A stretch of 43,014 bases of DNA, taken from a virus. Positions 1 to 43,014 of the stretch are shown here, piece by piece. Below the pieces are notes generated by a model, which was given only the letters and a program-made list of their open reading frames with translations, was not told where the DNA came from and ran no database searches. The stretch's first letter is position 1, and every line of letters starts with the position of its first letter. The DNA lies in the IMG/VR virus record IMGVR_UViG_3300042554_001565, positions 1-43,014 of that record, one strand, 5' to 3'. The translations under genes were made by a program, and so were the position numbers.

Positions 1-140
1 CGAGCAGGCCCCCGAGCAGGCCCCCGAGGGGCCCCAGGAGGCCCCCGAGGGGCCCCAGGAGGCCCCCGAGGTGCCCCCGAGTGGCGGATGGCGCTCTCCG
101 CTGGAGATCGTGACGGAAGGAGCCGAGGAGGCGGAGCAGG
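1..140. repeat. Left copy of the terminal redundancy
   Basis: Bases 18-140 are identical to 42892-43014. Bases 1 to about 70 also match from 42854 onwards, so the two ends differ only by one 21-base unit: two copies of gaggggccccaggaggcccc here, three at the right end. This shows that the genome closes on itself, either as a circular assembly or as a terminally redundant molecule. The overlap lies inside a coding region, so it is not evidence for the physical packaging end. Confidence 0.85.
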
Positions 141-307
141 AGGCCACTCGCAAAGAGGTGATCGAGGACCGCGATTTCTCCAGCTTCACCAAGGCCGAGC
201 TGGTGGCCTTCGCCTTCGATCAGTTCGGGGCGAAGCTTGATCGACAAGCATCCAAGGATCGCTTGGTGCAGAGGGTGCAAGAGCTGGTCGATCAGGCCAA
301 CGGGTGA
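1..307 (+). CDS. 3' part of the repeat-rich acidic protein that wraps across the contig ends
   Basis: This is the C-terminal part of the gene that begins at GTG 42474. Reading from base 2 gives repeats of the PEQA and PEGPQEA kind, then a unique region and a stop at 305-307. Joining base 43014 to base 141 keeps the frame and gives a 235-residue protein. The last ~45 residues (FSSFTKAELVAFAFDQFG, then LDRQASKDRLVQRV) look like a small HeH/LEM or SAP-type helix-extended-helix domain, a fold often used to bind DNA. The gene lies directly upstream of the terminase large subunit on the same strand, so a packaging or head role is possible, but no function is recognised. The fold is inferred by eye. 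Confidence 0.75.
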   Translation, partial: EQAPEQAPEGPQEAPEGPQEAPEVPPSGGWRSPLEIVTEGAEEAEQEATRKEVIEDRDFSSFTKAELVAFAFDQFGAKLDRQASKDRLVQRVQELVDQANG

Positions 308-347
308 GCGGTATGATCTGCCTGCCGGTTCGGTGTGGTAGCCATCC

Positions 348-395
348 GGTAGGTGGTGGAAACCTCCGTCCGGGCTTGCCTTGGCGGAGGTTTCC
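348..395 (+). promoter_or_regulatory. Hairpin that encloses the terL ribosome binding site, next to a GGTAGGTGGT element
   Basis: GGTAGGTGGT (348-357) is followed by a perfect 11-bp inverted repeat, GGAAACCTCCG (358-368) and CGGAGGTTTCC (385-395), with a 16-base loop that can add two more pairs. The GGAGG at 386-390 is the only good Shine-Dalgarno sequence for terL (TTG at 399, spacing 8), and it lies inside the 3' arm. Folding would hide the ribosome binding site. There is no U-run, so it is a poor intrinsic terminator. Confidence 0.7.
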
Positions 396-398
396 TCT

Positions 399-2261
399 TT
401 GATCCCTGATTGGGAGCCGCTGCCAGAGGAGCTGTGGCCGCTCGATGCGTTCGCGGCCTACATCCTGCAGGAGCTGGGCCTGGCCGACGAGCCGACGAAG
501 CAGCAGCTGGGAATCCTTGAGTGGGGTGACGCGGGACCCCAGTTCCAGATCACCGTGGGTTTCCGGGGGGTGGCGAAGTCCACGCTTGCCGCGATCGATG
601 CGATGCGGCGGCTGCGGATCGATCCGTTCAACGAGCGGATCCTGATCGCCTCCAACACCGACGAGAAGGCGGCGGAGATCACCGGGCAAATGCTGGCCTG
701 GACCCAGACCATCGACATCCTCCGGTGCCTGCAGCCGCGGCCTGATGGTCTCAAGGCTGCCGGTGCGTTCAATGTGGCGCCGGCCCGGATCGGAGCGGAA
801 CAGGCGCCTTCCGTGCGGGCCTCGGGGATCCTGGCGTCTGCGCTGACCGGGAAGCGGGCCACCTTCATCGTGCCCGACGACATCGAGACCCTGAACAACT
901 CGATCACGCCGCTGAAGGTCGAGCGGTTGTTCCATGCGATCAGCGAGCTCGAAAGCATCATCAAGCCGGCGGACCGTGACTGGGATCCCAGTAACCCTCC
1001 CAGCTTCGACATGGCCGACCAGGTGCGGCAGGTGTTCCCGCGGAGGATCAGCTACAAGGGCACCCCCCACCTGGAAACCTCGCTGTACTGGCGGCTGGTG
1101 CGGGAGCGGGGCTATGCGATCCGGTTCTGGCCGGCGCGGTATCCGGATCCCAGCAAGCCGGAGGAGTGGGGGGCCTACGAGGGGCACCTCGATCCGCTGA
1201 TCGCCGCGGAGGTGCAGGCCCATCCGGAGCTCGTGGGGGCGCCCACCGACCCGGAGCGTTTTGACCACGAGGAGCTGCTGGGCCGCCAGAGCCGGCTGAG
1301 CCGTCAGAACTGGCAGCTGCAGTGGATGCTGAACACCCGCATCAGCACGGCCGATCGATATCCGATTCGCCTCGGCGACCTGGTGGTGCTGCCGCTGGAT
1401 GGAAAGGCCCTGCCGGAACTGGTGGTGTGGTCCGACGATGCCGAGCTGCGTCACCACGACTTGGCGTGCGTGGGGATGGGGGCCGATCGGCACTACCACA
1501 AGCCGAAGGTGCTCGGCAGCTGGCTGCCACGGTCGGAGCACTGGAACGCCGGCCTGTTCATTGATCCTTCCGGCCGCGGCAAGGACGAGCTTGCCTGGGC
1601 CGTGCTGGTGGAGCTGAACGGCAACATCTTCCTGCTCGAGGAGGGCGGCACCAGCGCCGGCTACGAGGAGGCGGTGCTGACGATGCTGGCCCAGCGCGCC
1701 AAGCACTGGGGGGTTGTCACCGTGAAGGCCGAGAGCAACTTCGGCGACGGCATGTTTGCGGCCCTGCTGCAGCCGGTGATGACCAAGATCCATCGGGTTG
1801 TGGTCGAAGAGGAGCGGGTCAGCCAGCAGAAGGAGCGGCGGATGGTGGACAGCCTGGCGCCGCTGATCCAGCAGCACCGGCTGATCGTGGCCAAGGCGGT
1901 GCTGCAGCGCAGCTATGCCGAGGCCGAGCAGGACCCGGAGCATGGCCACCTGCGATCGCTGCCCTACCAGCTCTCACGTCTCACGACGGAGAGAGGTTGC
2001 CTGGATTGGGACGACCGCGGAGACGTGCTTTCGTTTGGCGCGAAGCACTACCTGGACCTGCTGGCGAAGGACCAGGAGAAGGAGAAGCAGAAGCGGCTGG
2101 ATGAAGAGGAGGACGCCCTGCTGGAGCTGTTCCTGAGCGATGACGCGAGCGCAATCGACACCCTGGTGATGGGCGGCCGGCGGCCGGCGGTGCGGGGGCC
2201 CAAGGGTGGCGTCACCCGGGAGCCGCGGCCCGTGGCCCAACCATCCGGAAAATCCGGATAG
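399..2261 (+). CDS. terL: Terminase large subunit (T7 gp19 / DNA maturase B type)
   Basis: This 620-residue ATPase-nuclease packages genomic DNA into the prohead through the portal. An ATPase P-loop variant, GFRGVAKS, lies at residues 54-61 and a Walker-B-like stretch, TFIVPDDIE, at 155-163. The RNase H-like nuclease begins at LFIDPSGRGKDE (D389), a typical T7-family motif. The length is close to gp19. I chose TTG 399 because GGAGG lies 8 bases upstream; TTG 381 in the same frame is the alternative. No ATG exists between the in-frame stop at 339 and this point. The SD sits in a stable hairpin (see 348-395). The gene converges with the terS-like gene, 8 bases away. Confidence 0.93.
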   Translation: MIPDWEPLPEELWPLDAFAAYILQELGLADEPTKQQLGILEWGDAGPQFQITVGFRGVAKSTLAAIDAMRRLRIDPFNERILIASNTDEKAAEITGQMLAWTQTIDILRCLQPRPDGLKAAGAFNVAPARIGAEQAPSVRASGILASALTGKRATFIVPDDIETLNNSITPLKVERLFHAISELESIIKPADRDWDPSNPPSFDMADQVRQVFPRRISYKGTPHLETSLYWRLVRERGYAIRFWPARYPDPSKPEEWGAYEGHLDPLIAAEVQAHPELVGAPTDPERFDHEELLGRQSRLSRQNWQLQWMLNTRISTADRYPIRLGDLVVLPLDGKALPELVVWSDDAELRHHDLACVGMGADRHYHKPKVLGSWLPRSEHWNAGLFIDPSGRGKDELAWAVLVELNGNIFLLEEGGTSAGYEEAVLTMLAQRAKHWGVVTVKAESNFGDGMFAALLQPVMTKIHRVVVEEERVSQQKERRMVDSLAPLIQQHRLIVAKAVLQRSYAEAEQDPEHGHLRSLPYQLSRLTTERGCLDWDDRGDVLSFGAKHYLDLLAKDQEKEKQKRLDEEEDALLELFLSDDASAIDTLVMGGRRPAVRGPKGGVTREPRPVAQPSGKSG

Positions 2262-2269
2262 ATGGGCAA

Positions 2270-2560
2270 TCACGCCGCCCCCTCTGCCGGCGGGGTGGGC
2301 AGCGCCACCAGGCTGCGCTTGTCCCGGATGCGGCTGCTGTCGATCCTGCCGGCAATTTTGGCCCTCAGCTTTTCTCTCTCCGATTCGCCGATGGAGCTGG
2401 TAATTCCGTTGTGCTTGAGCACCGCGAGGGCCAGGCGCTTGTCATCGTCAGTCGGAGCCAACACCGTCCCATCCGGGAGAGTTCGGACGTCGAGGGCCTC
2501 ATCGACCTCCTTCAGCAGCTTGGCCTGGATCGATTCCAGGAGCGCTTGGTGGTCAGCCAT
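2270..2560 (-). CDS. terS: Probable terminase small subunit (DNA maturase A)
   Basis: This 96-residue protein has an N-terminal helical segment (MADHQALLESIQAKLLKEV), a DDKRLALAVLKHNGIT segment and a basic tail, resembling the short small-terminase subunits of T7-like phages, where an LKDNGI-like motif is common. TerS recognises the packaging site and regulates TerL. It is encoded opposite to terL and converges on it, whereas in T7 genes 18 and 19 are co-directional. It would be the last gene of the leftward late operon. The family assignment is by motif and size only, so it remains probable. Confidence 0.6.
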   Translation of the reverse strand: MADHQALLESIQAKLLKEVDEALDVRTLPDGTVLAPTDDDKRLALAVLKHNGITSSIGESEREKLRAKIAGRIDSSRIRDKRSLVALPTPPAEGAA

Positions 2561-2566
2561 GGTTCC

Positions 2567-2591
2567 ATGGGTGGAGAGATCTCTCGCCCAT
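2567..2591. promoter_or_regulatory. 25-bp interrupted palindrome between terS and the lysin gene
   Basis: GAGAGATCTCTC (2574-2585) is a perfect 12-bp palindrome, flanked by ATGGG (2567-2571) and CCCAT (2587-2591). It fills the 32-base gap between two divergent start codons (2560 on -, 2593 on +). It could be an operator or an RNA hairpin close to both starts. Confidence 0.5.
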
Positions 2592-2592
2592 C

Positions 2593-3126
2593 ATGCCGCC
2601 CTTCCCCAATCCGCTGAACGTCACATGGCAAAGCCAGCTCGATAATCGATCGGGCACCGGCTACCGCGAGTGCTTCAGCAGCAGCTGCGCCATGTTGGCG
2701 ATGCACTGGGGGAAGATTCCGAACGACGATGCCTACAACGCCGTGCGTCGCAACTTCGGCGACAGCACCGACGCACAGGCGCAGCTGCGTGCGCTTCGAA
2801 GTCTTGGCCTGGGCGCAGATTTCCGCACCGATGGCCGCCCGGCGGACCTGCGGAGGGAGATCGACGCCGGCCGCCCGGTCGCGGTGGGCTGGCTGCACAA
2901 GGGGCCCGTGGCCAGGCCCAGCGGCGGCGGGCACTGGTCGGTGGTGATCGGCTACACCGGCATCGGTTGGGTGATGAACGATCCAAACGGCGAGGCCCTG
3001 CTTGCCAGCGGCGGATACGCGGCCAATACCAACGGCGCGGGGTTGCGCTACAGCGCGAAGAACTGGAACCCGCGCTGGATGGTGGATGGCACCGGTGGCT
3101 GGCTGCTGACCTGCCGGATTCCCTAG
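2593..3126 (+). CDS. C39-like papain-fold cysteine peptidase, probable lysin
   Basis: This 177-residue protein has the layout of C39-type peptidases: a catalytic-Cys motif YRECFSSSCAMLAMHWG (C27, aligning with the DCGPAALAM motif), then GGGHWSVVIGY with H114, then VMNDPNGE with D130. No signal peptide or membrane segment is seen. In podoviruses such proteins are used as endolysins or virion peptidases. It is the only stand-alone cell-wall-type enzyme outside the structural operon, so I infer that it is the endolysin. It is divergent from terS and convergent with the tail gene ending at 3139. No clear SD precedes ATG 2593. The substrate is not shown. Confidence 0.65.
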   Translation: MPPFPNPLNVTWQSQLDNRSGTGYRECFSSSCAMLAMHWGKIPNDDAYNAVRRNFGDSTDAQAQLRALRSLGLGADFRTDGRPADLRREIDAGRPVAVGWLHKGPVARPSGGGHWSVVIGYTGIGWVMNDPNGEALLASGGYAANTNGAGLRYSAKNWNPRWMVDGTGGWLLTCRIP

Positions 3127-3138
3127 CTGCCGAATTGC

Positions 3139-4338
3139 CTATCGCGTTATTCTTTGCAAAGAGGCATTAGACGCTCTTTGAGAGAAGTAAGAAATACGCC
3201 TAATCCACCCGGACCAATTGTTACTTCCGTCATTGGCCCAAGGGCTGCTTCCAATGGTTAAATTATTTATTACGGATGGAACACTGCCAGATACCGAAAA
3301 GTTGGAAATTGCGCCATTGATCGCCGAAGCAAAATTGTTGCCTTGGTAGGCAATCGCGGCTTTGAGGTTGCTTGTTACGCCATTGCTGACAGCCCCACCT
3401 ATGGCGGCCTGCAGTGTTGTGTTGAATATGTTGATGCTCAGGCCGCTCAATGTTGCATCATTGCTTATGTATAACGACTGCGCAAAATTAGAATTCTGGG
3501 AAAACCCCCCCATGATTCCAGTCGTCAAGCCAGCTGCATACCGGGAGCCTTCACAAAGAAGTGTTCCCGCTGCAAGATTATGCCACGGCGAAGTACTTGC
3601 CCTGGCCAGGCATGCACTTCGCGTGACGGCCGCGCCGGCCGCTTCGATTGCGCTGGTAATAAATGATCCGTTTTCGCATTGGACATAGTCCACCGCGATG
3701 GCGTCCCCGTTGGCGCCAATCCTGAAGCCCACGGTTGGGTTGGCCACGGTGGCCGACGGAATGCTGACGCGACTCCAACCACTGGTGACGGGGATGGTTG
3801 TCCAGCTGGTTCCATTTTGCGTCATCTCGACAGGACCGGTGCCCGCGAGTCGCTTCACATAAGCGCTGGTCGCGCGTGCCGCGCTGGCACTGGTGACAGC
3901 CTGCAGAATGGTGCCATTATTTGCGCTTGCGGTTATTGCACTTGCGCTGTTGCTGACGCCATCAACACCAACCTGATTCTTGGCGGTGGTGATGTTGCTG
4001 GCCGTCCATGCCGCATTTGTCAGTGTGCGGTTGTGCAGCAGAAGATTGGCCCTGGCCTCCTCCACAAGCAGCCCCAGGCTCTCGCCGGTGGTCGGGTTGT
4101 GGTCAAAGCGGGGCTCGCCGGCCACCGCGGTCTTCAGCAGCCCATCGCTGCCGACGTACGTGGCCGACGAGCTGCGGCTGAACGTCACCAGCGGCAGCCC
4201 TGTTGCCGCATCCAGCAAGCTTCTGTTGTTCGCAAACCGCAGATCCAGGCTTGGCACTGCCCCAGCCCGCCGCCAGAGGTCATCGCGCGCAAACGGCGGC
4301 TCAAGCGCCGCCCGTACCCCAGCCAGTGCGCAGCTCAT
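3139..4338 (-). CDS. Tail-fibre-like / receptor-binding candidate protein
   Basis: This 399-residue protein lacks a signal peptide and is rich in Ser, Thr, Asn and Gly. The N-terminal part (LDLRFANNRSLLD, ATYVGSDG, GEPRFDHNPTTGES, GLLVEEARANLLL) is a module I recognise from phage tail and distal-fibre proteins. The C-terminal part is a low-complexity beta-type region (NLTIGSSPWANDGSNNWSGWIRRISYF), compatible with a lectin or LamG-like jelly roll. It is the distal gene of the cluster 5626-3139 and overlaps the upstream gene by 4 bases (ATGA). It probably contributes to host recognition; a decoration role is the alternative. Confidence 0.6.
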   Translation of the reverse strand: MSCALAGVRAALEPPFARDDLWRRAGAVPSLDLRFANNRSLLDAATGLPLVTFSRSSSATYVGSDGLLKTAVAGEPRFDHNPTTGESLGLLVEEARANLLLHNRTLTNAAWTASNITTAKNQVGVDGVSNSASAITASANNGTILQAVTSASAARATSAYVKRLAGTGPVEMTQNGTSWTTIPVTSGWSRVSIPSATVANPTVGFRIGANGDAIAVDYVQCENGSFITSAIEAAGAAVTRSACLARASTSPWHNLAAGTLLCEGSRYAAGLTTGIMGGFSQNSNFAQSLYISNDATLSGLSINIFNTTLQAAIGGAVSNGVTSNLKAAIAYQGNNFASAINGAISNFSVSGSVPSVINNLTIGSSPWANDGSNNWSGWIRRISYFSQRASNASLQRITR

Positions 4339-4865
4339 CCTTGGAGGCCAAGGGCGACGCCAAACAGCGTCACCTCAATGGACGCGCCGGAAGCTGGAGT
4401 GAATGCGTTGAAGGGTGCGGTAACCAGCTCAAACCAGAGCGAACTTGTGACTAGCTGGAACGGCACTCCAACGTAATTCACTGTGCGAGAGAGGAACCCG
4501 CCGCCTATTGGCTCTAGCGTTGGGATATCGATGTAATCGATATAACTAGCCCGTTCAGTTGCAGTTGTCGCAAACGCCGCATTGTCGGCAGCGCTTCCTG
4601 GAGCTGCAGAGAACAGATGGAGCCGGAATCCGCCTGACATGCCAGATGGCAAAGCGGTCCCGGACATTTTTAGCCTTACTGTCTGTATCTGCGCGACGGC
4701 CCCTGCGGGGCCAATCGAGCTCAGTTGATGCACGGCGCCAGCCGCTCCAACCGCTCCAACCACGTCCCCCGCGGCGTAAGCGGTGGTGTCAGCAGGGCGG
4801 TTAAAAGTGTAGTTGGCCCGGAAGGCATTGCCATTGGCGACCGAGCCGCCCCAGAAGTCAGCCAC
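4335..4865 (-). CDS. Probable structural protein of the tail-fibre cluster
   Basis: This 176-residue protein starts MADFWGGSVANGNAFRANYTF. It has an Ala/Gly-rich beta-type composition without membrane segments. It lies directly behind a phage promoter motif at 4889-4908 and is coupled by ATGA overlap to the receptor-binding candidate 3139-4338. I recognise the type (small virion proteins next to tail fibres in podoviruses) but not a specific function. Virion attachment or chaperoning of the downstream protein are both possible. Confidence 0.55.
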   Translation of the reverse strand: MADFWGGSVANGNAFRANYTFNRPADTTAYAAGDVVGAVGAAGAVHQLSSIGPAGAVAQIQTVRLKMSGTALPSGMSGGFRLHLFSAAPGSAADNAAFATTATERASYIDYIDIPTLEPIGGGFLSRTVNYVGVPFQLVTSSLWFELVTAPFNAFTPASGASIEVTLFGVALGLQG

Positions 4866-4888
4866 AGCAATGCCCGCAGGAACTTGCC

Positions 4889-4908
4889 CCCCATACTACG
4901 GGGGTGGA
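4889..4908 (-). promoter_or_regulatory. Phage RNA polymerase promoter (phi17-like, copy P4)
   Basis: On the - strand this reads CCACCCCCGTAGTATGGGGG, matching the family core CACCC(C/T)GTAGCATG. It lies between the small gene 4924-5094 and the structural gene that starts at 4865. Confidence 0.65.
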
Positions 4909-4923
4909 GAGCAGGGAGCCAGC

Positions 4924-5094
4924 TCAGCGCTTGGCCATGGGGCTCCAGAGGCCGGCCACCATCTCCAGCGCTCGGTAGAGACGGGCCAGGATCACGTCAT
5001 CGCGTGGGGTTGGCGTCAGGTTCACGACCAGGAGTGCCAGGCCGTGCGCGGCCAAGAGAGCCTGCACCAGGTCCCTGAGGTTGTTGAGATCCAT
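4924..5094 (-). CDS. Small hydrophobic phage protein, possible holin-like
   Basis: This 56-residue protein begins MDLNNLRDLVQALLAAHG, continues through ALLVVNLTPTPRDD and ends in VAGLWSPMAKR. The NLTPTP-x-DD pattern followed by Y-x-x-x-E-x-x-AG is one I recognise from small proteins in the lysis region of podoviruses. It is moderately hydrophobic but lacks a clean long membrane helix. It overlaps the 3' end of 4997-5332 by 98 bases in another frame, and it starts at the point where that reading frame turns into low-complexity sequence. Function is not proven; holin or lysis accessory is the best guess. Confidence 0.6.
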   Translation of the reverse strand: MDLNNLRDLVQALLAAHGLALLVVNLTPTPRDDVILARLYRALEMVAGLWSPMAKR

Positions 5095-5332
5095 GGGTTT
5101 CGAGGATGGTGATGCGGACTTCGTGGTCGTCGTGCCGCGACCACAGCTTGTCCAAGGAGTTGTCGATTCGAGCCAGCGTGCGCTCCAGGTGCTCGACCAT
5201 GCCGGTGAGCTTGACGATTCCCACTAACGTCGACTCGTCGGTGCTTCGCACCTTGTCGGTCCAGCGGTCCACCTTTCCGAGAGCCCAGCCTGCAGCCAGC
5301 ACTACCAAGCCTCCCAGGGGTTCGGGGAACAT
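4997..5332 (-). CDS. Membrane-anchored coiled-coil protein (i-spanin or holin-like)
   Basis: This 111-residue protein has an N-terminal hydrophobic segment, LGGLVVLAAGWALGKV (residues 6-21). A helical, probably coiled-coil stretch follows (KLTGMVEHLERTLARIDNSL, then DKLWSRHDDHEVRI). The C-terminal ~32 residues are Gly/Pro-rich and coincide with the overlapping gene 4924-5094. One N-terminal membrane helix followed by a coiled coil is the topology of inner-membrane spanins and of T7 gp18.5-type proteins, which lie at this place in the gene order. A promoter motif precedes it (5353-5371). There is no obvious SD. The overlap with a second small lysis-type gene recalls Rz/Rz1, but the partner is not a lipoprotein. 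Confidence 0.55.
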   Translation of the reverse strand: MFPEPLGGLVVLAAGWALGKVDRWTDKVRSTDESTLVGIVKLTGMVEHLERTLARIDNSLDKLWSRHDDHEVRITILETHGSQQPQGPGAGSLGRARPGTPGREPDANPTR

Positions 5333-5352
5333 GGCGGGGGCGCGGCGACGCC

Positions 5353-5371
5353 CACATGCTACAGGGGTGGA
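5353..5371 (-). promoter_or_regulatory. Phage RNA polymerase promoter (phi17-like, copy P3)
   Basis: The - strand reads TCCACCCCTGTAGCATGTG in the 45-base gap between the genes ending at 5378 and starting at 5332. It shares CCACCCC and GTAGCATG with the other copies. Confidence 0.7.
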
Positions 5372-5377
5372 AGCTGC

Positions 5378-5626
5378 CTAGCAATCCACTGCTGATTCAA
5401 AGCCTGGCTGAGCCTTAAGCCAGGTGTACGCTTGAGCAACGTTGTTGCCCCCACCTGCATTAACCGGGACCATTTCAGCAAAGGAATGGAACATTCTTGA
5501 GGCGCCCGGAAGGCGCACGCCAAATTCGACTTTCATTTGACTTTTGTCCCCTTGATAGTGGAAGACAGAGACATGTGCTCCTCTGACGAGGACTCCATTA
5601 AAGTCGTAGTCAAGGGTCAGGGCCAT
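5378..5626 (-). CDS. Small conserved-looking phage protein after the tail fibre
   Basis: This 82-residue protein starts MALTLDYDFNGVLVRGAHVSVFHYQGDKSQ and has alternating hydrophobic residues typical of a small beta-rich domain. There is no signal or membrane segment. It starts 10 bases after the tail-fibre stop and is probably translated from the same message. Small genes of this kind often follow fibre genes in podoviruses. Candidates are a fibre-assembly factor or a minor tail protein. Not recognised further. Confidence 0.55.
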   Translation of the reverse strand: MALTLDYDFNGVLVRGAHVSVFHYQGDKSQMKVEFGVRLPGASRMFHSFAEMVPVNAGGGNNVAQAYTWLKAQPGFESAVDC

Positions 5627-5636
5627 TGGGGGATCC

Positions 5637-7805
5637 TCACGGGTTGTAGAGTGGAATTTTGAATGGAGTTCCGTTCACCTTAACGGACAGGTAGCCAAAA
5701 AGGCTGCCAACGGAGCCAGAGACTCCGCTACTGCTTATGTTTAAGACACCGGTTCCTTTCGGTTCCAGTGCAAGATCAATGTTTGCATTTGAACCTTGAC
5801 ACCATATTTTCGGGGCCCCGCCAGCAACTGCGCTATCGACCGTCAACCAGTTGGCTGATGTTGACGAGTAAGCGCTTGATACTTGAAATAGGATTTGGCT
5901 GGCAGGGTTCAAGATCTGCGTTCCAAACTGGTTGGATGCTATTGACCCAAGTAGTGTGCTTCCATTCAGCCATCGGACTGGGCTGTTCTGTGGCAACGAA
6001 AGACCGCCGCTCAAGATAGAAACAAAGCCTGCCCCTTTGGGCTGGAGCGCTAAATCCACGTTTGCATCTGCGCCCTTTGCGCTCATCCGTGGGGCGTCTC
6101 CGCTTGCGATGCCTGGGGAGACTGCCAGAAAGTTGTTTGTCGCCCCTGTGGTTGGGCTGTTGTCAACTTGGAAAAGCCCACTGCCACCTAGCGTCTGGAA
6201 CAATGTGCCATTTGAGGAAATATCAATCCACGTTGCCTGTGCGGCTGTGGTCGTGCTGGCCGAGACTTGTGCGCAAAAACTGTTGCCGGTGTTGAACCAT
6301 CTGATTGCGTGCCCCGAGGCCATGTACACCGCATTATTCAACGAGGGCGATATTGCATTTTTCTGAATTACAATCCCGTTCAGAAAGTCACAATTACTGA
6401 ACGCCGGGTCACTGTTGTTGCTGATCTGAACAGCAGATCCAACGCTTTTGAATGATATGGATGGATTGTAATGTTCAGCGATTTCGCCACCTGCGGCGAT
6501 TACTATGCCATACGTCTTGTCCTGGCTTCCCGCCAGGGCGGTTATGTCTAGCTCGATACATTGTGTCGTCGCATTAGGCGATGAGGAGTCGGCGACGCTG
6601 CTTCCATAGAAGTTCCACGTGGACCCCTGCCCCGTGCCGCTAGTCTGGTTGAGAGCACCCGCAGCGAATCCTATGTTCGCACCTCCAAGCGGAGTAGTTG
6701 GGTTGCATAGTGCCGAATAGGCCAGCCGACTATCGGCAGGGCATATGAGTTCAGCGCTTGTGCTTACGTAGTAACTCCAGGGCCCGTTATACTTCGCGGC
6801 GGTTCCCCCGACCCATTGGGGCCAAACAATGCCGTTGGAAACCATAGCGCCGGGGAGGGTTGCGCCTACGTTCCCTGCACCATTTGTTGTTGTTACGCCC
6901 TTATCGATAAACCATGTGATGGTTTTCCCTCCCGCCACTGGGCTTGTCGCCAGGCGGTAATTCCCTTTTGGAATAAGAATGCCGACTTGCGTTTCTGATG
7001 TTGACGCTATTGCCGCATTAAATGCGGCGGTGTCGTCTGTGATTCCATTGCCAAGTGCTCCAAAATCTTTAACGGAAATCAATCCATCTCGGAGCTTGGT
7101 AGCCAGGGCTCTGGGTGTCGCGCCAGTGCCCGACTGTGTGAAGTTGATGCCCGCATATCGACCGTCGGGGTCGATGGGGAAATAGTCAACCCAGTTCCAC
7201 GATGCAAGGACTGGGGTGCCGTAGACAAGCCTGGCCTTCACATCCGTGCCGCCAAGAAAGCCAAGGGGCTTCCCGGCCAATGGAGTGAACGTCGCCAGCC
7301 CCGTGGTGTTGATGATCTCGATCCGCTGGCCGTTTGTCGGCGATGCCGGGATGTTCGCCACGGCTGCAATGGGCTGATACGGCAGCGCAGCCGCCACCGC
7401 CGCCACCGCTGCATTCGCAGCCGCTGCAGCGGTGAGGGCTGTTGTGACCGCCGCGGCCGTGAGGTCTGCCTGCTCCTGGATCACGTAGAGCGCCTGCAGA
7501 TCAGCGGTGTTGAGGTCGTTCTGCGTGGGGGGAGAGCCTGGAGCCCAGACCACCAGTTGTGCGCCCGAAGGCGTCCTCCTGATCACAGTGAGCGTTTCCC
7601 CAACCGGAGGGGCGGTCGTGGTTTGGATCTGGGTGTCGGAAATCCATGAGAACCCACCAAGGCCCTCTGTCAGCTCGGTTCCAGTGCCGGCAGCAACGTC
7701 ATAGGCGAGGAAGACCTTGACGTGGGCCCGCACGATGAAGGGGAACGGAACCGAGAACAGGCGGTTCACCCCGTTGCCTGGGACCTGGTTGTAGGCGAAG
7801 GCCAA
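5637..7805 (-). CDS. Tail fibre / tailspike (T7 gp17-type N-terminus, pectate-lyase-like body)
   Basis: This 722-residue trimeric adhesin candidate has a T7 gp17-like virion-anchoring domain at residues 1 to ~120 (MAFAYNQVPGNGVNRLFSVP, later VIRRTP and DLNTADLQALYVIQEQADL). An Ala-rich, probably coiled-coil neck follows (~120-150). At ~230-330 the sequence KDFGALGNGITDDTAAFNAA matches the start of pectate-lyase-3 beta-helices, as in many depolymerase tailspikes. The C-terminal half holds beta-type repeats: ANVDLALQPKGAGF and ANIDLALEPKGTGV are two copies of one motif. The fibre contacts the cell surface; enzymatic activity is possible but no catalytic residues can be named. Confidence 0.82.
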   Translation of the reverse strand: MAFAYNQVPGNGVNRLFSVPFPFIVRAHVKVFLAYDVAAGTGTELTEGLGGFSWISDTQIQTTTAPPVGETLTVIRRTPSGAQLVVWAPGSPPTQNDLNTADLQALYVIQEQADLTAAAVTTALTAAAAANAAVAAVAAALPYQPIAAVANIPASPTNGQRIEIINTTGLATFTPLAGKPLGFLGGTDVKARLVYGTPVLASWNWVDYFPIDPDGRYAGINFTQSGTGATPRALATKLRDGLISVKDFGALGNGITDDTAAFNAAIASTSETQVGILIPKGNYRLATSPVAGGKTITWFIDKGVTTTNGAGNVGATLPGAMVSNGIVWPQWVGGTAAKYNGPWSYYVSTSAELICPADSRLAYSALCNPTTPLGGANIGFAAGALNQTSGTGQGSTWNFYGSSVADSSSPNATTQCIELDITALAGSQDKTYGIVIAAGGEIAEHYNPSISFKSVGSAVQISNNSDPAFSNCDFLNGIVIQKNAISPSLNNAVYMASGHAIRWFNTGNSFCAQVSASTTTAAQATWIDISSNGTLFQTLGGSGLFQVDNSPTTGATNNFLAVSPGIASGDAPRMSAKGADANVDLALQPKGAGFVSILSGGLSLPQNSPVRWLNGSTLLGSIASNQFGTQILNPASQILFQVSSAYSSTSANWLTVDSAVAGGAPKIWCQGSNANIDLALEPKGTGVLNISSSGVSGSVGSLFGYLSVKVNGTPFKIPLYNP

Positions 7806-7864
7806 GGCGAAGCTCTGCAGCCATGTATGGCCGCATTCTGGCCCCTCGGGCGTCTGTTACAAGG

Positions 7865-10800
7865 TCACTGCTGCCGGCGAGGCACCAGGGCTTCGGTGAC
7901 GGCACGGAACTCGTCGTTCGCCTCCGGGATGCTGTTGGCGTAGACCTGGGCGGCCATGCCCTGCCACTCCTTCGCCCACGGTTTGTCGCTGGCCTGCAGC
8001 TGCCCGGTGGCGCGCAGGTCGTAGTAGGTGGCGATCTCCCGGATCACCCATGGCGCCGGCATCTGCTGGCGCTTCGCCGGTGGCCGGTCTTTCACCTCAC
8101 GGTTCGATGATGTGGCCGGATCAGCTTGCAGCGCCCGGTACTCGGGCGAGCGGAAGAGCCAGTTGTAGGCCTCGTAGATGGTCCGGCCCTTGATGGCCGT
8201 TGCCACCAGGTTGCGTAGCGGCGTCTCAAGCGTGTCCACGTCCTTCACCGTGACCTTTTCGCCGTTGTCCCGCTTGAGCACCTGGGCGCGGATCGTCTTG
8301 ATGCTGAACTCCCCCGATCGGCCGTGGAGGTCGTTGAGAAGGTCGTAGTCGCTGCCGCCCTTGGTGCTGTAGCGATATCGGTTCCACTCCTTCTGGGCTT
8401 CCGGCGCCAGCGGCACGCCATTGAGGCGGCCGGTCAGCAATGGCTGAGGAGGATCGAGGAGGTCTTGCCTGTCCAGCTCCTGATGCACCGGCCCGGTGTA
8501 GAAGCCGGGCATGCCCACCGGGTGATCCTCCTGCCGCATCCCTGCGGACAGGTGGATGTCGCGGCCCAGGTGGTCCTTCTCCCGATAGGCGACCCCGGCT
8601 ACGCGCCCCAGGGCCGGCTGCAGGGTGACCAGCAGGTTGCGCAAGCCGTCCTCGGTGAACCGGATCTCCTCGGGCAGGTTGCGCATCAGATCCCGATCCG
8701 CGGCGGTGATCTCGGGGTAGCGGTAGAAGTCCTTGCTGCCGCTTTCGCCAAGCCGCTCAGCGGTGCGGACCAGGCCGCTGACGGGGTTCCCCTGTCCCGA
8801 TGCAACCCAGCCGAGGAACCGCTTCCATTTCGTCTCGTCGTTGCTCTGCAGCACCTGCAGGAACTGTTGCAGGAACTGCAGGGGGGTGGCCCTGACGATT
8901 GTGCCGGTCATCACCTGCCCGATGCCGGCAGCGATCGTCGCCTTGTCGTAATGGCTGGCGCCGGCCGCGTCCGAAGCGTCCTCCAGGTCTTTCCACAACA
9001 TCAGCGTGTTCAAGAGGGGCACCTGGCCCAGTGGGATCGGGATGCCGAAGACGGTGTTGGGGATGTTCCCTGCGGCCAGCCACTCCCGCCGCTGCTTGGG
9101 GTCCTGCGGGCCGTTGCCGGTGAGCTTCCCCCACGGGTTGTCGAGCGCCAGGAAGCCGGCCCCCAGGAAGGCCTGCAGCACCCAGGCACTCTCCACCTGA
9201 GCGATCTGCGCCGCGGTGGGGCTGGCGCCGTGGAGGTGCTGCGTCAGCAGCTTTGCGGTCTTGAACCCCGCCCCCAGCGGGCCGGTGGCCACATCGAGCA
9301 GGAAGGCGATGCTGTTGGTGGGAATCCGGGGGAACGGGAAGGCGGTGGAGTCCAAGACCCATGACGCCTTCTGCGCTCGCTTCTGAATGTCGAAGACGGC
9401 GCCGGCCACTCCCTCCGGATCGTTCTGCATCCGCATTCTCTGGGCATAGTCCCAAGCCCCCTGCTGCAGCTCGTTGGCCAGCACGGGGGTGCCGGGGATC
9501 CCCCTCTGCGCCATGTAGGCGCGTAGGTCTTCGTCGCTGGCCATGTCTTTGGTGATGCCGTTCTTGCGGCGGAAGTCGATCAGGTTCTGCTCGCTCGGGA
9601 TCTGCTGATAGATCGCATCCTCAAGCTGCTTGTCCACGTAGGCCTTCAGCCTGGCCTGATCGGTCACACCGGTCTGCGCATCCACCAGGCCCAGCTGGAT
9701 GCCGTTGCGCTTGGCATCCATCAGCAGGTCGTTGTGGAGCTTGAAGCGGTACATCCGCGCGCCGACCACGTTGTCGTCCACCGACAGCATGCGAAACCCG
9801 GGCGTCACGGGGAAGTTGGTGACGCCGGGGATCTTCTCGGCCAGGGATTTCTGGGTCAGCTTCCAGGCCACATGGAGCTTGTCGCGGATGTCGCGGATCA
9901 GCCCCTCGTCGCCGAACGGGTTCTTGTCGCCGCTGGCCCACAGCCGGGGATCCCAGTTGATCGGCTTCTGCAGCACCTCCCGCGCCTGCTGCAGTTCCTG
10001 CTCGGGGTTCAGTGCCCGCCCGTGCATGTCGATGTCGTTGGCGAATGGTGTGTTCCCGTCGAGGAACCGCTCCCAGTAGAGCTCCCGGAAGCCCAGCCTC
10101 ATGGCCCGCTGGGTGGTCGAGAATGCTTCCCACGCGGTCTGATAGCCCTCCAGCCGATCGCGCCAGGCAGTGCGGAACACTTTCGTGCCGAACGGTGCCA
10201 TCAGCGGTCCGTTCTCCGCTGCCACCTTGGCCAGGCCCCAGGTTTCCATCACCCGGTTGGGGATGGCGCTGCTGAAGATCGGCGTGAAGCCGTTGAACAG
10301 CCAGGTGTCCTTCACGTAGCCCATGTCGCGGCGGGCGGCCGGCGATGTCCAGCGCTCGTCGAGCATGCCGAGTGGATCCATCCCGGCGATCTGGATGTCG
10401 AGCTCCAGCTGCTTCAGCCCCGCTACACCCTCGGGACCTTGGTCCACCAGGCTGGCGACTTTTCCAAAGATGGAATCGTCGTTGTAGTCGGCAATCTCCT
10501 GCTTCGTGGGGATCGGGTTGTCCTCGGTGCCAGGTCGGACGATCAGGTCCTGCTCGGGGATCTTCAGCTGGTCGGAGAAATCACCTGGGGATTTCTTGAG
10601 GCTCTGCAGGGCTTCGCCCAGCCGGCGGCGGTTCAGGGCCCAGTTGCGCTGGCCCAGCAGGGCCTTCTCGTAGCTGGTGGCGAACTTGCGGCCCAGCTCC
10701 ACCGGTGCCGGCACGCCGGCCTCCTTCATGAAGGCCCGGATCGAGCGGATGTCCGCCAGCATGTTCTGCATGGTGAGGTCCGCAATCACCCGGTTGCGGG

Positions 10801-11299
10801 TGGTGGCCTCCAGGATGTTCTGCACCGGCAGCATGTTCTGGGCCGCGAACTGCACCAGCCCGTCGTAATCGAGGCCGGCGGCGGGGAAGGCCGCCGAGGC
10901 CATGTCCGCGAATTGCTCGGGGCTCACCGTCGAGGTGACGAAGGCGTGGTCGCCGGGCGCCTTGCTGGCCCAGTCGCCGAGCAGCACCTCGGCCGCGGAG
11001 GCCATGTCCTCGGCCGGCAGCTCATCGAACCAGTCCGCCAGCTGCGCGAAGTTCTGGAACCGGCCATCGGCGCCCATTGGCGTCTCCCTCTCCCCCAGCG
11101 ATCGGCGCACCAGCTGCCGAATCGAGTCGGAATCCATCGCCCCCAGGAAGCGCCGCAGCATCTGCGTGGCCGGGTCGCCGGTCTGCTCGTTCGACAGGGC
11201 CCGCGACACCCGTTCGGTCTGGTCCAGATCGGCTTGTTGCCTGGCCTGCTGTTGCTTCAGCTCGGCAATCTGCCGGAGCAGGTCGTCGCAGTTGCTCAT
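7865..11299 (-). CDS. Large internal virion / DNA ejection protein (T7 gp16 position)
   Basis: This 1144-residue protein is the last of the internal core genes before the tail fibre, the place of T7 gp16. It is mostly alpha-helical by composition, with an N-terminal Gln-rich coiled coil (LLRQIAELKQQQARQQADL). Hydrophobic segments in the middle (SIAFLLDVATGPLGAGF; AWVLQAFLGAGFLALDNPW; TVFGIPIPLGQVPLLNTLML) could help form a channel across the envelope during ejection. I see no lytic transglycosylase motif, unlike T7 gp16; the wall-active-looking domains are in the protein at 15471-18836 instead. Coupled to the upstream gene by ATGA overlap. Confidence 0.75.
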   Translation of the reverse strand: MSNCDDLLRQIAELKQQQARQQADLDQTERVSRALSNEQTGDPATQMLRRFLGAMDSDSIRQLVRRSLGERETPMGADGRFQNFAQLADWFDELPAEDMASAAEVLLGDWASKAPGDHAFVTSTVSPEQFADMASAAFPAAGLDYDGLVQFAAQNMLPVQNILEATTRNRVIADLTMQNMLADIRSIRAFMKEAGVPAPVELGRKFATSYEKALLGQRNWALNRRRLGEALQSLKKSPGDFSDQLKIPEQDLIVRPGTEDNPIPTKQEIADYNDDSIFGKVASLVDQGPEGVAGLKQLELDIQIAGMDPLGMLDERWTSPAARRDMGYVKDTWLFNGFTPIFSSAIPNRVMETWGLAKVAAENGPLMAPFGTKVFRTAWRDRLEGYQTAWEAFSTTQRAMRLGFRELYWERFLDGNTPFANDIDMHGRALNPEQELQQAREVLQKPINWDPRLWASGDKNPFGDEGLIRDIRDKLHVAWKLTQKSLAEKIPGVTNFPVTPGFRMLSVDDNVVGARMYRFKLHNDLLMDAKRNGIQLGLVDAQTGVTDQARLKAYVDKQLEDAIYQQIPSEQNLIDFRRKNGITKDMASDEDLRAYMAQRGIPGTPVLANELQQGAWDYAQRMRMQNDPEGVAGAVFDIQKRAQKASWVLDSTAFPFPRIPTNSIAFLLDVATGPLGAGFKTAKLLTQHLHGASPTAAQIAQVESAWVLQAFLGAGFLALDNPWGKLTGNGPQDPKQRREWLAAGNIPNTVFGIPIPLGQVPLLNTLMLWKDLEDASDAAGASHYDKATIAAGIGQVMTGTIVRATPLQFLQQFLQVLQSNDETKWKRFLGWVASGQGNPVSGLVRTAERLGESGSKDFYRYPEITAADRDLMRNLPEEIRFTEDGLRNLLVTLQPALGRVAGVAYREKDHLGRDIHLSAGMRQEDHPVGMPGFYTGPVHQELDRQDLLDPPQPLLTGRLNGVPLAPEAQKEWNRYRYSTKGGSDYDLLNDLHGRSGEFSIKTIRAQVLKRDNGEKVTVKDVDTLETPLRNLVATAIKGRTIYEAYNWLFRSPEYRALQADPATSSNREVKDRPPAKRQQMPAPWVIREIATYYDLRATGQLQASDKPWAKEWQGMAAQVYANSIPEANDEFRAVTEALVPRRQQ

Positions 11300-14200
11300 G
11301 TGCCGCAGCCTCCTTCGTTGAGTTTCTGTTGCAGGTCATCAATCTGGGCCTTGGTGCCCTCGATCTGGCGCTGCTGTTCAGGCAGCGGCAGCCGGGGGCG
11401 CCCAGCGGCGAAGTCCTGCACCGGCACCACCACGGTTTCAGCCGAAGTATCCCGCGCAGCAGCCTTCACCGCCTCTTTCACGGTCCTGCCGTGAACGGTT
11501 ACCTGGTCAGGATCAAACCCGGCGGCGATCAACGAATCACGGAACTTGCTGGCCGACTTGGATCCACCCTTGGCCTTGTCGTTCGCCAGCACATAGGCGG
11601 CCCGGTCCAGATCGGACTCGAACTGCAGGGTGTTCCGGCCGTACCGCGGGGAGGCCTTGGCCAGCTCGGGGGGCAGGGTGAACTCGGGAGCTCCAGAGAC
11701 TTCGGCCAGGATTTCAAGGTTCTGGCGAATGTTGCCGATGGCCTTGCCAACGCGACGGTAGAGCCGAGCGTCGGACTCGGCCATCCGGCGCATCTGCTGC
11801 TCGAAGAGATCGGCGATGGATCCCGTCGGCTCAGGGGGCATCACGGTGGTGTCCATCACCTCGGGGGTGACGGGTTGCAACCACTCCCGCCCCAGCCCCT
11901 GCGCCTTCTTCTCCTCCAGCGAGAGCAGGTCGTAGCCCTCGGCCTCCCGCGCCGCCTTCTCCGCCGCCCAGGCGATCTCGGCATCCTGCCGGGCGTGTTC
12001 CGCCGCCAGCCGCAGCTCATCGGCAGCGGCCTGCCGGGTGGCGGGCATGTTCGCCAGCTGCTCCTCCAGCGGCAGTGTCGGATCCATGGCGGCCAGCTCC
12101 CGCTGCACCGCCCTGATGTCGGCCGATGGGGCCGGGGGAAGCTCCAGCGGCTGCATTTCGGTGGGCCGCACCTCGCCGTTGGCGATCGCCCGCTGGATGG
12201 CGTGGGCCTCCAGCGTTGCCCGATCGGGTTCGGGGATCGGCGGCGGCGGCGGCGGGGGAGGCGCCAGCTCCTGCGGGGTGGCCTTCATGCCGCTGCCGGC
12301 CAGCTCCCGCTCGATGCTGTCGCCGATCTCCCGCTGGATCTGCTTGGCCACGATCGAAGCGTTCTCGCCCTGCGCGATGCGCTCGGCCCCCCTGCCCAGA
12401 AGCTCTCCCACGGGGCCAGCCTGGTTCTTGAGGGTGTCGAACAGGCCCAGGGCCTGCTGGGCATCGGCCACCCGCTGGCCGGCGGCGGCCGTGTCGATCG
12501 TGGTGGCGCCGGCCTCGCTCAAGGCATCAGCGTTGCGGGTGGCAAATCCAAACAGGCGCCGGTCCTTGGCCAGGCCCGCTCGAACATCGGCGACCAGCTC
12601 GGCCCGCTGCAGCATCGGGTTCAGCACTTCATCCCCGAACAGGCCACCCTGTGCCGATGGGGCCACGACGTTGCCCTGTTGCTTGGCCTGGTCGAGCACC
12701 TCGCGGAAGGTGTCCTCGGTCATCTTCGGGCGCTGCTTCAGCACCTGGTAGGCGCCGCGCATTCCCGGCTCATCGAGGCCTGACTCACCCAGCGCCACGA
12801 AGCGGCCCAGCCGCTGCTCGCCGTTCACGGCCTGTTGGAAGATGTCATCCGGCAGTCGGCTTAGGGCCAGGCCCTGCCGTCCCCAGCCCTTGTCGAGGGG
12901 GATGCCGGCGGCCTGCAGCTGCGCCTGATCGGTCAGGCCGGTGGCCTTGATGAACTTCGCCGCATCGAACGGGGTGCCGTTCCCCGCGCTGATGTTGCTG
13001 ATCGCTCCGGCCGCCCGTGCCCCCGCGGGGGTGGTGGCATTCACCTCTTCCACCCGCAGCGATGGGATGCCCAACCGCCGGGCCAGCGCCAGGCGGTTGT
13101 GGCCGTTCACCGCCTTGGTCTTCCCGTCGCGGGGGTCCGAGAACACCTCCAGCACCCCCTCGGCGTTGGGATCCCACCGCTCGACGCCACCCAGCGACTG
13201 GCCCAGCTGCTCGCCCTGCGCGTTGACGCCTTCCTTGTATTGGAACTCCTTGGGCGCCGCGTAGATGTCCTCGGTTCGCATTGTGCGGATGTCGCCCCAC
13301 AGCCGGTTTGGCACGATCGTGGTGCCATCAGCGGACAGGGCCTGCATCCCGTTGATCACCTCCTCGCGGGAGAAGGGCCACTCCTTGCCGGTGTCGTCGC
13401 CGATCCGTTGTGCCAGGGCGGGGCTGGCGTCCGGGTGTGACAGCTCCTCCAGGGTGGTGGCGGGGAGCCTGTCGAGCTGCGCCGACCACGGCTGCAGGTC
13501 GCCAGCGCCATTCAGGTAGATGTCGCTGAGCTTGTCGGTGGGGATGCCGGCCCAGGCCTCACTGATCTCCTCCCGTGGTTGCGGCATCGGCCGGGAGGCG
13601 ATCACCTCCTCGATGTGCTGCAGCACAGGGCCGCCATCGGCGCCGACGGTGGCCAACGCCTGGAGTTCGGCCGGGTCCAGCTGGCTGACCAGCTTCTGCA
13701 CATCCGCCACCTCTGGCAGTTCCGGGTCGTAGGACGACGGGTCAAGCGGGATGGCCTCGTCAGCGGCTTTGGCCCCCAGCCATTGCTGCACCGGGCTGTT
13801 GGGATCAGGACCCATGCCCCATGGGTCCGCAAGGCCCTCGCCGCGCAGTTCATCTCGTGGCGCCAGGGATTGCCGGGGCAGCGTGTAGAGGCTGTCATCT
13901 GGCGGCGTGGTCGGCACCAGTGCGTTGGAGGCATTGCGCCGCAGCCAGTCTTGATAGGCCGGGTCGTCAGGAGGCCGGGGAATGCTTAAGCCGTCGTCAA
14001 CACGAGGCCCTGATCGCCAGGGCTGGTCAGGGCCGGTGGACCTGATGATTGGGTCCTGGCTGCTGCTCCCAACAGGGGAATCCCGCCATCTCTGGTTGGG
14101 GCCGGTGGACCTGATGATTGGGTCCTGGCTGCTGCTCCCAACAGGGGAATCCCGCCATCTCTGGTTGGGGCCGGTGGACCTGATGGTCGTTGGGGCGAAG

Positions 14201-15471
14201 CCTTGGCCAGCCGTTGACGGTGGCGCCGCTGGCGCGGGGGGGCCCACGGGGGTGGTGCCCGGAACGGCCTCCGGAGCGACCGGCGCGGCATCGGCCGCAG
14301 TTGCCGCAACGGGTTTCGGCTCCACGGGGGTGGTGCCCATTTCCGTGGCGCCACGAACTTGGTCGGCCGGCTGCGCTGCGCCGCGGCCCCAGCGGGCCAG
14401 CACCGCATCGCGGGCTTGGTCGGGGGTCTGCGGGATCGGCACCGGGGCCGGCTTCTCCAGCGCCTGCTCGGTGAAGCGCTGCTGCCCCTCGATGTCCTCC
14501 ACCAGGCCCCTGGCCTTCAGCTTCTCCCCGGCGGTGACGTGGGTGGTGTTGGCGCCGGCTGCCCGCTGGTATCGGCGGATGCTGCCGAAGCCCTTCCCCA
14601 CGGCCCTGGCGCCAGCCGATCCGGCCAAGCCCAGCAGCTCGCCGCCAACGATGTTGGGCAGCACGCTCTTGATTGCTGCCGTGAGCCGGTCGTCCTTGAC
14701 TGGATCCACCGCCAGCGGTACGCCTTGGATGCCGGTCAGGGCCTCCACCATGTTGCTCATGTTGCCCTGAGTTGAGTCCTGCAGCAGGGCCCCCATGCCA
14801 TGGGTCACGCCCAGGGCGGTACCCCATCGCAGGCCCCTGCTGCCCCAGCTCGCTCCCTTGATCCCGGCGGTGAGCCCATGGCCGACGGCGCCGCCGATTG
14901 GCAGGGTGGCAGCTTCAACGCCAACCATGCGGCCCATGTTGTCGATCACGCCCCGCTGACCCTCGGTCAGGTCTTCCGGCTGCTTTGCCCCCAGCACCGA
15001 GTAGGCGCGTCGGACGTAGGCGTTCAGCGCCCGCCCTGGTGGTGAGCGGCGGGGATCGGCGTATTTGCCAGGCGCTATGACCCGCTGGCCGGCCGAGATC
15101 AAGCCTTCCCCTGCCATCTGAAGGGCGCCGAATGAAGTTGCCGCCTGCAGTTGCCGCACCACGGGCGAATAGCTGCCGGCGAGATTCAAAAGCGCCAGTC
15201 CGGGATTGGTTGCTCCCAGCGCGCCCGCCAACGGGTTCAGCGGTCGAGCTGTGCCCGGACGCTGCGTCGCCTGCAGGCTGCTGAACTGCTTCCCCGCCCA
15301 GCGAAGCTCGTTGATTACGGCATGGGCAGGGTTTGCCCACCACGGCTTCGCAGGCTTCTTGGGAGCCTTGGGCTTGGGGCCTGGGGTTGGCGGCGGCGGG
15401 GTGTGATCCTGCGAGTGGTCGTCACCGACCAGTTGCCAGCGGCCATTCTTCTGGACGAGTGTTTGTGGCAT
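11296..15471 (-). CDS. Very large internal virion protein with a ParB-like module
   Basis: This 1391-residue protein lies in the internal core cluster, where T7 has gp15/gp16. The N-terminal ~150 residues are basic and Pro-rich. Residues ~429-480 consist of 23-residue tandem repeats (IIRSTGPNQRWRDSPVGSSS, then QDP). Around 770-880 there is a ParB/sulfiredoxin-like stretch with VNGHNRLALARRLGIPSLRV (starting at 788), matching the GHRR-type motif of ParB N-terminal domains. A Pro run (APPPPPPPPIPEP) and an Ala/Glu-rich helical C-terminus follow. It starts one base into the previous stop (TGATG). It is probably ejected with the DNA; the ParB-like part may bind DNA or nucleotide, which is inference. 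Confidence 0.72.
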   Translation of the reverse strand: MPQTLVQKNGRWQLVGDDHSQDHTPPPPTPGPKPKAPKKPAKPWWANPAHAVINELRWAGKQFSSLQATQRPGTARPLNPLAGALGATNPGLALLNLAGSYSPVVRQLQAATSFGALQMAGEGLISAGQRVIAPGKYADPRRSPPGRALNAYVRRAYSVLGAKQPEDLTEGQRGVIDNMGRMVGVEAATLPIGGAVGHGLTAGIKGASWGSRGLRWGTALGVTHGMGALLQDSTQGNMSNMVEALTGIQGVPLAVDPVKDDRLTAAIKSVLPNIVGGELLGLAGSAGARAVGKGFGSIRRYQRAAGANTTHVTAGEKLKARGLVEDIEGQQRFTEQALEKPAPVPIPQTPDQARDAVLARWGRGAAQPADQVRGATEMGTTPVEPKPVAATAADAAPVAPEAVPGTTPVGPPAPAAPPSTAGQGFAPTTIRSTGPNQRWRDSPVGSSSQDPIIRSTGPNQRWRDSPVGSSSQDPIIRSTGPDQPWRSGPRVDDGLSIPRPPDDPAYQDWLRRNASNALVPTTPPDDSLYTLPRQSLAPRDELRGEGLADPWGMGPDPNSPVQQWLGAKAADEAIPLDPSSYDPELPEVADVQKLVSQLDPAELQALATVGADGGPVLQHIEEVIASRPMPQPREEISEAWAGIPTDKLSDIYLNGAGDLQPWSAQLDRLPATTLEELSHPDASPALAQRIGDDTGKEWPFSREEVINGMQALSADGTTIVPNRLWGDIRTMRTEDIYAAPKEFQYKEGVNAQGEQLGQSLGGVERWDPNAEGVLEVFSDPRDGKTKAVNGHNRLALARRLGIPSLRVEEVNATTPAGARAAGAISNISAGNGTPFDAAKFIKATGLTDQAQLQAAGIPLDKGWGRQGLALSRLPDDIFQQAVNGEQRLGRFVALGESGLDEPGMRGAYQVLKQRPKMTEDTFREVLDQAKQQGNVVAPSAQGGLFGDEVLNPMLQRAELVADVRAGLAKDRRLFGFATRNADALSEAGATTIDTAAAGQRVADAQQALGLFDTLKNQAGPVGELLGRGAERIAQGENASIVAKQIQREIGDSIERELAGSGMKATPQELAPPPPPPPPIPEPDRATLEAHAIQRAIANGEVRPTEMQPLELPPAPSADIRAVQRELAAMDPTLPLEEQLANMPATRQAAADELRLAAEHARQDAEIAWAAEKAAREAEGYDLLSLEEKKAQGLGREWLQPVTPEVMDTTVMPPEPTGSIADLFEQQMRRMAESDARLYRRVGKAIGNIRQNLEILAEVSGAPEFTLPPELAKASPRYGRNTLQFESDLDRAAYVLANDKAKGGSKSASKFRDSLIAAGFDPDQVTVHGRTVKEAVKAAARDTSAETVVVPVQDFAAGRPRLPLPEQQRQIEGTKAQIDDLQQKLNEGGCGT
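14032..14186. repeat. 69-base in-frame tandem repeat (two full copies plus a partial third)
   Basis: 14032-14100 and 14101-14169 are identical over 69 bases, and 14170-14186 starts a third copy. In protein this gives the 23-residue unit beginning IRSTGPNQRWRDSP. Identity at DNA level means recent duplication or ongoing homogenisation. It is not a CRISPR, because there are no spacers. Confidence 0.95.
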
Positions 15472-18400
15472 CAGGGCCTCCCCTTCTGGTTGGGATCAAT
15501 GCGGATTCGGACGTCACCGACGCCGCGGGCGGTGGAGCCGTAGAGGCGGTTGAACGCCACGGGGGATAGGTCGATCACGCGATCTGCTGGCCGGGTCTTC
15601 GAGCCGCCCATCTGTCCGGTGTCGTTGGCCCACACCCGGATCTTCTTGCCTGTGGCCGGGTCTTCGACGATCAGCCATTTGTTCATGTGGGAGTCCTTGA
15701 GACCCCACTGCACCGCTGCCGTCATCTGCTTGCCCGTGAACACCTCGCCGTTGGCGGTCCTGCCCCCCAGCTGGCCATCGCTGCCGCCGCTGCCGGTGTA
15801 GAAGGTCGCCTTGCCGGTCATCGCCTGCCGGCCGCCGCTGGAGCTGCCGCCGTTGCCGAACCTGCCGCCCCGCTCGAACTCGTCGCGGAAATAGTCCCGC
15901 ACCCGCAGGGTCTCGCCGCTGGCGGTCTTCTGGCCCGGGTCGAAAAAGTCCAGGCTGAAGTGCGGGGCCGTGGTGCTGCCGGTGCGCCCCTGATTGCCCA
16001 GGATCGTGCCGGGGGGGTAGGTGCGGCCCGGTTGCAAGGAGGGGTTGATCCGGTCGTGGTGAGCAGAGAGAACATCAACCGTGCGGCCGGTGCGGGGGTC
16101 GCGGAAACGGATCTCGACAAGGTTCCCGTAGCTGCGGCCTGCATCTCCCCGTTCCTTGCGGATCTCCTGGCTGTTGGTGCGGACCACCCGCAGCACCTGA
16201 AAGCTGGTGGGCCAGGCCAGCTGCTGCGCTCGGCTGCTGCCAACGGCCATGTCGAAGCCTGGCTCGCCGGATGCGTCCACCCGGCTGGTGATCGTCACCC
16301 CGCGGAGCGGTTGATACAGGCCGCCGCCGCTATCCATAAAAGGGCCTCCGCCATCTTGGCCGCCTCCGCCACCACGGGCACGCATCGAGATCGTGAGCTG
16401 GCCAGGCGCCGCGCTGCGGGCACCGAACGATGGCCACTCGGCGGCTGATGCGGGCCTTGCCCCCGTGGCGGCATCCAGGGCCCAACGGCCAAAGCTGCCC
16501 AGCGCTGACTGCCCCTGCGAGGCCATCGACACCAGATAGCGCTGCGGTGTCGTGATGGCGCGGCTCTGATCGCCCAAGCGCTTCATCGCTTCCGGTGGCA
16601 CGTTGATCCCGTAGCGGGCCCCCTGGACCCGCAGGAACTCCGCTGGCGACGGTGCCAGCGCATCCATGGCGGCACGCCTCAGCTGGGGGGAGAAGCCGCC
16701 ACCGTTTGCGGCGTTCACCAGTTCCCGGCTGACCGCCTCCTTGCTCAGGATCGATTCGTTCTGATAGTTGCGGAGCCGCTGCTGCCGGTTGGGCATCGCA
16801 TCGAGCTGCCTGGTGTCGAAGGTCGGTGGCGCGGGAGGCCCCGCCGGCTTGCCGCTGGGCTTGGGTGCGTTGGGATCCGGCGCCATGGCATTGAGCCCCG
16901 GCAACGCGGGCGCGCCCGAGATGCGCCCGCCGGGAAACAGGAGGTTGAATGCCGCCGGGTTCTTGGTGGCGAAGTCTGCCGCGGCACGGCTCGCCTCCTC
17001 GTAGGTCTCCCCAGGGTCCAGCGGCCCCCCTTTCTTCGCGGCGGCGGCGGCGACAGCGCTGTTCACCGCCGGGTACATGGCCGCGTTGAACCGCCTGACC
17101 GACTCGGCCAGGTTGGCGGCCCGCTCAGTCCTGGCGTTGGCGCTGCCGGCCCGCTGGAGCTCCTTGTAGTCGGCGCCGTAGTTGGCGGACAGCGCTGCAT
17201 TCTTGGCGGCTTCCACCGCCCGGTTCACCTCGGCCGATGCCAGGGTGCTGGCCTTGGCGTCCTTGCTGCGGATGATCGACTCAAGCTTGGATGCCACATC
17301 CCCGAACTTCGCAGGGTTGATCTGCCCGCGCATCGCCGCCAGGTCCCGCCGCAGCGCTGCCGGGTCGAAGTCGCTGCCCCAGCTGTCGCGGGCCTTGGCC
17401 AGCACATCCTCGCCGGCATCCGGGGCGTAGCTCTTGCCCTTGATCTCGATCTGGAGGCCCAGCTGGTCGTTGATCGCCTTCAGCAGTGGCGCAACGGGAG
17501 CGCTGGGGTTCTGCTGCCGGAACCGCGCCAGCAACTGATTGCTGCGCTCCACCATGGCGGCCTGATCGAGGGGGCCCTCGTTGCCGGGTTGGTAGATGCC
17601 CCCCACCGCCGGGAGCCCGTCGGCGGCCGGCGCGCCGTTGATCAGCATGTCTGAGAAGCTTTGAACCCCCTGCTCCTCCTGCCGCTTCTGCACCGCCCAG
17701 CCGTACTTCATCTCGGTGTCGGCGGCCGTCTCCGGGAACATCTGCGCCAGCGTTTGCTGCACCGCTCGCTTGGCCACCGGATCCCAGTACGTGGGCCCCG
17801 CCTTGATGCGATCCACGATGTTCTTGAACACCGGATCCATCGAGTAGGCCGCTTCAGTTCGCAGCGCCCGGTAGACCGTCTCCGCCAGCCTCAACGGCTG
17901 CCCGCCGTTGCCCATCAGCCCAGAGTGGTAGGCCAGGATCTTGCCCGCCTGGATCATCACCTCGGCCTGTGCGTCCTCGTTGAAGGTGGGGCTCTTCCGG
18001 TCAAGCATCACCTCCGAGCTGCCGATCGTGACCTGGGGGGCTCCGCTCAGCGCCTGCCGCTGCACATCCATGATCAGGCTCCGGATCTGCCCCCCGGCCA
18101 CCCCCGGCAGGGTGCTGTCGAGGAACTTCACCCGGTCCTCGCGAGCCCGGTTCGTGATCTTCTCCTCGGCTGCGGTGATCTTCGGCAGGGCGTAGTTCAG
18201 GAAACCCGGCGATGCCGTATCGAGCCCGTACTTCTCGGTCAGCTGGCGGACGTAACCGGCCTTCATCTGCGCCAGGGCCGCTTGCCCCTTGTCGGGCGAG
18301 AGGAACATGGCGGGCCCCATCTCCTCGTAGGCGCCCAGCATCCCGGCTTCGGCTTCGGCCCCGGCCAGCTTCGCCAGCCCCCGCTGCACCCCCTGCTCCC

Positions 18401-18836
18401 GGTAGGGGTTCAGCAGGTTCATCAGGATTCCTGCGTCCGGGTCCCGCTTGCCCAGTTCGCGGTTGGCCTTGGCGTAGTCGAAGGCGCCCGCCTCGTTGGT
18501 CGCATCCGCCTGGCTGAGGGCGCGCAGCGCCATGTTCCTGGCGAAGACCTGCGCCTCGCCCTGCTGCGATGCCCAGCCGGCGGCAGCTTCGCCCGCGCCC
18601 TGGAGCGTGCTGGTGAGGTTGGCGTTGAATGGCGCGAGCGCTTGCGCCAGCTCCTGGAACCGGTTGGTCCCGCCGTAGCTGGTCTGATCCGGTCCGCGAA
18701 GCGTGGTGATCCCCTGCAGCTGGGGCAATGCCGGCGGGCCCGCAACGGCGCCCGGCTGGATCTGCGCCGGCTGGATGAAGGCCTGCACCGGCTTGGCTTC
18801 CGGATTGACCTGGCCAAGGGGGAGAGTCGTTTCCAT
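15471..18836 (-). CDS. Internal virion protein with C-terminal M23-like and RlpA-like domains
   Basis: This 1121-residue protein of the internal core is Ala/Gln-rich and helical over residues 1 to ~800. Two wall-type domains follow. Residues ~850-970 resemble lysostaphin-type M23 peptidases: GEPGFDMAVG (D862), SAHHDRI (H926) and APHFSLDFF (H959). However, E858 replaces the first His ligand and S961 the second His of HxH. Residues ~1006-1121 match the RlpA double-psi beta-barrel: GKATFY, TANGEVF (E1031), TAAV instead of TAAH (V1042), WANDTGQ (D1072) and RVIDLSPVAF. Domain identities are by motif. The substituted residues suggest glycan binding or altered chemistry rather than normal catalysis. 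The ATG overlaps the upstream stop (TGATG). Confidence 0.75.
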   Translation of the reverse strand: METTLPLGQVNPEAKPVQAFIQPAQIQPGAVAGPPALPQLQGITTLRGPDQTSYGGTNRFQELAQALAPFNANLTSTLQGAGEAAAGWASQQGEAQVFARNMALRALSQADATNEAGAFDYAKANRELGKRDPDAGILMNLLNPYREQGVQRGLAKLAGAEAEAGMLGAYEEMGPAMFLSPDKGQAALAQMKAGYVRQLTEKYGLDTASPGFLNYALPKITAAEEKITNRAREDRVKFLDSTLPGVAGGQIRSLIMDVQRQALSGAPQVTIGSSEVMLDRKSPTFNEDAQAEVMIQAGKILAYHSGLMGNGGQPLRLAETVYRALRTEAAYSMDPVFKNIVDRIKAGPTYWDPVAKRAVQQTLAQMFPETAADTEMKYGWAVQKRQEEQGVQSFSDMLINGAPAADGLPAVGGIYQPGNEGPLDQAAMVERSNQLLARFRQQNPSAPVAPLLKAINDQLGLQIEIKGKSYAPDAGEDVLAKARDSWGSDFDPAALRRDLAAMRGQINPAKFGDVASKLESIIRSKDAKASTLASAEVNRAVEAAKNAALSANYGADYKELQRAGSANARTERAANLAESVRRFNAAMYPAVNSAVAAAAAKKGGPLDPGETYEEASRAAADFATKNPAAFNLLFPGGRISGAPALPGLNAMAPDPNAPKPSGKPAGPPAPPTFDTRQLDAMPNRQQRLRNYQNESILSKEAVSRELVNAANGGGFSPQLRRAAMDALAPSPAEFLRVQGARYGINVPPEAMKRLGDQSRAITTPQRYLVSMASQGQSALGSFGRWALDAATGARPASAAEWPSFGARSAAPGQLTISMRARGGGGGQDGGGPFMDSGGGLYQPLRGVTITSRVDASGEPGFDMAVGSSRAQQLAWPTSFQVLRVVRTNSQEIRKERGDAGRSYGNLVEIRFRDPRTGRTVDVLSAHHDRINPSLQPGRTYPPGTILGNQGRTGSTTAPHFSLDFFDPGQKTASGETLRVRDYFRDEFERGGRFGNGGSSSGGRQAMTGKATFYTGSGGSDGQLGGRTANGEVFTGKQMTAAVQWGLKDSHMNKWLIVEDPATGKKIRVWANDTGQMGGSKTRPADRVIDLSPVAFNRLYGSTARGVGDVRIRIDPNQKGRP

Positions 18837-19678
18837 CAGCCGATCCCCGCGGTGGGGATGGTGCCGCCCCTCGGCTCAGCAGCGCGTTTCAGGCGACCCG
18901 CGCTGTTCATGTAGGTGTCCACCCCGCCCAGCAGGGCGGATCCGATTCGCAGCCCCGCAGCCCCGTTACTGGGGCCAGTCCCGGTCATTGACGGGGCCGC
19001 CGGTTGCATCAGCGCCGGCAACGGCGCAAACGGTTCCATCGGCTCTATGTACGTGGTTGGTGTGTAGAACTGCTGGCTGTTCCACTCGCTGAGATAGCGC
19101 CCCACCATGGCGGTCTGCTCTCGGTTGAACTGATTGCGGATCAGCCCCTCGTTGATCTTCGCGATGGTGTTGTAGTCGCCAGCCTGCTTGGCGTAGTTGT
19201 CGATCAACCGATCGACGGAAAGGCCCTCGGCGTCCATGGCCTGCACCGATGCCCTGGCCTGCAGGGCCCGCCAGCCGTACTGCTGCTGAGCTACCGCGGC
19301 TTGCATCGCCACCTCCTGCAGGCGGTTCGATGCGGCTTGCGAGTTCCCGATGAACTCCGCACCAGCGGCGGCCCGACTGTCACGCACCACGTTGGCCTGG
19401 TTGATCTGCTTCGCCAGCTCGAAGCTCTGCAGCTGGTGGACATAGCCCAGCTGCTGCTGGTACTGCACCTGCTGCCCCCAGAACTGATATCGGGCGTTGG
19501 CATCACTGAAGCGCTGGTTCTGGCCCGCTTGCCAGCGGGCAAACCTGTCGGTTACCCGCTGGAAGGTGCTTTGGTTGAGGTAATCCTGCTGCGCTGCAGC
19601 ATTTTGCTGTCCAGCTCCAAAGAGGTTTAGCGCGGTGCTTACACCTGCGATCCCTGCGCTGATCGGATCAATTATCAT
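18836..19678 (-). CDS. Internal virion protein (T7 gp14-like)
   Basis: This 280-residue protein begins MIIDPISAGIAGVSTALNLF, a hydrophobic N-terminal segment typical of gp14-type proteins that enter the outer membrane on ejection. A long Gln/Ala-rich helical region follows (QQNAAAQQDYLNQ; QFWGQQVQYQQQLGYVHQLQ), then a Pro-rich tail. I chose ATG 19678 because AGGAGG lies just upstream; an ORF extension to 19711 lacks such a site. It overlaps the end of the gp13-like gene by 11 bases. Position directly after tail tube B and the gp13-like gene supports the call. Confidence 0.75.
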   Translation of the reverse strand: MIIDPISAGIAGVSTALNLFGAGQQNAAAQQDYLNQSTFQRVTDRFARWQAGQNQRFSDANARYQFWGQQVQYQQQLGYVHQLQSFELAKQINQANVVRDSRAAAGAEFIGNSQAASNRLQEVAMQAAVAQQQYGWRALQARASVQAMDAEGLSVDRLIDNYAKQAGDYNTIAKINEGLIRNQFNREQTAMVGRYLSEWNSQQFYTPTTYIEPMEPFAPLPALMQPAAPSMTGTGPSNGAAGLRIGSALLGGVDTYMNSAGRLKRAAEPRGGTIPTAGIG

Positions 19679-20129
19679 GGGGCCTCCTTTCAAACATGCA
19701 GAACAAAGCACAGCTGGGGCCGAACGGGGCCGGAGGGTGAACCGTGAACCCCAGCGATTTCAGCCACCGAATCGAGCCCATGTTCTTGGCGTAAACCCAG
19801 TTGCTGAGCGGACCATAGCGCTGGAGGCAGCGTTTCACCCAGCCCTTTCCCTCTCGGATGAACTGCCGCCTGTTGGCAGCCGTGGCGAGCAGTCCATCGG
19901 TGCAAAGCATCCAGATCACGCCGCCATCGGTAACGCCGCACAACGCCACTGGCACGCCGCCGTCGTCAACCACGGCATGGCACTCGTGGTCGAGGCTGGC
20001 CAGCCAGCTCTGCTGCACCGCGTCGAGGGGGGGCAGGCGGTCGCTCAGCCACACCTCGCGGCGGTCCGCCTCCCGCAGGTTGTGGCCGACGAATGCCGCC
20101 ACTTCGCTGGTGACAGGGGCCCATCTCAT
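19668..20129 (-). CDS. Internal virion protein A-like, GNAT-type fold (T7 gp13-like)
   Basis: This 153-residue protein starts MRWAPVTSEVAAFVGHNLRE. The pattern ECHAVVDDGGVPVALCGVTDGG, then RRQFIREGKGWVKRCLQRYG and a C-terminal GSIRWLKSLGFTVHP, is that of the GNAT-like T7 gp13 family, in which NxxSxxFLxxLGF precedes the end. Those proteins sit in the virion and may no longer acetylate. It is coupled by ATGA overlap to tail tube B. T7 has the same order: gp12, gp13, gp14. Confidence 0.72.
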   Translation of the reverse strand: MRWAPVTSEVAAFVGHNLREADRREVWLSDRLPPLDAVQQSWLASLDHECHAVVDDGGVPVALCGVTDGGVIWMLCTDGLLATAANRRQFIREGKGWVKRCLQRYGPLSNWVYAKNMGSIRWLKSLGFTVHPPAPFGPSCALFCMFERRPHDN

Positions 20130-22567
20130 GGCTGCACCGCCCTGCCCTTGCCGGTGATCAGCCCGGTCCATTCCACGGACGAGAACTTGCACGGGTGGGC
20201 CGTGTCGTTTTCGATCGTGACCGCGATGTTCTCCCCCCGGCCGAACATCGGGATGCTGAACACCCCCGCTTGCCCCTGGTCCGCGCCCTGCAGCAGCCCA
20301 ACCGCGCTGCCCGGGAAGGTGTAGACAGCCTCGTCGCGGTTGCCGGTGGGCGTGACCCGCACTTGGAAATAGCCGGTTTCGTGATAGCGCAGCCGGGCCT
20401 GTCGGATCTGGGCCCGCAGCGTGTTGCTGGCCACCTGCCCGCCGCCCTGGGTTCGCATCGCCTTGAACCGCGATGGGCGGTAGCGGAAGGTGTAGGCCTC
20501 CCCGAAGTAGACCTGCGCCGCCGACCAGTTGCCACGGGCCACGATCGTGTTGCCGCTGCTGGCGGCCCCCAGCAGCACCCCGCCCTGGTAGCCCAACTGA
20601 TACGCGGACCATGCCTCAGTTGGCGCCGTGATGGCGAACGGCAACGTCCATGTCGTCTGCTTGGTCACGGAGTCGTAGGTTCCGGCGGCCACCCGCATGG
20701 CAGCTGGGCTGGCAGTGGTGGTGCTCACCCAGCGATCGAGCAGCAGCGGATACGGCGCCGCTGCGACCGACTGGCGGTCAAGCACCGGCATCTTTTCCAG
20801 GAAGACTTCGCTGCCGCGCTGGACCAGAAGATAGAGCGCCTCCTGAATCGCCACGATCGAAAGAATGCTGTCGGCTCCCGGAAGATCCCAGTAGCTCCAG
20901 CTACTCTGGGCTTTCTCGATTACGCTGCCGCTGCCGCGGTAGAAGTATTTGTAGGTGTAAATCCTGTTTCTGTAACCAGCTTTCTCGCTGATGCAGTATA
21001 GGGCATTTCCTGTGTCATTGGCTGCAAGCATAAATATTCCAGACGGGATATAGCTGCTGACGTGCTCGGTGATACTCTCCGCCTCCCCCACCAGCGCAGT
21101 GCCGGCGCCGCGAACGGAAAACTGCCTCAACTGGCTCCATTCGCCGTTGGCCTGGCAGAAGACGACAGATCCGCCCATCTGGATCGGCCGCACCCCTGCG
21201 TCAATCTCGTATCCGGTGAGGATGGTAATCGCATCCGTTGCCGGTGTTAGAGCGGCATCGGTTGCATAAGACCTGAACTGATAATCATCGCTGAATAGCA
21301 GCATTTCGCCCTGGAATGGCACCGCGTACCGCAGCACACTCACCCTGGTGCTGCTGGCGACCCTATCAATCGGGTCGGAGTCCAGGACGGTGGTAACGGT
21401 TTCCGGGAAAAATTCAAAAAAATCTTTAGCCCGGCTGAAAATGCGCTTTTCATCTGCCAGTATCCCAAGCCGGCCGCGATGAACAAAGATGTCGTTCACG
21501 GTCTGACCGACGAAGCTGGGGTCTGGGGCCGAATCGGCATCGCCCGCTGTCCTCTGCCCCCACGTCGGCAGAGTAAAGCCCGTGAGTGCCGCACCATTCA
21601 GGGGGCCGAAGTACCACGTTCCCCCCGGCAGTCTCACCAACACTTGCGGCATGGTGCCGGGGTCAAGTTTGAACTGAACTCCCGGCGCGACGGTTTCCTC
21701 CCACGCACCCTCGCCAAAGGTGCCGGCGCCAGCACGCGGCACGAACTTCACGTAGAAGCCGTCGAAGGCATTCGTCGGGTCGCCCGTTACCTCCACCTGG
21801 TAGCCCTGGGGCGCGATCGTCGGCAGGCTCGTGAAGGCCTGCACCGAATTGGTAATCGCGGTGATGTCTGCGTTTGACCTGGCATCGGTGGCGCTGATCG
21901 TGATTGTGCTCGCGCTGGTGAGATGCAGCACCGATCCGGCGCGGGTGATCGAGACGCCAGCCACGCCGGCCAGGGCCGTCTTGATCTGCTCGGCGATGTC
22001 CGCCGTGCTGATCGCGGTCCCTGCCGTGGTTGTGGTTGTCACCGTGGCCAGGGTGCCATTCACATTCACCCGGTAGGACTGGCCGTAGTTGGCCGCCTTG
22101 ACCCAGACAAGGGCTTCGTGAGCCGCCGGCCTGGCCACAGCGGGGGCCAGCGCCGGGTCCATCGCCACCACCCTCAGCGAGCTCGAGACGAACGTGAAGT
22201 CGGCCACGGTGCTGCACCGGATCTGCGTCTTCGCGTCCGTCACGCCTGCGAGGTAGCCGTAGCCGCTGGGGGCGTTGACGGTCTGCGCCACGCCATCCAG
22301 ATCGAACACCTTGACGGTGCTGCTGCTGATCACTGCCAGATACCGCTCGGTGCGGTCGCGCAGAATCGCGTGGACGAACACATCGCCCAGGCTGGTGGCG
22401 CTGACCTTGGCCAGGGTCTGCGTGGGATCGCGCTTGCGCAGGCCCTCCGCGCTGCTGCTGACCCCGTTGATCTGCAGCTCCGCCTGGGTGGGATCCCGTT
22501 GCGCGTCCGGCTGCTGGCTGACCCCCTGGATCAGGGTCGGAACCAGCGAGGTGAAGAGCTCGGCCAT
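20126..22567 (-). CDS. Tail tubular protein B (T7 gp12-like nozzle)
   Basis: This 813-residue tail nozzle protein has the canonical N-terminus of the family, LVPTLIQGVSQQPDAQRDPT, then QAELQINGVSSSAEGLRKRDPTQ, where T7-like proteins have IPNMLGGVSQQPE. A QVNDIFVHRGRLGILADEKRIFSR segment follows in the middle (QTVNDIFVHRGRLG). The length is close to T7 gp12 (794). It forms the distal end of the short tail through which DNA leaves. It starts on the stop codon of tail tube A. Confidence 0.9.
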   Translation of the reverse strand: MAELFTSLVPTLIQGVSQQPDAQRDPTQAELQINGVSSSAEGLRKRDPTQTLAKVSATSLGDVFVHAILRDRTERYLAVISSSTVKVFDLDGVAQTVNAPSGYGYLAGVTDAKTQIRCSTVADFTFVSSSLRVVAMDPALAPAVARPAAHEALVWVKAANYGQSYRVNVNGTLATVTTTTTAGTAISTADIAEQIKTALAGVAGVSITRAGSVLHLTSASTITISATDARSNADITAITNSVQAFTSLPTIAPQGYQVEVTGDPTNAFDGFYVKFVPRAGAGTFGEGAWEETVAPGVQFKLDPGTMPQVLVRLPGGTWYFGPLNGAALTGFTLPTWGQRTAGDADSAPDPSFVGQTVNDIFVHRGRLGILADEKRIFSRAKDFFEFFPETVTTVLDSDPIDRVASSTRVSVLRYAVPFQGEMLLFSDDYQFRSYATDAALTPATDAITILTGYEIDAGVRPIQMGGSVVFCQANGEWSQLRQFSVRGAGTALVGEAESITEHVSSYIPSGIFMLAANDTGNALYCISEKAGYRNRIYTYKYFYRGSGSVIEKAQSSWSYWDLPGADSILSIVAIQEALYLLVQRGSEVFLEKMPVLDRQSVAAAPYPLLLDRWVSTTTASPAAMRVAAGTYDSVTKQTTWTLPFAITAPTEAWSAYQLGYQGGVLLGAASSGNTIVARGNWSAAQVYFGEAYTFRYRPSRFKAMRTQGGGQVASNTLRAQIRQARLRYHETGYFQVRVTPTGNRDEAVYTFPGSAVGLLQGADQGQAGVFSIPMFGRGENIAVTIENDTAHPCKFSSVEWTGLITGKGRAVQP

Positions 22568-23226
22568 CAGTCGAACCAGCTCGGGCTGCTGCGGCCCGCC
22601 AGCCCGGCTGCAGGGTTGAAGGTGCCGAACGGCAGCACGCCGCGCTGGCCGCTCAGGCTGTTGGGCTGGAGCTGCTGCAGCTCGTTCCGCTCCAGCTCGG
22701 CCCGGGCCATCATCAGGTCCTGCTGTGTGTAGCGCTCGATCGAATCGGATCCCAGGAACCGGTTGGCGAAAGCCCTGGCGCCCAGGATGCTGATGTACCG
22801 GTTGAAGGTCTCCGGGCAGTCATCCCACGGCAGCATCCACACCACATCAGCCGTGAGCTGTGTGACGGCGGCACCCGTCAGCACGTAGCTGCGGTTCACC
22901 CGGTCGTAGACCCGTTGGCCCCGGAGGATGAAGCGCCCATCCCACTGGAACGGATCGGGGGCCCACCGGGTCAGGTTTGATGGCACGGTGATGGTGCCGT
23001 CCGTGGCCACGGTGAACGGGTAGTCCTGCTCCGAGTTCCAGCTCCAGCCCCTGGTCTGCTCCTGCTTGTGGAACTCCAGCAGGGTGCGCTCGGCGATGCT
23101 CGATTCGGTCATCACTGGGTCGTCGAGGCCGTTGACCGGGGCCTCGCCGATCACGGCCAGCACGATGTTGACGGCATCCAGCAGGGTGGTGCGGCCTGGC
23201 GTCGCTGACTGGTTGGCCAGGCCCAT
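22567..23226 (-). CDS. Tail tubular protein A (T7 gp11-like adaptor)
   Basis: This 219-residue protein connects portal and nozzle. Typical family features are LLDAVNIVLAVIGEAPVNGL near the N-terminus, ERTLLEFHKQEQTRGWSWNSE and the YISILGARAFANRFLGSD helix. ATG 23226 is chosen because the promoter motif at 23249-23266 abuts the possible upstream GTG at 23250, which would leave almost no leader. It lies between the capsid terminator and tail tube B, as in T7. Confidence 0.9.
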   Translation of the reverse strand: MGLANQSATPGRTTLLDAVNIVLAVIGEAPVNGLDDPVMTESSIAERTLLEFHKQEQTRGWSWNSEQDYPFTVATDGTITVPSNLTRWAPDPFQWDGRFILRGQRVYDRVNRSYVLTGAAVTQLTADVVWMLPWDDCPETFNRYISILGARAFANRFLGSDSIERYTQQDLMMARAELERNELQQLQPNSLSGQRGVLPFGTFNPAAGLAGRSSPSWFD

Positions 23227-23248
23227 GAGCGATCCAGCGGTGCAGAGC

Positions 23249-23266
23249 ACATGCTACCGGCTGCCA
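23249..23266 (-). promoter_or_regulatory. Phage RNA polymerase promoter-like motif (copy P5)
   Basis: The - strand reads GGCAGCCGGTAGCATGTG. GTAGCATGTG is identical to copy P3, while the upstream half is less conserved. It lies directly after the capsid terminator and before tail tube A. Confidence 0.5.
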
Positions 23267-23268
23267 TG

Positions 23269-23295
23269 AAAAAGGCCCCCGGAGTACCGAGGGCC
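23269..23295 (-). terminator. Intrinsic terminator after the capsid gene (Tphi-like)
   Basis: On the - strand GGCCCTCGG (23295-23287), loop TACT and CCGGGGGCC (23282-23274) form a 9-bp stem with one G-T pair, followed by TTTTT (23273-23269). It lies 23 bases after the capsid stop, the position of Tphi in T7. Confidence 0.88.
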
Positions 23296-23317
23296 ACGCG
23301 ATCCATCAGACCGGGCC

Positions 23318-24334
23318 TCAGGGGATCACGATGCAGGCAGCGCATTCATCCCGCAGCCGGCCGATGCCGATCGACTGCGTGGCCACGCCAAGGGTTGCCT
23401 GGTACTGGATGTTGAAGGTGCTGTCCGCAGTGGTCATCTGGAACTTTGGAGCCCGCAGGGTGAGCATGCCCACGGCTTCCCGGCTGAAGATCAAGGCCCG
23501 GCACTTGGTCAAGTCCTGAGCGTAATCAGGGTTCTTGTCGTATGTGCTCAAGGTGTAGGCCGGTTGAATTAGGTGGTTGGATTCGTAGATAGGGATTCCC
23601 TTCACCCGGCCAACGGCACCACTGGCAATGGTGCCGTTGCTCTGGCCGCCGTTGAAGTCCGTGTTGATGACACGAGTCCCCTCGTTGAGGAAGTCGTATT
23701 CATCCGGCGGCACCACGCAGACCAGGCCGGAAGTGGGCACGTCTTTCTTCTTCATGGCAACTTTGACGTCGCCGATGGCGGACGCCAGCTCATCACCCCT
23801 GGCCTGCTTCGAGGCGGCGGTATAGCCCGCCGTCAGGGTCTTTTTGAACCCGATTCGGCCAGTGTTGACCGAGCGGGCCAGGGGTTCAGTGGTGCTGTTG
23901 GCACCTGCAAAGAGGATTCGGGCGATACGCTTATCGACCTCCCAGGCCAGGGCGATACCCAGCTGTTCAAAGTATTCAGACGCCACATCGGCGTAGTTCA
24001 TCAGCTGGTCGAGGTCGTAGATCGCCTGATCAGCAGCCATGAGGCCGTCAACCGCGATGTTCTTGACGTTGTTATCACCGGGAGAGTTGCCGCCCAGGCC
24101 GCCCAGCAACGGCACGCCAGGCTCCACGTAGGCCGCAGTGGCGCGACCGGTGACTTGGAAGTCGAAGCTCTTGCCGTTCTTGATGTTCCGAGTCTTGACG
24201 AATTTGGTGAAGACGCACTCGCGCTTCATCGCGTTCAGGATTTCGGATTGTCCGAGCTTCTGGAAGACAGCATCAACTGCGCCAGTTCCCTTGATCTGGC
24301 CAAGCCTGGCCAGCAAGGCATCATTAACCGCCAT
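23318..24334 (-). CDS. Major capsid protein (T7 gp10-like)
   Basis: This 338-residue protein has the HK97-fold T7 gp10 pattern: KRECVFTKFVKTRNIKNGKSFDF, the loop around PGDNNVKNIAVDGLMAADQA, EVDKRIARILFAGA, VVPPDEYDFL and the late GIPIYESNHL, then LIFSREAVGML. The length matches gp10A (345). It is flanked by a promoter-like palindrome upstream (24490-24507) and a terminator downstream, consistent with high expression. The gene follows the scaffold gene. Confidence 0.93.
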   Translation of the reverse strand: MAVNDALLARLGQIKGTGAVDAVFQKLGQSEILNAMKRECVFTKFVKTRNIKNGKSFDFQVTGRATAAYVEPGVPLLGGLGGNSPGDNNVKNIAVDGLMAADQAIYDLDQLMNYADVASEYFEQLGIALAWEVDKRIARILFAGANSTTEPLARSVNTGRIGFKKTLTAGYTAASKQARGDELASAIGDVKVAMKKKDVPTSGLVCVVPPDEYDFLNEGTRVINTDFNGGQSNGTIASGAVGRVKGIPIYESNHLIQPAYTLSTYDKNPDYAQDLTKCRALIFSREAVGMLTLRAPKFQMTTADSTFNIQYQATLGVATQSIGIGRLRDECAACIVIP

Positions 24335-24489
24335 GGTTGCAAAAAGCTTTTGGGTTGTTTGCCCGTGGCTTCCTGCAACCTGTGCTCAGCGATTCCCCCT
24401 TGAGGGGCTGAACGATGCAAAGATGCTGTAGCTGTAACGGCTGGCTTGACCGGTGGGATGTGCGCTGATCTCTCCCGCAGGAGGGGCAG

Positions 24490-24507
24490 TGCTACACGGG
24501 TGTAGCA
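24490..24507 (-). promoter_or_regulatory. Palindromic promoter-like element upstream of the capsid gene (copy P6)
   Basis: TGCTACACGGGTGTAGCA is an 8-bp inverted repeat with a GG centre. On the - strand it contains ACACCCGTGTAGCA, a variant of the promoter core. A second partial copy, GATGTAGCATCG, lies at 24519-24530, at the end of the scaffold gene. This is the phi10 position of T7. Confidence 0.55.
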
Positions 24508-24530
24508 GTCGTTGCGCCGATGCTACATCT

Positions 24531-25556
24531 TCATGCCCAATCTGGCGAGTTGGCGATTGCCGCCTTGACCCGCTTGGCGTACGTGGGATCAACAAGCATC
24601 AGCCGTTCACCGGCAGCGTTGCGGCGATCGACGGCCGCGTTCTGCTGCTCCTGCGAAGAGAAGCGCATTGCAGCCTGGCCCCGCCCGCCCCTGGCCAGCT
24701 GCGGCTCACTGCGCGATCGAGGGTTGCCGCCGGCCGCCGCTGCCTGCGCCTGAAGTGCCTTCACCGCAAAGGCGGCCAGGTCCTTGTTGCCCGAGTCGAT
24801 GGCTGCGTTGTAGCCAGCCAGCTCACCCTTGCTCAGGTTGGCGATCGCCCAGCCGCTGAGCTCGCGGAACTTCTCATCGCCGCCGACCGATTGCCGGATC
24901 GCCGCGCCATCCTCTGCGCTCAGTTGGGGCGCGGCGGCCGGCTCGGCAGCTTTGACCCCATCGAGGTAGGTCTGCACGATGGCCTTCGGCAAGCCGGCTT
25001 TGGTGGCCAGTGCATCCACCGCTTCGCTCACATCGCCCCCGGCCCGCAGGGTTGCATCGAGCTGGAGGGGGTTCACCTCCGCAGCGGTGAAGAGGCCGGT
25101 CAGGGCCTCGCCGTACAGCACCGCGCCCAGCTCGGGGGTGTAGGCCTCTGGGGGAATCGTGTTCCCGGCGGCGGGCGCCTTGGCCTTGGCCTCCGCCAGA
25201 GCGATCACCTCCTTCAGCGACTTGCCGCGGTACTCCTCCGGGATCTCGTCATCGGCGGCCCGGCCGTCGTCGGTGCCTTCGGCGCTGTCTTCCGCCGGGC
25301 TGAGGAGGTCGGCCAACGGGTCGTCGGAGTCCTCTCCCCCGGCCGGCGCGGTGGCCGCGGGCCGCCGGGGAGGGGTGGCCTGTTGCCGCTCCGCCCGCTC
25401 CTCGGCCGCCAGCATCCGATCGAGGGGGTGGGACATGTCCCAGTCCTCATTGGTGGGCTGGCTTCCCTCCGCTTCAATCTCGTCCAATGCGGCGCTGAGG
25501 CGATCTTCCTCACCCGGGCGCACCAGGCTGAGGAGCTGTTCTGGGGTGGTGCTCAT
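24531..25556 (-). CDS. Capsid assembly scaffolding protein (T7 gp9-like)
   Basis: This 341-residue acidic, Ala/Glu-rich and mainly helical protein lies between portal and capsid. The N-terminal half is disordered-looking and acidic (EDSDDPLADLLSPAEDSAEG). An IPEEYRGKSLKEVIALAEAK segment and a basic helical C-terminus (DPTYAKRVKAAIANSPDWA) follow, as in gp9-type scaffolds whose C-terminus binds capsid. It starts with ATGA overlap on the portal side. Confidence 0.88.
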   Translation of the reverse strand: MSTTPEQLLSLVRPGEEDRLSAALDEIEAEGSQPTNEDWDMSHPLDRMLAAEERAERQQATPPRRPAATAPAGGEDSDDPLADLLSPAEDSAEGTDDGRAADDEIPEEYRGKSLKEVIALAEAKAKAPAAGNTIPPEAYTPELGAVLYGEALTGLFTAAEVNPLQLDATLRAGGDVSEAVDALATKAGLPKAIVQTYLDGVKAAEPAAAPQLSAEDGAAIRQSVGGDEKFRELSGWAIANLSKGELAGYNAAIDSGNKDLAAFAVKALQAQAAAAGGNPRSRSEPQLARGGRGQAAMRFSSQEQQNAAVDRRNAAGERLMLVDPTYAKRVKAAIANSPDWA

Positions 25557-27241
25557 GGTTCAGGGGGTTGTTGAGGGGGCGGGGGTTCGCCCTGCATCTG
25601 CTGGGCTGTGGCCGCAGCGGTGGCCAGCTTTGCCGGGTCCGCCATGGCGGATCGCATCAGCTGTTCCTGTTGCGCCGCCTGGGCCTGCTGAGCCTTGATC
25701 TCGGCCACCTTCTGCTCGGATAGAACCAGGTCGATCGATTCGAGGCCCAGCCCGTTGCTCAGCCGGGTGATGGCATCGCTTACATCGATGCGAGCCGCCA
25801 CCTCGTCGGGGCCCACGATCCGGGACAGGGAATCCAAACCCTGGAAAAAGCGCAACATCTTCTCCAGATCGTTGCCTCGGCCGACCGCGGCCAGGCCAAC
25901 GGACACCACCGGCTTCACCAGGTCCTTGGGGATCTGAACCTTCCCCTGACGGGTCAGAACGTGGAGCTTCCGGGTGATGTAGGGATTCTGAAACTCGGTC
26001 GTGAGGATGCTGTAGATCCCCACCTGCCCCTCGTCCATCTGCTGGGCCACCATCCGGATCTCTTCGGCGGTGGTCCGCTCCGAGTCTCGGACGTTCGACA
26101 TCATGAAAGCCCGCTTCAATGCGGCCTCCACCCGTTGCAGGCGGGCCTCGGCCACCACCAGGCCCTGCCCCCTGCGGCCATCGGATCCCAGCTCCTTCAC
26201 GTCGTCTGGGTGGCCAACCACGTATCCGCCGTTGCGGCAGGCCACCAGGTCGTTGATGCTGGTGACCCCGCCAGGGCGCACCAGGTTTTTGGATTCGGCG
26301 GCGATCATCGCCCCCTCGGTCAGCGCCTGGCTCAGGGATTCGGCGGTCTGCAAATCGGCCAGGCACCGGGCCTCGATGTAGCCGGGGCCGTAGTCGCAGC
26401 TGTCGATCCTCGTTGCCCGCAGCGGCATCCAGGGGGAAATCTCAAGGCCGACTTCCTCCTCTTGCCCCTTGATCTCCTGCCCTTTGCATTCCTGGCACCA
26501 CTTGACTTTCTTCCTCTGGTAGTCCCACTCCACATGGGTGAAGACCTTGATCACCTCCTCCTCGTCCATGACCCTGTTGGGGGCCAACGGATCGGGGCTG
26601 TTGTCCTCGCCCTTCTCGTCATCGAGCAGGCCCAGGTGCCCGGCCACCACCTTCGGCAAACTGTCCTCGGTGAGGCTCTCGCAGATCACCAGCTCCAGCG
26701 GCCGGCCCATCGGGTCCCGCTTCAGCACGTAGCGGTTCAGGTGGTAGCAGGTGAGCCCATCCTCCTCGTCGTCATAGAGAACGACGTTGCCAGGGCCGAT
26801 CAGGTGGACCATCGCCTCCAGCACCACGGCGCGATCGGCGGTGCTGTTGATCTCGCGCAACACCGACTGCTCCAAGGCCAACAGGCTGCGGTCAAACTCG
26901 ACCATGGATTGAGCTATTTGATCCTCCGCCCTTCCGGCCTGCCGGGCATCAGTGATCAGGCTGGCCCGCTGCCTCTCGTCGAGCGTGTACTTGAAGAAGG
27001 TCTCAGAAGCCGGCATGACCGCCAGCAGCCAGCGGCTGGCCAGGTGCTGGTGACCCTCCTGCCCGATGCCATTCCAAGGCAGCGGGTAGGTCTCGGGCTG
27101 GCCCTGGTCCGGGTCGTTGGCGGCCGGCACCAGCCAAGGCAACGTCAGCCGGCACGACCGTCGGGCACGCGACAGCCAGCGGTCACGATCGGACCGGAGC
27201 TTCTCATAGCGCTGTTCGGCTGGTCCCTGCGTGGTATCCAT
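25553..27241 (-). CDS. Portal (head-tail connector, T7 gp8-like)
   Basis: This 562-residue protein forms the dodecameric DNA gate. The N-terminal PAEQRYEKLRSDRDRWLSRA, the AARWLLAVMP-like segment (SRWLLAVMPASETFFKY) and the acidic, Cys-containing loop (KWCQECKGQEIKGQEEEVG) are those of podoviral portals. A Gln-rich helical C-terminus ends in a Pro run. The size is near T7 gp8 (536). It starts on the stop of the gp7.3-like gene (TGATG). Confidence 0.92.
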   Translation of the reverse strand: MDTTQGPAEQRYEKLRSDRDRWLSRARRSCRLTLPWLVPAANDPDQGQPETYPLPWNGIGQEGHQHLASRWLLAVMPASETFFKYTLDERQRASLITDARQAGRAEDQIAQSMVEFDRSLLALEQSVLREINSTADRAVVLEAMVHLIGPGNVVLYDDEEDGLTCYHLNRYVLKRDPMGRPLELVICESLTEDSLPKVVAGHLGLLDDEKGEDNSPDPLAPNRVMDEEEVIKVFTHVEWDYQRKKVKWCQECKGQEIKGQEEEVGLEISPWMPLRATRIDSCDYGPGYIEARCLADLQTAESLSQALTEGAMIAAESKNLVRPGGVTSINDLVACRNGGYVVGHPDDVKELGSDGRRGQGLVVAEARLQRVEAALKRAFMMSNVRDSERTTAEEIRMVAQQMDEGQVGIYSILTTEFQNPYITRKLHVLTRQGKVQIPKDLVKPVVSVGLAAVGRGNDLEKMLRFFQGLDSLSRIVGPDEVAARIDVSDAITRLSNGLGLESIDLVLSEQKVAEIKAQQAQAAQQEQLMRSAMADPAKLATAAATAQQMQGEPPPPQQPPEP

Positions 27242-27633
27242 CAGGCCACAATGTTGAGGCCGGCGCCGGGTACCGTTGCAGTGCCGGCAGGAGCAATCGT
27301 CAGCCCGGCGGAGCGCCGCCGCCGAGGCTTCATGGGCTCAGTGATCAGGGCTGTGCCTGCCGCAGGTTCTGCGGTTGTGGTGCTGGCGGTGTAGGGCGCT
27401 GTTCCCGTGGCCTCTGCCTGCATCGCGGCAGTTTGCTCCGCCAGCGACGCCCTCGCTTCCTCTCGTTGAGCGTTGGCAGCCGCAATCTGCTCGTCCAACC
27501 GACTCTGTAGTCGTTCTTGGGCCCCCTGCATCTGCAGGCGCAGCATCGCCATCTGTTCGTTTTGCGCATCGATCTGCGCTTTGTTGGGCCCCGATTTGAC
27601 GACCTTGGGCGCGCGTGGCTTGGCTGAGCACAT
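27241..27633 (-). CDS. Small virion protein, T7 gp7.3/gp6.7-like paralogue 1
   Basis: This 130-residue protein starts MCSAKPRAPKVVKSGPNKAQ, has a helical, probably coiled-coil middle (RLQMQGAQERLQSRLDEQIA) and a basic RRRRSAGLTIA segment, and ends PGAGLNIVA. The MC start is like T7 gp6.7 and the GxGLNI end like GGGINI of T7 gp7.3, both small virion proteins needed for adsorption or infectivity. ATG 27633 follows the upstream stop by two bases. It shares both end motifs with the next gene, suggesting paralogy. Confidence 0.72.
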   Translation of the reverse strand: MCSAKPRAPKVVKSGPNKAQIDAQNEQMAMLRLQMQGAQERLQSRLDEQIAAANAQREEARASLAEQTAAMQAEATGTAPYTASTTTAEPAAGTALITEPMKPRRRRSAGLTIAPAGTATVPGAGLNIVA

Positions 27634-27635
27634 GG

Positions 27636-28040
27636 TCAATTCCCCGTGGTGATGTTGAGGCCGGCCCCCGGGCCTGCCGTGACCGCCTTCGTTCGGTCGA
27701 TCCGCAAGGCTTGCTTGCCAGTCGGCCGCTTTTCGCCGGTGCGGTCGGAGCCGATCGCGGGAGCTGTGGCGGGCTTCTCGGGGGGCGGCGCCCCAACCAG
27801 AGCCGCCAGCCGGGCGGCCTGGGCTGTGGTGTTGGCAGCCCGCCTCGTAGCAACCTCCTGTTCCCTGGTCTGCAGATCAATCCGGTCGCGCACCAAAGCG
27901 TCCAGCTGGCTCTGCTTGAGCGGCACATCAGGATCTTGCAACTGCTGCATCAGCAGCAACTGCTGGTTGGCCAGCGCGTCGTAGGCCCTGGTGTCGGGCG
28001 TGTAGATGGTGGCCCTGGATCCCCCGCCGCCCGCGCACAT
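27636..28040 (-). CDS. Small virion protein, T7 gp6.7/gp7.3-like paralogue 2
   Basis: This 134-residue protein starts MCAGGGGSRATIYTPDTRAY, has a helical middle (LLLMQQLQDPDVPLKQSQLD) and ends KQALRIDRTKAVTAGPGAGL followed by NITTGN. It has the same MC start and GAGLNI end as the neighbour 27241-27633. The KQALRIDR...GAGLNI tail resembles KKSLSVAR...GGGINI of T7 gp7.3. The position between the promoter P2 and the portal equals T7 genes 6.7-7.3. Probably packaged in the head and ejected. Confidence 0.72.
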   Translation of the reverse strand: MCAGGGGSRATIYTPDTRAYDALANQQLLLMQQLQDPDVPLKQSQLDALVRDRIDLQTREQEVATRRAANTTAQAARLAALVGAPPPEKPATAPAIGSDRTGEKRPTGKQALRIDRTKAVTAGPGAGLNITTGN

Positions 28041-28043
28041 GGA

Positions 28044-28250
28044 TCAGCCCCTCCCGGTGTCGAAGGAGGGCGGGTAGACCGTGGGGGCGTCGGCATCGTT
28101 GGTCAGCTCAGACCGCAGCCAGCGCACCACCTGGACAGCACCGATGTGCTGCTGGATCTCGCGGTCCGTGGCCTGCGGGTGCGGGGCGATGTCGGGCCAA
28201 AGACTTTCGAGCTTTTCGACCAGCTCATCTGCGTTCACGGGCTTCGGCAT
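28044..28250 (-). CDS. Small protein at the T7 gp6.5 position
   Basis: This 68-residue protein starts MPKPVNADELVEKLESLWPD and has a helical DREIQQHIGAVQVVRWLRSEL. There is no signal, membrane or metal motif. It is the first gene behind promoter P2, as gene 6.5 is behind phi6.5 in T7. Sequence similarity to gp6.5 is not convincing, so only the position supports the comparison. Function unknown. Confidence 0.6.
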   Translation of the reverse strand: MPKPVNADELVEKLESLWPDIAPHPQATDREIQQHIGAVQVVRWLRSELTNDADAPTVYPPSFDTGRG

Positions 28251-28269
28251 ACAGGGATGCAGAATTCGC

Positions 28270-28289
28270 CCCCATGCTACGGGGTGCCG
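28270..28289 (-). promoter_or_regulatory. Phage RNA polymerase promoter (phi6.5-like, copy P2)
   Basis: The - strand reads CGGCACCCCGTAGCATGGGG. It fills the 26-base gap between the 5' nuclease gene and the first late gene. GGCACCCCGTA is close to the GGGCACCCGTAA part of the Syn5 promoter as I remember it. Confidence 0.75.
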
Positions 28290-29035
28290 TCAGGTGGGTT
28301 CCATAGGATCGGCAGTTCTCGATCCACGTCATACTCGCCAGCCCGCAGAATCCGGGCCAGCCGCACCTGCGTGATGGCATCCCGTTGAGTCAGGCCGGCC
28401 TTGGTAAAAGCCTTCAGCACGGCCGCCCACATCGCGGCAGCATCGGGCTGGCCGCCCAGGATGCCCTCCGCCTTGACCTTGCCGATGCCAGGGCAGCCGG
28501 GGTAGTTGTCCGTGGTGTCGCCGATCAGCGCCTGCGAGAACACATTCAGATCGGCCTGATACGCGGAAACCTCCACGAACTCGTTGCCTCGACGGTGCAG
28601 ACCTGGAATGCCCAGCAAGTCCTTGTCCTCCGAGACGATCACATCACCAGGGCGGCAGAGGATGCCCATGACATCGTCGGCCTCGACCTCGGCCAACATG
28701 GCGATGTTCCACCCCCGCAGCTCCCCGGCAGCGATCACCCATTGGATCAGCTGGCTGTAGCCGGCCGGCTTGCGGCTGGCCTTGCGGTTCGCCTTGTAGG
28801 CGCTGAACAGGGAGTATCGAAAGCTGGCGGCAGTGCCGAGGCACAGGTGCAGCTGGTGGTCGGGCAGCGCATCGCGAACGGATGCAAGGAAGTCTTGGAA
28901 GCGGGCCTTGGCTTCGCCATGCCGGCACGCATAGGTCCAGTCATCTGGTGCCCACTCGATCTCGTATTCGGCCGCGGCGGTGCAGCGGCGGAGGTAGAGC
29001 TCCGCATCCACAAGGGCCCTGGGTTGGTCGGTCAT
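28277..29035 (-). CDS. 5'-3' exonuclease / flap nuclease (T7 gp6-like)
   Basis: This 252-residue nuclease is of the PIN/FEN superfamily. Metal-binding motifs in order are D10 (LVDAELYLRR), the arch-proximal basic YKANRKASRK (80-89), EADD (118-121), SEDKDL (135-140) and GDTTDNYPG (172-180), followed by the helix-hairpin-helix PGIGKVKAEGIL. In T7 gp6 removes RNA primers and degrades host DNA. ATG 29035 overlaps the upstream stop (ATGA) and is preferred to ATG 29041. It is the last gene before the late promoter, as in T7. Confidence 0.9.
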   Translation of the reverse strand: MTDQPRALVDAELYLRRCTAAAEYEIEWAPDDWTYACRHGEAKARFQDFLASVRDALPDHQLHLCLGTAASFRYSLFSAYKANRKASRKPAGYSQLIQWVIAAGELRGWNIAMLAEVEADDVMGILCRPGDVIVSEDKDLLGIPGLHRRGNEFVEVSAYQADLNVFSQALIGDTTDNYPGCPGIGKVKAEGILGGQPDAAAMWAAVLKAFTKAGLTQRDAITQVRLARILRAGEYDVDRELPILWNPPDGTP

Positions 29036-29445
29036 ACCCATTCCGGTGTGTAGTTGTCAATAATGCCTAGAACTTCGTTCACCTCTACGCCGTCTGAGAG
29101 GTTGAGAACCTCGTCGCGCAACTGCGTAAAGGCCTCTTGTGCCTCAACTTCCCTGGGGCTTAGCTGGCCCACCTCCGTTGGCACCGGGGGGTTCCGCAGC
29201 CAGTCCTGAACCCGCTGCAGCACGTCGGACGGGACATGCTGGGAGCGGAACGGAAGCCAGCGCGATCCGTCCCATTGACCATCGGGCATCCATGCGGCGC
29301 ATTGGTGAAGAAAAATCCCCCACTTGTTATCACGGGCAAACGTCACAAGCCACTGCCCCTTGCAGCGTCCGAGCCCAGGGCGGGCAGTCACGATGATGCT
29401 GTCCGTGCCGATCTTTTCTTTCAGGATTAAGTAGGTGTCAGTCAT
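29032..29445 (-). CDS. Uncharacterised protein in the DNA-metabolism operon
   Basis: This 137-residue protein starts MTDTYLILKEKIGTDSIIVT. It contains the alternating pattern KGQWLVTFARDNKWGIFLHQ, typical of a small beta-sheet domain, and an acidic helical C-terminus (FTQLRDEVLNLSDGVEVNEVLGI). It is translationally coupled on both sides (TGATG upstream, ATGA downstream). No metal motif or membrane segment. I do not recognise it. Co-operonic location suggests a role in replication or host takeover. Confidence 0.6.
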   Translation of the reverse strand: MTDTYLILKEKIGTDSIIVTARPGLGRCKGQWLVTFARDNKWGIFLHQCAAWMPDGQWDGSRWLPFRSQHVPSDVLQRVQDWLRNPPVPTEVGQLSPREVEAQEAFTQLRDEVLNLSDGVEVNEVLGIIDNYTPEWV

Positions 29446-29663
29446 CAGAGAATGGGGGTGTCGTTGTGGCGGCTTCGATATGCCTCCAGGTCGCGGAAGT
29501 GCATATCTGCAAACCGTGGATGGGCGTCCAGAAAATCCCAGGTCGGAAGCGTAAAGTTGGCATTCAACGGGACTTCCCTGTTGAACTGCGCAACCGACCA
29601 ATAGCCATTGAGCAAGCCGCATTGCATGATCCGGCGGAGTTTGTCATCAGGCAGCAGACTCAC
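29445..29663 (-). CDS. Small uncharacterised protein in the DNA-metabolism operon
   Basis: This 72-residue protein starts VSLLPDDKLRRIMQCGLLNG. GTG 29663 is chosen because GTGA overlaps the stop of the upstream gene, the coupling used throughout this operon. ATG further inside (MQCGLL) is an alternative. It has a helical N-terminus and a FTLPTWDFLDAHPRFADMHF segment with several aromatics. Not recognised. Confidence 0.55.
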   Translation of the reverse strand: MSLLPDDKLRRIMQCGLLNGYWSVAQFNREVPLNANFTLPTWDFLDAHPRFADMHFRDLEAYRSRHNDTPIL

Positions 29664-30181
29664 TGCGCCTCCAGCTGCCTTTTCAGCTCTCGCTGCTCCC
29701 GCAAGTGCTGTTCCCACTCATCTGGAGTAAGGCCCCGGCGCCTCGGAGCATGGGCCGGGAGGAGCCGCTGTCCGTTGCCAGCCGCCGCCAGGTGATAGGC
29801 GGCTGGGTTTTCCGCACCCTTTGGGACAATCGCGCCGGAGACCGCCGGCAGCATGGCCAGCTGCTGCGACGTCGGTTGGACGTATCGAGGCAGGTCTGCC
29901 TTGAACCCCCATGCTCGATTCGGCATGCCTCCCTGGCACCGATAGAGCGGCACCATCAGCTGCTGCCACGTCGGGAAGCGCAGGAACTCACCGGTTGCAT
30001 CTTGGATCCAGCGCTCGCATGCCCATAGGAACTGCGGTGTGCTGACCTCCGGGAAATCGATGCTGAAGCTGAGAAACTTCAGCTTGAATTCCTCGGTGTC
30101 CCATGCCGCGTCGGGCCGGGTCCTGATGTGGCGCTCGATCATGCGGCAGCCACGGGTGAAGGCCTCCGGATCAAGCAGCAT
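29660..30181 (-). CDS. Uncharacterised helical protein, possible replication-initiation or helicase-loader partner
   Basis: This 173-residue protein carries FKLKFLSFSIDFPEVSTPQF, then LWACERWIQD and FLRFPTWQQLMVPLYRCQGG. A helical unit with ...W...FP(T)...L recalls helicase-loader or inhibitor proteins of the G39P kind, but the match is only by pattern. The basic C-terminus (RRRGLTPDEWEQHLREQREL) looks like a coiled-coil or DNA-binding tail. It sits directly after the zinc-ribbon protein (11-base overlap). As no phage helicase or primase is present, a host-helicase recruiter is attractive but unproven. Confidence 0.55.
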   Translation of the reverse strand: MLLDPEAFTRGCRMIERHIRTRPDAAWDTEEFKLKFLSFSIDFPEVSTPQFLWACERWIQDATGEFLRFPTWQQLMVPLYRCQGGMPNRAWGFKADLPRYVQPTSQQLAMLPAVSGAIVPKGAENPAAYHLAAAGNGQRLLPAHAPRRRGLTPDEWEQHLREQRELKRQLEAQ

Positions 30182-30782
30182 CAGCCTTCTCCAGCATGTC
30201 CCGGATTGCCGCGGCGGCCGGGTCGCCCGCGGGGGCGGCGGCCGGCGGGGCTGCCGAGGCGATGCCTCGCAGGTACTCAGGCTTCAGGGCCTGCCACCCG
30301 TGCTCGATGCCGGCTTCCACCAGGGCGCGGGCGTTCCAGTGCATGCCCTGTTGGCACAGGGTGCCAACCCGATTGGCGGACAGGGTGAATGCAGCCTGGG
30401 TCCAGGTGGCCGCGAGGCGGTGCTTGCCCCAGCGGCTTTCGTTCCACCACGTCAGCATTTTGTCGAGAAGGGCCGGCGGCAGGCCATCGCGCTCGATGTC
30501 CGCGAGCCAGGGCTCGGTGCCAGTGATCGGATGCAACCGCTCCGCAGCGGCTGCGCGCCTCCGTGGTGCGACCGGCGGCGGCGGGGCCGGCTGAGGATCG
30601 GGCACCACGGCCAGGGGCACCTGCTGCCAAGCCCCGTCCTGGAAAGCCTCGACCCGTTGAACTGTGCTGAACGATTTGCCGCACCCCCGGCAGGCGTGGC
30701 GGCGGCGGATGGCGTTCTCGCTCGGGCTCTCGCGGGTTTCGAGCACCCGGTTATGGGGATGCTGGCAGTGAGGGCACTTCAT
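30171..30782 (-). CDS. NrdR-type zinc ribbon fused to an unknown helical domain
   Basis: This 203-residue protein has residues 1-45 (MKCPHCQHPHNRVLETRESP, then ENAIRRRHACRGCGKSFSTV) closely following the N-terminal zinc ribbon of NrdR: C3/C6 and C31/C34, the IRRRxxC spacing and the RVE end. NrdR's ATP-cone is missing. A Pro/Ala linker (~60-80) leads instead to a helical domain with LPPALLDKMLTWWNESRWGK and TWTQAAFTLSANRVG, then an Ala/Pro-rich end. NrdR represses ribonucleotide reductase genes. Here I infer DNA binding in replication or regulation. It starts on the upstream stop (TGATG). Confidence 0.65.
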   Translation of the reverse strand: MKCPHCQHPHNRVLETRESPSENAIRRRHACRGCGKSFSTVQRVEAFQDGAWQQVPLAVVPDPQPAPPPPVAPRRRAAAAERLHPITGTEPWLADIERDGLPPALLDKMLTWWNESRWGKHRLAATWTQAAFTLSANRVGTLCQQGMHWNARALVEAGIEHGWQALKPEYLRGIASAAPPAAAPAGDPAAAAIRDMLEKADAA

Positions 30783-31915
30783 CAGACCAAGCTCCAGTCG
30801 ATCGTGATGGCCGGGTGCAGGTTGCCCTCGATCAGGGCATCGACGACAGCCAAGCGCGTCCTGCCGGCCAGGCTCGCTGCCAACTCACACCGCAGCTTGT
30901 GCTCTGCGTCGGCGTTCCATGAACAAGCCGGTGTCGCCTCGGCCTCGGTAGCCGTGGGGATGAAAGCCTCATGGGTGAGCATCGATCGGGCCAGCCCCTG
31001 AACCACGGCAGAAACGCCCGCAACGGCCTCGTCGCTGATCTCGATGGCGGGCGGCTCTGGCACCTCTGCCGGTGTGATCGCAAGCAGGGCCTCCCCCTCC
31101 AGCAGGGCAACCACCGCACCAAAGTCGGCGGCCCTGGCCTCCGCCGCTGCGGCCCTGGCCTCGGCATCGGCCGCCTTCTGCTCGGCCTCCTGGATCGCCA
31201 GTAGGGCGGCCGCGTCGGCCTCCTCCTGCGCCTTGCGGGCCGCTTCGGCGATGGCCTCCTCCTGCGCCTTGATGCGTGCGTCCTCGGCCTCCCTCTCCTG
31301 CTGGATCCGCTGCTGCTCGCGCAGCTGCTCCAACTCGGCGGCGGCGGCCTCGTCGGCCAGGGCCTTGGTGTGGGCGGCTTCGAGGGTGCGGATCGTCTCC
31401 AGCAGGGCAGCGGCAGCCTCTTCCTTGAACTCCTCCAGCCCGTCGATGTCGGCGTTCTTGGCGCTTTCGAGGCTGATGGCCAGGGCCTCGGCGCTGGCAC
31501 CAAACGGCACCCGGCCAAGATCCGTGATGAAGTGGATCATGTCCCGGTGCCGCTGCACCCGATCGGCCTCAGCCTTGGTGATGGCATCAAGCGCATCCTG
31601 GTGCGGCCTGATCAAAGACTCCACTTCGTCCTTGAGCGCGGCGGCCTGCTCATCGACCTTGCGGCCATAGGCCAGTGCGAAGGCCTTGGCGTCGGTGCGG
31701 GCTGATTCGATCCGGCTCTTGAGCTTGCGCTGGGCAAACACATAGGAGCGGGCGGCCTTGTTGCCGTCCTTGCTCGCGTAGTCGAAGGCTACATCGGCAG
31801 CCTTCTCCTTCGCCTCTTTGATGTCGCCAAGCAGCACATCAAACTGGCTGATGACGATGGCCTTGGGCGCAGTGGCCAGGGCCTCGGCTTCGGGGGGTGG
31901 AATGGTGGCAGTCAT
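30782..31915 (-). CDS. Long coiled-coil protein of the replication/recombination operon
   Basis: This 377-residue protein starts MTATIPPPEAEALATAPKAI. The central part is a long Ala/Glu/Arg-rich coiled coil (LEQLREQQRIQQEREAEDAR; QKAADAEARAAAAEARAADF). The flanks have helical KSRIESARTDAKAFALAYGR and a C-terminal LAGRTRLAVVDALIEGNLHP. Similar coiled-coil proteins accompany SSB or annealing recombinases in other phages (DUF1351-like neighbourhood), but I cannot confirm the family. ATG 31915 overlaps the resolvase stop (ATGA). The longer reading frame upstream to 32083 is antisense-like sequence and is rejected. Confidence 0.65.
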   Translation of the reverse strand: MTATIPPPEAEALATAPKAIVISQFDVLLGDIKEAKEKAADVAFDYASKDGNKAARSYVFAQRKLKSRIESARTDAKAFALAYGRKVDEQAAALKDEVESLIRPHQDALDAITKAEADRVQRHRDMIHFITDLGRVPFGASAEALAISLESAKNADIDGLEEFKEEAAAALLETIRTLEAAHTKALADEAAAAELEQLREQQRIQQEREAEDARIKAQEEAIAEAARKAQEEADAAALLAIQEAEQKAADAEARAAAAEARAADFGAVVALLEGEALLAITPAEVPEPPAIEISDEAVAGVSAVVQGLARSMLTHEAFIPTATEAEATPACSWNADAEHKLRCELAASLAGRTRLAVVDALIEGNLHPAITIDWSLV

Positions 31916-32379
31916 TTCGGTTGGTTGAGAACGTGACGGGCGTAGATGGCGAGAGCAAGCGCTGCCCACAGGTGGCTCTTGATCCCGTAGGTAGGACCGG
32001 GGTTCTTCTTGACTCCCGGTGGGCCAAGTAGATCGATCAATGCCTGGCGGACATTGCCGTCCTTGGCCCGGGTGGTGCCGCACAAATGGAGCTTGATGTC
32101 CTGGCGGAAGTAGCGGGCGGTGAAATGCTTGAAGAAATAGGCCTCCTCAAATCGACCGATCCACGTGCAGGTTTCAAACACTTCTGCGCCTACGGGCATC
32201 CCGTATGAAGCGATCATTTCGATTGCTACATGGGGATATGGGTAAACTGTGTCGTAGCTTTTTAGGGTGGCGACAACCTCCTGATTGGCCTGGATGTTGG
32301 CGGAAAGGATCTTTCGATCGGGGCTGATGACCACGACCCCGGACACTTCGGGGCCGGGGTCGATGGCCATGATGTTCAT
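31912..32379 (-). CDS. RuvC-like Holliday junction resolvase
   Basis: This 155-residue RNase H-fold nuclease starts MNIMAIDPGPEVSGVVVI (D7). It carries VAIEMIASYG (E54) and a C-terminal helix GIKSHLWAALALAIYARHV. The third acidic position of RuvC is occupied by H136 in GIKSHLWAA, as in some phage members. T7 uses the unrelated gp3 endonuclease for this task; here it is replaced. It resolves branched DNA before packaging. Coupled by ATGA overlap at both ends. Confidence 0.82.
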   Translation of the reverse strand: MNIMAIDPGPEVSGVVVISPDRKILSANIQANQEVVATLKSYDTVYPYPHVAIEMIASYGMPVGAEVFETCTWIGRFEEAYFFKHFTARYFRQDIKLHLCGTTRAKDGNVRQALIDLLGPPGVKKNPGPTYGIKSHLWAALALAIYARHVLNQPK

Positions 32380-32717
32380 CGCTTCCTACCTCGCTGGTCG
32401 TAGGTGTCGGCATTGATGACCGCGAGACGATCGCCACCACGCGCCGCGAACGGTCTATGCAGCATCGATGGATCCTTCCTGGCGATACGGATCCCCTGCT
32501 GAATCCCATCCAGGTAGGCCACCCTGGCATCGATGGCCAGTTCCTTGTTGCCTGCTCGCAGCCCGGCCCAAAGCCAGCGACCGAGGGCAATGGGCAATGC
32601 CAGGAAAATAGGCGCGGCCCAGTGCCCACCAGCGTTCCAGTCGTACCAGGCCAGCCCGTACCAGGCTGGGGTGCGTTCACCATGCCGGATGAATTGGAGC
32701 AGTTTGAACCGCTTCAT
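32376..32717 (-). CDS. Uncharacterised protein with a hydrophobic segment
   Basis: This 113-residue protein starts MKRFKLLQFIRHGERTPAWY. Residues ~30-53 (GGHWAAPIFLALPIALGRWL, then WAGL) form a hydrophobic stretch that could span a membrane once. The C-terminal half is soluble and basic (YLDGIQQGIRIARKDPSMLH). ATGA overlaps on both sides place it in the replication operon. No family recognised. Confidence 0.55.
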   Translation of the reverse strand: MKRFKLLQFIRHGERTPAWYGLAWYDWNAGGHWAAPIFLALPIALGRWLWAGLRAGNKELAIDARVAYLDGIQQGIRIARKDPSMLHRPFAARGGDRLAVINADTYDQRGRKR

Positions 32718-33058
32718 TCGCCGTCCCCCAGTCTCTCGAACAGGTCACCTTGCTGCTGGTGCTGGGCAAAGCCCTCCAGCTCGTCGGTGTACTTGCGGGA
32801 ATAGGCCACCTTGGCCTTGATCGATGTCCGGCCGGCCAGCCGGTCAAAGGTCAGCGACAGGCCCATGGTGAAGCGGCCCGCGATGCTGGTCTTCGCAGCT
32901 TCGGCCAGGTGCTCCTTGAGCATGTAGCTCGCCAGCTCCTGCGCTTTGGCCAGCTCCCGTTCATTGAGGTCAGTTTCCGCAGCAAAGCCCTCTAACGTTC
33001 TAGTAACGTCGACACCGTTAATTTTAACGGTTGTCCTGCCCACGGATGGTTTAGGCAT
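32714..33058 (-). CDS. Uncharacterised protein in the replication operon
   Basis: This 114-residue protein starts MPKPSVGRTTVKINGVDVTR. A helical ELAKAQELASYMLKEHLAEA is followed by a beta-like FTMGLSLTFDRLAGRTSIKA. The end, QQQGDLFERLGDGE, is acidic and could be a protein-contact tail like those that bind clamps or SSB. It begins exactly at the stop base of the upstream small gene (33058). Not recognised. Confidence 0.55.
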   Translation of the reverse strand: MPKPSVGRTTVKINGVDVTRTLEGFAAETDLNERELAKAQELASYMLKEHLAEAAKTSIAGRFTMGLSLTFDRLAGRTSIKAKVAYSRKYTDELEGFAQHQQQGDLFERLGDGE

Positions 33059-33264
33059 TAGATCGTTCCTCTGCGACGCTTGATTTCATCTACCTCCTCC
33101 CGCACTTGCTCGCGGCAAAAAGCGGATAGGTGATGACTGCATTCCTCGCGTTCCGAGGCTGGAACCTCCATCTCTGCCTGGCAGTAGACATCGACGTTCT
33201 CGTAGTTGACTAGGTTGACCTTTGCAGAAAACGAGCGTGTGACTTTAATCATCAGCGACGTCAC
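33058..33264 (-). CDS. Small conserved-looking protein downstream of SSB
   Basis: This 68-residue protein starts VTSLMIKVTRSFSAKVNLVN. The middle is NYENVDVYCQAEMEVPASER and the end HLSAFCREQVREEVDEIKRR. I remember similar short proteins (IKVTRSFSxKxNLGNYE) in phage genomes, without known function. GTG 33264 overlaps the SSB stop (GTGA); ATG 33252 (MIKVTRSF) is an equally good biological start. It has three Cys residues but no zinc-finger spacing. Confidence 0.6.
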   Translation of the reverse strand: MTSLMIKVTRSFSAKVNLVNYENVDVYCQAEMEVPASEREECSHHLSAFCREQVREEVDEIKRRRGTI

Positions 33265-33908
33265 CAGAGCACCTCCTCGGAGCTGGCGGAGCCTGAGTCG
33301 GCATCGGATCCAAACAGATCAGGAGCGGCAGGGGCCAGGGTGGTGGCGTCCGTGCCCTCCTCCGGCGCGCCGAAGATGCCGGGGTCGACGGCCTGCATGG
33401 AGTACGGAACATGCTGGAGGACGCGCACGCCCAGCAGCTGCAGGGTCAGGCCCTTGCCGCCTTTCGGGTTGTCCCAGAGGTACACGGAATACGCAATCTT
33501 GCAAACCGAACCGTTGCCGATTGCGACATCAACAGGCCACGGATTGCCCTTGGCATCCTGCACCATGGGTTGCGGCAGCTCGGTGCCCCTGGCGGTGGCG
33601 ACGTCACGGCTGAAAGTGATCCTGACAAGCCCGGTAGGCGTTTCTGTGCCGTCCTCGTTAACAGTGGTCTCACGCTTCCAAGGCCTTCCGTTCTGCCCGT
33701 ACTTGGCGTTGCCGCCGAAGTGGTCCATGAATGCCTTGTGCAAGGAGCCGATGAACAGTTTTGCCGCGGGCTCCTTCTCAGGATCTGCCTGTAGCAGCAC
33801 GATCCCGTACTGCATCTTTTCGCTCGATTCGTTCTTGACGAGCTTGGGCTTGAGGACGTTTGCAAACAGCACTTCGCCGGCCGGGGTGACCAGCGCTTCG
33901 GATGCCAT
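33261..33908 (-). CDS. Single-stranded DNA-binding protein (T7 gp2.5-like)
   Basis: This 215-residue OB-fold protein starts MASEALVTPAGEVLFANVLK. The pattern KMQYGIVLLQADPEKEPAAK, the HKAFMDHFGGNAKYGQNGRPWKR region (KAFMDHFGGNAKYGQNG) and DVAIGNGSVCKIAYSVYLWD match phage gp2.5/DUF2815-type SSBs. The C-terminus is acidic with a final aromatic residue (SASSEEVLW), as required for partner contact in gp2.5. It opens the replication operon, 60 bases after the RNA polymerase reading direction begins and behind the CACTAG operator candidate (33936-33967). ATG 33908 has no clear SD; a start at 33950 would overlap the operator. Confidence 0.82.
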   Translation of the reverse strand: MASEALVTPAGEVLFANVLKPKLVKNESSEKMQYGIVLLQADPEKEPAAKLFIGSLHKAFMDHFGGNAKYGQNGRPWKRETTVNEDGTETPTGLVRITFSRDVATARGTELPQPMVQDAKGNPWPVDVAIGNGSVCKIAYSVYLWDNPKGGKGLTLQLLGVRVLQHVPYSMQAVDPGIFGAPEEGTDATTLAPAAPDLFGSDADSGSASSEEVLW

Positions 33909-33935
33909 GGTCTGCAGGTGTGTAGGACTCCCGGA

Positions 33936-33967
33936 CACTAGCGCACCCACTAGCGCCAGCGCTAGTG
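33936..33967. promoter_or_regulatory. Operator candidate A: CACTAG-N6-CACTAG plus inverted half-site
   Basis: CACTAG at 33936 and 33948 are spaced exactly 12 bp apart and are followed by CTAGTG at 33962-33967. ACTAGCGC/GCGCTAGT also forms an 8-bp inverted repeat around CA. The same 12-bp spaced pair occurs before the MarR-like gene (38519-38538). It lies upstream of SSB and next to the RNA polymerase stop. Confidence 0.6.
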
Positions 33968-33968
33968 C

Positions 33969-36380
33969 CTAGCTGAACAGATATTGGTTCTCGCCGATCT
34001 CCCCGTCCATCAGCGCTCCCCGTGGCGGCGGCGGCGGCAGCGCCTTCAGCCCTGCGTTGCAGCGGATCTGCTCGGCTATCTCCTCCAGCCAGTCGGTGGC
34101 GTAGAGGGCCCGGAACTCGTCGAGCAGCGTCTTCTGGAGCCAGCTGGCGTTGGCCGGATCTGTGGCGAAACAGTCGTGGTTCGTCAGCAACGGCGCACCT
34201 TGCTCTCCAGCCCTGGATGCCACGGCATGCACCAGTGCCGCGTCGAAGCTGTGCACCAGGTTGGCGGTGATGCTGGCGTTGGTCCGTCGGGCGCTCAGTT
34301 CCCCCTCCGGCGGGTCCTCCTCGAAGGTCACGGCCGCGAGCTTGCCCAGGAGGTGTGTCCGAATCACGCTCTTGCTCGGCGTCGACCGGCCCACCTGCAT
34401 GGGCCAGCCCATCGGCGTGGTCCACCGGATCTGCTGCTGGTGGCGGCCGGCCACCTGGCGGCCCACGTCGCAGAGCCACCGGCGGAGCTGCATCAGGGAT
34501 GCGGTTTCGGTGCCGAGCACCACCCGCAGCCTGGATTCCAGGTAGCTGCTCGGCCGGTAGATCCGGCCCGCCCAGTCATCGACGGCGCCCAGCCGCTGTT
34601 GAAGCTGATCCCGGATGCCATCGGCCACGGTGCGGGAGGTGCTGCCGAACGGTGTGTGCATCACGGCCGATTTCACCCAGCTGCGATCGATGCCGATCTC
34701 AAGCCAGCCGGCGGCCAGCTGGTGGGCCTGTGCATCCCCGCAATGCAGATCGATCTCCAGCTGCTGCCGCAGGCGCTTCACCACGGCGGAATAGAGGTCG
34801 TTCGGCTCGGTGCCGCAGACATTGCAGAGCTGGGCCATCGCTCGATCCCGGAGCAGGGTTGCGATGATCCCTGCGCCGGAGCAGGTCTGGTCCAGGCGGA
34901 TGGGCACCCGGCACCCCTCCTCTTCGTTGGCCCAGGCCCGCGCCAGTTGCAGGAACTGCCACGGCTGCTTGGCCTCGCGCCACAGATCAGCCCTGCCAAT
35001 GGGATCCGCGGCGATGACATCCAGCCGCCATGCCTCCTCCATGCCCCAATTCCACCGATCTCTCCAGCTGCTGCGTGTCAGGCCCCAGTGGCCTGCAGCT
35101 GCTTTCGGGATCCAAGCCTCCCCTCCCTGGCATCCCCCTCTCCCAGGGCCAAACCGCAGCAGCGCCTTCTGGTGGTCGGGGCCCTGGTGGGTGAGGCCTC
35201 GGTTCGCGGTGAAGGCCCGGCCCCTGAAGTCGAGGAAGTGGGCCTGATAGATCGGCCGGCCCACCAGCGCCTCGGCGGTCTGGAGGGCCCGCTCGATCGC
35301 CACCCGCTTGCAGCTGTTGTCCCTCAGGTCCTGATGGTGCCGGGCTTTGTCGCGCCGCCAGGCATCCTGCACGTCCGGCGGCTCGCTGGTGGGGAATGGC
35401 CCCGCATCGGGAACGGGGTCCCGCTCGACCGGAAACAACCCGGGGATGCCCCGGTCCCACGCTTCCCGCTGAACCCGCAGCATCCACGGGTCCACCTCCA
35501 GCTGCTGCCGCTGGAGGATGTTGACGGCTGCCAGCTGGGAACCGATCCGCCCGGTCAGATAGCTGATGCTCGAGTGATCCCTGTTGCCACGCATCGCCAC
35601 CACCGGGGAGGTGTTGGCCAGGTGCCCCCCTCCCACCAGCCCCTCCCAGGGGATCGGCTCGATCACCATCGGCCCCCGGTTCGGCCGGAGGCTGCGGGGA
35701 GGGTGGCGCCGGATGAAGTCCAGGGCTTTGGCTGAGGGCAGCACCCGCCACTGGGCGCGCCGGTTGGGAAAACAGCTCTTGTCGATGATCACCAGCTCGG
35801 TTTCGCGACGCACCACTTCGAGCAGCAACAGCCCGCAGGTCGCTCGCTCCTGCCGTGTCCAGATCGGGTTGGCCCCCTCGATGGGCCGGGCGGCGATCGC
35901 CATCACCGCCTTGCGCTTCCCTGCCGTGGTCCGGTTGAGCAGCCGATCAAGGCTGGCCGGGGATCGTTTGCCGATCTCGCCGGCCTTCACCTCGGCGTCC
36001 ACGGCCAGGCCGATGGCCAGGGCCAGGCCCTGGAAGCTGACGGCATGGGAGAGGCGGTCCAGGATGGTGACCAGGGCCACCGCCGCGATGCGCTGCGGGC
36101 TGCCGAGGGCGGCCACCAGTGGCAGCGCCCCGTAGCCAGGCCCGCCCAGCTTGGGGTTCTCTGCCCAGCGGTAGAGGATCGCCTCGATCTCTCGCGCCAC
36201 GGGATCAGCGAACAGCTGGAACAGGGCGGTTCCGTATTCGGTGCAGGACTCCCGGCGATACCGGCGGAGCACCTGCCGCATCACCTGGGCTCGTTGCTCG
36301 GCGTTGGTGGCTTCGTGCCATTCCAGCCGCTGCTGAAGGTCCCTGTCCACCGTGGTGGATTTGCTGCTTCCCGGATTCAT
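33969..36380 (-). CDS. Single-subunit T7-like RNA polymerase
   Basis: This 803-residue polymerase transcribes middle and late genes. Motifs in order: YQAHFLDFRGRAF (378-390, T7 MDWRGRVY); motif A PIRLDQTCSG with D497 (T7 D537); O-helix-like RSWVKSAVMHTPFGS with R566, K570 (T7 K631) and F578 in place of T7 Y639; specificity-loop region ~650-700; NLVHSFD with H710; motif C TNHDCF with H735-D736 (T7 H811-D812). The end NQYLFS takes the place of the T7 FAFA foot. ATG 36380 gives a family-like N-terminus; longer starts at 36443 or 36644 add low-complexity sequence. Promoter copies on the - strand are its likely targets. It precedes SSB as in T7. Confidence 0.95.
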   Translation of the reverse strand: MNPGSSKSTTVDRDLQQRLEWHEATNAEQRAQVMRQVLRRYRRESCTEYGTALFQLFADPVAREIEAILYRWAENPKLGGPGYGALPLVAALGSPQRIAAVALVTILDRLSHAVSFQGLALAIGLAVDAEVKAGEIGKRSPASLDRLLNRTTAGKRKAVMAIAARPIEGANPIWTRQERATCGLLLLEVVRRETELVIIDKSCFPNRRAQWRVLPSAKALDFIRRHPPRSLRPNRGPMVIEPIPWEGLVGGGHLANTSPVVAMRGNRDHSSISYLTGRIGSQLAAVNILQRQQLEVDPWMLRVQREAWDRGIPGLFPVERDPVPDAGPFPTSEPPDVQDAWRRDKARHHQDLRDNSCKRVAIERALQTAEALVGRPIYQAHFLDFRGRAFTANRGLTHQGPDHQKALLRFGPGRGGCQGGEAWIPKAAAGHWGLTRSSWRDRWNWGMEEAWRLDVIAADPIGRADLWREAKQPWQFLQLARAWANEEEGCRVPIRLDQTCSGAGIIATLLRDRAMAQLCNVCGTEPNDLYSAVVKRLRQQLEIDLHCGDAQAHQLAAGWLEIGIDRSWVKSAVMHTPFGSTSRTVADGIRDQLQQRLGAVDDWAGRIYRPSSYLESRLRVVLGTETASLMQLRRWLCDVGRQVAGRHQQQIRWTTPMGWPMQVGRSTPSKSVIRTHLLGKLAAVTFEEDPPEGELSARRTNASITANLVHSFDAALVHAVASRAGEQGAPLLTNHDCFATDPANASWLQKTLLDEFRALYATDWLEEIAEQIRCNAGLKALPPPPPRGALMDGEIGENQYLFS

Positions 36381-36653
36381 GCTGCAGGAGCAGGGCCGTT
36401 GGGCAGAAAATCCACCGGGGCCCTGTAGAGGTGAGATCCCCATCCTCACCCCAGTCACGGGAAGTATTCTGCAGGGCCGTAAAGGTGGGCAGCGGTTTTT
36501 AAGTGCGCTGCGTATGCCATTCCGCCATGCCCCCGGCCAGTCCTGGCCCTGGTTCTCAGGTTTCTGGCTGCTGCTTCTGCTGCTTGGGGATGCAGCAATT
36601 CGGCAGCAGAAAGCAGCGACCGGAGAACGGGTGGACGCGTCCACAGTACGGCC
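36381..36653. other. Non-coding leader between the small gene 36654-36914 and the RNA polymerase gene
   Basis: This is 273 bases without a convincing gene. It contains an inverted repeat on the - strand, GGTGAG-GATGGGGAT-CTCACC (around 36427-36447), and a short T-rich patch (gtttttaag near 36495). A host-type promoter for the RNA polymerase might lie here, for example TGCAGAATACT on the - strand near 36468, but no convincing -35 accompanies it. A + strand frame at 36514-36720 with a Leu run is probably spurious. Confidence 0.4.
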
Positions 36654-36914
36654 TCAGCCCAGCAGCGACAGCTGGCCCGGGGCCTCCTGCGGCACGGCCG
36701 GCAGATGGTGTCGGCGGTAGGTGGTTGCCGGCGGGCTTAGCTGCCGCCGGATCTCGTCGCGCCAGATCTTGTACGGGTGCATGCTGCGCTCGCCGTAGGG
36801 GTAGGCCTCCAGCAGCGCCTTGCGCAGGGCCTTGGGGTCGTCGGTGCCCACTCGCTCGATCACCTCGGCGATGATCGGAGCGCAGTGGTTGCGCCAGGTG
36901 GTCCAGGCCATCAC
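36654..36914 (-). CDS. Small protein downstream of integrase
   Basis: This 86-residue protein starts MMAWTTWRNHCAPIIAEVIE. A helical KALRKALLEAYPYGERSMHP is followed by YKIWRDEIRRQL, a pattern I have seen in small phage proteins near integrases, without known function. The tail after IRRQL (SPPATTYRRHHLP...) is encoded by a copy of the hairpin plus ACCACCTACC element (36716-36750), so the original C-terminus may have been extended. ATG 36914 overlaps the upstream stop (ATGA). Confidence 0.6.
   Translation of the reverse strand: MMAWTTWRNHCAPIIAEVIERVGTDDPKALRKALLEAYPYGERSMHPYKIWRDEIRRQLSPPATTYRRHHLPAVPQEAPGQLSLLG
36716..36750 (-). repeat. Copy of the ACCACCTACC plus hairpin element inside a coding region
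   Basis: In + sense GGTAGGTGGT (36716-36725) is followed by CCGGCGG (36728-36734) and CCGCCGG (36744-36750), a 7-bp stem. It has the same order and spacing as the leader copies at 40-41 kb. Confidence 0.5.
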
Positions 36915-37159
36915 CCTGCCTCCTTGGTTTCGGATGCCCTGAAGCGATGGTGGTACATCATGGCCAAGGCAGCGCGGGCCTCCTCCAGGGTGAGGTGCTG
37001 AATGGGCACATCGCAGAAGGTGAACTGGATCCCTTCGGCTTCCGCCTCTGTGATGAGACCCTTGGCGGCATCCAAGGCCTCCTTGGGAATCATCGGCCAG
37101 CCTTGCTGCTCCCTCCAGAACTTGAAGTATTGCTGCTCATACAGAATTGGGTCTTCCAT
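36911..37159 (-). CDS. Small protein directly downstream of integrase
   Basis: This 82-residue protein starts MEDPILYEQQYFKFWREQQG. It continues with KEALDAAKGLITEAEAEGIQ and ends in a helical LEEARAALAMMYHHRFRASE. There is no membrane segment. The ATG shares a base with the integrase stop (TGATG), and the end overlaps the next start, so the three genes are co-translated. An excision-control or host-directed role would be expected from location alone. Not recognised. Confidence 0.6.
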   Translation of the reverse strand: MEDPILYEQQYFKFWREQQGWPMIPKEALDAAKGLITEAEAEGIQFTFCDVPIQHLTLEEARAALAMMYHHRFRASETKEAG

Positions 37160-38166
37160 CACCCTGCCTCCAGCGCTTCCACGCATGCCGAGAGGGCATC
37201 GGTGGAGAGGTGCAGGTAGCGCTTCACGGCAGCCAGCGAGCTCCAGCCCCCGAAGGTCATCAGCTGCACCAGGCTGATGCCTCTGGTTGCCAGCTTGGTG
37301 GCGCACGTGTGTCGGGTGGTGTGGATGGTCAGGCACGGGTCGTGCGATAGGCCGATGTGCTCCTTGCCCTGATCGAACAGGCGCCGGTACCTGTCATAGC
37401 GATAGGGGAACACACGAGCGCTGGGCACCGGAACTCCGGCGGCTTTCACCGCATCAAGGGCCCGGCTGGTGAGCGGGACCGTGCGGGGCTGGCCGGTTTT
37501 GGTTTTCCAGAACGTCACCCTCGAAAGCTCGAGATCGACATCGCTCCAGCGGAGGCGCTCCACCTCCCCCCAGCGTGCCGCGGTCTCGAGCAGGAACACC
37601 AGCACCAGGGCCGCGGCGGGCTCCTCGATCGCCTGGAAGTAGCTGCACAGCCCGTCCCTCTCTCGATCGCTCATCACCCGGTCTTTCTCCCCGCCGGGCT
37701 TCAGCTGCTTTGGCATGGCCGGCCGGGTGGCGATCCTCCCGTGGAGGTGGGCATCGCTGAACATCGCCTTCAGGGCGGAGAGCTTCCGGTTGATGGTGCC
37801 CGGGCGGTTGCCGTGGCTTCGGAGAGAGGCGCGCCACTGCTCCACCGCTGTCGCGTTGATGCGTTCCAGCGGCGTCGATGCGCCGAAGAACTCCACCGCT
37901 GCGTTGGAATAAATGGCGGCGGTTCGCTCTGAAGCCATACCGGCCCACCGGACGCTCAGCGAAAGGCGTCGGGCCTCGGCGATGGTGAATCCCTGAGGGT
38001 TCACCACAGGTTCAGCCATCAAGGTGTCCCGCAGCTCACGGCGTTTCCGTTCGGCTTCCGCCTTGGTGCGCCCGCTGGCCTGTTTTCGTTTCCCGTCGAT
38101 CGTGACATCAGCGATCCAGCGGACCTGGCCGCTGGCATCGATTCGTTTTCGGACTGCTCCGGTCAT
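37159..38166 (-). CDS. int: Tyrosine recombinase / integrase
   Basis: This 335-residue site-specific recombinase has an N-terminal arm-binding part (GKRKQASGRTKAEAERKRRE) and a core-binding SAM-like domain (~75-150). The catalytic domain has R198 (ETAARWGEVERL), K223 (KTKTGQPRTVPL), H282-x-x-R285 (IHTTRHTCAT), W308 in the usual His/Trp place (GGWSS) and Y317 (AVKRYLHLS); all key residues are present. It suggests integration into the host genome. No attP sharing a tRNA 3' end could be seen nearby. It is co-transcribed with the MarR-like gene upstream. ACCACCTACC (38178-38187) lies 11 bases before the ATG and no SD is present. Confidence 0.95.
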   Translation of the reverse strand: MTGAVRKRIDASGQVRWIADVTIDGKRKQASGRTKAEAERKRRELRDTLMAEPVVNPQGFTIAEARRLSLSVRWAGMASERTAAIYSNAAVEFFGASTPLERINATAVEQWRASLRSHGNRPGTINRKLSALKAMFSDAHLHGRIATRPAMPKQLKPGGEKDRVMSDRERDGLCSYFQAIEEPAAALVLVFLLETAARWGEVERLRWSDVDLELSRVTFWKTKTGQPRTVPLTSRALDAVKAAGVPVPSARVFPYRYDRYRRLFDQGKEHIGLSHDPCLTIHTTRHTCATKLATRGISLVQLMTFGGWSSLAAVKRYLHLSTDALSACVEALEAG

Positions 38167-38177
38167 GGCGTTGTTCT

Positions 38178-38187
38178 GGTAGGTGGT
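38178..38187 (-). promoter_or_regulatory. ACCACCTACC element in front of integrase
   Basis: The - strand ACCACCTACC lies 11 bases before the integrase ATG, right after the stop of the MarR-like gene. Only a weak hairpin (ACAG/CTGT) accompanies it here, unlike the copies at 40-41 kb. Confidence 0.45.
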
Positions 38188-38505
38188 TCACAGGCTTTTG
38201 ATCTGTCGGAGCAGGGCCCGTCCCCTGCTTGACAGCGAGACCCGGTAGCGGCGGCCTTCGTCTGGGTCTCTTGCAACCCTGAGCAGACGGAGTCCTTCGC
38301 GGCCGGTTCGATGCACGTCAGATAGTGCGTTTACAGTTCGGGAGACTGAGGCATTTGACAGCCCAAGATTCTTCTCTATGTCTTCATAGAGGCATGATTC
38401 CATTTGCGCAACCATCAAAAAGACTTGAACGTGATGGAGCGGGAGCGCGGTCGGCTCCAGAACTGAGAAAGCGGCCAAAGCGGCCGAAAGTTGGTCCAGA
38501 TCCAT
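38188..38505 (-). CDS. MarR-family-like winged-helix regulator
   Basis: This 105-residue protein reads LPLHHVQVFLMVAQMESCLY, then EDIEKNLGLSNASVSRTVNALSD (recognition-helix region), and then a wing with RDPDEGRRYRVSLSSRGRALL, where MarR proteins have DxR...LT.kG. It is slightly shorter than usual MarR proteins and lacks the long dimerisation helices. Encoded just upstream of integrase, it is the best candidate lysogeny switch. Two CACTAG half-sites spaced 12 bp lie 14 bases upstream of its ATG (38519-38538), and a phage promoter motif at 38605-38621, suggesting autoregulation. A direct DNA-binding role is inferred from the fold. Confidence 0.78.
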   Translation of the reverse strand: MDLDQLSAALAAFSVLEPTALPLHHVQVFLMVAQMESCLYEDIEKNLGLSNASVSRTVNALSDVHRTGREGLRLLRVARDPDEGRRYRVSLSSRGRALLRQIKSL

Positions 38506-38518
38506 GGCCTAGCGGGGA

Positions 38519-38538
38519 CACTAGAGTAAACACTAGTG
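38519..38538. promoter_or_regulatory. Operator candidate B: CACTAG-N6-CACTAG
   Basis: CACTAGAGTAAACACTAGTG spans 38519-38538. CACTAG occurs at 38519 and 38531, spaced 12 bp as at 33936/33948, and the second forms the palindrome CACTAGTG. It lies between the promoter-like motif 38605-38621 and the regulator ATG, an ideal place for a repressor. Confidence 0.65.
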
Positions 38539-38604
38539 CACCTCTGTAGGCTGATCCTAGAAGGGCTTCCGGATCGCTGCAGCCATGCAGAAACGTGGTA
38601 TGGG

Positions 38605-38621
38605 CCCCTACGGGTGCGAAC
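38605..38621 (-). promoter_or_regulatory. Phage RNA polymerase promoter-like motif (copy P1) before the regulator-integrase operon
   Basis: The - strand reads TTCGCACCCGTAGGGGC. GCACCCGTA equals the Syn5-type core. It lies 100 bases upstream of the MarR-like gene. The downstream half (GGGGCC) differs from GCATGGGG of the late copies. Confidence 0.5.
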
Positions 38622-38656
38622 CTCGATCGACAAAATCAAGATGCTTGAATCCATGA

Positions 38657-39037
38657 TCAGGGCTTACTTGCATGGGTGTAATTATTGCCCCCCCCCCCAA
38701 GAAGCTCTTCGGCTTCTGGGGTCAGGGCCAGGAGCATCCCCCGCCGATGCGGGTGACTTCTGGTCTTGATCAGCTGGAACGGTGCGGGAACCCAGCGGCC
38801 ACCCGCCATCCGATCCCGGCCCCGCAGGGCCGACAGGATGCGGTTGGTACTGGCCGGTGCCTGAGGACGCCCAGGCTTCCCCATGGCGATCCCCAGGTCC
38901 CGGCTGTTGTCCACCCCTGCAGCAACCCATAGGAGGGCCTCCACAGTGGCGATGGTGACGCGACCGCAACCGGCGGTCTCGATGGCGGACATCCTCAGCC
39001 GGTGGAGGATCTCCGCTTGCTGCTGGTGGTGGTTCAT
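38657..39037 (-). CDS. Second winged-helix (MarR-like) regulator with a poly-G tract near the end
   Basis: This 126-residue protein contains TIATVEALLWVAAGVDNSRD, APASTNRILSALRGRDRMAG (recognition-helix region) and FQLIKTRSHPHRRGMLLALT followed by PEAEELL, the wing and final helix of a MarR-like domain. Near the 3' end eleven consecutive G (C on the + strand, 38688-38698) encode GGGG. One base more gives an immediate stop (GGGGQ then stop); one less gives an extension of about 28 residues. This makes the C-terminus variable by slippage or by sequencing error. It is separated from the integrase operon by a 150-base regulatory gap. Targets are unknown. Confidence 0.65.
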   Translation of the reverse strand: MNHHQQQAEILHRLRMSAIETAGCGRVTIATVEALLWVAAGVDNSRDLGIAMGKPGRPQAPASTNRILSALRGRDRMAGGRWVPAPFQLIKTRSHPHRRGMLLALTPEAEELLGGGGNNYTHASKP

Positions 39038-39222
39038 GCTCCCTTCCTGTCGTTGCTGAACACCACAACAAGGGTCCGGACCGTCGGACGGCGCCTCTGG
39101 AGCTGCCCGCGAATTCTGCGGCGGCGGCGCTCTCTCTTCAGCCTTTGCTGGAACGCCAGCAGCAGCACCGGGCCGGCGGTGAATGCCGCGGCGATCGCCA
39201 CGGCGGCAATGGTGGTGCTCAT
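39034..39222 (-). CDS. Small single-span membrane protein with a very basic cytoplasmic tail
   Basis: This 62-residue protein starts MSTTIAAVAIAAAFTAGPVL followed by LLAF, one clear N-terminal membrane helix (residues ~4-24). A strongly basic stretch follows (KRERRRRRIRGQ; QRRRP), then VRTLVVVFSNDRKGA. The topology suggests a membrane-tethered nucleic-acid or membrane-surface binder; holin-like action is possible but it lies in the early cluster. It overlaps its neighbours by 4 bases on both sides (ATGA). Confidence 0.6.
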   Translation of the reverse strand: MSTTIAAVAIAAAFTAGPVLLLAFQQRLKRERRRRRIRGQLQRRRPTVRTLVVVFSNDRKGA

Positions 39223-39413
39223 GATGTGGCCTCGATGTTTTGGAGAGCGATCAGCGTCTCGTGTTCCTGGCGGAGCTGATCTGAGGTTTTGGTCCAGTCG
39301 CTGCACCCTTCGGGCAGCGTCTGGACCTGGACTTTCAGTAGATCAGCAAGGGCTTGCACCCGTGTCTTCATGGCCGCGGCGGCGATGGCCGCCTGCTGTT
39401 TGGTGAGGCTCAT
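39219..39413 (-). CDS. Small helical early protein
   Basis: This 64-residue protein starts MSLTKQQAAIAAAAMKTRVQ and ends SDQLRQEHETLIALQNIEAT plus S. It is predicted mostly helical, possibly a short coiled coil. There is no membrane segment. It is coupled by ATGA overlaps to both neighbours. ATG 39413 is chosen because it overlaps the stop of the 54-residue gene upstream. Function unknown; likely an early host-takeover protein by location. Confidence 0.55.
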   Translation of the reverse strand: MSLTKQQAAIAAAAMKTRVQALADLLKVQVQTLPEGCSDWTKTSDQLRQEHETLIALQNIEATS

Positions 39414-39574
39414 TTCGTCTCGTGGGTGAGGGTGAACAAGGGACCCAGCTGGCTGCCATCGCTGAACGGCAGCCAGCCCTGTGCTGGCTTCTCGGTGCGC
39501 TGCACCGGTGGCGACCACTCGCGGGGCTCGGCCCCTGCAACTGGCAACGGTTCCTGTCTGTAGCGGTGTCGCAT
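39410..39574 (-). CDS. 54-residue early protein
   Basis: The protein is MRHRYRQEPLPVAGAEPREW, then SPPVQRTEKPAQGWLPFSDG, then SQLGPLFTLTHETK. It is Pro-rich and polar with no recognised domain. Support comes from the exact ATGA overlap of its stop (39412-39410) with the next start and from filling an otherwise empty gap of the early operon. It has no good SD. Function unknown. Confidence 0.5.
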   Translation of the reverse strand: MRHRYRQEPLPVAGAEPREWSPPVQRTEKPAQGWLPFSDGSQLGPLFTLTHETK

Positions 39575-39655
39575 CGATTGGTCCGGTAGCTGGGATGGGC
39601 AGCGGTTGAGCGCTGCAGGGTGGCCGAGGGTTGCCCTGGGGCCACGGTGCAGTGG

Positions 39656-39859
39656 TCAGGCTTCGACTGATAGGCCGCGCTGCCTGAACCATTCCGGTTC
39701 TGTCCCGAACAGCTGCTCTGGGATCGCCTCCAAAGGAATGGGGTGGCAGTAAAGCCGGATCCGTTCGCACGCATGGAGCGGCGCCGGATCATCAGCCAGC
39801 CGGGTAAAGGTCCGGCCGTGAGCGGAGAACGTGTCGCCTATTGCGATGGGTTTTGCCAT
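39656..39859 (-). CDS. Small early protein
   Basis: This 67-residue protein starts MAKPIAIGDTFSAHGRTFTR and ends PEWFRQRGLSVEA. The first half has alternating beta-type residues with TFxAHGRTF, as in small SH3-like folds. Cys at 30 and 38 do not form a metal motif. It starts 3 bases after the 11-codon mini-frame 39863-39898, which itself overlaps the preceding gene, so re-initiation is likely. Not recognised. Confidence 0.55.
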   Translation of the reverse strand: MAKPIAIGDTFSAHGRTFTRLADDPAPLHACERIRLYCHPIPLEAIPEQLFGTEPEWFRQRGLSVEA

Positions 39860-39862
39860 GGA

Positions 39863-39898
39863 TCAGGCCTCTTTTCGCTTTCGGACTGCTCCAGTCAT
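39863..39898 (-). other. 11-codon mini-frame copying the integrase N-terminus
   Basis: The frame MTGAVRKRKEA starts at an ATGA overlap with the gene 39895-40140. Its first 25 bases match the start of the integrase gene (38166-38142) with two silent differences (MTGAVRKR in both). Either a duplication remnant of integrase or a short coupling peptide. Confidence 0.55.
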
Positions 39899-40140
39899 TC
39901 GCCCAGCTCCGCAGAATCACGGAACATCTGGACGCAGCAGCCGAGCTGCCCGATCTTGTTGCGCTCCTGGGTCAGAATGATGGTGGTCGATATCTGTCCG
40001 TTGGGCGACTGGTATTCGTAGCCGATGGAGTTTCCGCCGCTGACGTCGCGGTCGGTCTTGCGGTTCACTCGGCGCCAACCGTCGGCTTGGGCTTCCTGGA
40101 AGGTGGCGTAGCGGGTGCGTTGGCGGATGGGCTGGGTCAT
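39895..40140 (-). CDS. Small early protein behind a hairpin/ACCACCTACC leader
   Basis: This 81-residue protein starts MTQPIRQRTRYATFQEAQAD. The pattern GWRRVNRKTDRDVSGGNSIG, then YEYQSPNGQISTTIILTQER looks like a small alpha/beta domain. Two adjacent Cys (LGCCVQMF) lie near the end. Its leader carries the repeated element (40164-40187) and no SD. Not recognised. Confidence 0.6.
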   Translation of the reverse strand: MTQPIRQRTRYATFQEAQADGWRRVNRKTDRDVSGGNSIGYEYQSPNGQISTTIILTQERNKIGQLGCCVQMFRDSAELGE

Positions 40141-40163
40141 GGTGTGGTGTGGCTAGGTGGGTA

Positions 40164-40187
40164 GGTAGGTGGCTGCCAGAGGGCAGC
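40164..40187 (-). promoter_or_regulatory. Leader element copy 1: hairpin plus CCACCTACC
   Basis: On the - strand GCTGCC-CTCT-GGCAGC (40187-40172) is followed at once by CCACCTACC, then by a CA-rich spacer to the ATG at 40140. A partial second CACCTA lies at 40154-40160. Confidence 0.7.
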
Positions 40188-40224
40188 AGAGAGGCCCGTA
40201 GGCCTCAGTGCTGGCGTCTGCGAA

Positions 40225-40563
40225 TCAGTGAATCAAGTGGGCCAGGCCGGCATCTCGCCACGGCTGCAGCTTTTCATCGGTGTGGTTCCAGCCGGGGTCG
40301 ATCCCGTGGAACCGGTAGCCGATCCGTTCGCAGAAGGCCTGAAACTTTGCTATTTCCTCGCGGAACTCTTCAACCGTCTCGCAAGTGGTCGTAGTGCAGT
40401 CGCCTTCGCAGTAGCTGAACAAAATCAGCCGCTTGGCGCTGGCCCAGTTGCCAAAGTAACTAGCGTCTTCACTGGTGTCGAGTTGCGCAAAATCGGCGGG
40501 CAGTTTGTTGTCGTAGAGGTAGCGGCTGGCTGAAGCGAAATCACGGGCGATCGTGGTTGTCAT
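40225..40563 (-). CDS. Conserved-looking early phage protein
   Basis: This 112-residue protein starts MTTTIARDFASASRYLYDNK. It contains ILFSYCEGDCTTTTCETVEE with three Cys, followed by FREEIAKFQAFCERIGYRFH. The SYCEGDxTxxTCxTxEEF pattern is familiar from uncharacterised proteins of tailed phages; function unknown. It is an own transcription or translation unit behind leader copy 2, with AACCAACC spacer and no SD. Confidence 0.6.
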   Translation of the reverse strand: MTTTIARDFASASRYLYDNKLPADFAQLDTSEDASYFGNWASAKRLILFSYCEGDCTTTTCETVEEFREEIAKFQAFCERIGYRFHGIDPGWNHTDEKLQPWRDAGLAHLIH

Positions 40564-40568
40564 CGGTC

Positions 40569-40618
40569 GGTAGGTGGTTGGTTGGTAGGTGGTGCCGGGA
40601 TTGGTGACGGCTCCCGGC
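40569..40618 (-). promoter_or_regulatory. Leader element copy 2: hairpin plus two ACCACCTACC
   Basis: On the - strand GCCGGGA (40618-40612), an 11-base loop and TCCCGGC (40600-40594) form a 7-bp stem, followed by ACCACCTACC at 40593-40584 and again at 40578-40569. The ATG at 40563 follows 5 bases later. Near-identical to copy 3 over ~45 bases. Confidence 0.75.
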
Positions 40619-40629
40619 GGGCCGGGGCC

Positions 40630-40980
40630 TCAGGCCAGCTCCAGGGCGGCCAGCAGATCGGCGCGCCGACCGCTGCGGGCCAGGGCACGGAATCCAGCTG
40701 CGCGGGCCTGTACCCGCAGCTCCCGCACGGTCAGGCACTCCAACGGCAGCACAGGCAACGTGGGAGCACGGCCAGCCCGGTCACGGGCAACGGGTGCAGC
40801 GACAGCAGCCACAGCGGCTTCAGCGGCTGCAGGTGCAGGCCGGTAGCCGGCCACCGTCAGCGCCAGCGCCACGCACGGCAACAGCACCGCACGCGCCAAA
40901 CACATCAATCCCATTGCTCCCACTGCTGCTATCTCAATCGGATGCGGATGGGCCTCTCGGCCCCGATTCGCGGTTGTCAT
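40630..40980 (-). CDS. Membrane-anchored protein with a SAP-like C-terminal domain
   Basis: This 116-residue protein has one hydrophobic segment, IEIAAVGAMGLMCLARAVLL followed by PCVALALTVAG (residues ~15-45, one or two passes), then an Ala/Pro linker (~46-75). The C-terminal ~38 residues, ECLTVRELRVQARAAGFRAL then ARSGRRADLLAALEL, fit the SAP/HeH helix-extended-helix motif that binds DNA. A DNA-to-membrane tether is thus suggested. It is preceded by leader copy 3 and has no SD. The domain call is by eye. Confidence 0.62.
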   Translation of the reverse strand: MTTANRGREAHPHPIEIAAVGAMGLMCLARAVLLPCVALALTVAGYRPAPAAAEAAVAAVAAPVARDRAGRAPTLPVLPLECLTVRELRVQARAAGFRALARSGRRADLLAALELA

Positions 40981-40997
40981 TGGTTCGTTGGTTCGTT

Positions 40998-41033
40998 GGT
41001 AGGTGGTGGCCGGGATTGGTCACGGCTCCCGGC
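40998..41033 (-). promoter_or_regulatory. Leader element copy 3: hairpin plus ACCACCTACC
   Basis: On the - strand GCCGGGA (41033-41027), an 11-base loop and TCCCGGC (41015-41009) are followed by ACCACCTACC (41007-40998) and the repetitive spacer AACGAACCAACGAACCA up to ATG 40980. Confidence 0.75.
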
Positions 41034-41045
41034 AGGCCGCGGCGA

Positions 41046-41234
41046 TCAGTAGCCCAGCCAGAACAACAACGCCTCCGCGTTGCGCTCATCCAGATGCACC
41101 CAGCTGATGCCGTGGTTGTCCTCGTAGATGTCGCTCAGGCTGAAGCCGTGCTCCTTGAGCAACTGGCAGGCATCGGCCGCGCTCAGGTTGCCCTTGTGAT
41201 CGGCATGGTCCAGCACTGAATCCCTGAATCCCAT
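41046..41234 (-). CDS. First gene of the leftward early cluster, small acidic protein
   Basis: This 62-residue protein starts MGFRDSVLDHADHKGNLSAA. It continues DACQLLKEHGFSLSDIYEDN and ends WVHLDERNAEALLFWLGY. Acidic and helical at the N-terminus; it could mimic DNA or bind a host enzyme as many first-expressed phage proteins do, but nothing specific is seen. It is preceded by leader copy 4 and has no SD. ATG 41234 is chosen because the longer frame runs through the leader. Confidence 0.6.
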   Translation of the reverse strand: MGFRDSVLDHADHKGNLSAADACQLLKEHGFSLSDIYEDNHGISWVHLDERNAEALLFWLGY

Positions 41235-41249
41235 GGGTCCGTCCCTCGT

Positions 41250-41300
41250 GGTAGGTGGGTAGGTGGTGGCCGGGCTCCGCTCTCCTTGCGGTCCCCCGGC
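41250..41300 (-). promoter_or_regulatory. Leader element copy 4: hairpin plus two ACCACCTACC-like motifs
   Basis: On the - strand GCCGGG (41300-41295) pairs with CCCGGC (41274-41269), with an inner CCGC/GCGG stem. ACCACCTACC (41267-41258) and CCCACCTACC (41259-41250) follow, then ATG 41234 after 15 bases. Confidence 0.7.
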
Positions 41301-42027
41301 TTCCTCACAATACATAGGTGGAATGGTCGGGACAGGGGCCTTTTGCTGTCCTGTTGTAAATCGTTACAGAAAGGGGTTGACGGATGGCCTCATGCCCCCA
41401 TCCTCCACTGCCAGGCGGCTCTCAGTGCTTGTTACATGCACCGAGACCCCCTGCAGCACGGTTGCTCTGCCCTCCCTGCTGCTGGGCTCCTCTGCTCTGC
41501 GGTTCTCATGGGTGGGTCAGGCCCCCGGCCGGGGGGGAACTGGCGCCGAGCGCTTGAGGGGACCCCCCGAGCAAATGCGCCACATTTTTTCCGGTGCGTT
41601 GGGGGTGAGTGCACCAGTGGTGCAGAGGATCCCGTTGTTGTGGGGTGGTTGTCTCGTACGGCTTCGCCCCCCAGCGCCCCTGGAACAGCCCGCCTCGCCG
41701 GCGGGGCATCCCGGCTCCGCTTCGCTCCGCCGGGATTCGCGCACAGGGGAAGAGGGGATGCGTGTGCTCTGGGGGTGGAGAGCAGCCTTGGGAGCCTGGA
41801 ATCAGGGAGCAGCGGTGGTCCGTGGGCCCCTGGGATCGGGGGCTGTCATGGGGTCACTAGAGAGATCATGAGATGGAATTCAGAACGGGCCAGCGGTGGG
41901 GAGGGTTTTAGGGGGTAGCCTTGGACGGGCTGTTACAAGCTCAAAACGACAACCCTCTCCACGACTGGGCTGCGAAACCAGAAGTGGATACAAGCGGGCC
42001 GTCTGACCGCCAAACCGCGATCGACGA
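41301..42027. other. Non-coding control region between the divergent halves of the genome
   Basis: There is no credible gene in 727 bases; long frames here have unnatural composition. Visible signals are a GGACAG/CTGTCC hairpin (near 41331-41352), an 8-bp hairpin ATCCCGGC/GCCGGGAT with a loop rich in gcttcgctcc (around 41707-41735), a GC-rich inverted repeat just before it, and CACTAG at 41855. TTACA occurs three times (near 41365, 41431 and 41932). This is where divergent early promoters, an origin or the attachment site would be expected. None can be fixed by eye. Confidence 0.55.
41855..41872. promoter_or_regulatory. Degenerate operator candidate C
   Basis: CACTAG at 41855-41860 is followed 12 bp later by CATGAG (41867-41872), two mismatches from CACTAG. 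It is the only other CACTAG in the window besides sites A and B. Confidence 0.3.
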
Positions 42028-42432
42028 ATGGACTCTAGGCACTTCATCAAGACCTACATGCCGGACACCAGCGCCGAGGAGGACAGGCTGCTGCTGCTGG
42101 TGCGGCAGAAGAAGTTGCAACCGCGTGACCTGGTGGTTGTGCGAGCCCTGCAGATGTGCATGTGCAAGGCCGCCGGTCGGGATCAGGGGCGGATCAAGGC
42201 CCGGTTGTGGTACCTGGCGGAGCTGACGGGGACCAAGCCGCCGCACGTCTCCACGTCGATGGCCAGGCTGCGGAGGGAGTACCTGCTGGTGCGGTGTCAG
42301 AACCCGCGTACCGGAGAGGTGTACTACCTGCTGGACCCGCATTTGTTCGCGATCGGGAGAGCCCAGAAGGAGGGGCACCTGTGGTCTCAGTTCAAGGCGG
42401 CCTTTGAGTCGGGGGGCGTCGTGGAGGACTGA
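42028..42432 (+). CDS. Winged-helix DNA-binding protein, replication-initiator (RepL)-like
   Basis: This 134-residue protein starts MDSRHFIKTYMPDTSAEEDR. A helical N-terminus is followed by IKARLWYLAELTGTKPPHVS, then TSMARLRREYLLVRCQNPRT (helix-turn-helix plus start of the wing) and GEVYYLLDPHLFAIG. The order HTH - Leu-rich helix - charged turn - YxLDPxLxxxG is that of RepL-type plasmid replication proteins and related winged-helix regulators. It is the first + strand gene after the control region. It could initiate replication or regulate the + strand genes; the sequence does not decide. Confidence 0.6.
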   Translation: MDSRHFIKTYMPDTSAEEDRLLLLVRQKKLQPRDLVVVRALQMCMCKAAGRDQGRIKARLWYLAELTGTKPPHVSTSMARLRREYLLVRCQNPRTGEVYYLLDPHLFAIGRAQKEGHLWSQFKAAFESGGVVED

Positions 42433-42465
42433 GGGCGACGGCGTTAGATTTCGGCCGATGCTGCG

Positions 42466-42481
42466 ATCCACCCGTGTACCT
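42466..42481 (+). promoter_or_regulatory. Possible + strand phage promoter at the start of the wrap-around gene
   Basis: GATCCACCCGTGTACC shares CACCCGTGTA with copy P6 (- strand, 24490-24507). It overlaps the proposed GTG start at 42474, so either the transcript would be nearly leaderless or the match is chance. Confidence 0.3.
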
Positions 42482-43014
42482 GAGCAACGCTGAGAAAGAG
42501 GCCCTGTTCCTGACTGGGTATGGCGATGTCCCGCCCTGGGCGGTGCAGCAGGGCCTGGAGCAGGCGGTGGCGCGCGGGACCTATGTGCCCGGGGAGGAGT
42601 CGCTGCGGATACGGCTGGCGGATGCGCTGGATCTGGAGGAGCGGCTTGCAGAGGCGGCACAGACTGAGCAGGCCAGCGCCGGCCAGGAAGCGCCAGGAGG
42701 CCTCCTGGTCGGCGAGGGGGATACCACAGCGGAGCAGGTAGCGGACTACCTCGCGTTTCCGGGGGGGTACGAAGACCGCCCTGGCGACGACGACGAGCGG
42801 ATGCGACTGGTAAGCCTGCTCCACCAAAATGCCGCGGCCCCCGAGCAGGCCCCCGAGCAGGCCCCCGAGCAGGCCCCCGAGGGGCCCCAGGAGGCCCCCG
42901 AGGGGCCCCAGGAGGCCCCCGAGGGGCCCCAGGAGGCCCCCGAGGTGCCCCCGAGTGGCGGATGGCGCTCTCCGCTGGAGATCGTGACGGAAGGAGCCGA
43001 GGAGGCGGAGCAGG
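42474..43014 (+). CDS. 5' part of the repeat-rich acidic protein that wraps across the contig ends
   Basis: From GTG 42474 the frame runs to the window end and continues at base 141 (total 235 residues; see 1-307). The N-terminus is VYLSNAEKEALFLTGYGDVP, then PWAVQQGLEQAVARGTYVPG, a compact helical domain. An acidic linker follows, then a low-complexity tract of three PEQA and three PEGPQEA units. No ATG is available in frame upstream, and no good SD precedes the GTG. It lies 41 bases after the winged-helix gene and upstream of terL. Not recognised; a head or packaging accessory role is inferred only from position. Confidence 0.72.
   Translation, partial: MYLSNAEKEALFLTGYGDVPPWAVQQGLEQAVARGTYVPGEESLRIRLADALDLEERLAEAAQTEQASAGQEAPGGLLVGEGDTTAEQVADYLAFPGGYEDRPGDDDERMRLVSLLHQNAAAPEQAPEQAPEQAPEGPQEAPEGPQEAPEGPQEAPEVPPSGGWRSPLEIVTEGAEEAEQ
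42842..42940. repeat. Tandem 12-base and 21-base repeats (PEQA and PEGPQEA codon repeats)
   Basis: Three copies of a 12-base unit (cgagcaggcccc) are followed by three copies of a 21-base unit (gaggggccccaggaggcccc plus c). The left end of the window shows two copies of each. Copy number therefore differs between the two views of the same locus. Confidence 0.9.

Follow-up and report, generated by a model that had tools for sequence, protein, structure and literature searches.

Does one phage-encoded regulator tie the integrase operon of a T7-like cyanophage to its replication operon? The question arises from a short word, CACTAG, that a first-pass annotation reported in like-spaced pairs ahead of both operons. 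The gene content of the window (the whole 43,014-nucleotide stretch analysed here, positions 1 to 43,014 of the IMG/VR viral record IMGVR_UViG_3300042554_001565) is that of a T7-like cyanopodovirus. On the minus strand are a single-subunit RNA polymerase (RNAP, 33969 to 36644, start codon uncertain), a gp2.5-like single-stranded DNA-binding protein (SSB, 33261 to 33908, for which the annotation scan used a longer ORF), and a MarR-type regulator (marR, 38188 to 38505), a relative of P-SSP7 gp0.7, with a tyrosine integrase directly downstream (37159 to 38166). A head-tail adaptor, a major head protein, and tail proteins complete the T7-like set, and a divergent winged-helix-like gene lies on the plus strand (42028 to 42432). 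Among the cultured phages of the collection, Synechococcus phage S-SRP02 is the nearest relative (RNAP 39%, MarR 56%), and its p013 is a homologue of the divergent gene. A relative in circularly permuted order, the 44.8-kb contig L101, comes from a Cyanobium metagenome-assembled genome; the window therefore covers nearly a whole genome, and the probable host is a picocyanobacterium.

CTAG arrays and their conservation

Both control regions contain a triple CTAG array on the minus strand. O-marR (38507 to 38538) has boxes at 38509, 38521, and 38533 and ends 3 bp before the marR ATG, while O-ssb (33936 to 33967), which is non-coding, has boxes at 33938, 33950, and 33962 and lies past the RNAP stop codon and ahead of the SSB ATG at 33908. 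The gene positions given in the first-pass annotation are therefore correct, as is the exact 12-bp pitch, but what had been taken for pairs are triplets of CTAG-centred boxes. All five CACTAG words listed on the plus strand are present, and two more lie on the minus strand (33962 and 38533). The resulting total of 7 compares with 6.7 expected by chance, so the count itself is not evidence, and enrichment of the word was rejected as an argument because it is not over-represented. The spaced motif CTAG-N8-CTAG, by comparison, is seen four times against 0.08 expected, always inside O-marR or O-ssb, and 100 shuffles never gave more than 2 copies. Each array includes a 20-bp dyad, CACTAG-N8-CTAGTG, whose 9-bp arms are perfect at 33948 to 33967 and carry one mismatch at 38519 to 38538. 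Across the genome CTAG is depleted about sixfold (23 seen vs 138 expected from base composition), a depletion also present in relatives.

The fifth CACTAG, at 41855, had been recorded as a lone copy. Its position stands, but it belongs to a third site, O-early (41855 to 41872, minus strand), in which a single CTAG box has a degenerate partner 12 bp away. O-early lies upstream of the divergent winged-helix gene and is retained in those close relatives whose sequence spans it; its matrix score in the window is low, and it is probably a weaker site there.

In five related records of 30 to 47 kb, CTAG-N8-CTAG occurs exactly four times each, solely at the two orthologous places. Across ten close genomes, none of the 24 columns in the six CTAG boxes varies, as against 78 of 159 neighbouring columns (p = 5.8e-7, a value that serves only as a guide since these genomes share ancestry). 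When the triplet was sought in 2.9 million viral contigs, it turned up in 43 stretches, among them the close relatives with the array at one or both places; most of the others resemble in-frame 12-bp coding repeats, and the matches in two distant T7-like contigs (L053 and L057) were set aside as such repeats rather than sites. The paired motif is present in close relatives, where the first-pass annotation had proposed looking for it, and its central claim, that the marR-integrase and SSB operons share a motif, is borne out by a single conserved one.

O-marR lies inside a conserved small ORF (38415 to 38654, minus strand) that overlaps the marR start in another frame, and coding conservation therefore had to be considered. 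The ORF comprises about 50 residues upstream of marR plus the overlap and encodes a peptide (..LQRCTSV../..LHRCQTPRSRRRYGPWIY..) that can be recognised throughout the group. Conceivably the O-marR array is kept solely as part of this small protein, its likeness to O-ssb being coincidence or duplication: the array is in frame, 12 bp make four codons, and coding repeats in frame account for many unrelated matches of the array pattern. We nevertheless regard this as very improbable. The same array is equally constrained in the non-coding RNAP-SSB gap; within the boxes, the third bases of the Thr ACT, Ser TCT, and Ser AGT codons are kept while their neighbours change, so that the boxes are fixed at silent positions; some relatives retain the CTAG boxes although the small-ORF peptide is altered; and in clade 2, described below, the motif has changed together at the marR and RNAP-SSB places.

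The wider group and the RNAP-SSB promoter

A MarR profile search found 48 viral and 3 genome loci, close relatives included; an alignment with the distant members was dropped, its diversity being too great for scanning the collection. At the corresponding places, dozens of remoter relatives, with MarR proteins 49 to 64% identical, have a CTAG-centred palindrome, and nearly all genomes outside the window's clade carry one, typically GACTCCTAGGAGTC, some 25 bp upstream of the start of marR. Between RNAP and SSB, many of them hold a pair of CCTAGG palindromes whose centres are 23 bp apart; the outer boxes of the window's triplet are separated by a similar distance, 24 bp. CTAG is found both at marR and in the RNAP-SSB gap in 27 of 30 non-redundant genomes, against 0.3 expected from CTAG density, although the compared genomes are related and their counts are not independent. 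At the early place, 3 to 4.6 kb upstream of marR, many clade 2 genomes have two full palindromes 13 to 14 bp apart, located 35 to 60 bp before the divergent winged-helix gene. The sites are lacking or degraded in L012, L077, and L099. For L077 we considered CTACA-N4-TGTAG, present at all three places, as a switched operator and rejected it, as the same motif stands upstream of the window's capsid gene and the L077 record has five copies of it; these are probably phage-RNAP promoters. The viruses carrying the set of CTAG sites are one family infecting freshwater cyanobacteria, seemingly lytic.

The clade 2 gaps also indicate which promoter may be controlled. A σ70-type promoter, TTG[ACG]NN-17-TANNNT, is present in 17 of the 21 non-redundant gaps (0.13 expected from shuffles), with TTGACG-17-TACCTT in S-SRP02 as an example. 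In most of these, one palindrome lies just upstream of the -35 hexamer and the other within the 17-bp spacer, which is the layout of a repressor-occluded promoter. No σ70 hexamers were recognised in the RNAP-SSB gap of the window's own clade, where the middle O-ssb box roughly occupies the expected -35 position, and no strict σ70 promoters are conserved near O-marR and O-early. On these grounds there is good reason to propose repression at O-ssb in clade 2, and less reason elsewhere.

S-SRP02 brings the sites into a cultured phage. With a matrix trained on the marR and SSB sites of other genomes, the top four matches in its genome are marR, SSB, and early sites at 19.0 to 21.3 bits, followed by 13.7 and then 8.2, and CNCCTAGGNG occurs in the whole genome solely at those four sites. 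Like the window, S-SRP02 (PMC8790148) has operators at all three places, but these are 14-bp GACTCCTAGGAGTC-type palindromes rather than 12-bp triplets (one at marR, two at the early site, and two boxes 23 bp apart at SSB), and its σ70-type promoter is recognisable. The accessible part of that paper contains no description of the operators that we could find.

Candidate binders and mode of action

MarR-family regulators bind as dimers to palindromic or pseudopalindromic operators, usually including their own promoter region. The conserved dyad at the start of marR occupies such a putative autoregulatory position. The AlphaFold2 model of the marR product (pLDDT 89) has a winged-helix MarR fold, and its best PDB match is the E. 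coli MarR-operator complex 5h3r, followed by BpsR and MexR. A Pfam scan of the single protein gave no match, whereas a profile built from its family hits structures of MarR-family proteins (best E = 3e-7) and phrog_9665 annotates it as a transcriptional regulator. In genomes that share a marR operator, its recognition helix hardly varies.

Taken together, these observations suggest that a single regulator encoded by the phage, most probably the MarR-type protein, has the CTAG arrays as its operators and controls three places, a reading to which we assign a probability of about 0.68. One regulator probably controls all of the two or three site places in a given genome. We infer the identity of the binding protein, repression rather than activation, and the role in lysogeny.

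The other winged-helix protein (42028 to 42432) could be the binder instead, with the sites as its regulon and marR as one target. Its gene adjoins O-early, with the clade 2 operators 35 to 60 bp before its start, and the S-SRP02 homologue p013, scanned against Pfam, yields weak MarR_2, HTH_36, and RepL matches, all below cut-off. Its presumed recognition helix, however, varies widely among genomes with identical marR operators (L062 vs L068), and L013, which has no detectable homologue of the divergent gene, carries CTAG boxes at each of the three places. The alternative is thus unlikely in our judgement; the MarR fold, the autoregulatory position, the constant helix, and the case of L013 favour MarR as the binder, short of proof, and the regulator proposed in the first-pass annotation stays the best candidate, with the divergent gene as a likely O-early target. 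The sites might also serve no regulator as operators but act as integrase arm sites, replication iterons, phage-RNAP promoters, or RNA hairpins for processing or termination, given that repeats lie near the integrase gene and before replication genes and that 33948 to 33967 could fold as a 9-bp hairpin. This set of functions is very unlikely: O-marR and O-ssb are about 4.5 kb apart, the further copy lies in the early region instead of at the 3' end of the integrase gene, structural genes that have no CTAG boxes are preceded by another candidate promoter motif, and the clade 2 boxes at and inside a host-type promoter fit DNA binding.

If MarR is the binder, its dimer would contact CTAG-centred boxes at three places. 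Occupancy of O-marR would autoregulate marR and the integrase gene, perhaps by blocking elongation or an unrecognised start near the marR ATG; occupancy of O-ssb would shut off the SSB and replication operon; and O-early, bound more weakly in the window's phage, would place the early control region by the divergent winged-helix gene under the same regulator. In the wider group the protein would cover the σ70-type promoter, one box abutting the -35 and the second lying in the 17-bp spacer. Abundant regulator would then hold replication off and allow integration, and its dilution or inactivation would let the lytic programme run. A more specific proposal is that the regulon decides between replication and integration by occluding a host-type SSB/replication promoter after the RNAP gene instead of silencing the promoter of the phage RNAP. 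This is tentative, and the odds are against it; were it true, such a switch could explain integration without classical lysogeny.

Comparison with known phages

The principle of a MarR protein and its operators in temperate T7-like phages is already known or proposed, given the LUZ100 proposal and a palindrome in Pasto. The accessible part of the LUZ100 paper (PMC10134795) proposes MarR control of lysis-lysogeny, and, as cited there, Boeckman et al. 2022 proposed a MarR-based switch for the temperate T7-like phage Pasto and binding sites around the RNAP promoter in temperate T7-like phages. Pasto (MT708545) shares with the window the gene order HTH regulator-integrase-RNAP. Its 16-bp palindrome, GTCAC-N6-GTGAC, is found at 698 in the early region, at 8768 and 8868 before RNAP, and at 11856 just after RNAP. 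Unlike in the window, the operator sequence is another one, the sites precede RNAP rather than the regulator gene, and an extra copy lies at 30078 inside a tail gene. Pseudomonas phage LUZ100 resembles the window in that MarR and integrase genes are co-transcribed upstream of RNAP and have a proposed lysis-lysogeny role (PMC10134795, accessible part). We found no shared palindrome in the LUZ100 control regions, and its authors report no operator sequence in that part of the paper. A scan that recovers the sites of the window, S-SRP02, and Pasto gave no clear shared palindrome in LUZ100, HTVC019P, or RHEph21. Prochlorococcus phage P-SSP7 has the same order of a MarR-type gp0.7 (40% identical), integrase, RNAP, and SSB, but its RNAP and SSB genes abut, leaving no gap for an O-ssb, and no CTAG array was found in its gp0.7-int-RNAP module.

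The window thus has two traits of the Pasto/LUZ100 type, a marR-integrase module just upstream of RNAP and one operator at several control regions, but lacks the sites proposed upstream of RNAP in that type. That type has its attachment site in a host tRNA gene; the window holds no tRNA, and an attP search in 42 genomes of the genus gave, besides the phage contig itself, short weak matches only and no clear result. Of the three genome loci, L101 is the whole phage contig and not an integrated copy, and the other two are short contigs. Against a lysogeny role stands work on other phages: engineered T7-like marine cyanophages integrate yet give no stable lysogens, and T7-like marine cyanophages are reported to be without a repressor homologue (PMC8776855). 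New relative to Pasto and LUZ100 are operators centred on CTAG, sites of this kind at marR and in the SSB promoter, and the retention of the set by dozens of cyanophage genomes, none of which we found described in the largely open-access literature or the accessible part of the S-SRP02 paper. Given a candidate repressor, its putative operator from two clades, the promoter predicted to be blocked, and S-SRP02 as a cultured phage, the possible dormancy of these seemingly lytic cyanophages is now directly testable.

Several other features of these genomes were recorded. A CYACACCCNTGTAGCA-like motif recurs before genes, including that for the major capsid protein (5' ends at 4910, 5373, 24506, 41781, and 33926, minus strand), and is perhaps a phage-RNAP promoter; the copy just downstream of O-ssb (CCTACACACCTGCAGACC, 33909 to 33926, minus strand) is a candidate that scores well below the best. 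Repeated CCACCTACCNACC tracts precede several small early genes between 40140 and 41300. In L063 (about 2740 to 2860) and at orthologous clade 2 places, a long imperfect inverted repeat (TTGCCCC..CTGG..CCCAG..GGGGCAA) lies just downstream of the early operators. Finally, a 587-residue minus-strand ORF at 186 to 2261, which has no PHROG match, overlaps a 626-residue plus-strand ORF (381 to 2261) that may encode the large terminase subunit and, as in S-SRP02, be transcribed in the direction opposite to the other genes.
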